A stretch of 64,000 bases of DNA from the NCBI RefSeq assembly GCF_023277745.1, contig NZ_CP086322.1:1054001-1118000 (forward strand), given 5' to 3'. Shown in pieces: positions 1 to 64,000 of this stretch (position 1 is the first letter of the stretch; every line of letters begins with the position of its first letter). This DNA comes from Streptomyces halobius. GTDB lineage: Bacteria > Actinomycetota > Actinomycetes > Streptomycetales > Streptomycetaceae. The notes under the pieces are model-generated. The model saw nothing but the letters and a program-made list of their open reading frames with translations. It had not been told where the DNA came from and did no database searches. The translations under genes and the position numbers were made by a program.

Positions 1-138
1 CTCGGACAGGTACGGGGTCAGGGTCGCGGGTGGGGCGGTCTTCCCAGCGGTGGGTGGTCACGGGGGTTGATACTGGTATGAGTCGTTGATCGAGTAGTCG
101 GAATTCTGGGGTGTGCGGCCATTGATGGGCGCACGATG

Positions 139-342
139 TCACGGTGCGTGGCTGCGTCCGTCCCGAGGGGCAAAGGCTTCGAGAGCGTCTGCGTCGGTTG
201 CTCGCGTGTGGAGGAAGTAGTCGGCCCACTCGGCGATTTCAGGGTAAGAGAAGTCCAACGGGATGATCTTGAAGCCCTGAGCGCCGGGGCCCTCGCCGTA
301 TTTCAGAGGGATACCCGCGCTGTTCTGCCAGCGGCAGAACAC
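139..342 (-). CDS. Small hypothetical protein
   Basis: A 67-residue reading frame with the composition of a real protein: it has an aromatic-rich core (segments FKIIPLDFSYPEIAEW and YFLHTRATDADALEAF) and avoids the Arg/Pro/Gly bias of antisense frames. No family is recognised. It lies upstream of and divergent from the hydrolase-like gene at 382, so the two would share the 343-381 region for initiation. It could be a fragment of a longer gene cut during the rearrangements at this edge. No ribosome binding site was identified with certainty. Confidence 0.35.
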   Translation of the reverse strand: MFCRWQNSAGIPLKYGEGPGAQGFKIIPLDFSYPEIAEWADYFLHTRATDADALEAFAPRDGRSHAP

Positions 343-381
343 CGGCCGGACCGGGCTCGACGATCACTACAGTCCAGTCTC

Positions 382-903
382 ATGACGACGATTACGACGC
401 GTACGGTCGAGTATCCGGCCGACGGTCTGACGATGATCGGGCACCTCGCGCTCCCGGCCGGTGTCGACCGCCGACCCGCGGTGCTGCTCGGACCAGAGGG
501 CATGGGGCTCAGCGACGTCGAGCGCCGCCGGGCCGATGCTCTCGCCGAGCTGGGATACGTAGCGCTGGCCTTCGACCTTCACGGCGGGCGCTATTTGGGC
601 GACCCCGAGGAGATGCTGGCCCGTTACATGCCACTGCTCGCTGATCCCGACCGGATGCGGGGCATCGGCCATGCGGCGCTCGACGTGCTGCGCACCGAGC
701 CCCGGACTGACCCCGACCGGATCGCCACCGTCGGCTACGGCACCGGGGGCGCCGTCGGGCTGGAACTCGGGCGCGGCGGCGTCAACCTGCGCGCGATCGG
801 GACAGTCAACGCACTGACCACGGGGCGACCGGGCGAGGCGGCGCGCATTCGCTGCCCGGTGTGGGCCGGGGTCGGGTCGGAAGACCCGGCCAAGGCTGCG
901 TGA
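382..903 (+). pseudogene. Dienelactone-hydrolase-like protein, C-terminally truncated
   Basis: The ATG at 382 starts an alpha/beta-hydrolase of the dienelactone hydrolase group. Visible features are an N-terminal beta-strand block (PADGLTMIGHLALPAG), an RRPAVLLGPEGMGLS segment, a YVALAFDLHGG strand-turn and the nucleophile-elbow region GYGTGGAVGLELG. Family members usually have GYCxGG or GxSxG there; here the elbow residue is Gly, so the normal Cys/Ser nucleophile is missing. The frame stops after the strand PVWAGVGSEDP, about 60-70 residues short of the family and before the usual catalytic Asp and His. It is therefore probably a broken gene; an unrelated shorter fold is less likely. The longer frame opening at 136 is rejected because only the part after 382 resembles the family. 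Confidence 0.6.
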
Positions 904-1064
904 CGCTAGGGCCGAGGACGCCCCCGCCAATTCCCCGTCTCGTCGATCGGACTCCCAACGGTACCCGGGCGACAGCCGTCGACCGGATCGGTACGATCCG
1001 GAAGACGATGGTGAGCGCGCACAACCAGGCGAACGCCGCAATCCGCTCCGGGGCACCCGCGCCC

Positions 1065-2090
1065 TCAGTCGCACCGCGCGGCCTCGTGCTCGGCCCGGTG
1101 CTGCGTCTCGCGCTCGGCGAAGAAGTGGGCCCCAGCGGCGGCCACCACTATCCCGGTGATCATCTGCACAGAGTAGGTCAGGCTCATCAACGGCGCGGGC
1201 AGCCTCGGGTCCCCGGCCGGGACGGGCAGCGTAGTCAGCGTCATCCAGCCGCCCCAGCAGGCCAGTGCGCCGGCGCCGGTCCAGGCGGCGGTCAGCGCCA
1301 CCAGCACCGGGAGGCGGCGCCCACGACCGTGGGCGAGCAGCAGGATGCCGGCGATGGTGAGCACGGCGAACAGGACGTATGAAGCGTCGTTCACACGGGC
1401 GTTGAAGTCCTGGGAGGCGGCCCGCGCGGGGCTCAGACCGAATGTGCCGCCGGTCGCCCACACCAGATGCATCGCGCCCGCGAACAGGGCCAGCGTGCTT
1501 GCCACGCCCGCGATCAGCCGACGCGCGGACCGGGTCGGCGAGGGCGGCAGCGCCCCGATCCGGCCGCGCCACAGATGCCTCCAGCGCTCCCTGGCGTACC
1601 GCACGAAGAAGGTGGCCAGCGCCAGGGCCTGCACGATAAAGCCGCCATAGACGACGCTCCACACCCAGGAGTCCAAGAGCGCATCGGCGCCACCATCAGT
1701 CACCGTGTGTCCGTGCAGCGCGGCGGCCACTGTCTGGACGGGAAACGCCACGATGATCGGCGCCAGCAGCCCGGACGCGCACCACATCGGCACCGCCAGC
1801 AACCAGGCCGGAACCCTCTGCCCCCATGGCCGGGTGAGCAGGAACGCCAGCAGGATCACCACGCCGTCCATGAGCACGGTGAGCGCATTGATCGCCATCA
1901 GGGAATTGCCGTCCTGGCGCAGCGCGCTGCCCTCAGGGATGCCGATGCGGCTGCCCGCGAACCAGGCGATCTTGAGGGAGAGGTACGGGAGGCAGGCGAC
2001 AACGGCCGTCGCCCGCAGCGCCGCGCCGACGCCCCGCCGTGGAGCGGGAGCCAGGGCGCGGTGGGCGCGGTGTCGGGTCAAAGCGGTCAT
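1065..2090 (-). CDS. Polytopic membrane protein
   Basis: About 341 residues with roughly eight hydrophobic segments, e.g. near residues 25-45 (ALRATAVVACLPYLSLKIAW), 65-85 (LMDGVVILLAFLL), 95-120, 140-165 and 190-215, ending in a charged tail (FAERETQHRAEHEAARCD). The start is taken at MTALTRHRAHR (2090); an ATG four codons upstream (2102) is possible. Resembles LigA-like/hypothetical membrane proteins common in Streptomyces; no catalytic motif is seen and no function can be assigned. It stands alone on the minus strand just outside the left end of the Tn7-like transposon and is probably part of the original replicon. Confidence 0.6.
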   Translation of the reverse strand: MTALTRHRAHRALAPAPRRGVGAALRATAVVACLPYLSLKIAWFAGSRIGIPEGSALRQDGNSLMAINALTVLMDGVVILLAFLLTRPWGQRVPAWLLAVPMWCASGLLAPIIVAFPVQTVAAALHGHTVTDGGADALLDSWVWSVVYGGFIVQALALATFFVRYARERWRHLWRGRIGALPPSPTRSARRLIAGVASTLALFAGAMHLVWATGGTFGLSPARAASQDFNARVNDASYVLFAVLTIAGILLLAHGRGRRLPVLVALTAAWTGAGALACWGGWMTLTTLPVPAGDPRLPAPLMSLTYSVQMITGIVVAAAGAHFFAERETQHRAEHEAARCD

Positions 2091-2475
2091 GGCGCCCAGC
2101 ATTCCGGCCGCCGCCCGCCGCGTGCCTCAGCCCCGACGACGATCCTCCTCCGCCGTACGGGGGAGGGCGCAACACACCTGCTGGTCCCTTCGGTGTGGAC
2201 TTCCTCCCCGTTGCACGACTCCGAGGCCACGCGCAACGCGGTCCGCGCGACCCCCACCTCAACGGCGCCGCGGAGGTCTTCCGTGCGTTCGTCGCCCAGA
2301 ACGCGGACGCGCTCGACGCAGCTTCCCCGACGATGCCCCGCCCGGCTGGACGCAGTCGAGGTTCCGGGGCGGGCGACCTGAGGCGGAGCTGTTACCCGAC
2401 CAACGATGCGTGACGAGCCACTAGTTGTGGTTTTGCAGGTGCGAGCCGGCAACGTTTGTCGACGGTATTTGACCT
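2091..2475. other. Gene-free stretch at left flank of the Tn7-like transposon
   Basis: No convincing coding frame. The frames that are open here are Arg/Pro-rich shadows. The stretch contains the junction between the flanking DNA and the left end of the Tn7-like transposon, which should lie near 2420-2475, just outside the end repeat at 2476-2494. Confidence 0.5.
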
Positions 2476-2494
2476 GTCTCAGCGAAGTTAGTCG
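2476..2494 (-). repeat. Left-end TnsB-binding-type repeat
   Basis: Reads GTCTCAGCGAAGTTAGTCG, the inverse of the right-end copy at 15538-15556 with two mismatches. It overlaps the last codons of tniQ. Tn7-type transposons carry several such sites at each end; only one clear copy is seen at this end. Confidence 0.6.
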
Positions 2495-3156
2495 GCTGGA
2501 AGCCGATGACCTGGGCGGATTGGATTGGTTGAGACGAGAGGTCGCCGCTCACGTGGCGGTGTGTGGTCTTGGACGTAGAGCCTGATGATGCCGTAGGAGA
2601 TCGACGTCTCGTGCTCGTCCATGAGTCGCGCCCAGATGTCTCTGGGGCGGTGCCCAGCCTCGATCATGGCGTCGACGAGGTGACGGACAGGGTCGAGGGC
2701 GGTTGGCCGGCGAGGCAACCGCTTGCGGGGGCGGGGTTCGAGTCCGTCCAGTGCAGCCCTGACAGTCCGCCAGGTGACCTGGTGGCGTTTTTCCAGGGCT
2801 CTGCCCGAGAGTGCTTCTGCTTCAGCATCGCGTCGGATGCGCTGGTAGAGCTCTCGCTTGTCGTTCTTCTTGGGCGGTTTGGGGCTTGGGCGGGGGTTGC
2901 GCCGTCGGCGGGGTGGGCTGGAATCAGCCAGGACTCGTTCCAGTAGTTCGGGCGGGCGTCCGGCCAGTGCCGCGAGACGTTCGAGTCGGGGTTTCCCGAA
3001 CAAGTTCGATGAGCCGGTGAGGAAGCCGTGCAGGTAGCTGGGTTTGAGGTGGTTGGCGTGGGCCAGGCGTCGGATGTAGGAGTCGGTGGGTTCTCCAGGA
3101 CGTGGCCGGACCTGGATGGGAAGCCGGGACAGCGGTGGTTCCGGAGTATCGGTCAT
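2488..3156 (-). CDS. tniQ: TniQ-like target-selection protein
   Basis: 222 residues. The N-terminal third (LPIQVRPRPGEPTDSYIRRLA, then a helix around LKPSYLHGFL) matches the start of TniQ proteins, which link the transposase complex to the target site. The remainder is a basic linker and a helix-turn-helix part (WRTVRAALDGL and IWARLMDEHETSISYGIIRLYV) rather like the DNA-binding region of IS21-type transposases. It lacks the zinc-finger part of long TniQ proteins, so it is a short version. The ATG overlaps the tniB stop codon (ATGA), showing translational coupling. The TniQ assignment rests on the N-terminal block and on operon position. Confidence 0.7.
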   Translation of the reverse strand: MTDTPEPPLSRLPIQVRPRPGEPTDSYIRRLAHANHLKPSYLHGFLTGSSNLFGKPRLERLAALAGRPPELLERVLADSSPPRRRRNPRPSPKPPKKNDKRELYQRIRRDAEAEALSGRALEKRHQVTWRTVRAALDGLEPRPRKRLPRRPTALDPVRHLVDAMIEAGHRPRDIWARLMDEHETSISYGIIRLYVQDHTPPRERRPLVSTNPIRPGHRLPAD

Positions 3157-4202
3157 GCGCGGGTCGTCCTCTTCCGCGGAGGGACCGCGGTCTCTGCAGC
3201 GTGGTCCAGAGGGATCGCGTCGATCGTCTCCTTCGTCACGCGTTCGGTGCCGCTGAGGATGGCGTCGATTGCGGCTCCTCGGATCGCGTGGGAAAGGGCC
3301 CCGATCATGCCGTCGGTCCGTTTGTGGAGGTAGCGGTCGAGTTTGACCAGACTGCCGGGCGGGTGATCGTGCAGCAGGAGTGTGTTCTCCAGGGTCGCGA
3401 CCAGCCCTTTCCACTCGGGGCCGTAAGGGAATGGGCGGGTGGGGACGAGCGTGAAGCGGCCTGCGATCTGGGCTCCGCGGGTGCCGGCCAGGAGCTCGCT
3501 GTCCTCAACGCCGATGCCTGCATAGACGAACGTCGCGGGAATGCGCTCTGAGAAGTACTTCAAGGTGTCCGAGACTTCGGCGCCGGAGCGGGTGGTCTGC
3601 GAGATGTTGTGGATCTCGTCGACGAGCACCAGGCCGGTGCGGGTGTCGGTGCAGACGCCGACCACCGCTTCGATGATGTCGGTCATGTTCAGTCGCGACC
3701 GGATGGGCAGGCCGAGAAAGCGGGCGAACTCCGCGGCGACCATGCGGGCTGTCGCGGCTGGGGGAACGGTGATGTAGAGGACGGGGATGCGGTCCGGGAC
3801 ATTCGGATGCCGGGCCCGGTCGAGGAGTTCGTGGGCGCGTCCGAGCTGGGTGATGGCGATGGTCTTGCCGGTGCCGGGCAGGCCGGAGACGATCAGCCCG
3901 CGACGGGCGCTGATCGCATGCCGGTTGAGCAGAACGAGCCGCCGGCCGCAGGTCACGGTCTTCTCGACGAACGATGTGGCGACTACGAGCATGCGAGCGT
4001 GATGATCAAGGCGGGCCTCGTCGTAGAGGTCCCGATCTGTCGGGGACAGCCTCTGCAACTCGCCCAGAGGAAGTAGAACTGGGGGCTCGGGCGAACTGGC
4101 GACGAACTTCCGCCACCCTTCCAACGTGGTGAGCTGCCGGCTGGCGTGGGCATCAGCCTCCTGCAGCGTGGTGTGCTGGGATGCCGGCACTGAGATGGTC
4201 AC
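3153..4202 (-). CDS. tniB: TniB-like AAA+ transposition regulator
   Basis: 349 residues of AAA+ ATPase. Walker A is GLPGTGKT at residues 107-114 and Walker B is LVLVDE at 190-195, followed by a sensor-type strand IPATFVYAGIGVEDSE. This is the TniB/TnsC group, which polymerises on target DNA with ATP and recruits the TnsB transposase. An N-terminal helical region (residues 15-80) would contact partners. The start is a GTG that overlaps the stop of tnsB (GTGA), and the gene itself overlaps tniQ by four bases, so the whole set is one coupled operon. The reading frame is complete and all nucleotide-binding residues are present. Confidence 0.88.
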   Translation of the reverse strand: MTISVPASQHTTLQEADAHASRQLTTLEGWRKFVASSPEPPVLLPLGELQRLSPTDRDLYDEARLDHHARMLVVATSFVEKTVTCGRRLVLLNRHAISARRGLIVSGLPGTGKTIAITQLGRAHELLDRARHPNVPDRIPVLYITVPPAATARMVAAEFARFLGLPIRSRLNMTDIIEAVVGVCTDTRTGLVLVDEIHNISQTTRSGAEVSDTLKYFSERIPATFVYAGIGVEDSELLAGTRGAQIAGRFTLVPTRPFPYGPEWKGLVATLENTLLLHDHPPGSLVKLDRYLHKRTDGMIGALSHAIRGAAIDAILSGTERVTKETIDAIPLDHAAETAVPPRKRTTRA

Positions 4203-4888
4203 GGGCGCTTCCAGGGGTTGGCGAGCGGATCGAACAGGCCCAGCGGGATGACTTCGGCGAGATGGGTGTCTGCTTCGTCGTCGTGCGGTGGCTCGGCAGG
4301 CGGCTCGGGGATCGGCCGGTCGGCGGCGGTTGCCCGGGTGCGGGCGGCGACACGACGGTCCCGCCGGGACCGCTTGGCCGGGCGGTCCTTCTCCTCGGCC
4401 GGGCCGTCGTGGGCTCGCCGAAGCAGGGCAGCAGCGGCATCGGCGATCTGTTCCTCGGTGCCGCTGGGAACCTGCTCGCAGGCCCGGTCCCAGGCCAGTT
4501 CACCGAACGGGACGCCGACGCGGTGAAGGTGTTTCCAGAACAGGGTGATCCACCGGTTGCGGCGGCGGTCGCGTACCCAGATCCGGGAGATGTCGTAGGG
4601 GTCGTGGTGGATCTCCCACAATCCCTTCTTCGCCGCCACCCCCGAGTGCTGGCGGCGCAAAGGGGTCAGTTCTGGGCTGTCATAGGTGCGGCGCTTGATC
4701 CGGATGCCATAGGAGTTGATCGCCTGCCAGCGTTCAGGCAGCAGCTCGACGTAGTCTTCGCCGCTCAGCGGGACGGGGATATAGCCGCAGGACTCAAGCA
4801 GTGTTACGTACTTCTCGTTCGGCGAGAACGCCCGCGTCGGCACCTCCGGATCGCGTAGTCCGTCATGGGGCCTCGTCTGCCACCCGGT
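4199..4888 (-). pseudogene. tnsB: TnsB/TniA transposase, C-terminal fragment
   Basis: Encodes the Mu-transposase-type C-terminal beta-barrel and tail of the transposase, beginning GWQTRPHDGLRDPEVPTRAFSP and ending with an acidic/Pro-rich tail (IPLGLFDPLANPWKRP), which in this family contacts the AAA+ partner. It is cut from the central fragment by the Tn554-like element ending at 4889. The bases 4883-4888 (ACCGGG on the minus strand) are taken to be the hexamer left by that insertion. The stop overlaps the tniB GTG. Joined to the central fragment it reads ...LLDEWVIACWQTRPHDGL..., in frame. Confidence 0.85.
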
Positions 4889-5034
4889 TTTACCGACCGC
4901 AGAAGCTCGTGAACCGGCTCTGAACTGCGACGATTCACAGACTACATGTCCACGACGGTCGGTCAACGTTCTTCGGGTGATCACGAGCACTGGTGACGGC
5001 GGTAGCTGTCAGAGGTGTGCAGTACGGTCCTGTC

Positions 5035-5469
5035 ATGGCAGCCAAAATCGATCTGACCCTCGATTGCGCGGACGCACAACTCCTCGCCGATTTCTGGAAG
5101 ACGGCACTGGGCTATATCGACGAGCCGCCGCCTGCTCCCTTCAAAACCCGCGAGGAGTGGCTCGCGCAGTTTGACCTGCCGGAGGACGAATCCGAGGACG
5201 ACGGGGCGTGGCTCTGCGATCCCGACGGCGTCGGCCCCCGCCTCTCCATCCTCAAGGTCTCCGAACCGAAGACGGCGAAGAACCGGCTTCATATCGACGT
5301 TCGGGTGCCGGGACACGGCAGTGCCGGTGAGCGGTGGGCGCGGATCAAGGCTGAGTCTGAGCGGCTGGTGAAGGCGGGCGGGGCCGTCCGGCAGGAGTTC
5401 GACGGGCACCACGTTGTGATGGCCGACCCAGAGGGCAACGAGTTCTGCGTCGCCGCAGCCTCGGCCTGA
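5035..5469 (+). CDS. VOC-fold (glyoxalase/bleomycin-resistance-like) protein, passenger of the Tn554-like element
   Basis: 144 residues from the ATG at 5035 (MAAKIDLTLDCADAQLLADFW). The pattern is that of the vicinal-oxygen-chelate superfamily: an initial strand with ADFWKTALGY, then a DPDGVGPRLSILKV strand, LHIDVRVPGHG, and a final FDGHHVVMADPEGNEFCV. The DPEGNEF ending is typical of this superfamily's glyoxalase-like members. Substrate unknown; family members include metal-dependent lyases, dioxygenases and drug-binding resistance proteins. It is the only non-transposition gene between the element's ends and runs opposite to tnpABC, so it is its cargo. A codon at 4993 extends the frame but has no family similarity. 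Confidence 0.75.
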   Translation: MAAKIDLTLDCADAQLLADFWKTALGYIDEPPPAPFKTREEWLAQFDLPEDESEDDGAWLCDPDGVGPRLSILKVSEPKTAKNRLHIDVRVPGHGSAGERWARIKAESERLVKAGGAVRQEFDGHHVVMADPEGNEFCVAAASA

Positions 5470-5644
5470 GGCTGGCAGAGGTCGGGGACGTTCCCCGGCC
5501 TCTGCCTTGGCTGGCCGAGCGCCGCTGTCACCGTCAACAATCCGTCGACGCCCCGTGGTGGCAGCTCGGGAGTCCGGCCGCTGTAGGCGGCCGAACTCGC
5601 CGGACCGAGTCGTGCCGTCAGGCGCGTTTCCCGGAACTATCGCG

Positions 5645-6232
5645 TCACTGCTGAACTCCCTGCGAGGGGTTGGCGATCTGGGCTTCGAGGTCAGCGACGC
5701 GCCGGTCCTGGAAGCGGAGGTTGGAGCGGGCGGCTTTGAGTCGCTCGTCGAGGGTGCGGTTGTCAGCGGTCAGCTGGCGGACCTTTTGTTTGAGTGTGGT
5801 GTTTTCGGTGGTGATCCGCTGGATGGCTTCCTCGGTCCACTCGGCTTGCAAGTACCTTATCTGGCCGAGTAGTTCACCGATGCGGGTGCGCTGGGTGAGG
5901 ATCTCGACCTGGGCGGCCTTGAGCGCGTCCTCGGCGTTCAGCGCGCGCTCGCGCCAGGTCGCCTCGCGCTCGTCGTCCTGTGCGGTGAGCATGCGGGTCC
6001 GGCGGTCACCTGCCTTGGCCATCGCTGCGGCGACGGCGGCCCGGGCCTCGGAGTTGTCATAGAGGAAGGTGCGTGAGACGTTCGCCCGCCGGGCGACAGC
6101 AGCGACGCTGACCTGAGCCTTCTCCCGTTGGAGCCGGGCGATGGACTCGTGGACCCGCAGGAGGGCCGCCTCGGTCTTGCTGCGGCGGGCTGCCAGGGCA
6201 GCGGCAGTGCGGGATTCGGGGACGTTGTTCAT
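5645..6232 (-). CDS. tnpC: TnpC-like (DUF6262) auxiliary transposition protein
   Basis: 195 residues. It starts with a basic, helix-turn-helix-like block (VSVAAVARRANVSRTFLYDN, about residues 40-60) followed by a long coiled coil (roughly 85-190: EREATWRERALNAEDALK, then LTADNRTLDERLKAARSNL). This is the TnpC/DUF6262 type associated with Tn554-family recombinases, which affects the efficiency and orientation of transposition. The ATG (6232) overlaps the tnpB stop as ATGA. A second, partial copy of the same family is present at about 17.4-17.6 kb. Upstream in-frame codons are rejected because they lie inside tnpB. Confidence 0.8.
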   Translation of the reverse strand: MNNVPESRTAAALAARRSKTEAALLRVHESIARLQREKAQVSVAAVARRANVSRTFLYDNSEARAAVAAAMAKAGDRRTRMLTAQDDEREATWRERALNAEDALKAAQVEILTQRTRIGELLGQIRYLQAEWTEEAIQRITTENTTLKQKVRQLTADNRTLDERLKAARSNLRFQDRRVADLEAQIANPSQGVQQ

Positions 6233-8871
6233 GCGACGTCCTGTTCGGGGTCGGTGTCCTCGGCTGTGCATGTATCGCTGTACTCGTTTTCCTCCTCGGT
6301 GCCCGCGGCAGCGAGGTCGGCTGCACGGAAGGCGGTGGACCACACGCGGCGGAAGTAATCCTGGGGTTTGCGCAGGTCCAGGGCGAGGGCGTCGTCAAGA
6401 AGGCCAAGGCCGGCCAGGGCCTTCTCCAGGCCGTCGATGGCGCGGGCGGTCGGCTCGAAGTAGCGGTGGAGGTAGTCGGCGGTGGCGTCGTCCGGGGCGC
6501 CCTCGGCCAGCAGCCGCCACTGCTCACGCTTGCGACGCCAGTAGAGCAGGTCGGCGCCGGACAGAACGAACTTGTCGCAGGAGTGGCAGTTGAGGCTCCA
6601 GGGGCAGTCGCCGCCGTCGACGACGGGCTGGAAGGTGCAGAAGCCGCCCTCGGCAGGAGTGCTGCGGCGACCAAGGTCGATCGCGAGGGCCATGGCATGC
6701 TCTCGGGTGAGCGGAGTGAGGTCGTCGGTGAGGATTTCGCCGGGGTTGGCGGCTCCGGGGCCGGCCACCCAGACGTGCTGGAGCACGCTCTCCAGGTCGG
6801 ACTGGGCGAGATGGACGTAATGCTCGGCCATGCGCTCGGAGACCTGACCGAGGTAGCGGCGGATGTGGGTCAGGCTCGCTCCGGCTCGCAGCAGGCTGGT
6901 GGCCAGCGAGTGCCGGGCTTGGTGGGGCACCCACCGGCCTATGTCGAGATCGTTGATCCATGCTTTGAAGCCCCGGTGGAACCACTGGTAGGACAGGGGC
7001 CGACGGCTGTCGCTGTTGCGCTGGTTGCTGGGAAACAGCGGCAGTTGGGCGCGTTCCTCCAGGGTCGGCGGGCGGTTGTGGCGAGTGGCGAACAAGGCCA
7101 GGGTCTTGCGCTGTCGGGCTTCCAGCCGCTGGTGGAGCTGTTCAGGTATGCGGATCGCGGCGTCGTAGTTGCCGACCTTCGTTTGGTCGTGCCAGAGCAT
7201 GGGGAGCCCGCCGTAGCGGCCCAGGCAGTCCAGACGAAGTTTGATCACCTCGCTGCAGCGCCGTCCGGTGACGATGATGGTCTCCCAGGCGTCTCGGAGT
7301 CCGCGGTCGGCCGGGTCGTGGCAGGCGGCGAGCGTCTGCAGGTTCGTCTCCGCGGCGAGGGCTCGGGCGACTTCGTCGGAGAAGGGGGTCCGTGTCCGGG
7401 TGACGATCCTGCCCGAAGAGGGCATGGCGGTGACGAAACCCCGGTCGAGGCCGAGCCGTTCGGCTTCGCCGGATTCCAGAGCTTCCAGGAGGATTCGCCG
7501 GGTGCGGGTGAAGACCATCTGGCGGGTGTAGGCGGTCACGACGGACGGTTTGCCGTGCAGGCCTTTCACTCCCAGGGACGGCAGCCCGTCCAGTTCGCGG
7601 AGTCGTTGGTCGGCGGCGAAGTCGTGGACGTGGTGCGGCCGAAGCAGCCTTGGGTCGTGACCGCCGCCGGGGGCGTGGATCTCCAGGAAGGCGCTGAGCT
7701 CGGTGCAGGCTCGCCGGGTGCCGTCGAAGGTGTGGCCTGAGCGCGGACAGCTCGGGGACCGCAGTATCGCGGCGAAATGATCCCAGGCCAGGTCGCGGAG
7801 CCATCGCTGAGATATCGGGGTCAGGTCGATGCGTGTCGACCGGTTGTTCAGCCTGCGGCCGAAGTGCTCGGTGTTCAGGTAGCCCTGCTCGCGGGTCTGC
7901 TCCGGCGTCACATAAAGCGGGGTGAGCAGGTCGATGAGGATCCGGGCGAGGTAGGAGGCATCCCGGCCGGCTGTGGCCAGCCGACTACCTTCCTCGTCCG
8001 GGTCCAGGCTGTCGGCAGTCAGGTCGGTGAGTGAGTGAAATCCGTGCTCGCGGCAGTAGTCCGCCAGGCTCTGGATCTGTGTGAGCTCCCAGCGCCTTCC
8101 CGATCCACGGGCGTGGACGAACAGTCCCCACTGAATCTCGGCTCTCAGGAGCGGGTGCAGACCGCGGAGGTTGATCTGACCAGGTCGGGATACTGGTGCT
8201 GTCCTTGAGCACCACCGCCGGAAGTCCGATTCGTTGTCGTAGACGACCGGCACCGGCGAACCGACCCGCTCGTAGCGATTGCCCCACTGCGCTGGCAGCA
8301 CGGCCCCGCCCGGCCGCCCCTCTCTGCGATAGCGCCGGTGGTGCCGATAGCAGAGCCCCAGGGGCGATTCCGCCAGGTCAGGACAGACCACGGCTTTGCA
8401 GCGTCCATATCCGGGCCGAGACAGCTGCTTGGCCAGCCAGGTGTCGAAGTCGGCGGCGTCTCCGTGCCGGTCGCGGTAGTGATACCAGCTGAACTGGTGG
8501 TGGTGACACAACTCCAAGGTCAACTGGCGTGCCGGCCGCTCGGGGCAGAGCCGGCACGGTCGCTCACGCAGTTCCTCGCCGTGCCCGACCAGGTCAGCGG
8601 TGCGTAGGAAGTCCGCCCGGGACTGCTCAGCGCGCAGCCGCCGCCATGCAACCTCGTGGGCGCCGCAGAGATCTCCCCGGCCCGCCCTCGGCCGCTCGCA
8701 ATCGGTGACCAGGCAGACCCATCGGTAGACAGGGTGGTCCGGTGTGATCTCGACGATCTCCGAGCGGAACACTGGATCGAAGGACGGTGAGTTGACCAGC
8801 GCGGTCATGATCTCGAATCGATCCCGTCCCTCCCGGGCGTCCCGCACCGGGGTCAGAGCTGTCTCGGTCAC
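6229..8871 (-). CDS. tnpB: TnpB-like tyrosine recombinase of the Tn554-like element
   Basis: 880 residues, longer than Tn554 TnpB (about 630) through an N-terminal extension with several Cys/His clusters (CERPRAGRGDLCGAH, CRLCPERPARQLTLELCHHH). The tyrosine recombinase domain shows the first catalytic Arg in TGRRCSEVIKLRLDCL (about residue 533), the H-x-x-R box HQARHSLATSLLRAG (about 646) and the nucleophile Tyr in MAEHYVHLA. A Cys-rich segment follows (CTFQPVVDGGDCPWSLNCHSC). It acts with TnpA to cut and rejoin the element's ends at hexamer targets. The GTG start overlaps the tnpA stop (GTGA). Confidence 0.85.
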   Translation of the reverse strand: MTETALTPVRDAREGRDRFEIMTALVNSPSFDPVFRSEIVEITPDHPVYRWVCLVTDCERPRAGRGDLCGAHEVAWRRLRAEQSRADFLRTADLVGHGEELRERPCRLCPERPARQLTLELCHHHQFSWYHYRDRHGDAADFDTWLAKQLSRPGYGRCKAVVCPDLAESPLGLCYRHHRRYRREGRPGGAVLPAQWGNRYERVGSPVPVVYDNESDFRRWCSRTAPVSRPGQINLRGLHPLLRAEIQWGLFVHARGSGRRWELTQIQSLADYCREHGFHSLTDLTADSLDPDEEGSRLATAGRDASYLARILIDLLTPLYVTPEQTREQGYLNTEHFGRRLNNRSTRIDLTPISQRWLRDLAWDHFAAILRSPSCPRSGHTFDGTRRACTELSAFLEIHAPGGGHDPRLLRPHHVHDFAADQRLRELDGLPSLGVKGLHGKPSVVTAYTRQMVFTRTRRILLEALESGEAERLGLDRGFVTAMPSSGRIVTRTRTPFSDEVARALAAETNLQTLAACHDPADRGLRDAWETIIVTGRRCSEVIKLRLDCLGRYGGLPMLWHDQTKVGNYDAAIRIPEQLHQRLEARQRKTLALFATRHNRPPTLEERAQLPLFPSNQRNSDSRRPLSYQWFHRGFKAWINDLDIGRWVPHQARHSLATSLLRAGASLTHIRRYLGQVSERMAEHYVHLAQSDLESVLQHVWVAGPGAANPGEILTDDLTPLTREHAMALAIDLGRRSTPAEGGFCTFQPVVDGGDCPWSLNCHSCDKFVLSGADLLYWRRKREQWRLLAEGAPDDATADYLHRYFEPTARAIDGLEKALAGLGLLDDALALDLRKPQDYFRRVWSTAFRAADLAAAGTEEENEYSDTCTAEDTDPEQDVA

Positions 8872-10073
8872 CGCGTCTCACCCCAGACCGCGCGTAGAGC
8901 GGAGTCGAAGGCAGGGTCGTGGATGTCGACGTGTCCGTAGACCTCGTCGACGGTGGCGGCCGAGGCCCAGCCGCCGGCATCCCGGGCGATCAGCAGGTTG
9001 CCGTCGGCGGCGTCGAGGACCGCGGACGTGAACGAATGCCGGAAGGCGTGGGGTTTCACCAGCCCGAGCTCGGCGCGTTTCCCGGCCCGGCCGAGCATCC
9101 GCCGGGCCCCGACCGGCGCCCACGGCTGTCCGGCGCAGGCGCCGTGCAACTGGACCAGGAGCATGCCGTGTCCGGCTTCGCGCGGGTACTCGCTGGTGAG
9201 GTACTCGAAGTAGGAGTGCACCATCGCCGGACTGACCCGCTTGATCAGTCCGCCGGTAACCGTGCCGTGCTCGACCCGCCAGGAGTGCTTGGTCTTGGCC
9301 TCGGCCCGGTTCGGATTACCGGGCCGGTGACAGACGTGCAGATGAGGGGCGCGGCACTCGCCGCAGGCCGCGTTCTCGCGCAGGTGCAGGTCGACCAGGT
9401 GCAGCCCGCAGAGTTCGCCGATCCGCAGGCCACCGTCGGCCAGCCAGGTCACCACCATCCGGTCCCGGGCCGAGTTCACCGTCTCCAGCAGCTTCTCCCT
9501 CGCCCCGTCGGGCAGCATCTTCGGGTGCCGGCGGTGCGGGCCCTTCGGCGCGAGCGGGTTGGCCGGCATCGCGGACTTCACGTGCCCGAGGAACGACCGG
9601 CGCCGGTCCACCCGCGACGGCAGCCGTGTGCCGTCGAGCTTCTCACCGAGGCCCACGTTGACGCCGAGGGAGGCTTGGTGCAGGTAGAAGCCCTTCAGGC
9701 AGGATGCCGCGGTCGACAGCGCGGACCGGCCGTAGGGGCGCTTGCCCACCCGCCACGGTTCCCCGAGCGGCATATGGACCTCGGCGCCGACGATGCCCAT
9801 GTACCGTTCCAGGTCGCGCAGTTGGACTGTGTCGAAGGCCAGGCACTCGCGCTCCAGCCACCGGAGATGATCGACCAGGTAGTACGCGTAGGTCTTCTGT
9901 GTGCCCGAGCCGTCATGGACGCGCAGGAACCGGTCCGCCTCGGCGTGGAGTGTGCCCTCCGGCCAGACGATGGTCCATGACCTCCATCCGCTCTTCCGCT
10001 CGATCCGCTGGACCCTCAAGTCCTCGACCACAAGGTGCCGTACCACTCGTCCTCCGTACCGACTCCAGAACAT
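8868..10073 (-). CDS. tnpA: TnpA-like tyrosine recombinase of the Tn554-like element
   Basis: 401 residues of tyrosine site-specific recombinase. The N-terminal half is a SAM-like DNA-binding domain. The catalytic residues are seen at the Arg of GGLRIGEL, the HAFRH box (His342, Arg345, His346), Trp369 and Tyr379 in VYGHVD. A small Cys/His cluster (CGECRAPHLHVCH) lies between the two halves of the catalytic domain. It is the first gene of tnpABC and starts about 95 bp inside the right end repeat, next to two GGTCGGTAAA copies (about 10091 and 10158) that are likely recombinase-binding sites. Confidence 0.88.
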   Translation of the reverse strand: MFWSRYGGRVVRHLVVEDLRVQRIERKSGWRSWTIVWPEGTLHAEADRFLRVHDGSGTQKTYAYYLVDHLRWLERECLAFDTVQLRDLERYMGIVGAEVHMPLGEPWRVGKRPYGRSALSTAASCLKGFYLHQASLGVNVGLGEKLDGTRLPSRVDRRRSFLGHVKSAMPANPLAPKGPHRRHPKMLPDGAREKLLETVNSARDRMVVTWLADGGLRIGELCGLHLVDLHLRENAACGECRAPHLHVCHRPGNPNRAEAKTKHSWRVEHGTVTGGLIKRVSPAMVHSYFEYLTSEYPREAGHGMLLVQLHGACAGQPWAPVGARRMLGRAGKRAELGLVKPHAFRHSFTSAVLDAADGNLLIARDAGGWASAATVDEVYGHVDIHDPAFDSALRAVWGETR

Positions 10074-10158
10074 GACGAACGTCCTGAACCCGGTCGGTAA
10101 ACAAGCCCATGACGTTCACGCCACAGGCTCGAACGGACATCACGAACAGCACAAACTA

Positions 10159-10169
10159 CGGTCGGTAAA
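10159..10169 (-). repeat. Right terminal repeat of the Tn554-like element
   Basis: On the minus strand TTTACCGACCG, matching the left end at 4889-4899 in inverted orientation. A further GGTCGGTAAA copy at about 10091-10101 lies inside the element. Confidence 0.7.
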
Positions 10170-10340
10170 GCAGGCGATGACCCACTCATCGAGAAGATTC
10201 TGGAGTTCGGGCAGCGACCACAGCCTTCCGTCTTCCAGCCGCCGCCCGCGGCGGTCCGTGGTCGAGCCGGTGTAACCCGCGACGAACTGGGCGAACAATG
10301 TGGCCACTGAGCCCAGGGTCTTCTCGATCGTGCCCTTGTC
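10170..10340 (-). pseudogene. tnsB: TnsB/TniA transposase, central fragment with the catalytic Glu
   Basis: Reads GTIEKTLGSVATLFAQFVAG followed by YTGSTTDRRGRRLEDGRLWS and LPELQNLLDEWVIAC. The Glu of IEKTLGS is the third residue of the DDE triad. It is separated from the first two Asp residues by the serine-integrase element (joined at TTGTC, 10336-10340) and from the C-terminal domain by the Tn554-like element (joined at 10169/10170). Fused to the N-terminal fragment the sequence is TPTDKGTIEKTLGS without any frame break, so both insertions are precise. Confidence 0.88.
10336..10340 (+). other. Attachment core TTGTC, left copy
   Basis: Joint between the central tnsB fragment (lower coordinates) and the serine-integrase element. 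The identical pentamer is at the other boundary. Confidence 0.75.
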
Positions 10341-10654
10341 ATGAGTCGTCGACTGCACCCGATCAGCACGGTCAGCCCGGAGTTGTCCGGGTCACGCACC
10401 CGTTCCACCCGTGGCATGGGCGGGAGTTCGCCTTCGTCGACCGGTGCCTGGCGTGGGACGTGGACCGGGTCAGCTTCCTGGACGAGAACGGCGAGGTGGC
10501 CTCGCTGCCCGCAGCGTGGACGGACATCGATCCGGTGGACCCGTTCGTCGTGGTGGCCGACGGTCCCTGTCCGTTCCGGGTGCAGGACCTGTTGGCCGCT
10601 GCTGATCTGCTTGACGCGCTCAGGTCGCGGACTGTCGGGAAGAAGATGCCGTGA
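10341..10654 (+). CDS. DUF5372-like protein, body separated from its start codon by integration
   Basis: The recognisable part is VTHPFHPWHGREFAFVDRCL followed by WDVDRVSFLDENGEVASLPAAW and DPFVVVADGPCPFRVQDLLA, the pattern of the DUF5372 family found beside serine recombinases. There is no ATG, GTG or TTG in frame between the attachment core and this block. An in-frame ATG at 10298 lies in tnsB antisense, outside the element. In the excised circle, however, the ATG at 13723 with its AAGGAGG site reads MKHEVC across the core into HESSTAPDQHG and on to the stop at 10654, giving a complete protein of about 110 residues. Function unknown; its position suggests control of integrase or excision. 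In the integrated state it is probably not made, or made from an internal GTG. Confidence 0.7.
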
Positions 10655-10832
10655 GTGTCGCCTGATCCACACCGCTCTCGATGCCCGTCGCGATCGAGAG
10701 CGGTGTGAGGGACACGATGGGGGTGCGTGATCACCTGCAGATTCACCTGCATGTACCCCGTTTGGAGTCTTGGCCGTGATCGCCCCTCGGCGCGAACCTG
10801 GTGACACCGGCCGGGCCTGGGAGGGGACAGCA

Positions 10833-11336
10833 GTGGCAGCGACCGTAACAGACCCCAAGGCGACCGCTTTGGCAGCGGCACGCGTGCTCAACCCACATCC
10901 CGAGCGGGTGGTCGACGAGGTGTTCCTCGCCTCGCCGTTCTGCGACGCACGGGACTTGGTGCAGGTCAAGTACGAGATGGTGCGGCGAGTGCGGGTGGAC
11001 AAGGTGCCGGTCGCCCAGGCGGCCCGTGCCTTCGGCTACTGCCGCCAGGCGTTCTATGAGATCGCCGCCGCCCTGGACGCCGGCGGGCCAGGCGCCCTGG
11101 TTCCAGGCAAGCCCGGTCCGAAGGGGCCGACCAAGCTGACCGAGCCGGTCATGGACCGCATTGATGCCTGGCGTGCAGGCGAACCCGGCCTCACTTCACG
11201 GAAGTTGGCCGCTCGGTTGCATGACGAGCTTGGCCTTTCCGTCCACCCGCGCTCCATTGAACGCGCAGTGGCCCGCCGTCGTGAACCGGAGACGGCCGAG
11301 GAGGAGCCCATAGCCCGAGTCGCCAACGGGCGGTGA
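10833..11336 (+). CDS. Helix-turn-helix protein of the serine-integrase element
   Basis: 167 residues from a GTG at 10833 (VAATVTDPKATAL), preceded by GGAGGGGA. Two DNA-binding blocks are visible: KVPVAQAARAFGYCRQAFYEI (about residues 60-80), a classical helix-turn-helix, and LTSRKLAARLHDELGLSVHP (about 125-145), like the second domain of winged-helix proteins found in IS630-type transposases and related regulators. It sits between the DUF5372-like body and the integrase, all on one strand, so it may regulate recombination or act as a recombination directionality factor; this is inference. The frame ends just before a further coding-looking frame at 11337. Confidence 0.7.
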   Translation: MAATVTDPKATALAAARVLNPHPERVVDEVFLASPFCDARDLVQVKYEMVRRVRVDKVPVAQAARAFGYCRQAFYEIAAALDAGGPGALVPGKPGPKGPTKLTEPVMDRIDAWRAGEPGLTSRKLAARLHDELGLSVHPRSIERAVARRREPETAEEEPIARVANGR

Positions 11337-11337
11337 G

Positions 11338-11586
11338 TCTGCGGCCGGTGTCGCGGAGTACGAGCGGTTGCACTGGGCGCCGTTGCGGGGCGGACGTCGG
11401 CCTGGGCTGGGAGTGCTGGTGGCCCGGGGCATGCTCGCCTTCTTGCGCGTGGCCGACGCCGTCTGCACCACACGAAAGAACCCTCCTGAGGCTCCGCCGC
11501 CCCTTCCGGTGGCGGGCGGCGTGCTGGATCCGGAGGTCGTGCGGGTGTGGTCACGGATAGTCCTGGCCCACGCCCACAGCCCATGA
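11338..11586 (+). CDS. Small frame between the HTH gene and the integrase
   Basis: Reads ESAAGVAEYERLHWAPLRGG, then GLGVLVARGMLAFLRVADAV and ends GGVLDPEVVRVWSRIVLAHA-HSP. The composition is protein-like, but the only in-frame initiator seen is a TTG at 11368. Because it begins exactly where the HTH gene stops, in the -1/+2 frame, it is either a separate coupled small protein or the C-terminal part of the HTH protein after a frameshift. The first alternative is slightly favoured by the close spacing (43 bp) to the integrase RBS. Confidence 0.45.
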   Translation, partial: SAAGVAEYERLHWAPLRGGRRPGLGVLVARGMLAFLRVADAVCTTRKNPPEAPPPLPVAGGVLDPEVVRVWSRIVLAHAHSP

Positions 11587-11629
11587 CCAGCGGTGACGTC
11601 CGCGCTGGAGATCACAGAAGGAGAAGCTG

Positions 11630-13726
11630 GTGGATCCGCTGTTCGGGCCGGCGGCCAAGGTGACCGCCGCTCACCTCGCCCGGGACGCCTACCTGTATAT
11701 CCGGCAGAGCTCGCTCAAGCAGGTCCTGAACAACACCGAGTCGACGGTGCGGCAGTACGGGCTCAAGGAGCGGGCCATCGCACTGGGCTGGCCCGCGGAC
11801 CGGATCCACGTCATCGACACGGACCAGGGACAGTCCGGTGCCTCGGCGGCGGACCGGGAAGGCTTCCAGCGGCTGGTCACCGAGGTCGGCATGGGACACG
11901 CCGGCATCGTCTTGGGCCTGGAGGTGAGCCGGCTCGCGCGGAACAACACCGACTGGCACCGGCTGCTGGAGATCTGCGCCATGGCCGGGACCCTCATCCT
12001 CGACGAGGACGGTCTCTACGACCCCTGCGACTTCAACGACCGCCTGCTGCTGGGCCTGAAGGGCACCATGTCGGAGGCAGAGCTGCACCTGCTCAAGGCC
12101 CGCCTGCGCGGAGGCCAGCTGTCCAAGGCCCGCCGCGGGGAACTGATCAGCCCCCTGCCGATCGGCCTGGTCTACGACCCGTCCGGGAAGGTCGTCCTCG
12201 ACCCCGATACCGCCATCCAGCAGGCCATCCGGGCGGTCTTCGAGCTGTTCGACGCCACCGGCTCGGCCACCGCCGTGGTCAAGTCGTTCAATGCCGAGGG
12301 CCTGCGGCTGCCCCGCCGCCTGGCCCACGGCCCGGACAAGGGCAAGGTCGTGTGGGCCCCGGCCCAGCACTCGCGGATCCTGCAGATCCTGCACAACCCC
12401 CGCTATGCCGGCGCCTTCTTCTACGGCCGCTACCAGCACCGGCCCACCCCCGGCACCGGCAAGAGCGGCCCACGGCTGCAACCACGCGAGCAGTGGGTCG
12501 CCTTCTTCCCCGACCACCACCCCGGATACATCACGCTGGAGAAGTACGACGCCAACCAGGCCAAACTCGCCGCTAACGCCACCGCCCACGGCAAGGACCG
12601 CCGCCACGGGCCACCCCGCGAAGGCCCGGCCCTGCTGCAGGGCATCGTCCTGTGCGGCATCTGCGGCCGGCGCATGACCGTCCGCTACCACCAACGCAAA
12701 GACCGTCTGGAGCCGGAGTACGTCTGCCAGGCCAAAGGCATCCAGTACGGCAGCCCGATCTGCCAGCGCGTCCACGGCGCTGTCGTCGACGACGCCGTCG
12801 GAGACCTGCTGGTCACCGCACTGACCCCGCACGCGATCCAGGCAGCCCTCGCCGTCGCCGACGAACTGGCCGCCCGCGCAGAGGAAGCCGACCGGCTGCG
12901 AGCCGCCGCCGTCGAACGCGCCCAGTACCAAGCCGACTTGGCCCGGCGCCGCTACCTCGCCGTCGACCCTGACAACCGCCTGGTCGCCACCAGCCTGGAA
13001 GCCGACTGGAACCAGGCCCTGCGTGACGTCGCCGAAGCCACCGACACCTACGAGAAGGCGAAAAACACCGCCACCGGCGTCCTCGATGACGCCCAGCGGG
13101 CGCGGATCACCGCCCTGGCCCGCGACTTCCCGGCCCTGTGGGCCAACCCGGACACCCCCGACCGCGAGCGCAAGCGCCTGGTACGGCTGCTGGTCACCGA
13201 CGTCACCCTCATCCGCGCCGAGCAGATCACCGCCCACGTCCGCCTCACCGGCGGACAGGAGCACACCCTCGTGCGTCCGATCCCGCTGGCGTCCTGGCAG
13301 ATCCGGCAGACCCCACCCGAGGTCGTCGCCGCCATCGATCAACTCCTCGACGACCACACCGACGGCCAGATCGCCGCGATCCTCACCGAACGCGGCCACG
13401 TCAGCGGCCTCGGTCAGGCCCTCAGCCCCGGAATCGTCAAGCACATCCGGCGTGCCTACCGACTGCGCAGCCATCCCCAGCGGCTCGCTGACCAGGGCAT
13501 ACTCAGTCTCCGCGAGATCGCCCGCCAGCTCGACATCGGCCTGAGTACGGTCAAGCACTGGCGCGACCGCGGCCTGCTGACCGGCCGCCTCGCCAACGAC
13601 AAGGGCGAGTACCTCTACCACCCACCGCCGCCCGACCTCGCCCGGCCCCGCATCGGACGGCCACCCCGTCCACGACCTGCACCCGACGAAACACCCATCG
13701 AATCAGCTCAAGGAGGCGCAGTATGA
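11630..13726 (+). CDS. int: Large serine recombinase (integrase)
   Basis: 698 residues from a GTG at 11630, after AGAAGGAGAAG. The N-terminal catalytic domain starts YLYIRQSSLKQ with the nucleophile Ser27 and continues to GLEVSRLARNNTDWHRLLE (about 95-120). Then follow the recombinase domain (residues about 170-300: IQQAIRAVFELFDATGSATA), a zinc ribbon (LCGICGRRM ... YVCQAKG ... PICQRVHG, about 341-385), a coiled-coil region and a C-terminal MerR-like helix-turn-helix (SLREIARQLDIGLSTVKHWR). It would integrate and excise the surrounding element at the TTGTC core. The stop overlaps the ATG at 13723 (ATGA), the start codon of the DUF5372-like gene in the circular form. Confidence 0.93.
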   Translation: MDPLFGPAAKVTAAHLARDAYLYIRQSSLKQVLNNTESTVRQYGLKERAIALGWPADRIHVIDTDQGQSGASAADREGFQRLVTEVGMGHAGIVLGLEVSRLARNNTDWHRLLEICAMAGTLILDEDGLYDPCDFNDRLLLGLKGTMSEAELHLLKARLRGGQLSKARRGELISPLPIGLVYDPSGKVVLDPDTAIQQAIRAVFELFDATGSATAVVKSFNAEGLRLPRRLAHGPDKGKVVWAPAQHSRILQILHNPRYAGAFFYGRYQHRPTPGTGKSGPRLQPREQWVAFFPDHHPGYITLEKYDANQAKLAANATAHGKDRRHGPPREGPALLQGIVLCGICGRRMTVRYHQRKDRLEPEYVCQAKGIQYGSPICQRVHGAVVDDAVGDLLVTALTPHAIQAALAVADELAARAEEADRLRAAAVERAQYQADLARRRYLAVDPDNRLVATSLEADWNQALRDVAEATDTYEKAKNTATGVLDDAQRARITALARDFPALWANPDTPDRERKRLVRLLVTDVTLIRAEQITAHVRLTGGQEHTLVRPIPLASWQIRQTPPEVVAAIDQLLDDHTDGQIAAILTERGHVSGLGQALSPGIVKHIRRAYRLRSHPQRLADQGILSLREIARQLDIGLSTVKHWRDRGLLTGRLANDKGEYLYHPPPPDLARPRIGRPPRPRPAPDETPIESAQGGAV

Positions 13727-13741
13727 AGCACGAGGTTTGTC
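13710..13741 (+). promoter_or_regulatory. RBS, ATG and first six codons of the split DUF5372-like gene, with right attachment core
   Basis: AAGGAGG at 13710-13716 precedes ATG at 13723 by the usual distance. The codons ATG AAG CAC GAG GTT TGT lead straight into the core TTGTC (13737-13741). In the integrated state translation would run on into tnsB antisense and stop after about 17 codons. In the excised circle the same frame enters the DUF5372-like body at 10341. Confidence 0.75.
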
Positions 13742-14761
13742 GGTGGGTGTTGCCTTGTGGGCAGGTTGCAGGTTGATGCCCAGATAGCGGCAGGACGCCC
13801 GGAAGTTGTGCGAGACGAACACTTTGCCGTGGTCGCAGACGATCGTCTCCGGCACGATCACCGGCCGGGCCGCCGCGTGCTCCAGGCGCTCGTCAATGCT
13901 CAGCAGCCGCCGGTGCGGCAGCACCGACCGGGACATCCGCAGGGCCTCTGACCAGCCTGGACGCATCGCCTCCGGGGTGACGCTGCGGGCCAGCAGGGCG
14001 GAGGCGTCCGCAGCTTTCGTGGTGGGCCGTAGCACCGCCGCGGTAATCGACCTCGTGGCAATGTCGACCATGGCTGTCAGCTCGACCTTTTCGGCGATCC
14101 CGTCGTCCAGCCGCACCAGCACGTCCAGCGGGGTGGAGTCGATCTGCATCAACTCGCCCGGTGCACTGGCCGGCACTTCACCGAACGGACCTGAGGGTCT
14201 TGCGTTGATCGAACGACGCGTGCGGGCCGACCCGGTGGCATGGGTGCCCGCGGCCAGCTTGTCGAACAACCGATAGAGCGTGGCCCGCGACGGCAGCTCA
14301 ACAGCGGTGCTCTCGCAGTCGGCGAGAATCTCCTTGGTCCGCCAGATGATGAACCCGATGGTCCTGGACGACGCGTCGACAGTCTCGGCGATCGCCTGCT
14401 GCATCGCCTCCACCACCGCCGGGTCGACGTGCCCGAAGGCCGGCATCCGCTTTGCCGACCGGCCATCCACCAGTCCAACCAGCCCGTCTCGCTGGTAACG
14501 CTGGCGTCTCTGCTTGATGCCACTAGCCGACACCCGGTGCCCGGCCGCCGTCAGTTCCGCTGCCTTGGCCCGTTCGCGCTGAGCCAGCGAGTGCTGTTTC
14601 GGATCGAACTCCGGCCGCGGCTTCGCCCCTTCCGCGACGTCCGGTGGCAGGCCGTCCAGGACCTCAAGGATGTGCCTCTCCCACCAGCGAGCCTGTTCAG
14701 CGGCCGTCTCAGGAAACTCCGCGATCCGAGCCGTCAGCGGCACCCGCCTTTTGCCGGTCAC
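13737..14761 (-). pseudogene. tnsB: TnsB/TniA transposase, N-terminal fragment
   Basis: About 340 residues holding the N-terminal helix-turn-helix region (LAQRERAKAAELTAAGHRVS then GIKQRRQRYQRDGLVGLVDG) and the first part of the RNase H-like DDE domain. The first catalytic Asp is in LMQIDSTPLDVLV and the second in IVCDHGKVF. The gene breaks at TPTDK where the serine-integrase element begins; the catalytic Glu lies 3.4 kb away. The GTG start overlaps the tnsA stop (GTGA). Intact, it would be about 630-640 residues with the other two fragments, normal for this family. Confidence 0.88.
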
Positions 14762-15510
14762 TGGGCACCCCTATCAGCCAGGCTCACGACCGTGCGTGGT
14801 CCCATCAGCTCGGTCGACATCGCCTCGGCGGTCAGTTCCTGGAGCCAGAGCAGGTGAAACAGCACGGCCAGCGTTGCCAGCCGATCGCCTACCGCATCTG
14901 CCCCGGCCATCAACGGCCTTGGGGCCGCAAAGAGCTCCCGGAGCCGGTCCGCGACCGGGCCGTTGAAGCAGCGGGGGTGCCGGTAGCGCGACAGCCACCG
15001 GACATTCGCCAGCAGCACAGCATCTGGCACCCCGACCCGCTCGAACCTCCACCCGGCCTGGGAACAGGCCAGGCCCGTCACCTCGAACGCTTCGGCGTCC
15101 TTCGGCTCGATCCGCTCGTCCGCACGAACATCGACGACCGCAGCCGAGCCGTCCGCGCGGCGCACGAAATAGTCCGGGGCGTGTCGACGCTCCCGTTCGC
15201 CGTCGTGCCAGTGCAGCCAGAACGGCTGCGAGGCGATCCCCATCACCTCGGGATCGAAGTCCATCAGCAGGAGCCGGTCACGCTCCAACCACGATTCGAA
15301 GCCGACGTGTCGCCCGGTCGTGCCCGCCCAGTACCAGCCCGCGAAGTGACGCTCGCCCCGCGACCAGCGAAACTGCCGCACCGGAGCGACGTCCTCGAAC
15401 CGGGCTGTCACACAGTCCAGCAACGGACGCCTGTGACGCTCACGTACAGCGTCCACGTACGACAGCTCGACGTACGGCTCCGCAAGATCCACCCCAGCCG
15501 GTACAGCCAC
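14758..15510 (-). CDS. tnsA: TnsA-like heteromeric transposase endonuclease
   Basis: 250 residues. The region 70-130 has the restriction-enzyme-like nuclease pattern of TnsA: FESWLERDRLL with Glu72, IASQPFWLHW, then HAPDYFVRRADGS with Asp113 and VVDVRAD at 125-131. Where E. coli TnsA has a Gln/Glu-x-Lys this protein has Asp127-Val-Arg129, so the catalytic Lys is replaced by Arg. TnsA makes the second-strand cut that allows cut-and-paste transposition together with TnsB. It is the first gene of the tns operon, starts at a GTG about 30 bp from the right end repeat and is coupled to tnsB through GTGA. Confidence 0.82.
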   Translation of the reverse strand: MAVPAGVDLAEPYVELSYVDAVRERHRRPLLDCVTARFEDVAPVRQFRWSRGERHFAGWYWAGTTGRHVGFESWLERDRLLLMDFDPEVMGIASQPFWLHWHDGERERRHAPDYFVRRADGSAAVVDVRADERIEPKDAEAFEVTGLACSQAGWRFERVGVPDAVLLANVRWLSRYRHPRCFNGPVADRLRELFAAPRPLMAGADAVGDRLATLAVLFHLLWLQELTAEAMSTELMGPRTVVSLADRGAQ

Positions 15511-15537
15511 CCGCCACCCCCAGCACGATCACCCGCA

Positions 15538-15584
15538 CGACTAGGTTCGCTGAGACGGAAGGCAAAACGACTGGGTTCGCTGAG
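15538..15584 (-). repeat. Right-end TnsB-binding-type repeats, two copies
   Basis: CGACTAGGTTCGCTGAGAC (15538-15556) and CGACTGGGTTCGCTGAG (15568-15584), spaced 30 bp centre to centre, lie just upstream of tnsA. The left-end copy at 2476-2494 is in the opposite orientation. They probably bind TnsB and may overlap the tnsA promoter. Confidence 0.7.
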
Positions 15585-15737
15585 TAAACGCCTCGATTGG
15601 ATGAGAGCGGTCAGTTTTGGGCAGCACTCGGCGATCACAGGGCTCGGAAATGTCGATGAGAACTAGCAACGCTGTCGACGCGCGAGGGCCGTGCCGAGGA
15701 GTGCTTGAGATTGTCGTCGCTCCCGCGATATGCCGTC

Positions 15738-16637
15738 TCAGTGTGTGGTGAGGCGTGCGATCGTCCCGATCTCAAGAGCGGTCCACATTGCGCCGTCCGG
15801 GCCTTGAGCGATGCCGTGGGGTTCTGAGGACGGGCTGGGGAGATCGTGTTCGTCGATACGGCCGTCAGGAGTGATCCGTCCGATGCGATTGGCTCCCCAC
15901 TCGGTGAACCAGCAGTTCCCGTCGGTGCCGGCGGCGATGGCGTGCGGGCGTGACGCGGGGTCGGGAAGGGCGAACTCATCGATCTTTCCGTCCGGCGCGA
16001 TCCGTCCGATCTGACCGCTTCCGATTTCGACGAACCACAGGGCACCATCGGCGCCGGCTGTGATGCCGACCGGGGCGCTGGCAGGCGTTGGCAACGAATG
16101 GACGGTGACGACGCCGTCGCTTGCGATAGCACCAATCGCGTTCGCCTGATTCATAGTGAACCAGAGCCGGTCGTCCGGGCCGGGGGCGATGGCTGAGGGG
16201 AAGGCTCCCGAGATCGGGAGGGGAAACTCGGTGACGTGACCGTCGGTCGTGATGCGGCCGATGCGGTCGGCGCTGGCTTCGGTGAACCACAGGGCGTCAT
16301 CGGGGCCCGCCGCGATCCCGAATGGCCCGGCATCCGAAGTCGGCAGTGGGAACGAGGCGATGTCTCCGGCTGTGGTTATGCGGCCGATGCGATGGCTGCG
16401 GAACTCGGTGAACCACAGTGCGTCATCGGGCCCTGCTGTGATGATCGACGGTCCATTGGAAGCCGGTTCGAGCTGGTAGGAGGTGTTGTCGCCGTCTGGT
16501 GTGGCCCGGCCAATCCGTCCGTGATGGACCATGGTGAACCACACTGCGCCGTCTGGTCCGGCAGTGATTCCGTAGGGTCCAGCCTCACTGTCGGAAACAG
16601 AGAGCTCCCTGATGGAAACGGTCGGACGATGCGGCAT
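15738..16637 (-). CDS. vgb: Virginiamycin B lyase (streptogramin B resistance)
   Basis: 299 residues, the standard length of Vgb. It consists of seven repeats of about 40 residues with the consensus GP.GI..GPDGALWFTE...RIGRI, the blades of a beta-propeller. Vgb linearises type B streptogramins by cleaving the ester bond in a Mg-dependent elimination; it is cytoplasmic. Key residues of the family appear: the His of PHAIAAGTDG, the His of EPHGIAQGPDG and the Glu of MWTALEIGTIA. The start is the ATG at 16637 (MPHRPTVSI); upstream frame is rejected. It lies outside the right end repeat of the Tn7-like transposon and is divergent from the gene at 16704. Actual substrate is inferred from family. 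Confidence 0.85.
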   Translation of the reverse strand: MPHRPTVSIRELSVSDSEAGPYGITAGPDGAVWFTMVHHGRIGRATPDGDNTSYQLEPASNGPSIITAGPDDALWFTEFRSHRIGRITTAGDIASFPLPTSDAGPFGIAAGPDDALWFTEASADRIGRITTDGHVTEFPLPISGAFPSAIAPGPDDRLWFTMNQANAIGAIASDGVVTVHSLPTPASAPVGITAGADGALWFVEIGSGQIGRIAPDGKIDEFALPDPASRPHAIAAGTDGNCWFTEWGANRIGRITPDGRIDEHDLPSPSSEPHGIAQGPDGAMWTALEIGTIARLTTH

Positions 16638-16703
16638 GGGCGGGTTCCTTGGATGGCGGACGGTAGAAGTGCGCCTGCGGATGCTAGCCGGACAGTGGCC
16701 CCC

Positions 16704-17360
16704 ATGCTCCTGGATATTTCCGCGGCCGTGCACGCCCGCACTGTGCTGGAGTACGTCGCCGTCCACTCCCCGGACCCCGAGGCCGAGGTGCGCCTCGCGG
16801 TGCTCATGCTCACCCTGCGGGCCGCACGCGCCGGCACCGGGAACATCACCGGCCAGGACCTGACCGGCTGGCTCCAAGGCGATGCCGAGCGGGTACTCCA
16901 GCAGCTGGTCGCGGCCGACTGGCTGCGCCTGTCCGGCACCGTCGCCGACGTGATGGCCTCCCGGTCCGAGGACACCACCGCCATCACCGTCCCCACGCTG
17001 CTGCCGGAGCAGCCCCGCCCGTTCACCTTCGGCAAGAACAATCGCGCGAGGATCTCCGGCTGGGCCCAGAAGGTCGTGGGTGACCGGAAGATCCGGAAGA
17101 AGAAGCTGGGCGCCACCGCCCGGCTCCTGGCCCTCTACACCGCCGCCCACACCCGCCCCGACGACCGCCTCGGACATCCCGAGGACGACGGACTGCCCGT
17201 GGACCAGGTCGCCGCGTTCTGCACCCTGCCCCCCGAACAGGTCGGCGAGAACGCCGAACTGCTGATCGCCGCCGACTGGCTCACCGAAGCCGACACCGAC
17301 CAAGGACGCCTGCGCGGACAGCTCACCGAGCGCATCCTGCCGCTGGGCGGGCTGCTGTAG
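16704..17360 (+). CDS. Hypothetical protein with winged-helix-like repeats
   Basis: 218 residues from MLLDISAAVHARTVLEY. Two segments are alike: ITGQDLTGWLQGDAERVLQQ-LVAADWLRL (about 50-80) and LPVDQVAAFCTLPPEQVGEN-AELLIAADWL (about 170-200). Both look like a helix-turn-helix followed by AADWL, separated by a basic stretch (KVVGDRKIRKKKLGATARLL). This suggests a two-winged-helix DNA-binding protein, though no family is recognised. It is divergent from vgb (67 bp apart) and lies just ahead of a tnpC remnant, so it may have arrived with a Tn554-like element. Confidence 0.65.
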   Translation: MLLDISAAVHARTVLEYVAVHSPDPEAEVRLAVLMLTLRAARAGTGNITGQDLTGWLQGDAERVLQQLVAADWLRLSGTVADVMASRSEDTTAITVPTLLPEQPRPFTFGKNNRARISGWAQKVVGDRKIRKKKLGATARLLALYTAAHTRPDDRLGHPEDDGLPVDQVAAFCTLPPEQVGENAELLIAADWLTEADTDQGRLRGQLTERILPLGGLL

Positions 17361-17413
17361 CAGGGCGCGGTCAGCGGCCGATGACCCATGACGCGGCAGG
17401 CTTTTCCGCATCC

Positions 17414-17638
17414 GTGCCGGGGAGCCGCGCGGACGTCTCCCGCACCTTCCTCTACGGCAACCCCGAGGCCAGGACCGCGGTCGCCACCGCCATGGCCGAA
17501 GCCGGCGAACGCCGGTCTTACATCCTCGCCGAGCGGGACGACGAGCGGGACGCGACCTGGCGTGAACGCGCGCTGAACGCCGAAGACGCCCTGAAGGCCG
17601 CCCATGCCGAGATCCTCGCCCAGCGCGCCTCCTTGACG
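17414..17638 (+). pseudogene. tnpC (DUF6262) remnant
   Basis: The frame reads RADVSRTFLYGNPEARTAVA and TAMAEAGERRSYILAERDDE and RDATWRERALNAEDALKAAH-AEILAQR, closely matching residues about 50-125 of the TnpC protein at 5645-6232 (roughly three residues in four identical). The N-terminal 50 residues and the distal coiled coil are missing, and the downstream sequence to 17830 is unrelated (GVPLNFATHAPGG...). It is the scar of a second Tn554-family element. Confidence 0.75.
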
Positions 17639-17835
17639 CTCGGGGTGCCGTTGAACTTCGCGACCCACGCTCCGGGCGGTCCGGTCAGGCGGGCCGTTGC
17701 GGAGCCGTCCGGGTTCGGCGCCCAGCCGGCCATCGCCGTGCGGCGCGCGTCCTCCTCGTCCAGCGCACGGACAGTGGTGGTGATCGGAGCCGTGATCGTG
17801 ACCGTGAACGTCTTAAGCGGCGGCGCCGCCCTGCG

Positions 17836-18177
17836 CTACTTACGGTACTGAGCAACGGCATGCTGGTAGCGCACCAGCTCCCGCACGTACTGCTCGATGC
17901 GTACGAACCCGCGGGCCGCGTCGTGGCCGGTGGTGTCGACTTCGCTGAACCGCACCCACTCTCCGGTACCGACCCCGCAGGGACCCGAACGCTCGTACAG
18001 GGTATCCAGCGGTGCGCCTGCGGCCTTCGCCTTCGCGCACCGATCCTTGATGTACCCGGCGTGCGACCCGCTCTCTACGGCCCAGGCGACCATGTGCAGG
18101 TAACCGTGATGCTCGGCGGGATCGGTGACGTGGTTGATGGCGCCACCGTAAGGCGGGTTGAACTTCGGCTCCTGCAC
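17836..18177 (-). CDS. Hypothetical protein (last gene of a minus-strand series)
   Basis: 113 residues starting at GTG 18177 (VQEPKFNPPYGGAINHVTDP), with GGAGAG of the preceding gene as RBS and two bases between stop and start. Contains a helical, conserved-looking centre (YLHMVAWAVESGSHAGYIKD) with Cys-containing KDRCAKAKAAG and ERSGPCGVGTGEWVRFSEVD, then EQYVRELVRYQHAVAQ. No family recognised. Tight spacing shows co-transcription with 18180-18482. Confidence 0.65.
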   Translation of the reverse strand: MQEPKFNPPYGGAINHVTDPAEHHGYLHMVAWAVESGSHAGYIKDRCAKAKAAGAPLDTLYERSGPCGVGTGEWVRFSEVDTTGHDAARGFVRIEQYVRELVRYQHAVAQYRK

Positions 18178-18179
18178 GG

Positions 18180-18482
18180 TCAGCTCTCCTTGATCGCGGT
18201 GTCGGAAGTGGTGGTCGGAATGTAGAGACGGCGTCCGTCGACCCGGCACTTCGAGGAGAAGCCGGTCAGGTGCGCGACGCGGTTCGGGTACAGCGGCTCG
18301 ACGCCTTCGTTTTGGACGCAGGCCCAGTCGTTGATCTCGTTCGCGGTGGTGTCGGCCTTCGCATAGTCGTCGAAGATCACGCCCATATGCTGCTTGGCCC
18401 TGGCCTCCAGCTTCGGGGTGACCGCGACGGCGACGACGAAGTTAGCCAGGTTCTCGTGCTCGACGAGGGTGTAGCGGGGCAT
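18180..18482 (-). CDS. Hypothetical protein
   Basis: 100 residues, MPRYTLVEHENLANFVVAVA then VTPKLEARAKQHMGVIFDDY. An alpha/beta small protein without recognised domain; one Cys in NDWACVQNEG and one in SSKCRVDGRRL. ATG preceded by AAGGAGACCTGACT, a good RBS. It is co-transcribed with 17836-18177 and probably with the damaged gene upstream. Confidence 0.65.
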   Translation of the reverse strand: MPRYTLVEHENLANFVVAVAVTPKLEARAKQHMGVIFDDYAKADTTANEINDWACVQNEGVEPLYPNRVAHLTGFSSKCRVDGRRLYIPTTTSDTAIKES

Positions 18483-18504
18483 AGTCAGGTCTCCTTAGAG
18501 GTTT

Positions 18505-18664
18505 TCAGGAGGTGGGCCGGCCGAAGAACCCGGCGCTGATGAGGTCCGTGTTGTGTTTGACCATCAGGTCGTAGCAGGCGGCCTGGGCTCGGTTCATCAC
18601 CTCGATCTCGTCGGCCAGTGCACCGTGGATGGTCTCGACGGCGACGTTGTCGTCCTTCCGACAT
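18505..18664 (-). pseudogene. Small gene with probable frameshift
   Basis: The frame DDNVAVETIHGALADEIEVM then NRAQAACYDLMVKHNTDLIS-AGFFGRPTS is clearly coding in character but has no start. The ATG at 18664 (ATG TCG GAA G) would lead into it if one base of GGAAGGAC were absent. Either an indel has broken the gene or the read has an error there. It directly follows a terminator hairpin and precedes the gene at 18482. Confidence 0.5.
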
Positions 18665-18700
18665 AACAAAAGCGGCCCACCGGAATGGTGAGCCGCTGAG
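18661..18700 (-). terminator. Intrinsic terminator
   Basis: On the minus strand AGCGGCTCACC, a five-base loop, GGTGGGCCGCT, then TTTTGTT: an 11-bp stem (one G-T pair) and T-run. It follows the gene at 18721-19029. The boxed sequence AAGGACGC(C/A)ACA just ahead of it recurs before the similar terminator at 20348. Confidence 0.75.
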
Positions 18701-18720
18701 TTGTTGTGGCGTCCTTGGGT

Positions 18721-19029
18721 CTACTGTTCTTCGTGACAGAGCCCGTTGTCGATCAGGTACGTCTTGTCGGCAGCGAGCTGCCGGATCTTCTCGATATAGC
18801 TGGAGCTGGTCCTGGCCCGTGCTGCGGCTGCGTCCGTGATGATCCTCATTGCGGACTGCCACTCTTCTGCGCTGCCTTCTGCCTGGTGCGCCTGCTGTAG
18901 TCGTCCGATCAGGCGGTAGGACCGCACGAGATCCTGGGCCAAGTCGCTCGGTGCGGGAAGCGGCATGTGGTGGAGGCTGCCCCACGGCGTGGTGAGCAGC
19001 GCGGTCGAGCTGACAATGGCGATCTTCAT
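18721..19029 (-). CDS. Hypothetical protein
   Basis: 102 residues, MKIAIVSSTALLTTPWGSLH then HMPLPAPSDLAQDLVRSYRL. Mostly helical after a short N-terminal strand; the C-terminal part (SSSYIEKIRQLAADKTYLID) could pack as a helical hairpin. No family recognised and no transmembrane segment. It is last in its transcription unit, followed by the terminator at 18661-18700. Confidence 0.6.
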   Translation of the reverse strand: MKIAIVSSTALLTTPWGSLHHMPLPAPSDLAQDLVRSYRLIGRLQQAHQAEGSAEEWQSAMRIITDAAAARARTSSSYIEKIRQLAADKTYLIDNGLCHEEQ

Positions 19030-19032
19030 TGG

Positions 19033-19414
19033 TCAGGGGTTCCTCTTGAAGATGAAGACGCGCCCGTTCTCCTGGACGAAGGCCTCGTCTTCCCTGAGCA
19101 CGTACTCAGTTGAAGCGGGTGAGGGACGCGTACGACTTCTCGGCCTCGACCCGAACGTTGTGGGCGAGCTGCCTGTCGAACTATACGTCCGTCAGCTTCT
19201 TCGTGCCGTCGTCTGCGGCCACGCCGACGTTCTCGCGGACTTCCTCGACCATTGTGAACCGCTGCCCGTCGGCGTCAGGGTCCCAGCGGGAGCACCGGAC
19301 GGCGTCCTCCCACATCCGGATGCGGACCCACACCTTCTCGATGTTCCGCGCGGTGATCTTCTCGATGCCGACGATCCGCAGCATCTTCGCCAGGTGCTCC
19401 TGCACGTCGCTCAC
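19033..19414 (-). pseudogene. CNCE-family paralogue with amber codon and frameshift
   Basis: Starts with a GTG overlapping the previous stop (GTGA): MSDVQEHLAKMLRIVGIEKI then TARNIEKVWVRIRMWEDAVRC and DPDADGQRFTMVEEVRENVG. An amber codon follows KKLTDV (about 19181). The same frame then continues FDRQLAHNVRVEAEKSYASL-TRFN, and after a one-base shift TEYVLREDEAFVQENGRVFI-FKRNP to the stop at 19033. The chain of in-register fragments shows one gene broken twice. Layout (helix, NI..V, Cys, DG.RF) matches the paralogues at 19411 and 20403. Confidence 0.6.
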
Positions 19415-19863
19415 CGGTGCCCCTCCTGCTCGATGATCGCGGCCAGCGTCAGCTCGGCCCACTGCTTCTTGACGTTCTCCACTCCGAGCCTGGAGTTCGG
19501 GTAGCCCTCGCGCGGGTTCGGCACGTTCTCGCGGATCGTCATGCTGCCAATACGCGAGCCGTCGCTGAGGCTGAACCGGTGGCCGTCGAACTCGGCGTAC
19601 TCGCACGCCTCGGTCGACTCGCAGTTACAGACGCTCGTGATGCTGTCGGCGAAGATGTTGTTGCCCTTGAGGCTCTCTCCGAAGTACTTCACGGCCAGGG
19701 AGCGACGGACCTCGCCGAACACGTCCAGTGACATGTTGTGATCGTCGGCGTACTTCTCCAGCAGGACCACGTCCGTCTTGCGCTCCGCGGTCTCGTCCTG
19801 CCCCAGGCCACCGCGCGGGTCTCGGTAGTACCAGACCACTTCAACCGTTCGAGCCAGGCTCAC
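19411..19863 (-). CDS. Hypothetical protein, CNCE/DGHRF paralogue
   Basis: 150 residues from a GTG overlapping the upstream stop. N-terminal strand block VEVVWYYRDPRGGLGQDETA with ERKTDVVLLEKYADDHNM, then LAVKYFGESLKGNNIFADSI and the signature VCNCESTEACEYAEFDGHRF. The gene at 20403-21124 has the same order of motifs (RVTW...TEDCIVDS, then VPVCNCENSELSSLCDFAE and DGGYRFHLE), so the two are diverged paralogues. Closely spaced Cys residues could bind metal or form disulfides. Function unknown. Confidence 0.65.
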   Translation of the reverse strand: MSLARTVEVVWYYRDPRGGLGQDETAERKTDVVLLEKYADDHNMSLDVFGEVRRSLAVKYFGESLKGNNIFADSITSVCNCESTEACEYAEFDGHRFSLSDGSRIGSMTIRENVPNPREGYPNSRLGVENVKKQWAELTLAAIIEQEGHR

Positions 19864-20325
19864 TTCTCCGCTTCCTTCCAGTAAATACACAGGATCTTGC
19901 CAGTGCTCACGCCGGCGCACGTGATGATGTGAACGGTCTCTCCGTTCGGCCCCTCGACGTTGAAGGTACGGCGAAGGTAACCGTCGTACGTGTCCTCGAC
20001 GCAGGAGTTCCGGAACTGCCTTTCGGTGATGACGTGAGGGAGCCACCCTCCGAATACGGCTCTGATGCGTGAGGAGGTAAATCGACTCGCCGACGATCGG
20101 CCGGGCATCGGGCACCAGCTCCACCACGGTACGCCGCTCCCCCAGAGCCATCGGGAGGATTCCGCGGGGCTTGTCGGCCGTGGCCCAGCGCGAGAACTCA
20201 CAGTTGCCGTCGCGGAAGATGAGCCGCATTCCCTCGCGGCGGACGAAGAGGAACGTGTAGTCCGCCACCGGCTCGAACGCCCCTCCCTGCGGTACCAGCT
20301 CGTCGCCGGACTTGATGTGCGTCAT
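19860..20325 (-). pseudogene. Hypothetical gene with one frameshift
   Basis: The ATG at 20325 opens MTHIKSGDELVPQGGAFEPV then ADYTFLFVRREGMRLIFRDG and ARPIVGESIYLLTH. Near 20063 the coding sense moves to the next frame as IRAVFGGWLPHVITERQFRN, SCVEDTYDGYLRRTFNVEGP and ends ILCIYWKEAEK at 19860, overlapping the next start. The protein would be about 154 residues. A single base change in length explains it; a programmed shift is not supported by any slippery run here. Confidence 0.6.
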
Positions 20326-20345
20326 GATGCCTTCCATATCCAGGC

Positions 20346-20378
20346 ATGAAAAAAGCGGCTGCCGGTCGGCAAGCCGCG
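20346..20378 (-). terminator. Intrinsic terminator
   Basis: Minus strand GCGGCTTGCC, four-base loop, GGCAGCCGC and TTTTTT. It follows the gene ending at 20403 and precedes the ATG at 20325. Preceded by AAGGACGCAACA, the same box as before the terminator at 18661. Confidence 0.8.
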
Positions 20379-20402
20379 CGGATTTCTGTTGCGTCCTTGC
20401 TG

Positions 20403-21124
20403 CTACTGGTGGCCGTACTTCTCGCGGACCAGCGTCAGGAACCCGACGCTGAGGGTGTTGCTGACGATGCCCAGAATCCTGTCGCTGGCCCGGTCCTGGA
20501 CGATCTCGCACCCCGCGTACGAGTTGGACGTCTCCAGGTGGAAGCGGTACCCGCCGTCCTCGGCGAAGTCGCACAGCGAAGACAGCTCGGAATTCTCGCA
20601 GTTGCATACCGGCACGACGTCCTGGAGCGTGATGTTCTCCGGCTCCATCTGCCCGATCGACATCCACCGTTTGGCGAGCATCGTGCGAAGGAGCTGGTCG
20701 CGCTGCTCGGGGTCACCCGGCCGTGTCATCTGCGCGGAGTCAACGATGCAGTCCTCGGTGTGGGACTTCTCCGTTCCCGTGCGTTGCCATGTCACGCGGT
20801 AGCGCGTACGGACCGACGTCTCCTCTTCGGATGCGCTGTCGCTCTCCGTCTGCTCTTCGGTCTCGAAGTGGAAGGTGTAGGAGACGAAAATCTTGTCGGG
20901 GTTCTTGACGTCGACGAAATGCAGCGTGTCCCCCTCGACCCGCCATTCCCCTTTGCGCGGCCACGCCATGAACCATGGGGTGCCCTTGCCCTCGGCATCG
21001 TCCTGAGCCCCTTGGTCTGCATCGCATGCACCGCGCGCTCCCCAGACAGGGCAGGGTGCATGTTGTTGACCACGGTCACCCGCTGCCCTTCGCGAATCCG
21101 TCGCTTGAATGCCGCCAGGCTCAT
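20403..21124 (-). pseudogene. CNCE paralogue with one frameshift
   Basis: Begins MSLAAFKRRIREGQRVTVVN then NMHPALSGERAVHAMQTKG, an SH3/KOW-like start seen in several Streptomyces hypothetical proteins. Near 21008 the frame changes and continues DDAEGKGTPWFMAWPRKGEW, RVEGDTLHFVDVKNPDKIFV and so on to VPVCNCENSELSSLCDFAE, DGGYRFHLETSNSYAGCEIV and LTLVREKYGHQ. Intact it would be about 240 residues. The C-terminal half is a paralogue of 19411-19863. The first half suggests binding of another macromolecule, which is inference only. Confidence 0.6.
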
Positions 21125-21157
21125 GGCTGTGTTCCTCTCGGCTCTCGTTCGTTGGAG

Positions 21158-22027
21158 TTAGGAGGCGTAGGCGCTCAGGACCGCGTACGCCTGCGCGACG
21201 GTCGCCTCGCGCAGCCAAACGGCCGCCCACGTTCGGCCGTGGTTCTGGTCATCGACCCGCTTCACGGCCAGGGCGTGGCGGATGGTGAGGACGCCGCTCT
21301 CGTCCTTCAGGTCGGTGTATCTGGGCACGTCGCTGACGACGTGCGTCGCGGTGAGGCCCGGGAACGTGGCGGCGACCTCGCCGCGAACTTCCTCCGGCAC
21401 CTCCTTGTAGCCCCGCATGGGGGTGCTGATGCTCGGCCTAATGCCTTGCGTGATACGTGCGGCCTCATGGAGGGGCAGGTGCGGGATACGGATCTCCACG
21501 CGGGTGTCGTCGGCGCCCGTGGATGTGATGCTCACCCCGAGCGGGCGTCGCTCCCCTTCCTCGTACTCCCGGATCGACGCGTTGAGCAGCTCCGGCGTGT
21601 ACTCGATGAACGTGTTGTAGGTGCCGCCGTGAGCGATGGCGGGAATGCCGGCGTCCCGCAGCGGGAGAGACAGCACACGCAGGCCGGCCACAGCGTCCTC
21701 GCGTCCGAAGTGCGGCAGGATCTCGGTGCGGATGGCCTCGACCGTCCGGCGCACGGTGGTGGCCTGGTCGTCGGCGGCCTCGACCTCGGCAGTCACGTCC
21801 GCCAGGGGCTTGCGCTTGTCGGTGCTGATCGACACGTGCGCGGTCAGCAAGACCCGCTCGGTGCCGTCGTCCAGGCAGACACGGAAACCGATACGGTGCA
21901 CCACGATCGCGGAACTCAAGATGGCCTCGACATGCCACTCAGGGCCGAGCATCGCGGCCGTGTCGTACGCGATCCGGAGGAGCGGTTCAGCCACGAGCGT
22001 GAAGTCGGTGTACATCGGGTCGGTCAC
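21158..22027 (-). CDS. Hypothetical protein
   Basis: 289 residues from a GTG at 22027 with GTAGGAG as RBS. An alpha/beta protein: YTDFTLVAEPLLRIAYDTAA, VLLTAHVSISTDKRKPLADV, then VRRTVEAIRTEILPHFGRED. A second alike pair of strands follows: VSITSTGADDTRVEIRIPHL and VSDVPRYTDLKDESGVLTIR. The C-terminus NHGRTWAAVWLREATVAQAY is similar in flavour to a ferredoxin-like fold. No catalytic motif. Complete, unlike several neighbours. Upstream codons of the frame lie in the preceding gene and are rejected. Confidence 0.65.
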   Translation of the reverse strand: MTDPMYTDFTLVAEPLLRIAYDTAAMLGPEWHVEAILSSAIVVHRIGFRVCLDDGTERVLLTAHVSISTDKRKPLADVTAEVEAADDQATTVRRTVEAIRTEILPHFGREDAVAGLRVLSLPLRDAGIPAIAHGGTYNTFIEYTPELLNASIREYEEGERRPLGVSITSTGADDTRVEIRIPHLPLHEAARITQGIRPSISTPMRGYKEVPEEVRGEVAATFPGLTATHVVSDVPRYTDLKDESGVLTIRHALAVKRVDDQNHGRTWAAVWLREATVAQAYAVLSAYAS

Positions 22028-22089
22028 AGTTGCTCCTACTCGTAGATGCGGTCGCTGAACTTGATGTCGGCGAGTCGCCGATTCCGATT

Positions 22090-22785
22090 TCATTTGTCCT
22101 CGGGGACGGTGTGGATGGGGTGTTCGTGCGGCTCGAAGCCCTCGATGAGCATGCTGTAGAACTTCGTGCCGGTGTGTGCCTGAAGGCACGCCCACATGCC
22201 GGTCTCCGGCTTCGGCGCGATCCCGATCGACTTGTGACCCATGCGGACGTCGTAGCGGCCGTCGTCGCGCTTCTGGAGGTAGCCGATCCCGCTGCCACAA
22301 CCTTGCGTGTTGAAGTCCACGAGGAAGTCGCCGTCCTTCAGCGGCATAAGGGAGACGAGCACGCCGGGGGCCGGGATGAGGGAGGGCTGGACCTCGTACG
22401 ACTGCGTTGTGCCGAAGCGCTCAGAGATCCGGTTGGTTCCCTCACACTCGCAGCCGTTGTTCACGCAGCAGCCGCACTGGGACGTGTCGATGACTCGCTC
22501 GTCCATCGTCCCCGCCTTCTTGCCGGCCAGTCGGCTGCCGAAGGACTGTGTCGGCGGGGTGAACCAGTACAGAGCGGAGGCCGCGTACTCGCTCGACGTG
22601 AAGCCAGGCATGGCGATGGACTCGACGCTGCGACCGGTCCAGTCAGCGACCCAGCTGCGGTCGGCCGTCTCGTAGACGATGCCCTGATACAGGAAGCCGT
22701 CGGCATCGCCGGGGGCGTCCGTGTAGACCTTGAACCGGGTCCCTTCCTCGTTCATCGGCTGGTAGTGGAACTTCGGCTCCGGCAT
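22090..22785 (-). CDS. Cys-rich hypothetical protein
   Basis: 231 residues from MPEPKFHYQPMNEEGTRFKV. The middle has the cluster TSQCGCCVNNGCECEGTNRI, five Cys in ten residues, comparable in position and spacing to the CNCE motif of the neighbours and a possible metal site. The rest is strand-rich (YDVRMGHKSIGIAPKPETGM, FYSMLIEGFEPHEHPIHTVP). An N-terminal MPEPKFHY resembles VQEPKFNPPYGG of the gene at 17836-18177, suggesting a common N-terminal motif. Function unknown. Confidence 0.65.
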   Translation of the reverse strand: MPEPKFHYQPMNEEGTRFKVYTDAPGDADGFLYQGIVYETADRSWVADWTGRSVESIAMPGFTSSEYAASALYWFTPPTQSFGSRLAGKKAGTMDERVIDTSQCGCCVNNGCECEGTNRISERFGTTQSYEVQPSLIPAPGVLVSLMPLKDGDFLVDFNTQGCGSGIGYLQKRDDGRYDVRMGHKSIGIAPKPETGMWACLQAHTGTKFYSMLIEGFEPHEHPIHTVPEDK

Positions 22786-22787
22786 GC

Positions 22788-22987
22788 TCAGTCCTTCCGG
22801 CCGGACGGCTCCGGCTTGTTGTAGCGGTAGACGAAATAGGCGGCCATCTTGCGGCTCGCGAATCCGGGGATTCCGCCGCCGTTGCAAGGGTGGGGAGGTA
22901 CTCGGCGACCCAGTTCGAGCCGCTGATGTGCTCCCACACGAAGCCGTAGGAGGTGTGGATAATCGTGCGAAGTTCCAAAGGACTCAT
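22788..22987 (-). pseudogene. Small gene with one frameshift
   Basis: The ATG at 22987, after a GGGGGG-type RBS, opens MSPLELRTIIHTSYGFVWEH and ISGSNWVAEYLP. Near 22875 the sense moves to the next frame as PCNGGGIPGFASRKMAAYFV and YRYNKPEPSGRKD, with a stop at 22788 just before the next ATG. Intact it would encode about 66 residues with WEHISGSNWVAEYL reminiscent of a KOW/SH3 strand pair. Single-base indel is the likely cause. Confidence 0.55.
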
Positions 22988-23089
22988 TTATTCCCCCCTT
23001 CTCAACTCCGGATTTCTGGCCCCGGGAAGCCCTGTGCCTCTCCCCGCAATGACGCGGATGCCCGATCGAATCGGGAGAGAGACTGTGAA
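22988..23089 (-). other. Intergenic spacer with perfect short hairpin
   Basis: Contains the palindromic hairpin CCCGAT-TCG-ATCGGG (about 23070-23085), followed downstream by a purine-rich RBS region for the gene at 22987. Possibly an attenuator; no T-run. Confidence 0.35.
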
Positions 23090-23416
23090 TCAATTGCCGA
23101 GCCAGACTCGGTTTTCATCGGCCCAGTGGTAGAGGTACTGGAGCTCGTCGGTGCACTTGCCGGGCGAGCCAGACTCTTCGAGCCACCCGATGATGGTCCG
23201 GAGCTGCACGATGGCCTTGTTCTCGTCTGCCATCCTGTCCAGCTTCTCGAACTCCACGTCGGAGACATAGAAGTTGGAGTGCTTGAGGACATCCGAAACC
23301 TTCGACACGATGCCCTCGAACTCGGCGATGCCGTCCTCGGTGCTCATGTCGATGTTGTGGTCGAGCACGATGTGCTTCTTGATGTCCAGCGTCTCGACCC
23401 ATACGTTTGTCGGCAC
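23090..23416 (-). CDS. Hypothetical helical protein
   Basis: 108 residues from GTG 23416 (VPTNVWVETLDIKKHIVLDH). RBS AGGAGAGGGG adjoins the IS630 insertion point. Largely helical: IAEFEGIVSKVSDVLKHSNF, YVSDVEFEKLDRMADENKAI then VQLRTIIGWLEES, ending YLYHWADENRVWLGN. No family recognised. The two nested IS elements (23434-26094) separate it from its original promoter; without them the RBS would follow directly on the tRNA-like hairpin region. Confidence 0.65.
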   Translation of the reverse strand: MPTNVWVETLDIKKHIVLDHNIDMSTEDGIAEFEGIVSKVSDVLKHSNFYVSDVEFEKLDRMADENKAIVQLRTIIGWLEESGSPGKCTDELQYLYHWADENRVWLGN

Positions 23417-23445
23417 TGTGATCCCCTCTCCTAGTGCTCGATTCC

Positions 23446-24572
23446 TCAAACGGTGTACATATATCGGCGCCGTAGAGGGCGGGTTGGTGGTGCGGGTCTG
23501 CCCCAGATCCATGGCCGGGCTCGGCTGTTGAGCTGTGTGGTTGCGAGGCGGGTGGCCTGCTCGATATCGGGTGGTCCGGCGAACGACTGTCCGGCGAGTG
23601 CGGTCTTGCGGAAGATGCGCCACCAGCCTTCCTGGAGGTTGAGCCAGCAGGCGCCGACGGGGATGAAGACGTGGTGGATACGGGGATGGTCCTCCAGCCA
23701 CTCGCGGGTGGACTTGCTGTTGTGCGAAGACAGGTTGTCCGTGACCACGTAGATGTCACCGACCGGGTTGGCGTTCTCGACCTTCTGCAGAAACTGCTGG
23801 TAGAAGACGCTATTGCGGGAAGAGGCGGTCATCGTGATTTCGTGGCCGTCCCGTATCCGCAGGGCACCGTAGACCCAGGTCTTCTCCGGTCCGCGGCTGT
23901 AGTCGACTTCGGATTTGATGCGGTGACCGTCCGGCGACCAGCCCGGCGCCGGCGGGAAGGCTCGCGGGATCACCGGCCCGAGCTCGTCGGCACAGACGAC
24001 CGTCGCACCGTCGGGCGGGCTGGTGTACAGGCCGACGATCCTCGTCCTTTTCCCTCGAAATCCGGGTCCTTCGAACGGGTCCAGGACCGAGTACGGCGCC
24101 AGCGCACACCCTCGGCCAGCAGGATCCTGCGCACCTGAGACCGTCCCACCTCGATCCCGTCCTGGCGGGCGACAGTGGCCAGCGCATCAAGCGTCCACTC
24201 CGGCGGGCCCGACTCGTCCGCTGCCGCCAGGTCCCCGCCTGCCTGCACCGTCAGACGGCCCGGAGGCGGCATTCTGACCAGAGCGATGATCCGTGACCGC
24301 TCCGTCTCGGTGATCCGCCGTTTACGCCCCTGGCCACCGAGATCCTCCAAACCTTCCAGGCCACAACGGTTGAAGCGGTGCAGCCAGCGGCGCACAGTCT
24401 TCTGCCCGCATCCGACCTCATCCGCGATTGCTGGCACCCGCAGTCCGGCCCAGCTCAGATCCACCATTCGCGCCCGCATCACCAGATCTCGCGGAGCCTT
24501 CCGCGCCCGTGCCAGCCGCCGGATCACCGCAAGCTCATCATCATCACGGCCCGGCCGTGCCCGTAACACCAT
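23446..24572 (-). CDS. IS630 transposase, produced by -1 frameshift
   Basis: Two overlapping frames. ORFA (from about 24572, MVLRARPGRDDDELAVIRRL) holds the double helix-turn-helix (LRVPAIADEVGCGQKTVRRW; ILLAEGVRWRRTRS). ORFB has the DDE domain: Asp in VVCADELGPVIPR, Asp in YVVTDNLSSHNS, Glu in LNLQEGWWRIFRK. The frames join at the heptamer GGGAAAA (24048-24054) as DFEGK/RTRIVGLYTSPP, giving a full transposase of about 370 residues. Because the heptamer has the X-XXY-YYZ form used for -1 frameshifting, this is probably programmed rather than a mutation. Confidence 0.8.
24048..24054 (-). other. -1 frameshift heptamer GGGAAAA
   Basis: In ORFA the codons are G GGA AAA; slippage by one base gives AAA AGG ACG in ORFB. 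The same heptamer serves the IS5-type element at 56389. Confidence 0.65.
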
Positions 24573-24652
24573 CGACCAGCACCCGCCCCCGAGCACTCGC
24601 AACCACCCCGCCACCAGCACATATACCCAGCGAAAGAGGAATCGAGCACTAG

Positions 24653-26094
24653 TAGGACCTGGTCAGGTTCAGCCTGCGGTGGCGTGTCCGGATGATCAGG
24701 TATGCCGTTGATCGGATGTGACGCCTGAGGAGTTGGCTGCGGTCCGGTGTGATCTGGAGGACTTCGCGGCGGATGTGTTCGAGCCGTTCGCCCGTGCGGA
24801 CCAGCGCCGGTGGGGATCGGTGTACCTGCGTGGACTGCTGACGGGCGGCGGGCGCAAGTCGGTCGAGCCGATGGCCGCCCGGCTCGGTGAGGACGGGAAC
24901 CGGCAGGCTCTGGCCCACTTCATCACCTGCAGCCCGTGGGATCCGGCGCATGTGCGGGCCCGGCTGGCGTGGAGGATGCAGCACGCCATCAGCCCGTCCG
25001 CGTTGATCATTGACGACACAGGGTTTCTCAAGGATGGAGAGGCGTCGGCGTGTGTGTCGCGGCAGTACACCGGCACCGCGGGCAAGGTCGCCAACTGCCA
25101 GGCAGGCGTGTCACTTCATCTCGCCTCTGACCATGCCTCGGCCGCGGTCAACTGGCGCCTGTTCCTGCCGCGGACGTGGGACCCAGCCTCGCCGGAGGCC
25201 GATCCTGCCAAGGTCGCCCGGCGCGCGCGGTGCGGCATCCCCGATGACGTCGGGCATGTCGAGAAGTGGCAGCTGGCCCTGGACATGGTCGACGAGACAC
25301 GGTCCTGGGGCCTGGAAATCCCCCTCGCCGTCGCGGACGGCGGATACGGGGACACCGCCGCCTTCCGGCTCGGGCTTGAGGAACGCGGCCTGCACTACGT
25401 GGTGGGTATCTCCACCACGGTTACTGCCCAGCCGGGCGATGCAACACCGCACACTCCGCCCTACAACGGGACCGGACGCCCACCGGTGGCGAAGTATCCC
25501 GAGGCAGCCAGGAAGGTGAAACAGCTGGTCATCGACGCCGGACGTGTGGCGGCCAGACCTGTCCAGTGGCGTGAGGGATCCCGGCCCGGCACCGGCCGAA
25601 GCGGCCTCAAACGCATGTACTCCCGGTTCACGGCTCTGCGAATCCGGCCCGCCGGACGCGAGATCCGCCGCACCACACAGGGGCCCGAGCTGCCCGTGTG
25701 CTGGCTGCTGGCCGAATGGCCCGCGAAGGAGGCCGAGCCGGTCCAGTTCTGGCTCTCGAACCTGCCCGCCGACACCCCGCTGACCACACTCGTGCGGCTG
25801 GCGAAGATCAGATGGCGGATCGAGCACGACTACCGGGAGATGAAACAGGCCCTGGGGCTTGCCCACTTCGAAGGCCGCACCTGGAACGGCTGGCACCACC
25901 ACGTCACCCTCGTCTCCGCCGCCCACGCCTTCTGCACCCTCCAGCGACTGGCCAGAGCCCCAAAAGAAACGGCGCCGGCCTGAGCCTCTACCAGGTAGTC
26001 CGCGAGTTACAGACGCTCCTCGCGGTCTGGGCCGGCGCCTGCCCCACCTGTCACCGCGACATACTCACAGCCACACCAACCTGACCAAGCCCTA
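24653..26094 (+). mobile_element. IS701-family insertion sequence
   Basis: 1442 bp. Inverted ends TAGGACCTGGTCAGGTT and TAGGGCTTGGTCAGGTT (right end inverted), flanked by CTAG at 24649-24652 and 26095-26098. CTAG is the target duplication characteristic of this family. One complete transposase gene inside. The left CTAG was later used by the IS630 element. Confidence 0.85.
24718..25983 (+). CDS. IS701-family transposase
   Basis: 421 residues, complete. DDE residues: Asp in ALIIDDTGFLKDG, Asp in LAVADGGYGDTAAF, and the Glu of RWRIEHDYREMKQALGL in the YREMK signature. Preceded by about 65 bp holding the left end and promoter. The start used is the GTG/ATG at 24718 giving MTPEELAAVRCDLEDF, the normal N-terminus. 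It would move only its own element. Confidence 0.9.
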   Translation: MTPEELAAVRCDLEDFAADVFEPFARADQRRWGSVYLRGLLTGGGRKSVEPMAARLGEDGNRQALAHFITCSPWDPAHVRARLAWRMQHAISPSALIIDDTGFLKDGEASACVSRQYTGTAGKVANCQAGVSLHLASDHASAAVNWRLFLPRTWDPASPEADPAKVARRARCGIPDDVGHVEKWQLALDMVDETRSWGLEIPLAVADGGYGDTAAFRLGLEERGLHYVVGISTTVTAQPGDATPHTPPYNGTGRPPVAKYPEAARKVKQLVIDAGRVAARPVQWREGSRPGTGRSGLKRMYSRFTALRIRPAGREIRRTTQGPELPVCWLLAEWPAKEAEPVQFWLSNLPADTPLTTLVRLAKIRWRIEHDYREMKQALGLAHFEGRTWNGWHHHVTLVSAAHAFCTLQRLARAPKETAPA

Positions 26095-26107
26095 CTAGTT
26101 GTTGCGC

Positions 26108-26150
26108 GCCCAGCGCCGGACTCGAACCGGTCACTTTCTCCTCACTGGGC
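26108..26150 (-). other. tRNA acceptor/T-arm-like hairpin 1
   Basis: On the minus strand GCCCAGT, a 12-base insert, ACCGG-TTCGAGT-CCGGC, then GCTGGGC. This gives a 7-bp acceptor-like stem stacked on a T-arm with the invariant TTCRANY loop, but no D or anticodon arm. Located between the IS701 right end and the gene at 26307. It may be a tRNA fragment, an RNA processing or regulatory structure, or chance. Confidence 0.4.
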
Positions 26151-26248
26151 TGGCCGACTGTCACAGACCGGTCGACCGTACACTCTTCGAGAACTCCTCA
26201 GACATGTTCCTCCCCTTTCCAATCGGCCCCGGAAATCGGGGGATTGAG

Positions 26249-26280
26249 TTCCCTAGCCGGACTCGCACCGAACTAGGAGA
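26249..26280 (-). other. tRNA acceptor/T-arm-like hairpin 2
   Basis: Minus strand TCTCCTA, GTTCGG-TGCGAGT-CCGGC, TAGGGAA. Again acceptor and T-arm stack directly, with T-loop GCGAGT instead of TCGAGT and one or two weak pairs. Same strand and 100 bp from hairpin 1. Weaker than hairpin 1. Confidence 0.3.
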
Positions 26281-26306
26281 CCTTGATGTCTCTCCAAGGC
26301 TGTTGG

Positions 26307-26906
26307 TTAGCGCGGCGCTTCGAACCGCAGCGTCAGTGTGGACGCTCGACCGCCGATGTACGCATGGTCAGCCTTGTACTCGGTGATGGCAGTACCCTCG
26401 ATGGTGAAATCGTCACCTTCCAGTGGCCATGTGTACCGGCTCGGCGCTCCCTTGGTCGGATTCATGCTCACCTCGAATACACTGACTTCGGCAACGCTCA
26501 GTTGCCCCCGGAACTCGTTGGCCTCGTGACTGGTCCAGTGCACGATCCAGCCCGATCGGACAAGCGCGATCAGTTCCCGGAGCCTTTCCATGTTTCCGGG
26601 GAAGATAACGTTTGCACCAGAGACCTTGGCGGATGTCTCCTTGACTCCCGGCTCAGCAAACAGCGGGCGATAGGCCACACGACGATCCGGAAATTCCGCC
26701 CCAGGCGGAATCTGATCGGTGTTCGGTCCCGGTTCGACATCCCCGAACGGAACCAGAATCGGGGGAGCCGAGACACGCTCCACCTCGTAATGGCCAGCGT
26801 GCTTGTGACCATCCCTGTAGCGGACCCTGGCGAGCCCATACACGGTCTCACCCTTCACATGGACTCGTACGCGGAGACCCGTGAGAGGCCGCTTTTCGGT
26901 TGACAT
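26307..26906 (-). CDS. Hypothetical protein
   Basis: 199 residues from ATG 26906 (MSTEKRPLTGLRVRVHVKGE), RBS AGAGGAA. Strand-rich: TVYGLARVRYRDGHKHAGHY, VERVSAPPILVPFGDVEPGP and, C-terminally, VAEVSVFEVSMNPTKGAPSR then TWPLEGDDFTIEGTAITEYK. No Cys. Probably an all-beta small protein; no family recognised. It is upstream in the same series as 23090-23416, interrupted by the two IS elements. Confidence 0.65.
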   Translation of the reverse strand: MSTEKRPLTGLRVRVHVKGETVYGLARVRYRDGHKHAGHYEVERVSAPPILVPFGDVEPGPNTDQIPPGAEFPDRRVAYRPLFAEPGVKETSAKVSGANVIFPGNMERLRELIALVRSGWIVHWTSHEANEFRGQLSVAEVSVFEVSMNPTKGAPSRYTWPLEGDDFTIEGTAITEYKADHAYIGGRASTLTLRFEAPR

Positions 26907-26983
26907 AACAGTTCCTCTTTCCAGATCCTTGCGGTTCAGCGCCGCATTCGGGGATCGAACGGCTTCGCCGATGCCGATGGATT

Positions 26984-27433
26984 TCAGCCGCAAGCCAGCT
27001 CTGTGGCCCGCGACCAACTGCCCATCCGGAAGCGGATGGTGGTGGCCGGCGGGACATCACCCTTCAGGTCCGCCGGATCCGTGCGCCAGGCCCCGTAGGC
27101 CGCTAGCGTCGTGGATCCCGTCTCCCGCAGGCACTGCCGGATCGCGGCAATGAGCTGCTCCTGGGTCCACTTCGTCGTCGCAGTCCGGAGCTGCTGGGGT
27201 TGTTCGATCACGGCGAGACCCGCGAGCTCCAGCGCACGGTTCCAGCTGCCGAAGCGGCGCTCGTAGAGCGGAGCTGATGGATCGGCATCCCTGCGGCGCC
27301 GCTCGAACGTGCGACGTCCGAGGCTGCTCTCCCCCTGCGCCAGGCGGATGAGCACGCGTAGGAGCTGCCGGTCGGTGTAGACGACCGGACCGGGCTTCAT
27401 GGGCGCGGGGACGTGCGCAGCATGCATAGTCAT
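26984..27433 (-). CDS. Homing-endonuclease-associated repeat protein
   Basis: 149 residues with two copies of the HNH-associated DNA-binding repeat. Copy 1: YTDRQLLRVLIRLAQGESSL to APLYERRFGSWNRALELAGL. Copy 2: KWTQEQLIAAIRQCLRETGS to TTIRFRMGSWSRATELACG. The hallmark is FGSWNxALExAGL. In phages and mobile elements these repeats accompany HNH nucleases or act alone as DNA binders; no nuclease motif is present here. It lies within 35 bp of the next gene, in the same minus-strand unit. Confidence 0.75.
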   Translation of the reverse strand: MTMHAAHVPAPMKPGPVVYTDRQLLRVLIRLAQGESSLGRRTFERRRRDADPSAPLYERRFGSWNRALELAGLAVIEQPQQLRTATTKWTQEQLIAAIRQCLRETGSTTLAAYGAWRTDPADLKGDVPPATTIRFRMGSWSRATELACG

Positions 27434-27466
27434 GGCCGGTGCTCTCCTTCTGGAAGCGGGCGCGCG

Positions 27467-27745
27467 TCAGAGCGTGTGCGCCTGCACGAGCTGCTGGTCG
27501 CGGGTGATGGACGCGAACACCGCATTGAAGGTCCGAGGGAACTGGCCGTAGCAGGTCGAGTCGTCCATCTCGACGGAGAGGTACGGCCGTCCCTTGAGCC
27601 AGGCCGCGGCCTGCTTGTCGACGTAGGCCGGGCTCTCACCCTCGAAGACGATCGGGTGCCAGGTCTTCTGGTCACTGCTCACGAGCAGTGTGAGCGTCAG
27701 CAGATCGACGTCGGTGGTGGCCCGAGCAGAAGCAAGAGCAGTCAT
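27467..27745 (-). CDS. Hypothetical protein (first gene of the minus-strand series)
   Basis: 92 residues from ATG 27745 (MTALASARATTDVDLLTLTL) with GAAGGA eight bases upstream. Strands LLVSSDQKTWHPIVFEGESP and GRPYLSVEMDDSTCYGQFPR then FNAVFASITRDQQLVQAHTL. No family recognised. It is the first gene after the divergent region 27746-28057 and so probably leads the transcript that runs toward 17.8 kb. Confidence 0.6.
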   Translation of the reverse strand: MTALASARATTDVDLLTLTLLVSSDQKTWHPIVFEGESPAYVDKQAAAWLKGRPYLSVEMDDSTCYGQFPRTFNAVFASITRDQQLVQAHTL

Positions 27746-27965
27746 GGCGAGCAGTCCTTCGTAGGAGGAGACGAGAAGCCCACGAACAGCCGCCCGAGAA
27801 GGGGCCACCCGCAGCCGACACGCGCACGACGTGTCACAGAGCCCTCCGGATCAACTCCGTTGATCCCCAAGCGCCAAACAGACCCGCAGGCACCCTGCGC
27901 ACCCGAGCCCCGCCCAGCGCGCCCTCTGCACCCCCTTACATCGTGGCATTCCGACTCATCACAGA

Positions 27966-28020
27966 CTGCCATTCGATAAGCATTTGGATAAGATATCCTC
28001 GAAGGCCAGTCGATTCAATC
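27966..28020 (+). promoter_or_regulatory. Promoter/operator-like repeat, copy 1
   Basis: Contains GGATAAGATATCCTC then AAGGCCAGTCGATTCAA. Shares with copies at 29118 and 34762 an ATTCGATAAG/CTTATCGA part followed by (T)TGATAAGAT, CCTC, GGCCAGTCGA. TAAGAT is a good -10. It is 38 bp ahead of the lipoprotein gene at 28058. The region 27746-28057 otherwise shows no gene. Confidence 0.5.
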
Positions 28021-28057
28021 TGACTGGTCAGCGACAGGAGAGGCGAGGTGAGAAGCG

Positions 28058-28891
28058 ATGAAGACCTGGAGGACGAGGAAGGCTGCGCCCGCGGCCGCAG
28101 CACTCGCTGCGGCCGCGGGCGTTCTGCTCGCCGGATGCTCCAGCGGCGACGGCAGCACAACCCAGGCGCCGTCTGCGCCGAGTCCGACCATGAGCACCGT
28201 CAAGGTCACCGATATGGCCCTCGGCGAGGCGCTGGACAAGCTCGTCCTCCAGGGCACTGAGAGTTCCAGCAAGGACGGCGGGGCCTGCCTAGCCAGCGCA
28301 GTGCGGAGGGCGGGAATGCCGGAGGAGGCGCTGGCCTACATCATCAAGGCCGACAGCGACGACATGGGTGCAGCCATCGACGGACTGAACAAGGTGAGCG
28401 AGGACGACGCTGCGCTCCTGGCCTCGCGGTCGCTGCGCGAGGACTTCGACGCGTGCATCGACAAGGCTGTACTTCCGAACGGCAGCAGCCCCAAGACTCA
28501 GAGTTACGTGCCGCCGAAGGCAGCCGCGAAGCCTGTAGCTGGCAAGCCGAACCTGAAGCCGGCTTACCAGGTCCGCGCGGATCAGCCGGTCAACTCGTCC
28601 ATTGAGCTCACCAAGGGCCTGGTCTCCATGTTCTCCTCCTACGCCCGGGACGAGGGTCAGAAGGAGACCTACGCGACGGCCGGTCAGTGCCTGTCGACCT
28701 TGGTGTACAACGCGGGCTTCAGCCAGGAGGCGCTGCACTTCTTCGCCGGCGGCGCACCCCTCGGCACCGGGTCGATCGTCGAACACCTACCGAACGACAA
28801 GGACAAGACGATCTGGCAGTCGCCGAGGTTCACCCAGGGGCTCGTCGACTGCACGACGAATGCGACGCCGACTCCCGTGCCCGGCCCCTGA
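28058..28891 (+). CDS. Lipoprotein with internal repeat
   Basis: 277 residues. A lipoprotein signal: basic start MKTWRTRK, hydrophobic AAAALAAAAGVLLAGC with lipobox LAGC and Cys27, then a Ser/Thr/Pro linker. The mature part has two alike halves: GACLASAVRRAGMPEEALAY at about 75-95 and GQCLSTLVYNAGFSQEALHF at about 210-230. In each a Cys pairs with a later Cys (DFDACID; LVDCTTN), probably as disulfides. It would be anchored on the outer face of the membrane. RBS AGGAGAGGCGAGG. Terminated at 28917. Function unknown; a role in the conjugation surface is possible. Confidence 0.75.
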   Translation: MKTWRTRKAAPAAAALAAAAGVLLAGCSSGDGSTTQAPSAPSPTMSTVKVTDMALGEALDKLVLQGTESSSKDGGACLASAVRRAGMPEEALAYIIKADSDDMGAAIDGLNKVSEDDAALLASRSLREDFDACIDKAVLPNGSSPKTQSYVPPKAAAKPVAGKPNLKPAYQVRADQPVNSSIELTKGLVSMFSSYARDEGQKETYATAGQCLSTLVYNAGFSQEALHFFAGGAPLGTGSIVEHLPNDKDKTIWQSPRFTQGLVDCTTNATPTPVPGP

Positions 28892-28916
28892 GCGGGCGCC
28901 CATCAGGCAGACGAAG

Positions 28917-28950
28917 GGCCCGGTGCGATGTGTCGCATCGGGCCTTTTCT
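28917..28950 (+). terminator. Intrinsic terminator after the lipoprotein gene
   Basis: GGCCCGGTGCGA, loop TGTG, TCGCATCGGGCC, then TTTTCTCTT. A 12-bp stem with T-run. Confidence 0.85.
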
Positions 28951-29117
28951 CTTCTCGCCGTCACGCGAAGGCGGGTGTGGTCCGCAGCAGGTGGCCCCGC
29001 CCGAGAGGAAAGGAATCGAGCAGGGCCACCTGCCGCGGCGATGCGCCGCCAGGGGGGACTGACTGGGCGCGGCTGCGACTCTACTGGTATTCGAGCGGAA
29101 GCGCAAAGAGCGCCAAT

Positions 29118-29167
29118 GGCTTATCGAGTAGTCTTGACAAGATGGCCTCATAGATCAGTCAAATAAG
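29118..29167 (+). promoter_or_regulatory. Promoter/operator-like repeat, orphan copy
   Basis: CTTATCGAGTAGTCTTGACA then AGATGGCCTCATAGATCAGTC. Nearly the same as the copy at 34762-34811, but no plus-strand gene follows. Only the end of ku, on the other strand, lies downstream. Suggests a gene was lost here. Confidence 0.5.
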
Positions 29168-29206
29168 GCGGGCGTCCCATCGGATCGTGCCGTGGGGTCA
29201 GCCTGA

Positions 29207-29983
29207 TCACGGATCGCCTTCCTGGGCGCGCGCAGCGCGGATGGACTCCTCCAGGGCAGCCATCAGGTCCATAACCGCGGGAGCCTCCGGCGGCGCTGCG
29301 AGTTCCCCACCGCTGATCTTGGCCTCCACCAGGCGGTCCAGGGCCGCGGCGTAGTCGTCGTGCATCTCGGGCAACTCCTCGGCGCCCAGCGCTTCGACCA
29401 ACGTTTGCGCCATCGCCAGTTCACGCTCGCTTACCGGCACACCAAACGCGCGGTCCTCGGGCGGAGGACGGCGCTCGCGCGGCCAGTACACCGTGTGCAA
29501 CGCGAGGCGAGCGCCGTACGGGCGGACAACCACGGGCCGCTCGCGAGTCCTGAGCGCCGTCTTGCCAACGCCTACCCGACCGCTACGCGACAAAGCCGCG
29601 GCGAGCAGGGCATACGGTCGGGCCGATCCGGGCCCGCGCGGTGAAATGTAGTAACCACGGTCGAACCACAATGGGTCCACAGCGCTCGACGGGATGAAGC
29701 CGACCAGCTCCACCGTCCGCCGGGTCGGCAAGGGAAGCTGGGCAAGGTCCTCGTCTGACAGGATCACAGTGCCGGCCTCTGTGTTGATACCGCGGGCCAC
29801 CTGCTCGTAGGGCACCTCATGTCCGGCCTCGCAGACGCGTCGATGCCGAATACGGCTCCGGCATCCCTCAACGCCGTGCACCTCATGCGCCCGTCCAGCG
29901 CTCTCCCCCTGCGTAGCCGGATACAGCTCTACCGATACGGCGATCAACCCCACCGACAGCGTCCCCACCCCCGCCGGCCTCAT
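29207..29983 (-). CDS. ku: Ku protein (non-homologous end joining)
   Basis: 258 residues of bacterial Ku: GTLSVGLIAVSVELYPATQG at the start, IRHRRVCEAGHEVPYEQVAR (about 48-67), the bridge region DLAQLPLPTRRTVELVGFIP and a C-terminal helix pair (SERELAMAQTLVEALGAEEL; YAAALDRLVEAKISGG). Ku homodimers ring double-strand ends and recruit LigD. It is slightly shorter than chromosomal Ku (about 290-320) and lacks a Lys-rich C-terminal tail. No ligD is next to it. Ku genes on Streptomyces plasmids and chromosome arms are known and could act on linear ends. Complete frame. Confidence 0.9.
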   Translation of the reverse strand: MRPAGVGTLSVGLIAVSVELYPATQGESAGRAHEVHGVEGCRSRIRHRRVCEAGHEVPYEQVARGINTEAGTVILSDEDLAQLPLPTRRTVELVGFIPSSAVDPLWFDRGYYISPRGPGSARPYALLAAALSRSGRVGVGKTALRTRERPVVVRPYGARLALHTVYWPRERRPPPEDRAFGVPVSERELAMAQTLVEALGAEELPEMHDDYAAALDRLVEAKISGGELAAPPEAPAVMDLMAALEESIRAARAQEGDP

Positions 29984-30257
29984 CCCCAGCCCCCGACGTC
30001 CGGACGCGCGTCAACGCACGCTGGCGAAGCTCGGGGACCTCGCCGGTCGCTGCGCAAGCAGGCATTGTGTACGCGGGGGCCGGAGATCACGCGCCCAGAG
30101 TCTCGGTATCTCGCCGTCGGCGCACGTTGACGGCACGCGGTGACCGCTACTCGGAGGCAGGCAGTCACCTGATGGGGTCCGTAACGCGGTAGCCCGTACG
30201 TCGAAGTACCGCAGGCAGAGCTCCTTCGCCGTGGGGCTGGACCACTCGGTGGTCGCG

Positions 30258-30800
30258 TCATTCCTTGACTTCCGTGCCGGAGGAGCGGGGGAGAGGCCAG
30301 GCGAGCTCCGTGCTGCCGCTCCTAGCGCTGGCCCACTCGCCACGGGGGCGAGGTGGAGCCGGTAGGAGGTCGGGGAACCAGCGGTGCGCCAGAAGGTGGC
30401 GACGGTCTGGACCTCGTCCCAGATGTCCCGGGGCCCGCAGGCCGCAACGGTCCAGCCCGGGGTGGGTGGTGGGCCAGGAGCCGCACGCGGGGGCGCCGAT
30501 CCGGTGCCCCGGCCGGATATCCAGCTCCTGCAACAGGTCGACGGTCATGCCGACCGGACATCGACGTGATCGACCCACTGGCCAGAGGGCCCCTGGATTC
30601 GGCCGCCGGGGAGGATCGTTGCCTTCGGCAGCGGCGTGGCACGAGACACGGAAGCGCCGGCCGACCAACTGCGGATCACGCGGCCCGCCCAGCCGCCTAC
30701 CGCCGCCCTGACGCCGATGACCGCCGTGATGGAAACGATCACGGCCGTACCCTCCGCCGAGATCGGCCCTCGCACCCCAGTAGTGCCAAACCACGTGGTG
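30258..30800 (-). pseudogene. Protein methyltransferase remnant
   Basis: Pieces in two frames resemble the N-terminal end of the PCMT-like methyltransferases paired with ATP-grasp peptide-maturation enzymes: SRATPLPKATILPGGRIQGP ending WVDHVDVRSA in one frame, then MTVDLLQELDIRPGHRIGAP in the next. The SAM-binding core (VLEIGTGTG) is missing, and what follows is Pro/Arg-rich noise. A decayed gene is the simplest reading. The stretch 29984-30257 shows nothing convincing. Confidence 0.35.
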
Positions 30801-30886
30801 ACGCCTGCTGAACGCGAACGCTCCGCTTCGTCAGTGCTGAGGGATGTGTTCAGGCAGCCTCTTCGCGGAGCAGGCGATAGGCCGCC

Positions 30887-31561
30887 TCAGCTGGTGGCGC
30901 CGACCAGGCGACGCATGATCGTCATCAGTTCGTTGGGCGGGGAGATGCTCATCGTCCGGCTTTCCTGGTCGAAGAGTGTGATCGATGTCAGGGTGCCGGC
31001 GCGCCACCAGAACACCCGGGAGGAGAGGCGTCCGGGGCCGTCCTCGTAGGCGCCTTGCCCGAACTGTGCCAAGGCGTTGGCGGCCTCGGCCACGTGCCTG
31101 TCGGTGAGCGGATAGAACACGAGGTTGTGCCGGTTCGGGACGACTAGCAGCACACCCTCGTCCGGTATGTCGGGGCCGTCGGCAGCCCGCACCGCCTCGT
31201 CGAAGACGAGCACCTTGCTGGCCGCGAACACCGACTCCGGGTGGCCGAGGATGTGGAGGACCGCGCCACCGGGGAGATCGTAGGTGTCGTAGTTGACCGG
31301 CTCGCTGAGCAAGTTGGTACGCGCGGTGGCCGCGAGGGTGTCCCATTCGACGAGGGCCACGTCGCGGTCATCGAGGACGCGGACGTTGTCAGGGGTGTCG
31401 AGGGCGATGCCCGCCAGGAGGTCTGTAGCCAGCGGTTGCAGGTAACTGAATTGCCCTCGTGCTTCCTCGGGTATCGATTCCTCGGCGACCAGCCTCAGGT
31501 ACACGCTGCGCAGGGGGTCCGGGGCACTGCTGTGGTCGGTGCGGGCTGAAAGGTCACTCAT
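30887..31561 (-). CDS. Hypothetical protein
   Basis: 224 residues from ATG 31561 (MSDLSARTDHSSAPDPLRSV), preceded by TGAGTGACCT-type RBS remnants. Ordered strand/helix pattern: VRVLDDRDVALVEWDTLAAT, AVLHILGHPESVFAASKVLV, VLLVVPNRHNLVFYPLTDRH, then VFWWRAGTLTSITLFDQESR and PNELMTIMRRLVGATS. No Cys, no signal peptide, no catalytic motif. The FYPLTD.H and PPNELM... pattern is seen in Streptomyces hypothetical proteins of unknown role. The IS1182 element ends about 210 bp upstream. Confidence 0.6.
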   Translation of the reverse strand: MSDLSARTDHSSAPDPLRSVYLRLVAEESIPEEARGQFSYLQPLATDLLAGIALDTPDNVRVLDDRDVALVEWDTLAATARTNLLSEPVNYDTYDLPGGAVLHILGHPESVFAASKVLVFDEAVRAADGPDIPDEGVLLVVPNRHNLVFYPLTDRHVAEAANALAQFGQGAYEDGPGRLSSRVFWWRAGTLTSITLFDQESRTMSISPPNELMTIMRRLVGATS

Positions 31562-31772
31562 ACGCGGTTCCTTGGGTGAGCGGCCGCGGCGGGGTGCCGG
31601 GCACATCGGGTGGTCGTCGGGCGGCTCACAGTGGAGCAGCTCACCGATCAGATCATGCAGCTCCGCGCCGCCGCACGGGGACATCGGGTGCGGCCACCAG
31701 GCTGGCGCTGCGCTGGAGTTCCATGGCGATCAAGTCCTCGGCATCGTGAGACTGGCAATACGACCCACCACA

Positions 31773-33596
31773 CAAACTCACCTCTTAAGGACTCCGTTGG
31801 GGAATCCGTGTTTCGAGCGCGGTGGCGTCGTTGGTCTTCGTGATCGATGTGTCGATGGGGAGGACGGGCGGGGATGTCGTTGGAGCCGCGGCCGGATGAC
31901 GGAGTTCCGGAGCTGACGGCGCGCGTGGTGCGGGCTGCGTTCCCCAAGGGGACCTTGGCCATCCGCATCCGGGAAGCGCTGGGGCTGGTGTTCGACGATG
32001 CTGACTTCGCCGAGGCGTTTCCCGGGCGTGGGCGTCCGGCGATCTCCCCGGGGGCCTTGGCGCTTGTGTCTGTGTTGCAGTACGCCGAAGGGCTGTCCGA
32101 CCGTCAGGCCGCCGACCAGGTGCGGGCCAGGATGGACTGGAAGTTCCTCCTCGGGCTGGAGCTGGATGATCCCGGGTTCGACTTCACGGTGCTGGGGGAC
32201 TTTCGTACCCGTCTGATCGAGCACGGGCTGGAGGAAGAAGTCCTGGACGCGGTGCTGGCCCGGGTGTCGGACGCCGGGCTGCTGCGGGCCGGTGGGCGGC
32301 AGCGCACCGACTCCACGCACGTGCTCGCCGCGGTGCGCTCGCTGAACCGGATGGAGTTCGTCGGCGAGACGCTGCGGGCAGCACTGGAGGCCGTGGCCGC
32401 AGCTGCTCCGGACTGGCTTGCGCCGCTGATCGATTCCCGGTGGGTAGAGCGCTACGGAGCCAAGATCGACAGCTATCGCTTCCCCAAGGGAGTGGACGTC
32501 CGCCGCGAATGGGCCGAGCAGGTCGGACGGGATGGTTTCGTGGTCCTGGACGCCATCAACGCGCCGGGCGCCCCGGGCTGGCTACGCCAGATCCCGGCGG
32601 TGCAGGTCCTGCGCCGCGCCTGGGGTGAGCAGTACCACCGCGACGATGAGGGGGTGCGCTGGCGGGAGGGCAAAGACCTCCCGCCCGGCAGAATGAGGCT
32701 GGCCTCCCCCTACGACCTGGATGCCCGCTACGGCATCAAGCGCGGATCGGGATGGACCGGCTACAAGGCCCATCTGACCGAGACCTGCGAGCCGGACGAA
32801 CTCCATGTGATCACGAACGTGGCGACGACGGACGCCACCGTGGACGATGCCGAGATGACCGAGACCGTCCACCGCCGCCTGGACAAACGCCAGTTGGCGC
32901 CCGGCGAGCACGTGGTCGACGCCGGCTACGTCACCGCCGCCCACATCCTCACCGCCCTCAACAATCACGGCATGACCCTGCTCGGGCCGGTCAACCTGGA
33001 CACTCACCACGGCAAGCAGGACGACGACGGCCCGGATCTCTCTCAGCGGGCCTTCACCATTGACTGGAATCAACGCAAGGTGACCTGCCCGCGCGGTGCG
33101 GTCAGCGTCAGCTGGTCCGACCAGGTCAAATCCAGCGGCACCCCGATCACCAGGGTTCAGTTCGCCGCCACCGACTGCCGTCCCTGCCCGCTGCGCTCGG
33201 CCTGCACACGGGCCTCGGACAAGGGCCGCTACGGCCGCAGCCTGACCCTGCTCCCTCGTGAGCAGCAAGAGGTTCTCGAACAGCGCCGTCAGGAACAACG
33301 AACCGAGGAGTGGAAGAAGCGGTACGACATCCGCGCAGGCATCGAGGGCACGATCTCCCAAGCCGTCCGCCGCACCGGAATCCGCCGCACTCGCTGCGCA
33401 GGGCGGGCGAAGACCCACCTCGGCAACGTCCTCGCCGCCACCGCGCTCAACATCATCCGGATCGACGCCTGGCTGAACGGCACCCCACTCGGCGCGACCC
33501 GCGTCTCCCACCTCGCCCGGCTTGCCCTCGCGGCATGACCTGATCACGAGAACCGCTTTGCGGATTCCCCAACGGAGTCCTTAAGAGGTGAGTTTG
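31773..33596 (+). mobile_element. IS1182-family insertion sequence
   Basis: 1824 bp with perfect 36-bp terminal inverted repeats (31773-31808 and 33561-33596), beginning CAAACTCACCTCTTAAGGAC. One complete transposase. No matching direct duplication flanks it (CACA left, ATAG right), unlike the CTAG-flanked element at 42460, so the surrounding DNA may have been rearranged after insertion. Confidence 0.85.
31874..33538 (+). CDS. IS1182-family transposase
   Basis: About 554 residues from the ATG at 31874 (MSLEPRPDDGVPELTARVVR), preceded by GGGGAGGA; a longer start at 31847 is possible. N-terminal DUF772-type domain with YAEGLSDRQAADQVRARMDW and LGLELDDPGFDFTVLGDFR. The DDE residues are in QRTDSTHVLAAVR, HVVDAGYVTAA and the Glu of DIRAGIEGTISQAVRR. 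A Cys cluster CRPCPLRSACTRA is typical. Complete. Confidence 0.9.
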   Translation: MSLEPRPDDGVPELTARVVRAAFPKGTLAIRIREALGLVFDDADFAEAFPGRGRPAISPGALALVSVLQYAEGLSDRQAADQVRARMDWKFLLGLELDDPGFDFTVLGDFRTRLIEHGLEEEVLDAVLARVSDAGLLRAGGRQRTDSTHVLAAVRSLNRMEFVGETLRAALEAVAAAAPDWLAPLIDSRWVERYGAKIDSYRFPKGVDVRREWAEQVGRDGFVVLDAINAPGAPGWLRQIPAVQVLRRAWGEQYHRDDEGVRWREGKDLPPGRMRLASPYDLDARYGIKRGSGWTGYKAHLTETCEPDELHVITNVATTDATVDDAEMTETVHRRLDKRQLAPGEHVVDAGYVTAAHILTALNNHGMTLLGPVNLDTHHGKQDDDGPDLSQRAFTIDWNQRKVTCPRGAVSVSWSDQVKSSGTPITRVQFAATDCRPCPLRSACTRASDKGRYGRSLTLLPREQQEVLEQRRQEQRTEEWKKRYDIRAGIEGTISQAVRRTGIRRTRCAGRAKTHLGNVLAATALNIIRIDAWLNGTPLGATRVSHLARLALAA

Positions 33597-33648
33597 ATAG
33601 GGCGAAACGCCCCTCGTACGGACGGAAGCGCCACTAATCTGGCCGCAG

Positions 33649-33681
33649 GGTGCGGCGCTCCCCCCGTGGCGCCGCACCCCC
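33649..33681 (-). terminator. Hairpin after the 33713 gene
   Basis: GGTGCGGCGC, nine-base loop, G-GCGCCGCACC: a 10-bp stem next to the end of the minus-strand gene. No T-run, so weak or rho-assisted. Confidence 0.45.
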
Positions 33682-33712
33682 CGGGACCGGGGCACGCGCC
33701 CAAAGGCAGGAG

Positions 33713-34144
33713 TCAGCGCAAGCCCCGTTGACGCTCAGGGGCAAGGTGCAGGACGCTCCGGGCCTCCTTGGAGCGCTGAGGCCGCGTGGTGCTTGCTTCC
33801 CAGTGGACGAGCCAACCATCCCGCTCCACCGGGAAGACATAGCGGGGGGCGCCAGCACCGGCCGTCTGCGAAGCGATGGCGTCCAGCAGGTTCGCCTCCA
33901 CCACCTCGGCCCGGTCTTCAGCGCAGACTCCGGCCTGCCGCCAGAGCGCCCTCTTCTCCCCGTCGTCTTCGACGGGGAGTTCGGCGCACACCATGAGACG
34001 CAGCCCGGCGACACCGACGGTGGAGCCCCACCGGCCAGGCAGACCGGCGCTCGCCGGCAGCTCCAGGCGCACCGCAACGATACGGTCGGCCCGCACCCAC
34101 TGGCCGCTCAGCCGGACCCAGGTCACGGTCGATTGCGCTGACAT
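33713..34144 (-). CDS. Hypothetical protein
   Basis: 143 residues from ATG 34144 (MSAQSTVTWVRLSGQWVRAD), RBS CGAGGAGAGGG. N-terminal strands RIVAVRLELPASAGLPGRWG and LRLMVCAELPVEDDGEKRAL resemble a short beta-barrel, then helix VVEANLLDAIASQT and YVFPVERDGWLVHWEASTTR. No known family; small soluble protein. It lies between the IS1182 element and a secreted SH3-like gene on the same strand. Confidence 0.6.
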   Translation of the reverse strand: MSAQSTVTWVRLSGQWVRADRIVAVRLELPASAGLPGRWGSTVGVAGLRLMVCAELPVEDDGEKRALWRQAGVCAEDRAEVVEANLLDAIASQTAGAGAPRYVFPVERDGWLVHWEASTTRPQRSKEARSVLHLAPERQRGLR

Positions 34145-34265
34145 GTCGCCCTCTCCTCGGTGGGGAAACGGCGCCGGGCGGATCCTCAATGGACCCGCCC
34201 GGCGCTGGGTTTGTGCCCGCCCGTAGAGCGGGCGGTGCCGCCCAAGCTGACAAGCTGCTTCGTCG

Positions 34266-34622
34266 TCAGCTGTGGCAGGACTGGTCCTCTGGGATGCACG
34301 TGGGAATGTCCTCAGCCATGGTGTGGACCAGGTCGCCCCTGATCCAGCCGGTCTTACCCTTGGCGTTCCCGGTGGTCATCTTGACCTTGATCCAGCTGTA
34401 GCCGTTCTTCCAGTCGTAATCCTTCTCGGAGCACTTGTTGCCCTTGTAGGTGACGCCCACAGCAGTGGAGCTGGTCGACGCCTTGGAGCGGAGCTTGGCT
34501 GACGACGCAGTGACGTAGCAGCCCTTCGGAACGGCTTGGGCCGTACCGGCGGCCGCGACCAAACCGGAGCCTGCAAGAGCGGCGGTCAAGGACAGAGCGG
34601 CTATGGATCGACGTATCTGCAT
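34266..34622 (-). CDS. Secreted SH3-like protein A
   Basis: 118 residues. Signal peptide MQIRRSIAALSLTAALAGSG with cleavage after AAGTAQA. The mature part has a bacterial SH3 pattern: CYVTASSAKLRSKASTSSTA, VGVTYKGNKCSEKDYDWKNG, YSWIKVKMTTGNAKGKTGWI then RGDLV, with four Cys. SH3b domains bind peptidoglycan or peptides outside the cell. Two further secreted proteins of the same design are at 58403 and 61572. Start chosen at the signal-peptide Met; the upstream frame is rejected. Confidence 0.75.
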   Translation of the reverse strand: MQIRRSIAALSLTAALAGSGLVAAAGTAQAVPKGCYVTASSAKLRSKASTSSTAVGVTYKGNKCSEKDYDWKNGYSWIKVKMTTGNAKGKTGWIRGDLVHTMAEDIPTCIPEDQSCHS

Positions 34623-34761
34623 GCCTTCCCCCGACACTATCGACATCCTTACGAATGCCTTTGCGAATGGATCACTGAGTGCGAGTGCGACTCTATAGGA
34701 ACTCGGGTGACGAATCAATGAGCACAACACCTCATCTGTCGATCGACTGCCCGTCACGGAC

Positions 34762-34811
34762 AACTTATCGAATAGCGTTGATAAGATGGCCTCATAGGCC
34801 AGTCGAATGAA
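34762..34811 (+). promoter_or_regulatory. Promoter/operator-like repeat, copy 3
   Basis: CTTATCGAATAGCGTTGATA then AGATGGCCTCATAGGCCAGTC and GAATGAAGG. Has the inverted repeats CTTATC/GATAAG and TGGCC-TATGA-GGCCA (opposite strand). TAAGAT is a likely -10. It lies 18 bp before the operon starting at 34829. Confidence 0.55.
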
Positions 34812-34828
34812 GGAAAGAGAGGCCGCGC

Positions 34829-35203
34829 ATGACCGTTACGCAGGCGAAGAAGAAGCCGGCGGGCGCGCCTCAGAACGGGGGCGACCGTCGCCGGGGCATG
34901 TTCGTCCGGCTGGACCCGGACGACAAACAGCGCGCGGAGTACTGGGCCGACAAGCGCGGGTTCTCCTCTGTGAACGAGTACGTGGCCGAGGCGGTGGTCG
35001 AGAAGATCCGGCGCGAGAACCTCGACTACGACCTGCCGACCCTGGAGATCGCGCGGCTCAACGAGCTTGTCGACCAGGTCGCGGCGCTGGCGAAGAACTC
35101 GGCGAATCTCGAACGCGTCGTCACCACAGGCTTCGACTCCCTCATCGGGCTCACGCGCGGCGACAACTACCTCCTGGATGACGAGGACGGTGAGCTCGGA
35201 TGA
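34829..35203 (+). CDS. Ribbon-helix-helix protein (MobC-like relaxosome accessory candidate)
   Basis: 124 residues. RRGMFVRLDPDDKQRAEYWA then DKRGFSSVNEYVAEAVVEKI has the strand-helix-helix pattern of RHH/MobC DNA-binding proteins (about 22-62), followed by a helical tail (LEIARLNELVDQVAALAKNS). MobC-type proteins melt or bind oriT next to the relaxase; small plasmid repressors have the same fold. First gene of a coupled operon (ATGA overlap with 35200) behind the shared promoter motif. Start ATG 34829 with GAAAGAGAGG upstream. Confidence 0.65.
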   Translation: MTVTQAKKKPAGAPQNGGDRRRGMFVRLDPDDKQRAEYWADKRGFSSVNEYVAEAVVEKIRRENLDYDLPTLEIARLNELVDQVAALAKNSANLERVVTTGFDSLIGLTRGDNYLLDDEDGELG

Positions 35204-36369
35204 GCCGGGACTTCGCAGAGATGCTGGAAGCGGCCACACCCACCGCCGAGGTGATGGAGGTGGACACGTCCTTCCTCGACGCCTACCGGCGCGGCGGGAG
35301 CGAGGAGCTCAAGCGCGTCCAGGCCCAGGCGGCACAGCCTGAGCCTGAGGTGGCAACGCCCGAGCCGGAGGCGCAGCTTGATGAGGCCGGCGACGTCGAC
35401 TCTCAACCCGAGGTTGAAGGTCTGCAGGCCGATCCCGACGTGGACGCCGAAGAGGATCGCCTGGACCTGGAGCCGGACTACGAGCCCGACGCCGGCGACT
35501 CCGAGCGGGCCGGCGGATCCAACCAGCGTGGTGGTGACGGCGGTGGACAGGGAGGGACTGCCGGGGCGCTCCCGGGCTGTGCGCCGGCGGGCCCTGCGGC
35601 CGATGCTGTTCCGGCTCCCGGGGCACAGCCGGACGTCGAGGACGCCGCTACAGCCGAAGTCACTTCTCACGACGTCGTCGCCACACCGGATGAATCCGAG
35701 CATGTAACGCCCGGCTCGCTCCAGCTCACCGACCATCAGGACGCCGTGCAGAGTGCGGCATCGAAGGGGAGCTCGGGCAGCACAGCCGAGACCGCCACGC
35801 TCCCCCAGTCGGGCTTCCGGCTCGCCGGCGTGCAGAGCCAGCCGCACATCAAGGCGCTGCCCGAGAGCATCATGAACGCGCTGCGGGAGCAGCTGCGAGC
35901 CGCCGCGGTCCGTGATCTGGGCGTGAGCGACAGCGCCGCGCGCGAGTTCAGCCAGCGGCTGAGCCAGGGCACGCTGGTGACGGCGTTCCTGCTGGCGCAG
36001 CTCGACCTGCGCCTTGATGCCGATCCTGCCACCGAGCGCGCCGTCGAGCTGTTCCGCTCCCGCGACCCGCTGCTGGGCAGCGTGGTGGCACGCCTGGCGA
36101 ACATCGAGGCTGTCGAACGCGAGCGGGACGGGTTGCTGCGCAAGCTGCGCGACGAGCTGGGCGAGGTGCGCCAGACCAGCGCAGTGATCGAGCAGGCGCT
36201 GGCGTACTCCATCGCCGACCGCACGGAGAACTTCCTGCGGGGCTCGCACAACCTCCACGACGCGCCGATCACGCACAAGGAGGCGATCTATCTCCGGGAC
36301 AAGGCCCGGGAGGCGACCAGGACGCAGCTGAAGCTTGAACGCGAGCGGGAAGGACGGCCGATTCGATGA
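35200..36369 (+). CDS. Pro/Glu-rich coiled-coil protein
   Basis: 389 residues. Residues 1-30 are ordered (MSRDFAEMLEAATPTAEVME; TSFLDAYRRGGSEELKR). Residues about 45-200 are low-complexity acidic/Pro/Gly sequence. The C-terminal 180 residues are helical with coiled coils: IKALPESIMNALREQLRAAA, AVERERDGLLRKLRDELGEV and IYLRDKAREATRTQLKLERE. ATGA overlap with both neighbours. May be a scaffold or partner of the RHH protein in DNA transfer; no catalytic motif. Function inferred from operon only. Confidence 0.65.
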   Translation: MSRDFAEMLEAATPTAEVMEVDTSFLDAYRRGGSEELKRVQAQAAQPEPEVATPEPEAQLDEAGDVDSQPEVEGLQADPDVDAEEDRLDLEPDYEPDAGDSERAGGSNQRGGDGGGQGGTAGALPGCAPAGPAADAVPAPGAQPDVEDAATAEVTSHDVVATPDESEHVTPGSLQLTDHQDAVQSAASKGSSGSTAETATLPQSGFRLAGVQSQPHIKALPESIMNALREQLRAAAVRDLGVSDSAAREFSQRLSQGTLVTAFLLAQLDLRLDADPATERAVELFRSRDPLLGSVVARLANIEAVERERDGLLRKLRDELGEVRQTSAVIEQALAYSIADRTENFLRGSHNLHDAPITHKEAIYLRDKAREATRTQLKLEREREGRPIR

Positions 36370-36897
36370 CCACGACGAGCAAGGAGAAGCACTTCCCCGC
36401 CCGGCAGCGCTGCAAGACGTGCGGCAAGGGTCTGGGCCTCCGTGCCCAGGATCCGGTGTACCTCGGCCTGTACTGCACTCCGCGGTGTGCGGGTATGGCC
36501 GCGCCGGCCTCGCGGCCCGTGGACGCGCCGCGCGGATGCCGGACGCAGCGCGAAGGGACGTGGGCCTTCAAGCGCCGCTACCGGAGCGAGCAGGAGATCC
36601 CCGCGAAGCTCCGGGAAGATGCGTCGACGTGGCGCGATCCATGTCGGCCACACGCGCATGGGCGAGCGGGAAAAGTTCCGGATGTTCGAGGACCTGACCG
36701 CGGACCTGCCGCATCTGCTGATCAAGCTCAGGGGTCAGGCCACGCGCAAGCAGGTCGCCGAGGTGGCCGGTGTGCGGCCCATCCGGCTGAAGGAGCTGGA
36801 GGAAGGCCTGAAGCACCCTGAGGGACTCGAGATACTCGGCAAGGTGCTGCGGGTGTACCGCGTCCGGCTCGGCGTGGCGTTGCCGACTGGGCGGTGA
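36366..36897 (+). pseudogene. Zinc-ribbon/HTH protein gene with a frame break
   Basis: The first frame (from ATG 36366) encodes RCKTCGKGLGLRAQDPVYLG LYCTPRCAG, a four-Cys zinc ribbon, up to about EDASTW. Near 36635 the sense passes to another frame, GAIHVGHTRMGEREKFRMFE, DLTADLPHLLIKLRGQATRK, QVAEVAGVRPIRLKELEEGL, which includes a helix-turn-helix. The two halves look like one protein of about 175 residues. A second C-x-x-C expected before GAIHVGH is absent, so a few bases may be deleted. The distal half could also be translated alone from ATG 36658. Confidence 0.55.
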
Positions 36898-36904
36898 CAG
36901 CGCT

Positions 36905-36957
36905 CGACAGATGAAGACCCCGAGAAGCACAGCTTCTCGGGGTCTTCTCTCTTTTTG
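36905..36957 (+). terminator. Intrinsic terminator
   Basis: AAGACCCCGAGAAGC, loop ACA, GCTTCTCGGGGTCTT, then CTCTCTTTTT. A 15-bp stem ending the operon begun at 34829. Confidence 0.92.
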
Positions 36958-37115
36958 ACGAGCGGCGATTGCTCGAACAGCGTGCCGGCGCCGGCCTTCT
37001 TTACATGACCCTCACGCCATTCAAAGTCCTTTTAGATCCCTTTCGACTCTCATTCGACCACTCTTTTCGAGTAGGCTCACACTCGTTTCCAAGTCAACGA
37101 CGAGAAGGAGTCGAC

Positions 37116-39491
37116 ATGGTCGCGATCGTGGTCGCAGAGAAGCCGAGCGCAGCGAGGAACATGGCCAGCGCCCTCGGCGGGACGAAGGGCAGCTACAAGG
37201 GCACGGCCTACGAGGTGGCGAGCCTGAGGGGCCATCTCTACGAGTTCGCCCAGCCACACGCGATGGTGGACTCCTCGCTCGCGGACGCCTATCAGACGTG
37301 GGACCTGGGCAACTTGCCGTGGAACCCGCAGGATCTTTCGTGGAGGCGCGAGCCACAGAAGAACGTCGCAGACGTCATCAAGGCTTTGCGTGCGGCGCTC
37401 GGCCGCGGTGCCGAGATCGTCATCGCCACGGACCTGGATCCGTCCGGCGAGGGCGACCTGCTCTTCTGGGAGGCGATCGACGAACTCGGCTTCCATGGCA
37501 AGCGGTTCAGCCGCATGGAGTTCACCGACGAGTCGAAGGCCTCGATCCAGAAGGCCTTCGAGCAGCGCCGGCCGGTGAAGTCCATGCAGGACGAGGGCGA
37601 CTACCGCAAGGCGATGTACCGCTCGCAGTGGGACTTCCTCTCGATGCAGTTCACCCGCATCGCCACGGCGATGGGTCGCCAGTCCGGTCAGGACCTCGTG
37701 CTGCGCCAGGGCCGGCTGAAGTCGGCGATGGTCTCTCTCGTCGGCGACCAGCAGAAGGCTTATGACGCGTACGTGAAGAAGCCGTTCTTCCAGAACCGCT
37801 TCCGCGACGAGAACGACGTCATGTACACGAACCCTGATGAGCCGCGGTTCGACCAGAAGGGCCAGGTGCCGCAGCAGTACGGCCCCTCCCCTGTCGTCCT
37901 GGACAGCAAGGCGGGCAAGAAGACCGCGCCGCCGAAGCTGCTCGATCTGGCGTCCCTGTCCTCGATGCTCGTCGGCAAGGGCGTGAAGGCGAACCTGACG
38001 CTCTCGACCTACCAGAAGATGTACGAGGACCAGGTCGTCTCGTACCCGCGCACGGAGGACAAGACGATCACGCCCGAGCAGTTCAAGGACCTCGCCCCGC
38101 TGGTCGACAAGATCGCCGCCGTGGTCGGCGTCGACGCTGGGCTTCTGACGCACCGCCAGCCCCGGTCCACACACGTGAAGCCCCAGGGCACGCACGGTGC
38201 GAACCGTCCGGGCCTGAAGGTGCCTTCTTCGCTGGACGAGGTCGAGCACAAGTACGGCAAGGCCGGACGACTCATCTACGAGATGCTCGCGAAGAACTAC
38301 CTGGCCATGCTCGCCGAGGACTACCTCTACGAGCAGCAGAAGGGCCACGTGGAGAAGTACCCGGACTTCGTCGGCATCGCCAACGTGCCCAAGAGCCCCG
38401 GCTGGCGTGCCGTGTTCGATCCGGACGCCGGCGACGACACGGCCGAGGGCGACGAGAACGAGTCCAGCAAGGGCCTGGGCCGGAACGCTGAGCCGTTCAT
38501 CTTCGAGGGTTCGAACAAGCGCCCGGAGCACCCGACCATGAAGTGGCTGATGAAGCAGCTGGAGAAGCGCGACGTGGGCACGGGCGCGACCCGTACCTCG
38601 ACGTATTCGGAGGTCACCAATGGCAAGGCGAAGTACCCGCTGCTGACGGAGAAGGGCCGGAAGCTCAGGCTCGCGCAGGCCGGCGAGATGAGCTGGCGGC
38701 TCCTGCCGGGCACGCGCATCGGCGACCTCGGACTCACTGAGAAGGTCTACGCCGACATGCGCGACATCGCCGCCGGGACGGCGACGGCCGAGGAGCGCCT
38801 GGCCGTCGTCGCCGACTGGGTACGCGATGACATCGTCACGATGACGAAAAACGCCGCGTCCATGCGCGCCGAGCTGGGCTTGAAGGAGCAGGTAGTCGCT
38901 GCGCGCGCCGAAGGTGTGTGGCAGGCCGCTCCGGGCGAGCCGAAGAAGGTCGCCTTCAAGAAGGTCTGGTCGGGCCACGAGTTCAGCGATGACGAGGTGG
39001 CGAAGCTGCTCGCGGGCGAGACGATCTCGTTCGAGGCGAGGTCGAAGGCGGACAAGCCGTTCACGGCCACCGGTGCGCTCGGCGGCGGCGACTTCAAGGG
39101 CCGCAAGTTCGTCGGGTTCCAGCTGGAGGTGCCCGACAAGCCGACGAAGTGGTCCGGCCGGACGTTCACGCCGGCGGAGGTCACGGCGCTCCTGGCGGGC
39201 CAGGCGCTGGAGATCGACGACTTCGTCAGCGCGAGGACCGCCAAGACCTTCGGCTGCAAGGTCAGCTGGGACGCGAAGGCGAAGAAGATCGTCCCCGACT
39301 TCGGCTCTGGCGACGAGCCGCCGCGGTCCTGGTGCCAGGTGACTTTTACCGATGCGCAAAGGCGTGACCTGGCGGCCGGCAAGACCATCCAAGGCACGGG
39401 GTTCGTCTCGTCGAAGGGTAAGACCTTTGACGCGAAGGTTGCCTGGAAGGAAGAGGGCGGCAAGAAGAAGATCGTGCCGTCGTTCGGCTGA
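37116..39491 (+). CDS. Type IA DNA topoisomerase with C-terminal repeats
   Basis: 791 residues. TOPRIM: VVAEKPSAARNMASALGG at residues 4-21, and ATDLDPSGEGDLLFWEA with the metal triad in DLDPSGEG (107-114). The active-site Tyr310 is in VVSYPRTEDKT. The decatenation/passage domain follows (HVKPQGTHGANRPGLKVPSS). After about residue 620 are three repeats with FSDDEVAKLLAGETISFEAR, FTPAEVTALLAGQALEIDDF and FTDAQRRDLAAGKTIQGTGF. It relaxes or decatenates single-strand-containing DNA; plasmid-borne TopIII-type enzymes are typical of conjugative elements. It has its own promoter region; RBS GAAGGAG before ATG 37116. Start preferred over 36969, which precedes the promoter. Confidence 0.92.
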   Translation: MVAIVVAEKPSAARNMASALGGTKGSYKGTAYEVASLRGHLYEFAQPHAMVDSSLADAYQTWDLGNLPWNPQDLSWRREPQKNVADVIKALRAALGRGAEIVIATDLDPSGEGDLLFWEAIDELGFHGKRFSRMEFTDESKASIQKAFEQRRPVKSMQDEGDYRKAMYRSQWDFLSMQFTRIATAMGRQSGQDLVLRQGRLKSAMVSLVGDQQKAYDAYVKKPFFQNRFRDENDVMYTNPDEPRFDQKGQVPQQYGPSPVVLDSKAGKKTAPPKLLDLASLSSMLVGKGVKANLTLSTYQKMYEDQVVSYPRTEDKTITPEQFKDLAPLVDKIAAVVGVDAGLLTHRQPRSTHVKPQGTHGANRPGLKVPSSLDEVEHKYGKAGRLIYEMLAKNYLAMLAEDYLYEQQKGHVEKYPDFVGIANVPKSPGWRAVFDPDAGDDTAEGDENESSKGLGRNAEPFIFEGSNKRPEHPTMKWLMKQLEKRDVGTGATRTSTYSEVTNGKAKYPLLTEKGRKLRLAQAGEMSWRLLPGTRIGDLGLTEKVYADMRDIAAGTATAEERLAVVADWVRDDIVTMTKNAASMRAELGLKEQVVAARAEGVWQAAPGEPKKVAFKKVWSGHEFSDDEVAKLLAGETISFEARSKADKPFTATGALGGGDFKGRKFVGFQLEVPDKPTKWSGRTFTPAEVTALLAGQALEIDDFVSARTAKTFGCKVSWDAKAKKIVPDFGSGDEPPRSWCQVTFTDAQRRDLAAGKTIQGTGFVSSKGKTFDAKVAWKEEGGKKKIVPSFG

Positions 39492-39510
39492 TGCCCACAC
39501 AGGCACTGAC

Positions 39511-39556
39511 GAGCAGCAGCGGGTCCCGGACCTGGGGACCGCTGCTGCCTTTTCAC
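39511..39556 (+). terminator. Intrinsic terminator after the topoisomerase
   Basis: GCAGCAGCGGGTCCC, six-base loop, GGGGACCGCTGCTGC, then CTTTTC. A long stable stem. Confidence 0.88.
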
Positions 39557-39626
39557 GACAGCGACCGCTGTTATCTAGGGCTGGGCGCAGTTCTCGCAGG
39601 TCAGGCAACCGTGGCTGTTGCAGGCA

Positions 39627-39638
39627 CGTTAGGCACGT
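39627..39638 (+). repeat. CGTTAGGCACGT repeat, left flank of HTH module
   Basis: CGTTAGGCACGT; near copies CGTTAGGCATGT at 45039-45050 and, inverted, ACGTGCCTAACG at 45072-45083 on the other flank. Confidence 0.5.
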
Positions 39639-39652
39639 CGCTGCACCGCTGT

Positions 39653-39710
39653 TGAAACGATGTCGGACCACCTTGGTTCGGCCGAACCAAGGTGGTCCGA
39701 CATCGTTTCA
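39653..39710. repeat. Perfect 58-bp palindrome
   Basis: Half-site TGAAACGATGTCGGACCACC followed by TTGGTTCGG, then the exact reverse complement with no loop. Symmetric on both strands. No T-run follows, so not an ordinary terminator. The centre GGTTCGGCCGAACC recurs in weaker form at 42440 and 44885. Confidence 0.92.
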
Positions 39711-39832
39711 GTCGAACATTTCCGACCGGACTGCAGCACAGAGACCCTTGCGCTTCCTATTTTAGGAAGCTACCTTGTTGGTGTGAGATCAGGGGAACAG
39801 CCCCAGATCCAGCACCGGAAGGACCCGGGCCC

Positions 39833-40351
39833 ATGCGCATCCTCACCACCTCCGCCGACCTCGCCGCCTTGATGAACACCCACGCCCCGGCAACCCCCGA
39901 GGACGCGGCCGAGACTCCCCTCGACTGGACCGGCGGCTTGTGGTTCGGCGGCGACACCTACGAGGTCGACGCCGTCGCCACCACCGCCGACACGCTGGTC
40001 CTCACCAACGGCGCCGCAGTCCGCTTCTCGCCCGCCGGCCAGTACTGCGGCGGCGAGGACGCCGGCTGCGGCCACGTCCGCAACGGCGCGGTCGCCTCCA
40101 TGGCCGCCCACTGGATCCCGGCCGACTTCGAGAAGTGGGACGACGACACGGACTGCACCGAGTGCAACGAGGCCACCTGCGGCGTGATCCGCGACTACCG
40201 GTCCGTCACTGTGTGGGACGGCGACGGCTTCAGCCAGCGCGACGTCTACGACACCGTCGAGGACGCGAAGAAGGCTTACGCCGAGGAGGTCCAGGAGGTG
40301 ACGGAGATGTCCGCTGAGACGGGCCGCCACGTCCACACCGACGAAGACTGA
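39833..40351 (+). CDS. Hypothetical Cys-containing protein
   Basis: 172 residues from ATG 39833 (MRILTTSADLAALMNTHAPA). Strand block WTGGLWFGGDTYEVDAVATT and LVLTNGAAVRFSPAGQYCGG, then a possible metal site: GAGCGHVRNG and DTDCTECNEATCGVIRDY. Acidic C-terminus (VEDAKKAYAEEVQEVTEMSA). Appears in Streptomyces plasmid/phage contexts as hypothetical. Starts 120 bp after the 58-bp palindrome, which may control it. Confidence 0.6.
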   Translation: MRILTTSADLAALMNTHAPATPEDAAETPLDWTGGLWFGGDTYEVDAVATTADTLVLTNGAAVRFSPAGQYCGGEDAGCGHVRNGAVASMAAHWIPADFEKWDDDTDCTECNEATCGVIRDYRSVTVWDGDGFSQRDVYDTVEDAKKAYAEEVQEVTEMSAETGRHVHTDED

Positions 40352-40416
40352 CCATCCCACCACCCCTCTCCCGGCCCGCCCTTTTTCCGGGGCGGGCCTC
40401 TGCCTTGGAGCCTGTC

Positions 40417-40857
40417 ATGACCGAGCACAAGAAAACCCGCCGCTACACCGACCCGCCGGGCATGCCCGAGGACGAGCGGATGACTCCCGCGGAGTTCAAG
40501 GTCGTACGTGAGTTCCTGGGGCTGACCGGTGACTGGCTCGCCGAGCACCTGGGCGTCTCACCTCGAACCGTGCGCCACTGGGAGCAGGGCAAATACGCTA
40601 TCCCTGATGGCGTCCGCCTGGAGATCGAAGACCTCGAACGGCGCACCGGTGAGTTCGTGACGCGCATCGTCGAAGCGTTGATGGACCTGCCGGACCCGGG
40701 CGTAGTCACCTACCGGGACGATGCGGAGTACCACGCAGCACACCCGGAGTCCGAATTCCCCGCGTCCTGGCACCGTGCCGTCGTCGCTCGCGTCGCCCAG
40801 GAGGTTCCGGCCCTGTCCATCGCCTATGCCTCAGACGTGCGGGAGCCGGTCGCGTGA
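40417..40857 (+). CDS. XRE-type helix-turn-helix regulator
   Basis: 146 residues from ATG 40417. Helix-turn-helix: MTPAEFKVVREFLGLTGDWL then AEHLGVSPRTVRHWEQGKYA at about 23-62, the pattern of DUF1870/XRE proteins. C-terminal part (YRDDAEYHAAHPESEFPASW; RAVVARVAQEVPALSIAYAS) is of unknown role. The stop overlaps the next ATG. Likely a regulator of the local module. Confidence 0.75.
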   Translation: MTEHKKTRRYTDPPGMPEDERMTPAEFKVVREFLGLTGDWLAEHLGVSPRTVRHWEQGKYAIPDGVRLEIEDLERRTGEFVTRIVEALMDLPDPGVVTYRDDAEYHAAHPESEFPASWHRAVVARVAQEVPALSIAYASDVREPVA

Positions 40858-41261
40858 TCACTGAAGAGTGTGACGCCCCCGCGACAAGCTGCGGGACTGC
40901 CACCGGTTGGCGGAAGGGGGGGCGTTGCGTGCGCTGCCGTATCGCTCACAACGCCGAGGCGGGCCGATATCGTGGCCTGACCTCCCAGCAGCGCGAGCAC
41001 TTCCTTTCGCTGGTGCGAGCGGGACACAGCATCAATGAAGCCGCGACCGCCGCAGGAGTCACGCGGCGTCGACTGGCCGCCGTCAGTGGGACCGATGGCG
41101 AACTACGCGCGGCTTTGGACGGGCGCTCCCCGGAAATCCAAAGAGCCGCTCGGTTGGGAGACTATCTGGCCGCCTTGACGCGGACCGGCGGCGACATCCC
41201 CCTGGCTGCGGAGGTCTGTGGGATTCCGGAGGGGAGCCTGAAGTACTACCGGAAGACGTAA
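40854..41261 (+). CDS. Cys-motif/HTH DNA-binding protein
   Basis: 135 residues. N-terminus CGTATGWRKGGRCVRCRIAH NAEAGRYRGL has the four-Cys/His pattern found in actinobacterial plasmid and phage DNA-binding proteins. It is followed by a helix-turn-helix HSINEAATAAGVTRRRLAAV (about 62-82) and a second at GGDIPLAAEVCGIPEGSLKY. ATGA-coupled to the previous gene. Probably binds DNA, perhaps the flanking palindromes. Confidence 0.7.
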   Translation: MITEECDAPATSCGTATGWRKGGRCVRCRIAHNAEAGRYRGLTSQQREHFLSLVRAGHSINEAATAAGVTRRRLAAVSGTDGELRAALDGRSPEIQRAARLGDYLAALTRTGGDIPLAAEVCGIPEGSLKYYRKT

Positions 41262-41270
41262 CCGCACTTC

Positions 41271-41702
41271 GTGGCGGCGGAGGATGCCGTGCTGAGGATG
41301 GTCGCGGACTCGGGACCGGCGAATGGGCGTGTGACCGACGCCCAGCTCGACAACATCGCCGAGGCGATCGCAAGCGGTGTGAGCATGAGCCAAGCTGCCC
41401 GCGCCAATGGTGTGAACAAGTCGAACTTACGGCTTTACGCGAGGAACCATCCGCGCTTGGCCGCCGTGCTGCCGCCGATTCGTCCCCAGAACAATCGCAG
41501 CTACAAGAAGAAGACCCCTGAGCGACTGGAAAGGTTGCGGGAGCTCTGGTCGGACGAGAACCTACCCGTCGCGCAGATCGCGACCGAGTTGGACGTCAGC
41601 AAAGCCACCGTGCAGATCTGGGCCGCGGAAATGGAGTTGCGCAGACGTGGAAAGCGCCAGCGTCGCATCGGCGCGGCACCGGCCAGAGGGAGGGCGCTAT
41701 GA
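41271..41702 (+). CDS. Double helix-turn-helix protein
   Basis: 143 residues from GTG 41271. Two helix-turn-helix segments: GVSMSQAARANGVNKSNLRL (about 35-55) and LPVAQIATELDVSKATVQIW (about 100-120), like the homeodomain-type region of transposases and resolvases. Basic C-terminus (RRRGKRQRRIG). Coupled to 41699 by ATGA. No catalytic domain. Confidence 0.7.
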   Translation: MAAEDAVLRMVADSGPANGRVTDAQLDNIAEAIASGVSMSQAARANGVNKSNLRLYARNHPRLAAVLPPIRPQNNRSYKKKTPERLERLRELWSDENLPVAQIATELDVSKATVQIWAAEMELRRRGKRQRRIGAAPARGRAL

Positions 41703-42463
41703 CCGCCGCTCCCGGTGTCCAGCCGGAGGAAGACGGACGTGTGCAGTGCCTGGAGTGCAGGCAGTGGTTCCGAGCCCTGCCGGCGCACCTCAACCGGCGT
41801 GAGGGCCTGACGGCCGATGAGTACCGTGAGAGACACGGCCTGGCTGCCACGCATCCCCTGGTCAGCAGCGACCTCTCCGAGCGGTGGCGGCAGCAGACCA
41901 CGGCACGACTGCACGCAGGAGACGTGGTGCCGATCGCCGAGCGGATGCCTCCTGAGGGGAGGGCCGCCGCCGGGCGGGCTGGCACCGCCCGGCATGTAGA
42001 GACCTCGTCCCGGCCGGAGGTGCGCGATCGCCACCGCGCTGCGGTCGCCAAGGGCCGTTCCATGGCGCACGCCAACAAGCGCGCGGCCCTGGACGCGCTG
42101 GCCACCACCCGGGGGTACACCGACTGGGGGGACCTGATCCGCAGCACCCTCCACCTGAGTGTGAACCGACTCGGGCAGAACGTCGGCCGCGACCCACGGA
42201 CGATCGCGTACTGGCGCAACGCGATCGTGGGACCCGGCTGGAAGGACCGTGGCGGTCGGCTCCACCCCAAGCGCCAGGCCGCCTACGACCGGCTAGACCA
42301 ACTGTTCACCGATCGAGGTTGGGGCGACCTGGAGGCTGCCGTGACGGAAGCCGGCAGCCTCAACAAGCTGGCGCGTCTGCTCGGGACCGGTGCGGCCACG
42401 CTCCGGGCATGGCAGCTGCACCGAGGCGGCCCACGAAGTGGTTCGGCCGAAACACCTAGCTAG
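41699..42463 (+). pseudogene. MucR/Ros-like zinc-finger protein, C-terminus cut by IS1182
   Basis: 254 residues to a stop created at the IS border. VQCLECRQWFRALPAHLNRR EGLTADEYRERHGL (about 14-47) is the Ros/MucR zinc finger (Cys-x2-Cys, His). Later segments have two helix-turn-helix-like stretches (HLSVNRLGQNVGRDPRTIAY and SLNKLARLLGTGAATLRAWQ). Removing the IS and one CTAG, the frame continues SRPARTSFRPQHSCSPSDRQ to a TGA near 44960, about 33 residues more. The truncation may be tolerated, since the lost tail is basic and unstructured. Confidence 0.72.
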
Positions 42464-42614
42464 GAGCGTGGGTCAGTAACAGGCAACTGGTCGGGTGGCC
42501 GTGAGCGGTGGGATCAGTCGCGGTCGTCCGGTCGGTGCCTGTGAGGCCGGGATGGGGTTCTGCCCGTCGGGTGTGCGGCCTGGTAGGGCCGTGACGGGGC
42601 CGGGGCCCGGCTGG

Positions 42615-44114
42615 TCAGCCGGGCACGGTGGCGAGTCCGGCGGTTCCGGCGTGTCGGAAGATCTTGCGGAGGTTGTGGCAGGCGGCCAGCAGGCGCCACT
42701 CGCCGCGGGCGCCGTCTTCGCCGCGTAGGAGGAGCTGGCGGCCGTTCCGGCAGGTCATGATCTGGCCGAAGACGGGTTCGACGATGGCCTTGCGGCGGCT
42801 GTAGGCGGTCTTGCCGGGCTTGGTCCGCAGCTTGCGGGCCATCCGCTCCTTCAGTGTGGCGTTCGCTGGTATCCGTCCGCGCGGTGCGGGCGGGACCTGC
42901 TCGTCGTGTGCCAGTCGTCCGGTGGCCATGAACGTGTCGGTGCCGCAGGCCAGTTGACGGTCCCTCGCGGCGTTGAGATTGGCCTCGGAGCAGTAGCCGG
43001 CGTCGACCAGCGTCTGCTTGGGGTGGCGGCCGGTGTTCCGGGCCGACTGGTCGAGCATGGTGGTGTAGTTCAGCACGTCCGAAGGATTGGTCGTCACGTC
43101 GGCGGCGGTGATGACCTGGTGCTTCTCGTCCACGACGGCCTGGGCGTTGTATGCCTGGATGTAGGCGCCGTCGCTGTTCTTCATGATCCGTGAGTCGGGG
43201 TCGGTGAAGTTGGCCTGTGCCTTGGGCTTGGGACGCGCCTTCGCGGCGGCCTTGTCCCCGGCGTCGGTGACGGCCTGCTCGTCGCTGATGCCGCCACGTT
43301 CCTGACGGCGGCGTTCCTTGTCCTGGGCGTGGGCGCGGGCCTTGTCGGCGGCCTCGGCCTCGATCTGCGCGCGAGCGGCCTGCAGTTTGGCCAGGCGCTT
43401 CTCCCGGCGGTCCAGCTCGGCGGGCAGGTCGGTGTCCTTGCCGTCGGCGCCGAACATCTGGTCCTCGGCTTCGTCGGTGGCCTGCGCGTCGGCCAGCAGC
43501 GCCTGGGCCTGGGCCTCCAGGGCTGCTGTCTCGGCCTCGATCCGCTCCTCCTTGTCGACCAGACGGCCGTAGCTCATCGCCTTGTGCCTGGAGGCGCCTG
43601 CCTCCAGTTTCGTGCCGTCCAGGGCGACGCGGCCCATCGTGACCATGCCGAGTTTCTGCGCGAGGTGCAGCGACTGGGTGAACAGGTCGGCCAGCGCGTC
43701 CAGGTGGCGGCGGCGGAACCGGGCGATCGAGCGGAAGTCGGGGGCCTGGTCGGCGGCCAGGAACCGGAACGCGACGTCGTCGGTGCACTTGCGCTCGATC
43801 GCCCGCGAGGACCGGACGCCGGTGGTGTAGCCGTAGATCAGCAGCCGCAGCATCAGCCGGGGATCGTAGGGCGGGTAGCCGCGCTTCTCGGTGTAGTCCG
43901 CCAGCACCGGACCGAAGTCGAGCACCTCGTCGACCAGGTCGGCGACGAACCGTGCCAGATGGTCCTCGGGCAGCCACTCGTTCAGCGACGGCGGCAGCAG
44001 CAGGACCTGGTGCGGGTCGAAGGCCCGAAACGTCTTGTCCACCGCCGCCGGACGGCCCTGCGGCCGCTTCTTCTCGACCGGTTCAACCTCGAACAGTCCG
44101 TCCCCACCACGCAT
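42615..44114 (-). CDS. IS1182-family transposase
   Basis: About 499 residues from ATG 44114 (MRGGDGLFEVEPVEKKRPQG); a TTG six codons earlier is possible. N-terminal DUF772 (LPEDHLARFVADLVDEVLDF; YDPRLMLRLLIYGYTTGVRS). DDE residues in MGRVALDGTKLEAGAS, QTLVDAGYCSEANL and AIVEPVFGQIMTCRNGRQ. A long Ala/Glu/Gln-rich coiled coil is inserted between the first and second Asp. Complete. Confidence 0.9.
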   Translation of the reverse strand: MRGGDGLFEVEPVEKKRPQGRPAAVDKTFRAFDPHQVLLLPPSLNEWLPEDHLARFVADLVDEVLDFGPVLADYTEKRGYPPYDPRLMLRLLIYGYTTGVRSSRAIERKCTDDVAFRFLAADQAPDFRSIARFRRRHLDALADLFTQSLHLAQKLGMVTMGRVALDGTKLEAGASRHKAMSYGRLVDKEERIEAETAALEAQAQALLADAQATDEAEDQMFGADGKDTDLPAELDRREKRLAKLQAARAQIEAEAADKARAHAQDKERRRQERGGISDEQAVTDAGDKAAAKARPKPKAQANFTDPDSRIMKNSDGAYIQAYNAQAVVDEKHQVITAADVTTNPSDVLNYTTMLDQSARNTGRHPKQTLVDAGYCSEANLNAARDRQLACGTDTFMATGRLAHDEQVPPAPRGRIPANATLKERMARKLRTKPGKTAYSRRKAIVEPVFGQIMTCRNGRQLLLRGEDGARGEWRLLAACHNLRKIFRHAGTAGLATVPG

Positions 44115-44195
44115 ATCGTGATCATCTCGCAAGGGAGATCACCAGATCCATGCACCTTGGAGAACTGGTCGCCCGTCTCATCGGTATCTGTCCTC

Positions 44196-44633
44196 TCAAC
44201 GCCCGCGCTTCCGGCGCTTGCGCTTGGCCTGCGCCAGGGCGTATTTGCGTTCAGCCTCGTCCTGCCTTCGCTTCTTGGCCTCAGCTGCGGCCGACGACTT
44301 GCGCTGTTCAAGTTCCAGCCGTAGCGCTTCCTGAGACGCAGTGCTGTGTCGCCCCTGGGCAACTCTGGCAGCCTCCCTGGCGGCCAGCCTCACGGCTCGC
44401 TTCGGGTTATGCCGCACCGGGCGCCGGGTCTCCACGGGAACCGCAGGGTTGGCCTGCGCACGTTCCAGCAGCGCTGTGCCATGGCGTAGCAGGAACTGAT
44501 ACAGCTCGGCGTCCGTGGGTTCACTACCGAACACATGCCGAGTGGCGCGGACCTCGCCTGCCTCGGCGATCTCAAGAACTCCGACCCAGAACGGGGCATC
44601 AAAGCAGATCGTCAGGGTCACAGAGGTAGTCAT
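44196..44633 (-). CDS. YjdF-like (DUF2992) protein, IS passenger
   Basis: 145 residues: SVTLTICFDAPFWVGVLEIA, then TRHVFGSEPTDAELYQFLLR, HNPKRAVRLAAREAARVAQG, RHSTASQEALRLELEQRKSS and a Lys/Arg-rich C-terminus. This matches the YjdF family (beta strand PFWVG, FG.EP.D.E.YEF, NPKR, T.SQ.AL) throughout its length. In Firmicutes yjdF is often under an RNA element responding to aza-aromatic compounds; none is recognised in 44634-44842. Biochemical role unknown. Being between the IS ends, it moves with them. Confidence 0.82.
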   Translation of the reverse strand: MTTSVTLTICFDAPFWVGVLEIAEAGEVRATRHVFGSEPTDAELYQFLLRHGTALLERAQANPAVPVETRRPVRHNPKRAVRLAAREAARVAQGRHSTASQEALRLELEQRKSSAAAEAKKRRQDEAERKYALAQAKRKRRKRGR

Positions 44634-44960
44634 AGAACTCTCCAGTGCATGCCAGCCACCGGCCTGACGAGGCCGGATTCCGGCACACCGGACATCCCTG
44701 GAAAGGGCGGATACAGACTGCCGTACTACGACAGCAGCGTCCGGGCTACCAACCGGACCGCGATTTCGTGCGCACGATCAGGCTACCGGAGAATGACCCC
44801 AGCACCGCTTCCTGTCCCACCCCCTTCAAGGATCGGAGTCTCTTACTGACCCACGCTCCTAGCTAGTCGACCTGCCAGAACCTCGTTTCGGCCGCAACAT
44901 AGTTGCTCGCCGAGTGACCGTCAGTCGAAGCGGAAGGCGGAGGATCTGCCCAATTTGTGA

Positions 44961-44982
44961 CCTCGTTACGGTCGTAACGAGG
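44961..44982. repeat. 22-bp palindrome CCTCGTTACG-GT-CGTAACGAGG
   Basis: Perfect 10-bp arms with 2-bp centre, at the right flank of the HTH module. The nearby CCTCGTTTCGGCCGCAACAT (44881-44900) is a degenerate relative. Confidence 0.85.
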
Positions 44983-45038
44983 TTGGGCTGAACTCGTGCC
45001 TCACGTACCGAACTTGCCTGAAGGAACCAGCAGATACC

Positions 45039-45083
45039 CGTTAGGCATGTACTCCTGGAGCTACTTGCCAGACGTGCCTAACG
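45039..45083. repeat. Inverted CGTTAGGCA(T/C)GT pair
   Basis: CCGTTAGGCATGT and ACGTGCCTAACGG in inverted orientation with 21 bases between, including CTCCTGGAG. The unit also occurs at 39627. No gene is seen from 44870 to 45358. Confidence 0.6.
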
Positions 45084-45358
45084 GTCAGAGGACACCCCTA
45101 GATAACACTCCCTGTCATCGAGCACTCTCCGGAGTCAGGGTGGGTTCCTGGGCAGGCATAGCAGAGCCCTGGGGACGCGACGATGAGGTCGGTCTCCAGG
45201 GCTCTCGGGGTCGTACGGGGTGAAGCTCGTTCACCAGCCGATGGTCAACCGGGTGTCCGGGCGAGCGACCCTGGCGCCGACGGCGAGTGAGTCGTCTGCT
45301 GTAGTGGCCGGGTGCTAGAAAGTGCGGACGGATTCGATTGTCAGTGGTCTGCACGACC

Positions 45359-45778
45359 ATGGCGTCCATGACGCCGGAACCCTCCCGCTCCGCTGCCGCG
45401 CGGCAGATCCCCGTCTGGGCCGCCACCGTCGGACCCGGATGGGCCACTCTGCTCGACCGGCTGCACCACGGCCTGCTGGCCCTGGACGCCGACTACCGGA
45501 TCGAGTCGTTCGGCACGAAGTTCGGCAGCCTACGCATTACCGTCGCCGACCGCTTCATCAAGGGCGAGTTCGATGGGGAGTTCGCCGACCGGGCCACCGC
45601 GCTGACCGACGCCGCCGAGACGGACTCGGAGCACACCTGTGAAGCCTGCGGCGAGCCCGGCCGTATCCGCCTGCGCGGCGACGGGCCGCGGATATGGATG
45701 CAGGCCAGCTGCGGCAACTGCCGCGTCCCTGCCTTCTCCCGGTCTGCTTCGCCACCCGGGGCCAACGGCCCAACGTGA
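45359..45778 (+). CDS. Hypothetical zinc-ribbon protein
   Basis: 139 residues from ATG 45359 (or 45368). PVWAATVGPGWATLLDRLHH GLLALDADYRIESFGTKFGS is an ordered alpha/beta start, followed by a zinc ribbon: HTCEACGEPGRIRLRGDGPR and WMQASCGNCRVPAF (Cys-x2-Cys twice). This arrangement is found in Streptomyces hypothetical proteins on mobile DNA. Function unknown. Starts about 275 bp after the inverted repeat pair. Confidence 0.6.
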   Translation: MASMTPEPSRSAAARQIPVWAATVGPGWATLLDRLHHGLLALDADYRIESFGTKFGSLRITVADRFIKGEFDGEFADRATALTDAAETDSEHTCEACGEPGRIRLRGDGPRIWMQASCGNCRVPAFSRSASPPGANGPT

Positions 45779-45834
45779 AAGGGCGACGTCGCGTCCGCAG
45801 CCATCGGCCGGCGCGGTGGGAATCAGGTAGGCGT

Positions 45835-46130
45835 GTTTACTCCCGGGTCGCCTGTTCGCGGCACTTGCGCTCCTTGTACTTGCGGATCAGCTGTCAGGGG
45901 TGGGGGGTTGTAGGCCAGGTCACGGCGGGCAGCGTCCAGGAAGGCGCTCATGGTCTCGGCGCACTGATCGTGCTCCGTGGCGAAGTCGTCCCTGGGGAGC
46001 GTGGCCTTGGTGTCGTGAGCGTAGAAGCGCGGGATGGCGGCGAACAGGTCCTCAGCGGCGGCCAGAACAGGAGCCGGGGCACACAGTCGTATGCGATGTT
46101 GTCGGCGTCCGCTGAATCCAGAGTTCGGCC
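45835..46130 (-). pseudogene. Gene remnant
   Basis: Only PVLAAAEDLFAAIPRFYAHD, TKATLPRDDFATEHDQCAET and MSAFLDAARRDLAYNPPPL have protein-like composition. The frame opens without a plausible N-terminus and ends in noise. Likely the remains of a Streptomyces hypothetical gene. The stretch 46131-46330 shows nothing. Confidence 0.35.
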
Positions 46131-46330
46131 GTCGTCGAGAGATGTTGTACAACGGCCGGGTCCGTCTGACTGCCGGAGCAGCTACCGGTTCAGTTGTCCT
46201 TCTGCCACCTGTAGTTCGGCGAGGCCCCCTCGGGAGCGGGCAGTTCGGAAGATCCCAGGCCGGAGCCAGGTGCCGACGCTGACGTCCGCGCTGGGCGCTA
46301 GCCACACCGGCACCTTGCGAACATCGACCG

Positions 46331-46567
46331 ATGCATGCGGGTGCCGGCCGGACGTGGTGCGAGGCGGAGCTGCCCACGGACGAACATCCGGCTAAGGGGA
46401 CGCCGTGCGTCGCCGGGCACTACCACTTCCGGCACTCGAAGCGGTCCGTGCTCGATGGGATTCAGGTGCGTCAGGAGATCCTCGACCGGGATGGCCCGGC
46501 TGATGCGCTGGCGGTGCTCGACCTGGGCGACGACGTTCCGCGCTTCGAGGCGGTAGCGATGGGCTGA
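46331..46567 (+). CDS. Small hypothetical protein or remnant
   Basis: 78 residues, CEAELPTDEHPAKGTPCVAG then HYHFRHSKRSVLDGIQVRQE and VLDLGDDVPRFEAVAMG. Protein-like, with no family and no clear RBS. May be the end of a longer damaged gene. Confidence 0.3.
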   Translation: MHAGAGRTWCEAELPTDEHPAKGTPCVAGHYHFRHSKRSVLDGIQVRQEILDRDGPADALAVLDLGDDVPRFEAVAMG

Positions 46568-46683
46568 GCGCCTCTGCTTTCGCTGCGCGACTGATCTGTC
46601 AGCCGCTCAGACGACACCCGATGACTGGTACTCGCCAGTCCAAGTCATCGGATGTCGCCATTCAAGCACCTTTCATCCTCGAT

Positions 46684-46720
46684 TCAAATGACCTATCTGA
46701 GATAGGATGCCATCTACACA
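46684..46720 (+). promoter_or_regulatory. Operator-like repeat before the secretion operon
   Basis: GATTCAAATGACCTATCTGA then GATAGGATGCCATC, containing the perfect inverted repeat CCTATC-TGA-GATAGG. GATAGGATG.C resembles GATAAGATGGC of the repeats at 34762 and 29118. About 70-100 bp before the ATG at 46791. Confidence 0.4.
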
Positions 46721-46790
46721 CCTCATGTATGAGGACTTTTCGATAGAACGAGTAATGGCCATTGAAGTCGCAGGGGGAGTTGAGAGATTC

Positions 46791-47690
46791 ATGGCGAAAC
46801 TGTCCTATAAGGTGCCGAGTTCGCTGAACAGGAGCTTCCTCGACCACGAGATCACGCTGAGCAAGGGAGGTTGGGCGGCCAGGCCCTCCCCGATCAAGCA
46901 GCTGCTCTTCTTCGGCGGCGGCATCCTCGCCGTGCTGTGGTTCAGCACATCGACGTTCGTCGCGAGCTCGGGCCCAGTCGCCATCACGTTCTTCGTTCTT
47001 TGGGGACTGGCGGCGATCGCCTACTTCGGCGGGCTGGTGAAGACGAAGGAGCTGCGCATCATGCGCGTGCCGGCTTTCCTGGTTTACCTGCCGCCGAAGG
47101 CCCGTCACGTCTTTACGCGCCGCAGCTCGAACCCCACGGACTTCTACTCGATCGTCGGCATCGACGGGATCGACGAGGACGGGCTGATCCGCTTCTCCGA
47201 CGGCGGTGAAGGCCAGGTCTACCTGGTAGTCGGCTCGGCGAGCTATCTGCTCTTCGACGAGGACCGGGTCGGGATCCTCGATCGGGTCGACTCCTTCTGG
47301 CGCAAGGTCGAGACGGCCTGCGAGCACAGCTTCATCACGACGAAGGAACCGCAGCGGGTCTACCACCAGGTGGCGAACCTGGAACGGCGCAACCAGGCCC
47401 TGCAGGTCCGCGATCCCGATCTGATCGAGCTGCAGAACGAGCAATACGACATTCTCACGCAGCACGTGGGCGGGAAGTTCACCTCGATCCACCAGTACCT
47501 GCTGCTCAAGGGCAAGAACGCCGACGCACTGCGCAAGGGGCACCAGGTCCTCCAGGCCGAGGTCGGCGGCTCGACTCTGATGATCAAGGAAGCCACGATG
47601 CTCGACCGCGAGGAGGCCCTGCCGATGCTCCGGGTCTTCTATCAGGGCATCGACGACGAACTGCTCAAGCTCAAGGCGTCGCTGAACTGA
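46791..47690 (+). CDS. Two-TM conjugation/type IV secretion-like membrane protein
   Basis: 299 residues from MAKLSYKVPSSLNRSFLDHE. Two adjacent membrane segments at about 38-55 (LLFFGGGILAVLWFSTST) and 62-80 (PVAITFFVLWGLAAIAYFGG), then a cytoplasmic part of about 215 residues with helices (QRVYHQVANLERRNQALQVR). This layout, a PrgI/TcpE/VirB3-like hairpin plus soluble domain directly before a VirB4-like gene, fits an inner-membrane partner of the secretion ATPase. First gene of the operon. The upstream frame to 46707 has no such features. Family not recognised by name. Confidence 0.65.
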   Translation: MAKLSYKVPSSLNRSFLDHEITLSKGGWAARPSPIKQLLFFGGGILAVLWFSTSTFVASSGPVAITFFVLWGLAAIAYFGGLVKTKELRIMRVPAFLVYLPPKARHVFTRRSSNPTDFYSIVGIDGIDEDGLIRFSDGGEGQVYLVVGSASYLLFDEDRVGILDRVDSFWRKVETACEHSFITTKEPQRVYHQVANLERRNQALQVRDPDLIELQNEQYDILTQHVGGKFTSIHQYLLLKGKNADALRKGHQVLQAEVGGSTLMIKEATMLDREEALPMLRVFYQGIDDELLKLKASLN

Positions 47691-47736
47691 CCAGCGCCAG
47701 GCCGACCACCACGACGAGGAACGAACGAAGGACACC

Positions 47737-50040
47737 ATGGCGCTGATGACGAAAGTCCGGGCACAGCTCGGCATTCCGGGAAAGAAGCCTGACGAGACGA
47801 ATGAGACCGCGGAGCTTGTGGTCGCTGATCCGCGCGCGGACGGTGCTGCTCAGGCTGAGGGCGTGCAGGACACTGCGGCAGCTGACGGCGCAGCAGATGA
47901 GGCCGCCGAGGCGAAGAAGAACTGGTGGCAGCGCCGCCGGGAGGTGAAGCACCTCCAGGGCACGTTCGACGCCTACCCTCACCTGCTCGCGCTGAAGCCG
48001 AAGGAGAAGTACCTCTTCCGCTCCGACTACTTCGAGGTCGACGGCTCGGTTGCTTGCATCCTGGCGTACTTCCACGACGACGCCGCGCACGACAACTTCG
48101 CCGCCTTCTGGGGTATCGACCGGATCCCGGACGGCCTGGACGAGCGGGTCACCGCCGTCGTGCTTGAGCAGGTCAAGCGGATGGATGAGAAGTGGATCGA
48201 CTCGTACACCAAGCAGTCGGAGAAGCTGGACCGGCTGGATGCGAACGAGCAGGAGGAGACGGGCACGACCTCCTCCAAGCGCAAGGCCGCGAAGATTTCC
48301 GGTGACTTGGGGATCACGATCGCAGAGATCCAGGACGGCGCGAGCTACCTTTCGGTGCACAACCGGCTCTTCCTCAAGGCCCCCGATCTCGCGACCCTGG
48401 ACGACACGATCGACCGGGTCACGCGTCTGTACATCGACCGATTCGGCACGCTGAAGGCTGCGCCCTACGCAGGCGAGCAGCGTCAGGAGCTCTCGGGCCT
48501 GTGGAAGAACAACGAGAAGAAGAAGGGCAAAGGCTTCCACTTCACCTCGACCGAGCTGGCCGGCTCGTACTCGCTGGTGACCAATGGCCTCAACGACAAG
48601 GGCGGCGAGTACGTCGGCTACATGGTCGGCGACGTCAACAACAGCGCAGTGCTCATGGACGTCAACGCCTACGACCACCACGCGATCGTCGCCGACACCA
48701 CGCTCAGCGAGTACCTCGACCGCCAGCGGGTGGCCAACATGTGGTGCTCGAAGATCTCGCAGGCGGCGCTGCTGAACAACGGCCAGGTCGTCCACCTCAT
48801 CCTCGACGGAGCGAACCTCGACAAGCTCGGCCCGAAGTTCGAGCGGCTCACCTCGCGCGTGGACCTGAATCAGGGCGACGTGAACATGTTCGAGATGTTC
48901 GGCGAGGAGGAGGACGAGCTGACGGTCTTCTCCGCCCAGATGGAGAAGCTCAAGCTGATGTTCGAGCAGCTCTACGAGACCAGCGACGGAGCGATCGGCT
49001 CGATCATCCGCAGCGCCCTCGAAGACACCGCGACCGATTTCTACATCGAGCAGGGCATGTGGCGGCATAACGCCAAGGATCAGCGTCACCGCCTGCGCGT
49101 GGTGAACATCCCGCACACCCAGGTGCCGCGTCTTCAGATGTTCGTCTCCTACTTGGCAACCGCGCACAAGGCGCTGCTGAACTCCAACAAGACCGACCCG
49201 GACCAGCTGCGCGCCTACAACGTGCTCAGGGGCATCGCCAACGCGATGCTGAGCACCAACGGCGACCTGTTCAACAACCACACGGCCTCGGCCGTGGACG
49301 GGGTCCGGGATTCGCGGCGCGTGGTCTACGACTTCTCGCGGCTCATGCGCCGCGGCAGGGGCGTGGCGATGGCGCAGCTGGTGAACATCGTCGGCTTCGC
49401 CGTTGGCAAGCTGGGGCTCGACGACACGGTGATCATCCACGGCACCGAGCACATCGACGACCGGGTGAAGAAGTACATCAAGGGCCAGTTCGACCATATG
49501 CACGAGCGCGGCGGCCGGGTGGTCTACAGCTACAACGACGTCGACACGATGCTGGCCGACAGCGACTTCAACAAGTTCGACGCCGCGGACTACACGCTCT
49601 TCGGCCCGATGCGCGACGGCACGGTGGCGGAGTACCAGAAGCAGCTGCACCAGCGGATTCCGCCGGATCTCGCCCAGCTCATCACGACCAAGGGCGAGAA
49701 CCTCACGTACCTGCGCCGGGGCGTCTCCAACGTGGTCTTCCACCTGGACCTGGCACTGGGGATCAACCCCTACCGCGAGGCCCAGCGCAGGCAGGTCCGC
49801 CTGGAGGCGGCCAGGGCCGAAGAGGCTGCGCGGATGGACGCGATCATGCACGACAAGCCGGCACCGGGCGCGAACCTCACCAGCATCCGGAAGCACAGCG
49901 AGGGCGGCGACGGCGAGGCTGACGCGGGCCAGAGCGACAGGGGCAAGCGCCGCGACGGCAAGAAGAACCTGCAGCAGCCCAAGGACGGCGCAAGGCGGCC
50001 AGCGAGGAAGCCCAAGCCGAAGAAGCTGCTCAAGGCATGA
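47737..50040 (+). CDS. VirB4-like protein lacking canonical nucleotide-binding motifs
   Basis: 767 residues with the layout of VirB4/TraC conjugation ATPases. N-terminal domain YFEVDGSVACILAYFHDDAA, DLGITIAEIQDGASYLSVHN then RVTRLYIDRFGTLKAAPYAG; transition GGEYVGYMVGDVNNSAVLMD; ATPase-like domain. At the Walker A position stands AIVADTTLSEYLDRQ (about 316-330) instead of GxxGxGK(S/T). At Walker B stands VIIHGTEHIDDR (about 565-576) instead of an Asp-Glu. It is thus probably inactive as an ATPase and structural, or a VirB4 paralogue working with an intact one elsewhere. Basic Lys/Arg C-terminus. ATGA overlap with the next gene. Confidence 0.72.
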   Translation: MALMTKVRAQLGIPGKKPDETNETAELVVADPRADGAAQAEGVQDTAAADGAADEAAEAKKNWWQRRREVKHLQGTFDAYPHLLALKPKEKYLFRSDYFEVDGSVACILAYFHDDAAHDNFAAFWGIDRIPDGLDERVTAVVLEQVKRMDEKWIDSYTKQSEKLDRLDANEQEETGTTSSKRKAAKISGDLGITIAEIQDGASYLSVHNRLFLKAPDLATLDDTIDRVTRLYIDRFGTLKAAPYAGEQRQELSGLWKNNEKKKGKGFHFTSTELAGSYSLVTNGLNDKGGEYVGYMVGDVNNSAVLMDVNAYDHHAIVADTTLSEYLDRQRVANMWCSKISQAALLNNGQVVHLILDGANLDKLGPKFERLTSRVDLNQGDVNMFEMFGEEEDELTVFSAQMEKLKLMFEQLYETSDGAIGSIIRSALEDTATDFYIEQGMWRHNAKDQRHRLRVVNIPHTQVPRLQMFVSYLATAHKALLNSNKTDPDQLRAYNVLRGIANAMLSTNGDLFNNHTASAVDGVRDSRRVVYDFSRLMRRGRGVAMAQLVNIVGFAVGKLGLDDTVIIHGTEHIDDRVKKYIKGQFDHMHERGGRVVYSYNDVDTMLADSDFNKFDAADYTLFGPMRDGTVAEYQKQLHQRIPPDLAQLITTKGENLTYLRRGVSNVVFHLDLALGINPYREAQRRQVRLEAARAEEAARMDAIMHDKPAPGANLTSIRKHSEGGDGEADAGQSDRGKRRDGKKNLQQPKDGARRPARKPKPKKLLKA

Positions 50041-53000
50041 GCGAGGTCAGCACTGATACGAAGGCGAGGAGTAGGGGAGAGACGATGAACGGGACGATCA
50101 CGGCGGTGGCACGGCTGCGTGCCTGGGTCGGCCACGGCGGTGGCGGAGCCCGCCAGGGCAGGCTCGCGCGCGGGCTCGCCCTCGTGCTCCTGGCCGCGCT
50201 GTTCGTGCCGGTCCTCATGATGGCGAGCTCTTCGCCGGCGTCCGCGGACGACGAGAAGGAGCGCGACAACTACAGCCTCTACCAGCTGGCTTCGAATGCG
50301 AGCTCGTACTTCAGCGAGGAGAACTCGCCGTCGAACGACGAGGACATGCATGAGAACTGGAAGCCGGTCACGAGCCGTCCTTCTTCGGGTGGTTCCATGC
50401 TTGGCTACGCCGACCCGGAATTCAGTCTGGGCAATATCGTGGGCTGGTTTTTCGCTGAGGTCTCGGGGTCCTCGCAGACAGTCACGTACGAGACCCTGGC
50501 AGCGAAGGACGACAAGGGCAACGCGAAGTACTCGGGCATGCTCGACTACGCGCACTTCGGGGCGGCGAACGCTGACCTCGGCCTGGACACGATGTCCTCG
50601 GGCATCGGCGGCCAGATCGTCAGCGTGATCGGAGGCTCTATCATCTGGGTCCTCTACGCCCTGGCGCTGGCGGTCGGCACGCTGTTCTACGTCGTCCTCC
50701 AGTTCCTGAAGCTCATCAACCCCTTCATGTGGTTCTACCAGGCGGTCAGGGCGGTCAATCCGACCTTCGCCGACGGGATGACGGGAGGTGACACCGGAGG
50801 CGGCGCGCTCTCGGGCCTCCAGCACTGGATCAGCGGCTGGTACGGCCTTCTCGTCGACATCTCGTGGCAGGCGCTGGTGCCGATCTTCATCGGCTTCCTG
50901 CTCATCGGCCTGGTCATGTTCAAGAAGATGGACCGCGGCTCGGCGATCAAGAAGCTGATCGTGCGCGTCGTCTTCATCGGCGTCGGCCTGCCGCTCATCG
51001 GATCGATGTACACCAGCGTGCTTGACAAGTTCGACAACTCGGTTCTCGGCCAGCATGCCGGTCCGACGCGCGTCGTGCTGAGCACCTATGTCGACTTCGA
51101 GGCGTGGATGATGAACGACCGCCTCGGGATCCCGGACCAGGCCACTGTCTCCTGGAACGGCGACCAGGCGAGCTCTGACGCGGTGATGTCGGTGCGCACG
51201 AGCGCGCTGGCGATCAACAAGCAGTCCCACGGAGCGACATTCAACGGCATCGGCATCGGCACGAAGGCCAACGACGCCGAGTCGGCCTGGAAGGACGGCA
51301 CGGTCTCCGTCGGCACCGGTGCGTCGGATGACTTCAAGGCGGTGTTCTCGACCTTCGGGATCATCGGCAAGTACATCGGCAGCAACGAGATCGCAGCTTC
51401 CGACTTCGAGTCGGGGATCAAGACCTCGATCACGCAGCTGGACGAGAGCGCGGATGTCAAGAAGAGCTGGTTCGTCGACAAGGACAGCTACGGCGACGTG
51501 GAGGAGTTCGGTGAGGAGGAGGGGCCGAAGCCGGTTGATCACCCGGTGATCTCGACCGACGGCACGGGCCTGACCTCCTCTCGTCCCGGCAAGGACTCGA
51601 CGGTCTTCACAACGACCGGGACGAAGAGCAACTGTGGCTTCACGGTGGGCAAGACGCCCTCCTCGTGCAACCTGTCTCCCCTAGCGGCGTACAACTACCT
51701 CAACACCGGGTTCAGCCCCAGCTCGCTGAACATGTACAGCTCGAACAACGCCACGTCCGGCTTCACCCGCGAGAACCACATGGCCGTCAGTCAGGTGGGC
51801 ACGGGGCCGGCGAAGTTCATGTACTGGTCCAACGCAGCCATGGTCCTGGGTTCCATCGTCCTGCTCGGCTTCTGGTACGCCATCGGCATGCTGGCCGGCG
51901 CGATCAAGAGGACCTTCGGCCTCGTGGCAGCCGTGCCGTTCGCGACGCTGGGCGCGATGGCCGCGATCGCCAAGGTAATCGTCTACTCCATGGCGCTGAT
52001 CCTGGAGGTCCTCGTCACGCTGTTCATCTACCAGTTCGTCGGGGAGTTCCTGATCTCGGTCCCGGACATCATGGCCGGGCCCCTGTCGAGCCTCATGAGC
52101 CCGGGCGGCCTGTGGGGCAGCGCTGCGCTCGGCGGGATCATCGTAGTGATCCTGACGCTCATCTCGTCGCTGCTGATCATGGGCATCACCTTCGCTCTGC
52201 TGCGGGTCCGCAAGACGGTGCTGCAGGCGATGGACGAGGTGGTCACCAAGCTCGTGGACAAGTTCCTGGAGACCAACACCGCGCCGAAGCCGGACAAGGG
52301 TGGGCTGATGCCTGCTCTGGCCACAGGTGCAGGGGCTGGCGCGGGTATGGCTATGGGCAACAAGCTCGCCAACGGGTTCAACAGCAAGACCAGCGGCCCG
52401 GCGTCTCCGAGCACGGGCAAGCCCGCGGGCAAGACGGCGTCGACGAACGCCGGTGGCACGAACGGCGACGCCACGGCTCTGACCGCGGGCAAGCAGGCGC
52501 TGGCCCTGGAGGGCGGCGAGGGTGGCCCGGGCGATCCGAACAGCCCAACGCTGGACGGTGGTCCTGGTGGCGGTGGCTCCGGTGGCGGAGGCAGTCCTGC
52601 TGGTGCTCTGGGCGCGTCTGGCCAGGGCGACGGTCCCGACGACAAGGGCGGTCCGCTGCAGTTGACCAATGGCGGAGCGGGCAGCTCACACTCGGACAAG
52701 CAGACGGCACAGAATCTGAGCAATCAGGGCGGCCTGTCGAATCTCGGGTACAACTCGGGCGGCGGCAAGGTCATCCCGGGTGAGGTTCTGGCCTCGTCCA
52801 CGGAGCCGTCGAGCTCGCGCGGTGGCGCTCAGGGGCAGAGCAGCGCTGACAGCGCTGGTTCTGTTCCGACCAGCGGAGGCCGTAAGGCCGTCGCCGGTCA
52901 GACGGGCCCGACGCAATTCGGCACGGGTACCCAGGGTGCGCAGAGCCAGCAGGGCAGCAACCAGCAGGCTGCACCGCAGCGCTTCAGCGGCGGAGCTACT

Positions 53001-53441
53001 CCTGGTCTTGTGCCTGTCTCTGCTTCCGGGCAGCCGGCCGCGCCGAGCACGCGTCCGACACGCTCCGCTCAGGGCACCCCGGCTCCGAGGCAGCTGGGAG
53101 CCGAAACGTCGGCTCCTCGTCCCGTGGCCGCTCCGGTTTCGGGTCAGACTCCGGCTGCGCCTGGTGCGCAGACTCCGGCTCGGACGCAGGCAGCGCGTCA
53201 GCCGGGTTCGATCCAGGAGTCGACGCCGACGCCGCGCCAGACGCCCGCCCCGCGGGCTCAGGCTCCGCGGACGTCGGCTTCTGCACCAGCTCCTTCGCCG
53301 CAGCAGGCTCCGGTTCCGCGCCCTCGTCCCCGTCCGCGCCGGGTGGCCGATCCGGCTCCTCAGAGCGTGGAGACCCCGGAGCCGCAGCAGCGGCCGGCCG
53401 GCGGTCTTCGCCGGGGCCGGCGCGAGAAGCCGCAGGGCTGA
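50037..53441 (+). CDS. Large VirB6/TrbL-like polytopic membrane protein
   Basis: 1134 residues from the ATGA overlap (or 1118 from MNGTIT at 50085, which has AGGGGAGAG). A signal sequence ends ...MMASSSPASA. Membrane segments: about 198-230 (GGSIIWVLYALALAVGTLFY), 280-300 (ALVPIFIGFLLIGLVMF), 308-325, then after a 270-residue extracellular part 597-620 (AAMVLGSIVLLGFWYAIGML), 630-665 and 690-725. Residues 760-1134 are a Gly/Pro/Ala/Gln/Ser-rich disordered tail ending in Arg/Pro repeats. TrbL/VirB6-type proteins form the inner-membrane channel of conjugative systems. Position after the VirB4-like gene supports this. Confidence 0.7.
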   Translation: MSEVSTDTKARSRGETMNGTITAVARLRAWVGHGGGGARQGRLARGLALVLLAALFVPVLMMASSSPASADDEKERDNYSLYQLASNASSYFSEENSPSNDEDMHENWKPVTSRPSSGGSMLGYADPEFSLGNIVGWFFAEVSGSSQTVTYETLAAKDDKGNAKYSGMLDYAHFGAANADLGLDTMSSGIGGQIVSVIGGSIIWVLYALALAVGTLFYVVLQFLKLINPFMWFYQAVRAVNPTFADGMTGGDTGGGALSGLQHWISGWYGLLVDISWQALVPIFIGFLLIGLVMFKKMDRGSAIKKLIVRVVFIGVGLPLIGSMYTSVLDKFDNSVLGQHAGPTRVVLSTYVDFEAWMMNDRLGIPDQATVSWNGDQASSDAVMSVRTSALAINKQSHGATFNGIGIGTKANDAESAWKDGTVSVGTGASDDFKAVFSTFGIIGKYIGSNEIAASDFESGIKTSITQLDESADVKKSWFVDKDSYGDVEEFGEEEGPKPVDHPVISTDGTGLTSSRPGKDSTVFTTTGTKSNCGFTVGKTPSSCNLSPLAAYNYLNTGFSPSSLNMYSSNNATSGFTRENHMAVSQVGTGPAKFMYWSNAAMVLGSIVLLGFWYAIGMLAGAIKRTFGLVAAVPFATLGAMAAIAKVIVYSMALILEVLVTLFIYQFVGEFLISVPDIMAGPLSSLMSPGGLWGSAALGGIIVVILTLISSLLIMGITFALLRVRKTVLQAMDEVVTKLVDKFLETNTAPKPDKGGLMPALATGAGAGAGMAMGNKLANGFNSKTSGPASPSTGKPAGKTASTNAGGTNGDATALTAGKQALALEGGEGGPGDPNSPTLDGGPGGGGSGGGGSPAGALGASGQGDGPDDKGGPLQLTNGGAGSSHSDKQTAQNLSNQGGLSNLGYNSGGGKVIPGEVLASSTEPSSSRGGAQGQSSADSAGSVPTSGGRKAVAGQTGPTQFGTGTQGAQSQQGSNQQAAPQRFSGGATPGLVPVSASGQPAAPSTRPTRSAQGTPAPRQLGAETSAPRPVAAPVSGQTPAAPGAQTPARTQAARQPGSIQESTPTPRQTPAPRAQAPRTSASAPAPSPQQAPVPRPRPRPRRVADPAPQSVETPEPQQRPAGGLRRGRREKPQG

Positions 53442-53460
53442 CCGGGCGAGCGTGGAGGGC

Positions 53461-53516
53461 TGACGCACCCGGTGAGGACGACCATTGCGATCGTCCTCAC
53501 CGGGTGCGTCGTCTTT
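53461..53516 (+). terminator. Strong intrinsic terminator
   Basis: GACGCACCCGGTGAGGACGA, short loop, TCGTCCTCACCGGGTGCGTC, then GTCTTTT. A 20-bp stem. Confidence 0.9.
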
Positions 53517-53544
53517 TGCGCGGCAGGAGGAGAAGGGGAAGAGC

Positions 53545-54024
53545 ATGAGACTCGGATCGAGGCTTCGCGGCGAGCTCCCGCGCGGCTGGTGGCGCTCGGC
53601 GCGATGGTGGATCACCGGGATCCGCGACCTGGCATTGAGCACTGCGGCGGCCTTGGCCACCGTGGTGTTCGTCGGCGAGATGATGCGCGCTGTGCGGCAT
53701 CGCGACGAGCCGCGGACTCTGGCGCGCCTGTCCGGCACGTTCGAGGGGTACGTGGCCAGCCTCTTGGTCAACAACGCAGGCTTGGTCGTTCTGGCCACCG
53801 TGGCGATCGAGGACGGTCCGCCTGTGGTGCTGACGACGTTGCTGGCTGGGTGGTGTCTGCTCAACATCGCCATCGGTGCCACGGTGTTCGTCGTGGTGGC
53901 CCGGTCGAGGATCCGGCAACCGGCAGCGTGGGCTGAGCTGGATTTCGTCGAGCAGCACGCGCCGAAGTACGGCCGGCCACCGGAGACGATTGAGGAGTAC
54001 CGGGCGCAGCAGCTCCAGGAGTAG
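53545..54024 (+). CDS. Small membrane protein of the secretion region
   Basis: 159 residues from ATG 53545, RBS GGAGGAGAAGGGGAAG. Three hydrophobic segments: DLALSTAAALATVVFVGEMM (about 28-47), LLVNNAGLVVLATVAI (about 74-90) and VVLTTLLAGWCLLNIAIGAT (about 95-114). Soluble C-terminus QHAPKYGRPPETIEEYRAQQ. It follows the terminator, so it has separate or read-through expression. Role unknown, perhaps an accessory membrane component. Confidence 0.65.
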   Translation: MRLGSRLRGELPRGWWRSARWWITGIRDLALSTAAALATVVFVGEMMRAVRHRDEPRTLARLSGTFEGYVASLLVNNAGLVVLATVAIEDGPPVVLTTLLAGWCLLNIAIGATVFVVVARSRIRQPAAWAELDFVEQHAPKYGRPPETIEEYRAQQLQE

Positions 54025-54035
54025 GTGTCAGAGAA

Positions 54036-54078
54036 AAGACAGAACCCCGTGGACGTGATATCCACGGGGTTCTGTGCT
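54036..54078. terminator. Bidirectional terminator
   Basis: CAGAACCCCGTGGA, loop, TCCACGGGGTTCTG, between convergent genes 53545-54024 and 54097. Confidence 0.85.
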
Positions 54079-54096
54079 GCCTGGGTGGTGCTGCAA

Positions 54097-54666
54097 TCAG
54101 CTGTGCTGGTCGCAGTCCTTGGCCATCAAGGCCTTCGCCTGGTCGCTGTCGGCGGGGATGAGCTGGACCTGGTCGATCGAGTAGGCGAAGGTGTACCCGA
54201 GTGTAATCATGCTGTTCGACATCGAGATCGAGCCGGTTCCCGGGTCAGTGCCTGTCTGGTCGGAGCCGTTGACGTCGTCCCAGAGCACACTGGTCCGGCT
54301 GTCGTTGATCGTGCCGGTCGAGAGAACCTGGTACCGACCCTTGTCGGTCTTGCCGTCCTTGACGATCGAGCCGTGCTTGATGTCGTCGAGGGCCTTCGTG
54401 GTCAGCTGGCACTGCTGGTCGCCAGCGGTGACGTTGATGTACGTGATCTTGTGGCCGTCGATGGCGGCGACGCCGCCGCGCGCCCCGTCGGTGATGGAGA
54501 TGTAGGCACCGTCGAAGCTGGAGGCCTGGCTGCTGCTGGGGCTCTGCGAAGAAGCAGCATCGCTGCTCCCGCTGCAGGCGGTGAGCATGAGAGCACCCGC
54601 GGCCAGGGCCGCGGCGGACACGGCGATCCTGGTCCGCGTCGCACGTGCGGTCCTGGTGGAGTTCAT
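54097..54666 (-). CDS. Lipoprotein (internal start of a longer frame)
   Basis: 189 residues from ATG 54666 with GCGAAGGAAGAAC as RBS. Signal MNSTRTARATRTRIAVSAAA LAAGALMLTACSG with lipobox LTAC and Cys31. The mature domain is a beta-sandwich-like small domain: SFDGAYISITDGARGGVAAI, DGHKITYINVTAGDQQCQLT and YTFAYSIDQVQLIPADSDQA. The reading frame is open upstream through a membrane protein gene, so a fused product is also possible. Extracellular, membrane-anchored; function unknown. Confidence 0.65.
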   Translation of the reverse strand: MNSTRTARATRTRIAVSAAALAAGALMLTACSGSSDAASSQSPSSSQASSFDGAYISITDGARGGVAAIDGHKITYINVTAGDQQCQLTTKALDDIKHGSIVKDGKTDKGRYQVLSTGTINDSRTSVLWDDVNGSDQTGTDPGTGSISMSNSMITLGYTFAYSIDQVQLIPADSDQAKALMAKDCDQHS

Positions 54667-55518
54667 GATGTTCTTCCTTCGCTGTGGAGGCTGGGCTGAT
54701 GGCGTCGGCGGAATCGTAGGCATCTGACGCGGCGACAGCAGGATGAGGACCGCAGCAGCCAGCATCACGACCGACAGCAGCGCCAGGAGCACCACGCTCG
54801 CCCCGACGGAGATGTAGCGGGCGCCGCTAACGGCGCTCATGGTCCCGAAGCCGTCGATCATGCCGATCAGGCCGGCGACGATGCCCACGACTCCGGTGGT
54901 GATGCGGGACCAGTTCGCCTTGCGGATGACTGCCACGACAGAAGCGGCGATGGCCACGAGCATGATGAAGAGCAAGAAGCCACCCTCACCTCCGGCCTCG
55001 TCGCTGAAGTAGTTGACCGAGAAGCCCATGGCTGAAGCGACCGGCATGAACAGCGAGATGATCGCCAGGAATGCCGCGGCGGGAAGGGTGAAGGTGGCCA
55101 GCCCCCTCAGCTTGGCCAGTCCCGGACGCGAGGTGCTCTGTTGCATCGAGCGCGCGGCGCTCTGCGCGGCGGGGGCAACGCGGTTGCTGAGGAACTCCTT
55201 GGCTCCAGAGTTCTCGACGGCCGGCGCGACCTTGGTGTTGCAGAAGTCCCGGGCACCGTTGACGACTTGCTTGGCTCCGTCGGCCATCTGCTGCATTGAC
55301 GGATCACGAGGCCGGCGCTCGGGAGCGATCAGTCCGGCATGAACGGCGGCCTGGTACTCGGACATCGTCGGCTCGCGGTGATGCGTCTGCTGGAACTCGG
55401 CACCCCACTGCTCGACCGTGACAACGGGCGGAACCTGCGGTCGCGGCGGCACGACCTGTGTTGCTGTTGCATGGCCCTGTGTCGGCTGCTCGGGTAACTG
55501 AGGCTGATCCTCAGTCAT
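54097..55518 (-). CDS. Membrane protein in frame with the lipoprotein (473-residue frame)
   Basis: The upstream 284 codons encode a cytoplasmic Pro/Gln-rich start (MTEDQPQLPEQPTQGHATAT; VTVEQWGAEFQQTHHREPTM), a helical part (AKQVVNGARDFCNTKVAPAV), and four membrane segments (FTLPAAAFLAIISLFMPVAS; GGFLLFIMLVAIAASVVAVI; ITTGVVGIVAGLIGMIDGFG; ASVVLLALLSVVMLAAAVLI). It then passes through SPRQMPTIPPTPSAQPPQRR without a stop into the lipoprotein. Two gene products from one frame are likelier than a true fusion, because an RBS and lipoprotein signal stand inside. If so the first protein lacks its own stop. Confidence 0.55.
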   Translation of the reverse strand: MTEDQPQLPEQPTQGHATATQVVPPRPQVPPVVTVEQWGAEFQQTHHREPTMSEYQAAVHAGLIAPERRPRDPSMQQMADGAKQVVNGARDFCNTKVAPAVENSGAKEFLSNRVAPAAQSAARSMQQSTSRPGLAKLRGLATFTLPAAAFLAIISLFMPVASAMGFSVNYFSDEAGGEGGFLLFIMLVAIAASVVAVIRKANWSRITTGVVGIVAGLIGMIDGFGTMSAVSGARYISVGASVVLLALLSVVMLAAAVLILLSPRQMPTIPPTPSAQPPQRRKNIMNSTRTARATRTRIAVSAAALAAGALMLTACSGSSDAASSQSPSSSQASSFDGAYISITDGARGGVAAIDGHKITYINVTAGDQQCQLTTKALDDIKHGSIVKDGKTDKGRYQVLSTGTINDSRTSVLWDDVNGSDQTGTDPGTGSISMSNSMITLGYTFAYSIDQVQLIPADSDQAKALMAKDCDQHS

Positions 55519-55785
55519 GATCGCCCCGCTTTCTCTCGTTCAGTCCTGCGTGTCCAGGTGGTGCCCTCTTCACAGGGACCAGCGTCTCGGCTCCACAGTT
55601 CCACACTGCATCCCCGAGCCCCGGATCTCGGCCACGCCCGGGAGCCGAAGCTGGCCCCCTTGAGGACCACCTGACCGATTTCCGAGCTTTCTTCTCGTAC
55701 ATCAGCACTTGCGAAGGCATTCGCAAGTGCACTATCAGTATTGCAGATTGATGTACCAGATGTACCACCTTAACGACAGAAAGCC

Positions 55786-55830
55786 AGCCAAAGTCGCCTA
55801 TGGATAGGCGACTTTGGCTGGCCAGGACTC
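55786..55830 (-). terminator. Long hairpin after the XRE gene
   Basis: GCCAGCCAAAGTCGCCTA, loop TCCA on the minus strand, TAGGCGACTTTGGCTGGC, then TTTCTG. An 18-bp perfect stem. Confidence 0.8.
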
Positions 55831-55838
55831 AGCTGTCA

Positions 55839-55976
55839 GGCGTCTTCTCGGAGGTTGTCGAGTCGATGCTCAGTCAGCGCCAGTGCGACTTCGGACTGGT
55901 TGAGCGCGTGCTCGCCGTCCTGGATGCGCCACTGAAGACGCTGCATCGGCGGGGCGTCTGCTTCCTGGAGCGCTAG
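55839..55976 (-). pseudogene. XRE regulator, C-terminal fragment beyond the IS5-type element
   Basis: ALQEADAPPMQRLQWRIQDG then EHALNQSEVALALTEHRLDN-LREDA and stop. It continues exactly from the fragment at 57329-57781 when the IS and one CTAG are removed (...AELRELGDL + ALQEADAPP...). Encodes a helical coiled-coil tail. Confidence 0.85.
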
Positions 55977-56023
55977 GGCCTGTCCGACGGATCATGTGAC
56001 TTCTCACGCTCCGGCCCGTTGGC

Positions 56024-56910
56024 ATGTTCATGGGGCGGGGAGATCTTACGAACGGAGAGTGGGCCCGGTTGAAGCCGCATCTGCCGAAGTCCGGGCAGCG
56101 CGGTGGCCGTTGGGTCAGTCACCGAAGGGTCATCAACGGGATTCTGTACCGGAACCGGACTGGGGTGCCGTGGCGGGACCTGCCTGCCCGTTTCGGGAAG
56201 TGGAAGACGGTATATGAGCGGCACAGACGTTGGTCGGCGGACGGCACGTGGGACAAGATCTACGCGGCCGTCCTGGCCGACGCGGATGCCGAGGGCCGCA
56301 TCGACTGGTCGATGGTGAGCGTGGACTCCACCACCTGCCGGGCCCACCAGCACGCCGCGGGAGCACGCAAGAGATCCCCGCGGGTGCCGGGAAAAGACGC
56401 ACGCCCCGGCAGCACCGCCCCGATGAGGGACTCGGACGCTCCCGGGGCGGTCTCACCTGCAAGATTCACCTCGCAGGGGAAGGCGGACGCCGCCCTCTGG
56501 CCTTGCTGATCACTCCGGGCCAGTGGGGCGACGCCCCGCAACTCATCCCCGTAATGGAACGTATCCGTGTCGGTCGGCTCAGCGGCGGACGCCCCCGCAC
56601 CCGACCGGACCGCCTCGGCGGCGACAAGGCCTATTCCTCCCGGCGTAACCGCCGCTACCTGCGGCGACGGCAGATCAAGCACACCATCCCCGAGCCGAAG
56701 AACCAGCGGGCGAACCGCCAACGCCGCGGCAGCAAGGGCGGACGGCCCGCCGGCTTCGACAAGACGATCTACAAGCGCAGGAACGAAGTGGAGCGGACGA
56801 TCAATGCCCTCAAGAACTCCCGGGCCGTGGCCACGAGGTTCGACAAGCGCGCCTACGTCTTCCACGGCACCGTCACCGTTGCCGCGATCCGACTGTGGCT
56901 CAGGACGTGA
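56024..56910 (+). CDS. IS5-family transposase, produced by -1 frameshift
   Basis: ORFA: MFMGRGDLTNGEWARLKPHL, then VINGILYRNRTGVPWRDLPA and SMVSVDSTTCRAHQHAAGAR, containing the first Asp. ORFB continues RTPRQHRPDEGLGRSRGGLT, GDKAYSSRRNRRYLRRRQIK with the second Asp, and YKRRNEVERTINALKNSRAV with the Glu. The frames join at GGGAAAA (56389-56395) as RVPGK/RRTPRQH. This IS5 (IS427-type) subgroup is known to use frameshifting. Full product about 295 residues. Confidence 0.85.
56389..56395 (+). other. -1 frameshift heptamer GGGAAAA
   Basis: ORFA codons G GGA AAA GAC; after slipping, AAA AGA CGC in ORFB. Same heptamer as in the IS630 element. Confidence 0.65.
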
Positions 56911-56925
56911 TCAGGCGGCCGGGAT

Positions 56926-57276
56926 TCAGAGCCACCGCTGTGCCGACTCGACGCTGTCCCCGACACTGGTGTTGAACGCAATGGCGGCCTGGGGCGCATG
57001 GCGCCGGATCAAGTTCACGATCTGTTCGAAGAGCGGAAGCAGCGGCTCGGTCTTGCGGATCCCGCCGCCGACGACCACGACATCCCACGGCTGCTTGGTC
57101 AACGATGCGACGAGGGTAGACTCGGCCGATTCGTCGAACACGATCAGCGTCATGGCCGCGTCGATGCCGTGCTCACCGAACCGGGCCAGCTCCGCATCGA
57201 GCGCCGCGCGAAGAGCCTCTCCGTCGACGCCAGGTATCGCTTGCGGGTCGTAACCAACAATAAGTGCAGAAGACAT
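56926..57276 (-). CDS. Passenger gene of the IS5-type element, hypothetical
   Basis: 116 residues, MSSALIVGYDPQAIPGVDGE then AMTLIVFDESAESTLVASLT and WDVVVVGGGIRKTEPLLPLF, EQIVNLIRRHAPQAAIAFNT. An alternating strand-helix pattern with a VVVVGGGIR turn, like a small Rossmann or receiver-like fold. No recognised family. It lies wholly between the transposase and the right end, so it moves with the IS; expressed on the opposite strand. Confidence 0.7.
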   Translation of the reverse strand: MSSALIVGYDPQAIPGVDGEALRAALDAELARFGEHGIDAAMTLIVFDESAESTLVASLTKQPWDVVVVGGGIRKTEPLLPLFEQIVNLIRRHAPQAAIAFNTSVGDSVESAQRWL

Positions 57277-57328
57277 GCGGCCAACCTACCGAGCCCTACC
57301 CGAACATGATCCGTCGGACAGGCCCTAG

Positions 57329-57781
57329 GTCACCGAGCTCGCGCAGCTCCGCGTACGCACCCTGCAGTTGCTCCTCGTGGTGCGCCGACCGAACCCTGAG
57401 GCGGGCGACCCGCTCTTTCCACCAGCCCACACGCGACTCGCGGTCGAGCGTGGTCTTTCCTTCGAGCCAGGCGCGGAGCTCGACCTGGTCGACGTCGCCG
57501 GGGAGCCCGGTGGCAAGGGGTCCTTCGGGTTCCGGCATGTCGATGGGGATGTGCGACAGCAGCATCGCGGGGGTCGTGTCGAGCGCATAGGAGATCGCGA
57601 CGAGGTCATCGACGGTCACAGGACGAGCGCATCGCTCCATCTCCGCGAGGGCGTCGGCCGAGATCGGGTGATCGAGCATCCGGAGCACATAGGCCAGCTC
57701 GTCGACGGTCAGCTCGCGCAGCTGGCGGTAGTGGGTGATGGCGTCGGACACAGCAAGGGACGTGGGAAGGGACGACGGCAT
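57329..57781 (-). pseudogene. XRE-type regulator, N-terminal fragment
   Basis: From ATG 57781 MPSSLPTSLAVSDAITHYRQ, then LRELTVDELAYVLRMLDHPI, SADALAEMERCARPVTVDDL and VAISYALDTTPAMLLSHIPI, an XRE helix-turn-helix with helices at about 18-70. It continues with ARLRVRSAHHEEQLQGAYAE and is cut at GDL by the IS5-type element. Together with 55839-55972 it gives about 195 residues. A regulator of the neighbouring genes could thus be lost. Confidence 0.85.
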
Positions 57782-58402
57782 GCATCGATCATAGGCGCGC
57801 TCGGCGCGGCCCCCGGGTGAATCGTCACATAGTCCTGAGTCGTCGCCACATAGACGCACGACAGATTCCGGGAGTCGTAGCCTCCGCGTTCCCTCGGATT
57901 GAGGGTGGGTGCCACAAGAGGCGCAGCTTGGCGAAGAAGCTGAGGTCGGTCTTGTCGTCGCAGCCAGTTCTGCGCATGTCCCGCTCAGTGGCGCTCATTG
58001 AGTCGCAGTCGACTATCTATTGAATGACATTTCGACTCGTGTTTTAATAGAGCGACAATAGGCATTCGGTTCACTCTATACAAGGCAGGCAACATGTTCA
58101 GGCGCGACTCTTCCGCTGATTGCGGCGCGGTCGTGACCGAGCATGCCTCCTTGCCGAGTCGAGTGCGAGTCTCCACCGCCGCGTCTCGCGCAGTCTCGCT
58201 TCGTCCGACATCGCCTTACGGCGCGACGCCATGACGACCGAAACTCAGGCCCCGGCCGCACACCGGAGGAAGGCCGCGTAAAACCACCGGCGCGGGGAGG
58301 GGGCTACTCGGACTGCGCATCCGTGCTGCGGTCCGCTTCCACCAAGACTTCCGACCGCGCGTCCGCCGGCCGGAATCCACCACAGAAAACCCAGGAGGGT
58401 TC
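57782..58402. promoter_or_regulatory. Divergent intergenic region
   Basis: No gene. AT-richer stretch 58005-58085 with GTCGACTATCTATTGAATGA and CGACTCGTGTTTTAATAGAG; TTTTAATA and TATACAAGG could be promoter elements for 58403 (plus) or for the XRE gene (minus). A good RBS CCAGGAGGG ends the region. Confidence 0.4.
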
Positions 58403-58753
58403 ATGAGGTCTGTCATGCGCAGGGCCGCCACCGCAACTGCGGCTGGCGCGCTACTGCTTGGCGGCGCCGTCACCATGGCGCCAGCAGCGTCCGCGGCCCC
58501 CGGCAGTGGAAGCTGCACGGGGAAGCCGCCGTCTATCGATGTCCACACCTACGTCGAGTCGTCGAACGTGAAGTTCAGGACCGGGCCCGGCACCAAGTAC
58601 ACGGCCAAGGGTCTGCTCACCAAGGGCACGAAGGTCTACCAGCCCTGCACCAGGGGTGCTTGGTCGTACATCAAGGTCAAGACCGGTCCCCACAAGGGTG
58701 AGAAGGGCTGGGTCGCGGGCCGGTACCTCGCGATCCACATGGAACTGCCCTAA
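58403..58753 (+). CDS. Secreted SH3-like protein B
   Basis: 116 residues. Signal peptide MRSVMRRAATATAAGALLLG with cleavage after APAASA. Mature domain ESSNVKFRTGPGTKYTAKGL, LTKGTKVYQPCTRGAWSYIK and VKTGPHKGEKGWVAGRYL is a typical SH3b repeat (N.R.GPGT.Y...G....G..V) with two Cys (SCTG; QPCTRG). Same build as the proteins at 34266 and 61572. Likely cell-wall or peptide binding outside the cell. Confidence 0.82.
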   Translation: MRSVMRRAATATAAGALLLGGAVTMAPAASAAPGSGSCTGKPPSIDVHTYVESSNVKFRTGPGTKYTAKGLLTKGTKVYQPCTRGAWSYIKVKTGPHKGEKGWVAGRYLAIHMELP

Positions 58754-58904
58754 TCCAGCTCAGCCCTACGGATCTGCTGTCGGACCGGGCGCCGGAGTCA
58801 ATGGGAGTGACTCCGCCCGCCCGTCCTTGAGCGGTCTGCCCCCGCCGGGTGGGCGCGGCCAACAGCGTTGTCTACAGCTGGGCCCCGCCTCGTCTCAGGC
58901 TTCC

Positions 58905-58936
58905 AGCCCCCGGTGCTGCGAGCACCGGGGGCACCG
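58905..58936 (+). terminator. Hairpin between the two secreted genes
   Basis: CCCCCGGTGCT, CGA, AGCACCGGGGG: an 11-bp stem with no T-run. Probably ends transcription from 58403. Confidence 0.55.
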
Positions 58937-58968
58937 CCTCTCGCCACACTTACGACAGGAAACCTCTC

Positions 58969-59358
58969 ATGCGTCGCGCAATCCTGACCCGCACTCTGAC
59001 CGTGGCCGGCACTCTCGCCGTCTCCGGCATCGCTGCCGCGCCGAGCGCGCAGGCCGCCGCGTCCGCGTGCAGCCATGACTGGTCCGGCCCGCAGATCTGC
59101 ATCACCACTGACGGTGACTCCGGGTCAGAGAACCCTGGCCACGTCACGACGGCCTGGACCAACCCACCGAAGTCGCGGAAGACCGCCACCGTCTACATCA
59201 CCCAGCCGGACGGCTTCACCTACAAGATCAAGGCTAAGCGCTCCGGCGGGCAGATCATCGGCCACACGGTGCCAGGAGCGCAGCGGAACGGGAAGCTCTG
59301 CGCCCGATACAAGGGTTCCAGCCACACGGCGTGCGTAGAGATCATCGACCGGAACTGA
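58969..59358 (+). CDS. Small secreted protein
   Basis: 129 residues. Signal peptide MRRAILTRTLTVAGTLAVSG with cleavage after PSAQAAA. Mature part ACSHDWSGPQICITTDGDSG, VTTAWTNPPKSRKTATVYIT and GHTVPGAQRNGKLCARYKGS then TACVEII. Four Cys, strand-rich; no family recognised. It belongs to the run of secreted proteins 58403-61940. RBS AGGAAACC. 58754-58968 holds a hairpin-like CCCCCGGTGCT/AGCACCGGGGG (about 58909-58933), a likely terminator. Confidence 0.7.
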   Translation: MRRAILTRTLTVAGTLAVSGIAAAPSAQAAASACSHDWSGPQICITTDGDSGSENPGHVTTAWTNPPKSRKTATVYITQPDGFTYKIKAKRSGGQIIGHTVPGAQRNGKLCARYKGSSHTACVEIIDRN

Positions 59359-59541
59359 GTCCGTTTCCCCGCAGGCCCGTCGCGGACCACAAGCCGCCAG
59401 TGGGATCGCCAAGGAGGAATGGAGGGCGCGACCAACGCTGCGAGGCAGCACCCGCGCCCTCCCCTCCCCTCCTCTCCATGGCCGCCGAGCATGCGGGCGA
59501 GCCGTCGGAATCTCGTTCTACCAAAGCTGAAAGGGGCCCCG

Positions 59542-61488
59542 ATGCCCTCTAAGTCGCTGACCCCGCCGGTGTCGCAGGTGGACTCCGCCACCGCGGACGC
59601 CCTGTCCAAGCGATTGTTCGACTCCGAGGACTTCGGGCAGGTCCACGAGCCCTGGCGGCAACTGATCGCCACACCCGAATTCCGCTACGAGCCCGGCCTG
59701 TCCCCCCAGCAGCGCACCGCGCTCTCCTATCGACGCCTGCGGGCCGTCAACGCGATGCTCGCGCACTCCACCGAACTGGCCAGCGACGCGGTGCGTCTGG
59801 CCGGGGCTCACGAGTGGATCGCGGCCGTCGACCCGACGTGCGCTTCCCTCATCTCTATCCATCACAACCTCTATGTGGGTTCACTCGCCGAGGCGGACGA
59901 GAATCCCCTCCGCGTCGTGGACCGTGATCGTATTGGCGTGTTCCTGACCACCGAGACGGGTGCAGGAAATGACGCCGCGGAGCTACAGACGACGGCGACG
60001 TGGGATCCCGATAGCGACACATTCGAACTGCACACGCCACATGCCGCTGCGCAGAAGCAGATGCCCAACACATCGCCGCTCGGTGGGGGTAAGGACGGGG
60101 TGGTGGCCGCCCGGCTACGTACCCACGACACTGACCACGGCGTGCTCCTTTTCCACGTCCCCATAACCGACGATGACGGTCGCCCCCTTCCCGGGATCCG
60201 CATCCGCCAGCTGCCCGACCGATCCGGCGATCACCCTCTCGACCATTGCCTCACCTCTTTCGACCGGGTCCAACTGCCGCGCCACGCACTGCTGGAAGGC
60301 GACCACGGGCGACTTGACGCCTACGGGCGATTCACCAGCAGCGTCGAGAACCCGCGGGCCCGGTTCTTGGTCAGCATCCGCCGCGTGACCGCCGGCAGAC
60401 TCGCGATGAGCGCCAGCAGCATCAGCATCGCGCGAACCTCGCTGGACATCGCGACGCGCTACGCGCACCACCGCTACATCTCAGGCCGCCCCAACCGCGT
60501 CCCCATCGCGGCCCACCGCACGCACAGCGCACCCCTTATCTCCCGCATCGCCCAGGCGTACGCGATGACCCTCATTCACCGTCAGGTCCTGCACTCCTGG
60601 GCCCAGCACGACGAGCATGACCGCGCTCCGATCGAGCGAGACATCGCCATCATCAAAGCCTGGAACACCTGGAGGGCCAGGGAGATCGCCACCGAATGCA
60701 GGGAGCGCTGTGGGGCGCTCGGGCTCTTTCCCGGCAATGGCATCGCCGGACTCGCCTCGGCCGTTGACGGAGCGATCACGGCTGAAGGTGACAATGTCCC
60801 CATCATGGTCAAGGCCGGGGCCGAGATGCTTTTCGATCACGAGGTGCCACCCGCCGCCCCTGCGGTGACCTCGTTGAATGAGCAGCTGACCGGCATGCCG
60901 GAACTGCGCCACCTGCTCGCTGTGGCCGAGGAAGCGACTTTTGCCCGCGCCCGCGCCCGCTTCTGTGAGCACCCCCGCGGGCTCGCCCGATGGAACCGGG
61001 CCGGGCTGCCTGCTGTGGAGGCGATGAATCTCCATGCTGCCGGCATGGCAGGTGACGCCTTCATCTGGGCCGCCGAGGCATGCCGGGGCCCACAGGAACG
61101 GTATCTGGTCGGGCAGTTGGGCCGCCTCTTCCTCCTCCAGCAGCTTGCGCCTCACACCGGGCCGCTCATGGCCGATGGGCACCTCACTGGCGACGCCGTC
61201 AAGACGGTGCCCGACGCGATCGAGGAGTGCATCGCCGCGCTGACCCCTCACATGCTCACCCTCACCACAGCGTTCATGACCCCCGACGGCTACCTCGCCG
61301 CTATCCCCATCGCCCACCCCACCTACCAGCAGGCTCTTGACGACCCTGAAGCCCACTGGAACCGCGGCACCGGCACCACGCAGGACGCCGACCTCCCCGC
61401 CCGGGAAGCCACCCCGTGGTCTCTGCTCGCAATGCGGGCCGGCACAGCGAGCCCGAATGCCCCTCACCGGAGCCGGTCTGTCGCGTGA
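59542..61488 (+). CDS. Acyl-CoA oxidase/dehydrogenase-like protein
   Basis: 648 residues from MPSKSLTPPVSQVDSATADA. Features of the acyl-CoA oxidase group: FLTTETGAGNDAAELQTTAT (about 133-152), the FAD-binding middle domain, helical HHRYISGRPNRVPIAAHRTH, CRERCGALGLFPGNGIAGLA and AITAEGDNVPIMVKAGAEML with the catalytic-base Glu415 in the AEGDN motif. These enzymes make trans-2-enoyl-CoA or act in secondary metabolism. It stands between genes for small secreted proteins, with no other fatty-acid genes nearby, so its substrate cannot be guessed. Upstream frame (59419-59541) is not similar to the family. Confidence 0.82.
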   Translation: MPSKSLTPPVSQVDSATADALSKRLFDSEDFGQVHEPWRQLIATPEFRYEPGLSPQQRTALSYRRLRAVNAMLAHSTELASDAVRLAGAHEWIAAVDPTCASLISIHHNLYVGSLAEADENPLRVVDRDRIGVFLTTETGAGNDAAELQTTATWDPDSDTFELHTPHAAAQKQMPNTSPLGGGKDGVVAARLRTHDTDHGVLLFHVPITDDDGRPLPGIRIRQLPDRSGDHPLDHCLTSFDRVQLPRHALLEGDHGRLDAYGRFTSSVENPRARFLVSIRRVTAGRLAMSASSISIARTSLDIATRYAHHRYISGRPNRVPIAAHRTHSAPLISRIAQAYAMTLIHRQVLHSWAQHDEHDRAPIERDIAIIKAWNTWRAREIATECRERCGALGLFPGNGIAGLASAVDGAITAEGDNVPIMVKAGAEMLFDHEVPPAAPAVTSLNEQLTGMPELRHLLAVAEEATFARARARFCEHPRGLARWNRAGLPAVEAMNLHAAGMAGDAFIWAAEACRGPQERYLVGQLGRLFLLQQLAPHTGPLMADGHLTGDAVKTVPDAIEECIAALTPHMLTLTTAFMTPDGYLAAIPIAHPTYQQALDDPEAHWNRGTGTTQDADLPAREATPWSLLAMRAGTASPNAPHRSRSVA

Positions 61489-61571
61489 CGCCGCCCACGG
61501 CCCGTACAGCTGAGCCCAAACCCACAGCCTTCGCCAGCACAACCATCGCCTACGTTACGGAGACCACCACC

Positions 61572-61940
61572 ATGAGGACCCTTCTGCACAAGACGGCCGC
61601 CGCCGCGGCCACGGGCACCCTGCTGCTCGGCGGCGGCATCGCCACCGCGACAAGCGCAAACGCTTCCGACGCCGCTCCGACGGCCAAGGCGGATAGCTTC
61701 AACCAGAAAGTGACCTGCACGAAGGGAGCCGTACGGTCGAAGCCATATGGCAAGGGCAGCGTCAGGGGGCACGTGTACCAGGGTTCGGGCGACTGGGGCC
61801 ACATCACGGCCTCCGCACTTTTCAAGAGCGGTGAGATGAAGGGCACCATCGCCTACTGGTACGGCACCTGGCACCACGGCAAGAAGTCCGCCAAGGGCTG
61901 GGTCTACCTCAGCTGCGCGGACCCACGCGAGGAATCCTGA
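61572..61940 (+). CDS. Secreted SH3-like protein C
   Basis: 122 residues. Signal peptide MRTLLHKTAAAAATGTLLLG with cleavage after ATATSANA. Mature domain VTCTKGAVRSKPYGKGSVRG, HVYQGSGDWGHITASALFKS and GKKSAKGWVYLSCADP is an SH3-like domain with two Cys. Same layout as 34266 and 58403. ATG preceded by ACGGAGACC. It follows the acyl-CoA oxidase-like gene by 83 bp. Confidence 0.75.
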   Translation: MRTLLHKTAAAAATGTLLLGGGIATATSANASDAAPTAKADSFNQKVTCTKGAVRSKPYGKGSVRGHVYQGSGDWGHITASALFKSGEMKGTIAYWYGTWHHGKKSAKGWVYLSCADPREES

Positions 61941-62136
61941 TCCCGCACCGAAGCCTGTGCCTTGGTCCGTCTACCGATCGGGGCACAGTGCTTGGGTGTG
62001 CCAATTGGCACACCCAGCGGGAAGCCGGGGTCGAGGCCACGCCGCAGTCGCGATGCACCGTCACGCGACATTAGCGGCACGTACCAAGTTCAGGACCCGC
62101 TCCATCCTCCAGACCGCCCACCTTGGAGACACACCC

Positions 62137-62682
62137 ATGACCACTCCGCCGCCCCAAGGCGCGCCCTACGGCCCTTCGCCCGCGTACCCGACCGGGCACC
62201 CCGCGGACCTGTCGGCGGGGCAGCAGCCATCCCCCTACGCGCACCCCAGCTACGGGCACGCGGCCAGATATCCGGCCCACCCTGCCCCCGTGCCCGGTTG
62301 CCGGAGCTGCGGGGCACCGGCCGCAGTGAACTTCTCCGTCCGTGCCCATGAAGGTCTGCTCGTGGTGATGCGGTTCCACAGGCTGGACGGCCCCTTCTGC
62401 CGGAGCTGCGGGCGCTCGGTCGTACGACAGATGACGACCAGGACGCTCGCCCTGGGATGGTGGAGCCCGCTCTCCCTTGTGGCGCTCGCGCCGTTCACGC
62501 TTCTCTGGAACCTGACCGCTTACCGCAAATTCAGCAAGCTCCCCCCGTCCACACCCACACCAGGCCGAGAGTCGATGGACGAGGGTCCACCAGTGCTGCG
62601 ACGGCCGTTGGCATATGTGGCACTCATCCCGATGGCATGGGCCCTATGGTTCGCCACCGGGATGATCACGCACTACAGCTGA
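62137..62682 (+). CDS. Zinc-ribbon membrane protein
   Basis: 181 residues. Pro/Tyr/Gly-rich start (MTTPPPQGAPYGPSPAYPTG; YAHPSYGHAARYPAHPAPVP), then CRSCGAPAAVNFSVRAHEGL to GPFCRSCGRSVVR, a Cys-x2-Cys pair repeated (zinc ribbon), and two membrane segments (LSLVALAPFTLLWNLTAY; PLAYVALIPMAWALWFATGM). A common Streptomyces design of unknown function. RBS GGAGACACACC. The 61941-62136 stretch before it holds GTGCCAATTGGCACA, a palindrome (about 61997-62011). Confidence 0.75.
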   Translation: MTTPPPQGAPYGPSPAYPTGHPADLSAGQQPSPYAHPSYGHAARYPAHPAPVPGCRSCGAPAAVNFSVRAHEGLLVVMRFHRLDGPFCRSCGRSVVRQMTTRTLALGWWSPLSLVALAPFTLLWNLTAYRKFSKLPPSTPTPGRESMDEGPPVLRRPLAYVALIPMAWALWFATGMITHYS

Positions 62683-62840
62683 CGCGCCTGACACACCGCC
62701 GTCTTGACCTGCCGCATCTGCGGTGCGCAGCCGACCGCCGCTGTGTACCTCCGTGCGGACAGCCGGTCCTGCATCGGCCGTCGACGCACGTCGTGCTCGT
62801 CACTGATCTGGGCGCCGCCTGCATTGGAGTTGATGTGTCA

Positions 62841-62987
62841 ATGAAGTTGTTTATGCAGCGGACAAGTAGCGCACTCCACTATGTGGGCAACATTCTAGGG
62901 ACATCCATATTGGTAGGGGGTTACGTGCTGGCCGCTATAGCAAATCGGAGATTCTGGCAACGCTCAAAGCGACACCCTTCTCACTAA
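62841..62987 (+). CDS. Small single-TM peptide
   Basis: 48 residues, MKLFMQRTSSALHYVGNILG then TSILVGGYVLAAIANRRFWQ and RSKRHPSH. One membrane segment (about 16-34) and a basic C-terminus. Codon choice (TTG, TTT, ATA, AGA) and base content are AT-richer than the neighbourhood, suggesting foreign DNA. No RBS is clear; an in-frame GTG lies six bases upstream. Could be a toxin-like or membrane peptide, or chance. Confidence 0.4.
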   Translation: MKLFMQRTSSALHYVGNILGTSILVGGYVLAAIANRRFWQRSKRHPSH

Positions 62988-63087
62988 GCGTCCAGATAAG
63001 GCAGAGTTGGTATTCTAGACCGAACGGAGGCTATAGGTCATGCAACCCCAGCACTCTCTCCCACAGAATGCAGCGCTCGCCCAAAAA

Positions 63088-63657
63088 TCAGAGCAGAGCC
63101 AGTTCGTACTTGCATTGAGCGGCATCGGGCCGGCACAGGCCGTTGGTCCACTTGGAGAAGGCGTCCAGGGCGGCCGGGTAGTACTCGCGGAGCAAGGATC
63201 GTAGCTGGTTGGAAAGCTGCTGCCGGTTCCAGATCGCGTCCTGCTGGGCGCGGGCCAGGACGGCGACGGCGCGGGCCAGGTCCGAGTCGTTGGGCAGGGC
63301 GCGGTGGGCGTGCATGTCCGTGCGGAGGATGTTGGCGAGGACGAGGGCGTCGCCGGGGTCGGACTTCTTCCGCGAGACCGAGTGACGATCTCTGTACCGG
63401 GCAGCTGCCATCTGGTTGATCGCGAACACCTTGCGCTTGCCGGTCCGCAGCACCGCAACCAGCAGACCCCGGGACGTCTCGATCGCCACCGGGATCGGGT
63501 GGTCCTCGGTGTCGCCGTACTCGGCGAGCAGGTCCAGCAGGATCCGATAGCCAGCCGCATCGTCGGTAATGTGCCGCTTGGCCAGCAGCTGGCCGCTGTC
63601 GTCGACCAGGGCGACGTCGTGCGTCTTCTCGGCCCAGTCGATACCGCAGTAGATCAA
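63088..63657 (-). pseudogene. IS110-family transposase, N-terminal fragment
   Basis: MIYCGIDWAEKTHDVALVDD, AIETSRGLLVAVLRTGKRKV and KKSDPGDALVLANILRTDMH are the DEDD (RuvC-like) catalytic motifs of IS110 transposases. The frame ends at about 190 residues, after RQQLSNQLRSLLREYYPAAL and PDAAQCKYELALL, and lacks the C-terminal Tnp_20 domain with its Ser. A fragment left after deletion or a later insertion. Flanks 63658-64000 show no convincing gene. Confidence 0.82.
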
Positions 63658-64000
63658 GTTGCTCCTCCCCTGAGCAATGGATGTTTACGCTGGTCACGAG
63701 CACATGCGGGCCACGCAGCGACCTAATCCCAGGACTCGACACCAGGTCGGTCCGCCACCTCAGCAGCCGTTCGTGGCACCAGCTCACCCCACGGGCCTCG
63801 GTCTATCCGGGAGCTCGATCGGCTCGGGCGTAACGAGAGATCACCGCGCGGCGGGCTCGCACCACGAAGATCAACGAGCGAGCGCAGCAGTAGGTGGTGG
63901 CGGCCACGAAGACGCCGAACGCCGCCGATCTACACGTAGACGTCGATCGCCTGGTTCTCATAAGGCATCCGCCCGGCGCCCACACGACCGCCACCACCAC

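Follow-up and report, generated by a model that had tools for sequence, protein, structure and literature searches.

A DUF5372 gene divided between the two ends of a small serine-recombinase transposon inserted in a transposase gene

The stretch of Streptomyces halobius DNA analysed here (the window, 64,000 nucleotides) contains a serine-recombinase element of 3.4 kb at positions 10338-13738 (unit 3401 bp), inside a TnsB/IS481-like transposase gene. A gene of the DUF5372 family has its start at the right end of this element and its body at the left end. Is this gene cut by integration and restored by excision, or is the common frame of its two parts a by-product of the recombination site? With a probability of about 0.75, we believe that DUF5372 is split across attP, completed by excision and cut by integration, and that the family targets the DDE motif of transposases in antisense. 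The features of the locus are as follows.

10143..10337, minus strand: C-terminal rest of the disrupted transposase, whose first residues K-G-T-I-E are the third catalytic motif
10336..10340, plus strand: left copy of the core TTGTC (attL), from the empty paralogous site
10340..10654, plus strand: DUF5372 body without start, frame from CAT 10340, stop TGA 10652-10654
10352..10359, plus strand: left attP half-site ACTGCACC, 14 nt from the core, doubling as DUF5372 Thr-Ala-Pro codons
10668..10707, plus strand: inverted repeat of 15 bp without mismatch, shortly downstream of the DUF5372 stop, which may be a terminator
10833..11336, plus strand: HTH protein, like the N-terminal HTH region of IS481-type transposases (PF13518, 4.7e-08)
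11368..11586, plus strand: short ORF with no family match; small ORFs are annotated here in several relatives
11630..13726, plus strand: large serine recombinase of 698 aa; its domains are Resolvase, Recombinase and Zn_ribbon_recom
13710..13716, plus strand: DUF5372 ribosome-binding site AAGGAGG
13715..13722, plus strand: right attP half-site GGCGCAGT, from half-site comparison
13723..13739, plus strand: DUF5372 start ATG AAG CAC GAG GTT TG.., continuing into the core
13737..13741, plus strand: right copy of the core TTGTC (attR), from the empty paralogous site
13739..14761, minus strand: N-terminal portion of the disrupted IS481/TnsB-like transposase, whose last residues, at the core, are ..A-T-P-T-D
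14758..15510, minus strand: TnsA-like endonuclease of the host transposon (NF033179, 309.8 bits, cut-off 110)

An empty paralogous site was found in the same genome (G000:C1:350925-351525, minus strand). It is 95-97% identical and reads ..GATCGTGCCC-TTGTC-GGTGGGTG.. Since it has a single TTGTC between the flanks, TTGTC is the common core, which gives an element unit of 3401 bp. The TTGTC that a sequence-only reading of the window had placed at both ends (10336-10340 and 13737-13741) is thus borne out both by the letters and by this site. The crossover dinucleotide is probably TT at 10336-10337. One element occurs at three sites (L044, L070, L071), and its copies diverge at TT. Together, the short identical core and the divergence at TT point to the short core and 2-bp crossover of large serine recombinases. 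From the inferred junction and the comparison of relatives, attP is an inverted repeat GGNGCAGT-N14-TT-N14-ACTGCNCC with the ribosome-binding site and start codon in the right arm alone. The 14+2+14 nt between the half-sites make 10 codons, and the junction frame is partly due to this fixed geometry.

The left-end body belongs to the DUF5372 family (PF17342, 79.7 bits, cut-off 25). The sequence-only reading had seen no start for it inside the element. This holds for the region before the domain; the earliest ATG, GTG or TTG in frame is GTG 10460, already within the domain. At the right end AAGGAGG (13710-13716) and ATG 13723, which overlaps the recombinase stop TGA at 13724-13726, are present as described. 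Joined across the core, the halves of the window element give 110 codons without a stop, in agreement with the continuous frame of about 110 codons that had been expected. The split of the gene is confirmed. The integrated left end also happens to contain a fusion ORF, which begins at ATG 10298 outside the element (protein P0001).

We read the element as one of the small serine-recombinase transposons of the DUF5372 (Y4bD/Y4pK) type, and its attP spans the 5' end of the last gene. The order of genes leading into the right end is HTH, small ORF, recombinase, and then the DUF5372 start. The recombinase is a large serine recombinase, as its Resolvase N-terminal, Recombinase and zinc-ribbon domains are all above cut-off; DUF4368, the mark of TndX-like multi-targeting recombinases, is absent from its Pfam hits at E 0.01. 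The HTH protein matches NF033577 at 1.8e-11 (44.1 bits, below the cut-off of 224). The N-terminal part of the interrupted transposase matches the same profile at 1.9e-13, under the family cut-off, and rve at 1.3e-06 (29.1 bits, slightly short of the 32.6 cut-off). No PHROGs were assigned to DUF5372, the HTH protein or the short ORF, and no promoter was found in a scan of 10600-10900. A terminator after DUF5372 was rejected as a family trait, as the hairpin is strong in the window only and most relatives have no comparable fold.

The same arrangement, with the start at the right end, the body at the left end and both in frame, was observed in relatives from Actinomycetota, alpha- and betaproteobacteria, Chloroflexota and Acidobacteriota. 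This recurrence in several phyla supports the interpretation of the locus as a split gene. The initial set had 33 elements. L057 and L060 were taken out for their degraded left ends, with half-site scores of 2 and 3, and L047 was anchored anew; 31 elements remained, 25 of them non-redundant. The cores of these 25 were picked by half-site symmetry, not by frame. Their joined frame has no stops in 578 codons; the other frames have 44, about 24 of which are TGA within RTGA, and 20. With 11 more elements (36 in all) and the start codon skipped, the counts are 0 stops in 843 codons versus 28 and 34, where only the first 25 elements are unbiased, because the cores of 12 added elements were chosen among open-frame candidates. 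One element per 80%-identity cluster (n=18) gives 0 stops in 401 codons versus 12 and 17. The linker varies in length by whole codons only (23, 24 or 26 residues). Junctions out of frame, which would speak against the sequence-only reading, were not observed among elements with recognisable ends.

The right half-site (GG.GCA[GC]T) was also searched for with no start codon required. ATG or GTG directly follows it in all 28 matching element ends (18 ATG and 10 GTG), where the search sees only ends with the half-site pattern, a 29th match (L009 minus) lies outside an element, and three of the 28 (L067, L073, L086) have no TT at the expected place. RTG at the mirrored position of the left arm was found in 0 of 25. 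The right-end pattern used for the alignment of elements and for the target-flank counts did require the start codon. An SD-like sequence precedes the right-end start in 34 of 36 elements if AAGG is counted and in 22 of 36 if it is not.

Judged by codon substitutions, the DUF5372 domain is under purifying selection (pN/pS 0.18; other frames 1.97 and 1.56). Inside attP the substitution test covered six groups, together 27 of the 36 elements, and changes were few. Here pN/pS is 0.57 in the right arm (other frames 1.36 and 1.00) and 0.51 in the left arm (other frames 1.84 and 0.56); the left arm does not discriminate the frames, because a wrong frame has 0.56 against 0.51 in the right one. Codons 2-5 have 20 synonymous and 39 non-synonymous pairwise differences, the pairs not being independent. 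Selection on the att codons themselves is weakly suggested.

One explanation of these data is that conservation of the ends reflects their role as recombinase half-sites and nothing else, the in-frame junction being a side effect of the 14+2+14 spacing and the right-end ATG opening no more than a short leader. The inverted repeat in attP, the 10 codons yielded by spacing alone and the weak pN/pS signal of the att codons are all consistent with it. However, the SD-like GAGG and RTGA are confined to the right arm, whereas the half-site GCA and T occur in both arms. Moreover, the linker beyond the site is also stop-free and changes in length by whole codons, and the conserved domain would otherwise often have no start. 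We consider this explanation quite improbable.

A further possibility is that DUF5372 is made while the element is integrated, from an internal GTG, a rare start codon or a fusion with the flank, the right-end ATG being incidental. An independent start in the left end had been named as evidence against the sequence-only reading, and it was found in half of the cases: 18 of 36 non-redundant elements have an in-frame ATG, GTG or TTG between the core and the domain, mostly a single valine GTG two residues before VTHP, and the other 18, including the window, have none, where the count covers codons wholly inside the left end and L015, counted among those without, has a TTG spanning the core. In L043-L045 the internal GTG is preceded by GGAG at 6 nt. 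Annotators chose GTG in four of 13 DUF5372 records and ATA, ATC, ATT or CTG in seven. The fusion ORF of the window could likewise be translated, and 5 of 97 database proteins, P0001 among them, have at least 23 residues before the domain, none of them resembling the joined start. Against this stand the 18 elements with no internal start, the 48 of 55 integrated left ends (a list compiled by hand) with no start in the upstream flank, the single flank start with an SD-like sequence, and the frame itself, which stays open as far as the core. Expression from the integrated element seems rather improbable.

The preferred reading, with the gene completed by excision, suggests the following cycle. 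The recombinase would excise the element by recombination of attL with attR, rebuilding attP and joining the DUF5372 halves. In the free circle DUF5372 would be translated, coupled behind the recombinase. Integration of the circle would cut the gene after codon 5 and leave the body without a start, and DUF5372 would shut itself off on integration. It may thus be a factor of the circle phase, most likely aiding integration by the recombinase or keeping the circle.

Being small and coupled to the recombinase, DUF5372 could alternatively be a recombination directionality factor driving excision; PMC5737554 describes a partner factor that phage serine integrases need for the reverse reaction. However, the integrated DUF5372 body is headless, so that such a factor would be absent exactly when the element requires it, and TndX, a serine recombinase, is reported in passages of PMC5704250 to need no such factor. 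This role is unlikely.

Candidate circles were sought in several ways, and neither a circle nor an attP junction was identified, which counts against the preferred reading. Among plasmids, a joined 164-nt junction query of the rhizobial type matched 217 places and one of the window type four, none covering 80%. The joined 110-aa protein had 97 hits among 5.8 billion proteins, none with the joined start. In viral contigs the attP pattern had a single match (L094), rejected as unrelated, and the recombinase had one locus (L119); DUF5372 had no match in phages. Contig L041, with the core precisely at both termini, and L097, which ends at the core, were rejected as circles and are probably collapsed repeats. 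An origin of DUF5372 from a transposase was considered, but no match emerged when profiles were compared with the C-terminal regions of ten IS21-like targets. The DUF5372 profile has no match among PDB sequences. With regard to an SH3/KOW-like small beta-barrel fold, its structural matches are ribosomal proteins, KOW and Tudor domains, with scores of a level common for small barrels.

The insertion sites form a consistent set. In 53 of 54 distinct insertions (a list compiled by hand, 58 entries of which 54 are unique, without L025, L073 and L051) the element lies antisense at the codons for [NK]xxxE, which in DDE transposases is the third catalytic motif, and therefore the transposase is cut upstream of the catalytic Glu. 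This placement is a new observation here. The one exception, L012, comes down to an ambiguous core register; in the alternative register it reads KAKLE. The targets are IS3, IS21, ISL3 and IS481/TnsB-like transposases. The fuller motif is [NK]-[AGP]-x-x-E, often after Asp, which directly precedes [NK] in only 30 of 52 right flanks. The Glu is invariant in 41 aligned C-terminal parts of transposases, and the rve domain was found in 29 of 35 right flanks scanned, the Pfam scans having covered 35 of 43 right ends and 41 of 49 left ends. The two flanks of one insertion adjoin on the profile at 313/314 in IS3 (L049), 226/227 in IS21 (L071) and 336/337 in ISL3 (L015). The motif is present in 47 of 49 left ends; the two without it (L025, L073) have poor half-sites. 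Near-identical element pairs lie in distinct transposases with the same best-matching family (L044 and L071 in IS21, L049 and L072 in IS3); the sequence on the right side of L072 is not that of a transposase.

Such a preference could arise by survivorship, if the recombinase were loosely specific and only insertions in dispensable transposases persisted. The insertion L070, which is in a glycoside hydrolase 95 gene and still has the TC..TT site, would fit this. However, dispensable DNA far exceeds one motif in extent, and the 53 of 54 unique sites have one codon register, one orientation and one motif in several transposase families. Copies of an element in distinct transposases also lie at the same codons (L049 and L072; L044 and L071). 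Survivorship is thus very improbable. The preferred reading, in which the family targets the DDE motif, may be extended, with about even chances of being right: this would be a widespread hyperparasitic family with attB recognition tuned to the Glu-motif codons that several DDE transposase families have in common, disarming other transposons and using them as a dispersed safe harbour, and with attP as a self-erasing DUF5372 switch. DUF5372 would then exist only in the circle, because its start region is the recombinase's own half-site.

The integrity of DUF5372 should report the physical state of the mobile element, in a layout conserved across phyla. The split layout explains the odd annotated start codons of DUF5372 genes. 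The DNA target of the recombinase family coincides with highly constrained transposase codons, which bears on competition between elements and on finding recombinases with predictable targets.

The genes Y4bA-Y4bD/Y4pH-Y4pK of Sinorhizobium fredii NGR234 (L012) have the same order DUF5372, HTH, small ORF, recombinase and the same att layout, and are a member of the same family as the window element. One database protein, P0030, is named Y4bD/Y4pK; a literature search found no paper on these genes. Many genomic sites are also used by each of the multi-targeting large serine recombinases of the TndX/DUF4368 clade, such as Cp36, according to passages of PMC10083194, in whose main text the words rve and DDE do not occur; here the targets share one protein motif and DUF4368 is absent. 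Mobile elements targeting the origin of transfer likewise use a functional sequence conserved among other mobile elements, but the target in our case is a coding sequence, that of a transposase catalytic motif. In the SSV1-type system the gene that is cut is the integrase itself. Passages of PMC6563490 describe the splitting of this gene by integration; the window element, too, has a gene of its own cut in two, but this is DUF5372, next to an intact serine recombinase gene (11630-13726). In the integration-dependent immunity of mycobacteriophage BPs, as described in PMC4557955, attP lies inside the repressor gene, integration trims the C-terminus, and the prophage form is active. Common to both is an attP inside a gene whose product integration alters, in our case on the inferred junction. 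However, BPs loses the repressor C-terminus, whereas the DUF5372 element separates the start codon; and the active form of BPs is the trimmed one of the prophage, whereas the intact form of DUF5372 would be that of the circle.

The genome around the window is 9.24 Mb in a single contig. Between positions 10336 and 13741, a 3.4-kb element contains four reading frames.

Reading frames of the serine-recombinase element
within 10336-13741, plus strand: DUF5372 (PF17342) body, from profile searches
within 10336-13741, plus strand: helix-turn-helix protein, from profile searches
within 10336-13741, plus strand: short ORF
within 10336-13741, plus strand: large serine recombinase, 698 aa, from profile searches

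By profile searches, the interrupted host gene encodes an IS481/TnsB-like transposase on the minus strand, adjoining a TnsA-like gene. The same genome contains a second, element-free copy of this transposase. The ends of the element were fixed by comparing the two: the empty copy reads target-TTGTC-target, and TTGTC stands at both ends of the insertion. In three copies of one relative (loci L044, L070 and L071), which have different flanks, divergence begins at the TT, the probable crossover dinucleotide.

The DUF5372 frame in the window opens at the core, and its first ATG, GTG or TTG occurs only inside the domain. At the opposite end, AAGGAGG and an ATG overlap the recombinase stop codon and continue in frame into the core. 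This split-gene layout recurs in relatives. Their inferred junctions give attP, the site rejoined in the predicted free circle, as an imperfect inverted repeat GGNGCAGT-N14-TT-N14-ACTGCNCC. A Shine-Dalgarno-like sequence and a start codon are observed in its right arm only. All 28 element ends matching the right half-site have ATG or GTG immediately 3' of it, the search pattern not demanding a start codon.

The half-site interior is 30 nt, that is, ten codons, and thus the frame is necessarily kept when the second half-site is reached. In 25 non-redundant elements, for which half-site symmetry served to choose the core, the joined frame contains no stops in 578 codons, compared with 44 and 20 in the other two frames; about 24 of the 44 are TGA overlapping the start codon. 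The linker past the att site changes in length by whole codons, the domain being reached after 23, 24 or 26 residues. The domain is under purifying selection (pN/pS 0.18). No standard start precedes it in 18 of 36 elements, and the flanks of integrated copies likewise provide none in 48 of 55 cases. The open joined frame, the whole-codon linker, the one-sided start signals and the selected yet startless domain are not built in by att geometry. The att-encoded leader is weakly constrained in a substitution test, and in the structural model of the body, the ten N-terminal residues, adjoining this leader, have low confidence (mean pLDDT 47), as would be expected if the att site contributed a start region and not a folded part.

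Since a start is lacking, annotators assigned ATA, ATC, ATT or CTG in 7 of 13 database records of DUF5372; in one other, the start is an ATG within target DNA. Among the compared loci, public starts vary (ATA, ATC, ATT, CTG or a deep GTG) at L009-L015, L109-L111, L113, L115 and L118, as expected of a headless gene.

On the other hand, an in-frame start, mostly GTG (valine) two residues before VTHP, lies between core and domain in 18 of 36 elements, and because of it a shortened DUF5372 might be translated in these while integrated. For the left arm, the substitution test does not discriminate (pN/pS 0.51 in the correct frame, 0.56 in a wrong one). We infer the circle from how serine recombinases work, since the rejoined junction was not found in the protein database, viral contigs or plasmid collections searched. 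The rhizobial junction query matched plasmids at 217 places, none covering 80% of it.

In the proposed circle, the helix-turn-helix, ORF, recombinase and DUF5372 genes would form one unbroken series, with translation of DUF5372 coupled to that of the recombinase at the ATGA overlap. When the circle integrates into a transposase, the DUF5372 gene would be cut after its fifth codon. As the protein would be made only by the circle, it is unlikely to drive excision; we favour a putative role in integration or in maintenance of the circle.

Relatives come from Actinomycetota, several proteobacterial groups, Chloroflexota, Acidobacteriota and Planctomycetota, with recombinase pieces in two archaeal contigs. 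The element is rare: of 392 genomes sampled from the genus, 13 have DUF5372 (12 of them over the cut-off), and of 396 sampled from the phylum, 10 have the recombinase at E 1e-60. Two assembled contigs, L041 (3398 bp, one whole element unit) and L097, end exactly at the att core and at the right core, respectively, and are probably collapsed repeats. A DUF5372 element in Rhizobium sp. T1470 is preceded, at a distance of about 0.1 kb, by the end of another, different recombinase gene (L111 2292-4800).

Flanks were translated antisense to the element, each side separately. The pattern [NK]xxxE opens 53 of 54 unique left flanks, the remaining one being a register ambiguity; Ala, Gly or Pro directly follows [NK] in 50 of 54, and Asp directly precedes it in 30 of 52 right flanks. 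Read antisense, the core TT supplies the AA of the Asn or Lys codon. The Glu is invariant across 41 aligned C-terminal parts with a mean column identity of 8%. In DDE transposases, this pattern is the third catalytic motif. An rve match at E 0.001 was observed in 29 of 35 right flanks scanned, and the commonest NCBIfam matches, with cut-offs not applied, are IS21, IS481 and IS3 transposases. In single scans, the left and right flanks of one insertion abut at neighbouring positions of a single profile: 313/314 of IS3 (L049), 226/227 of IS21 (L071) and 336/337 of ISL3 (L015). Copies of one element occupy distinct transposases at identical codons (L044 and L071; L049 and L072). The L070 insertion is in a non-transposase gene, that of a glycoside hydrolase 95, and retains the TC..TT pattern, as would be expected if a DNA site were recognised. 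No published description of this landing preference was found in text searches of open-access main texts. The empty sister transposase (G000:C1:350925-351525; L002, L004) is itself interrupted by a premature stop codon downstream of the motif, and thus is probably not an intact helper.

Elsewhere in the window, an azaaromatic (yjdF) riboswitch was found at 44672-44780 on the minus strand (48.6 bits; gathering score 45). Two adjacent tyrosine recombinases of 880 and 401 aa lie at 6229-10073; this pair resembles a Tn554-like set. A 99.6% copy, L003, stops at the same point as its match in the window, about 10174, beside the remnant of the interrupted transposase, which suggests two separate hits on the host transposon.
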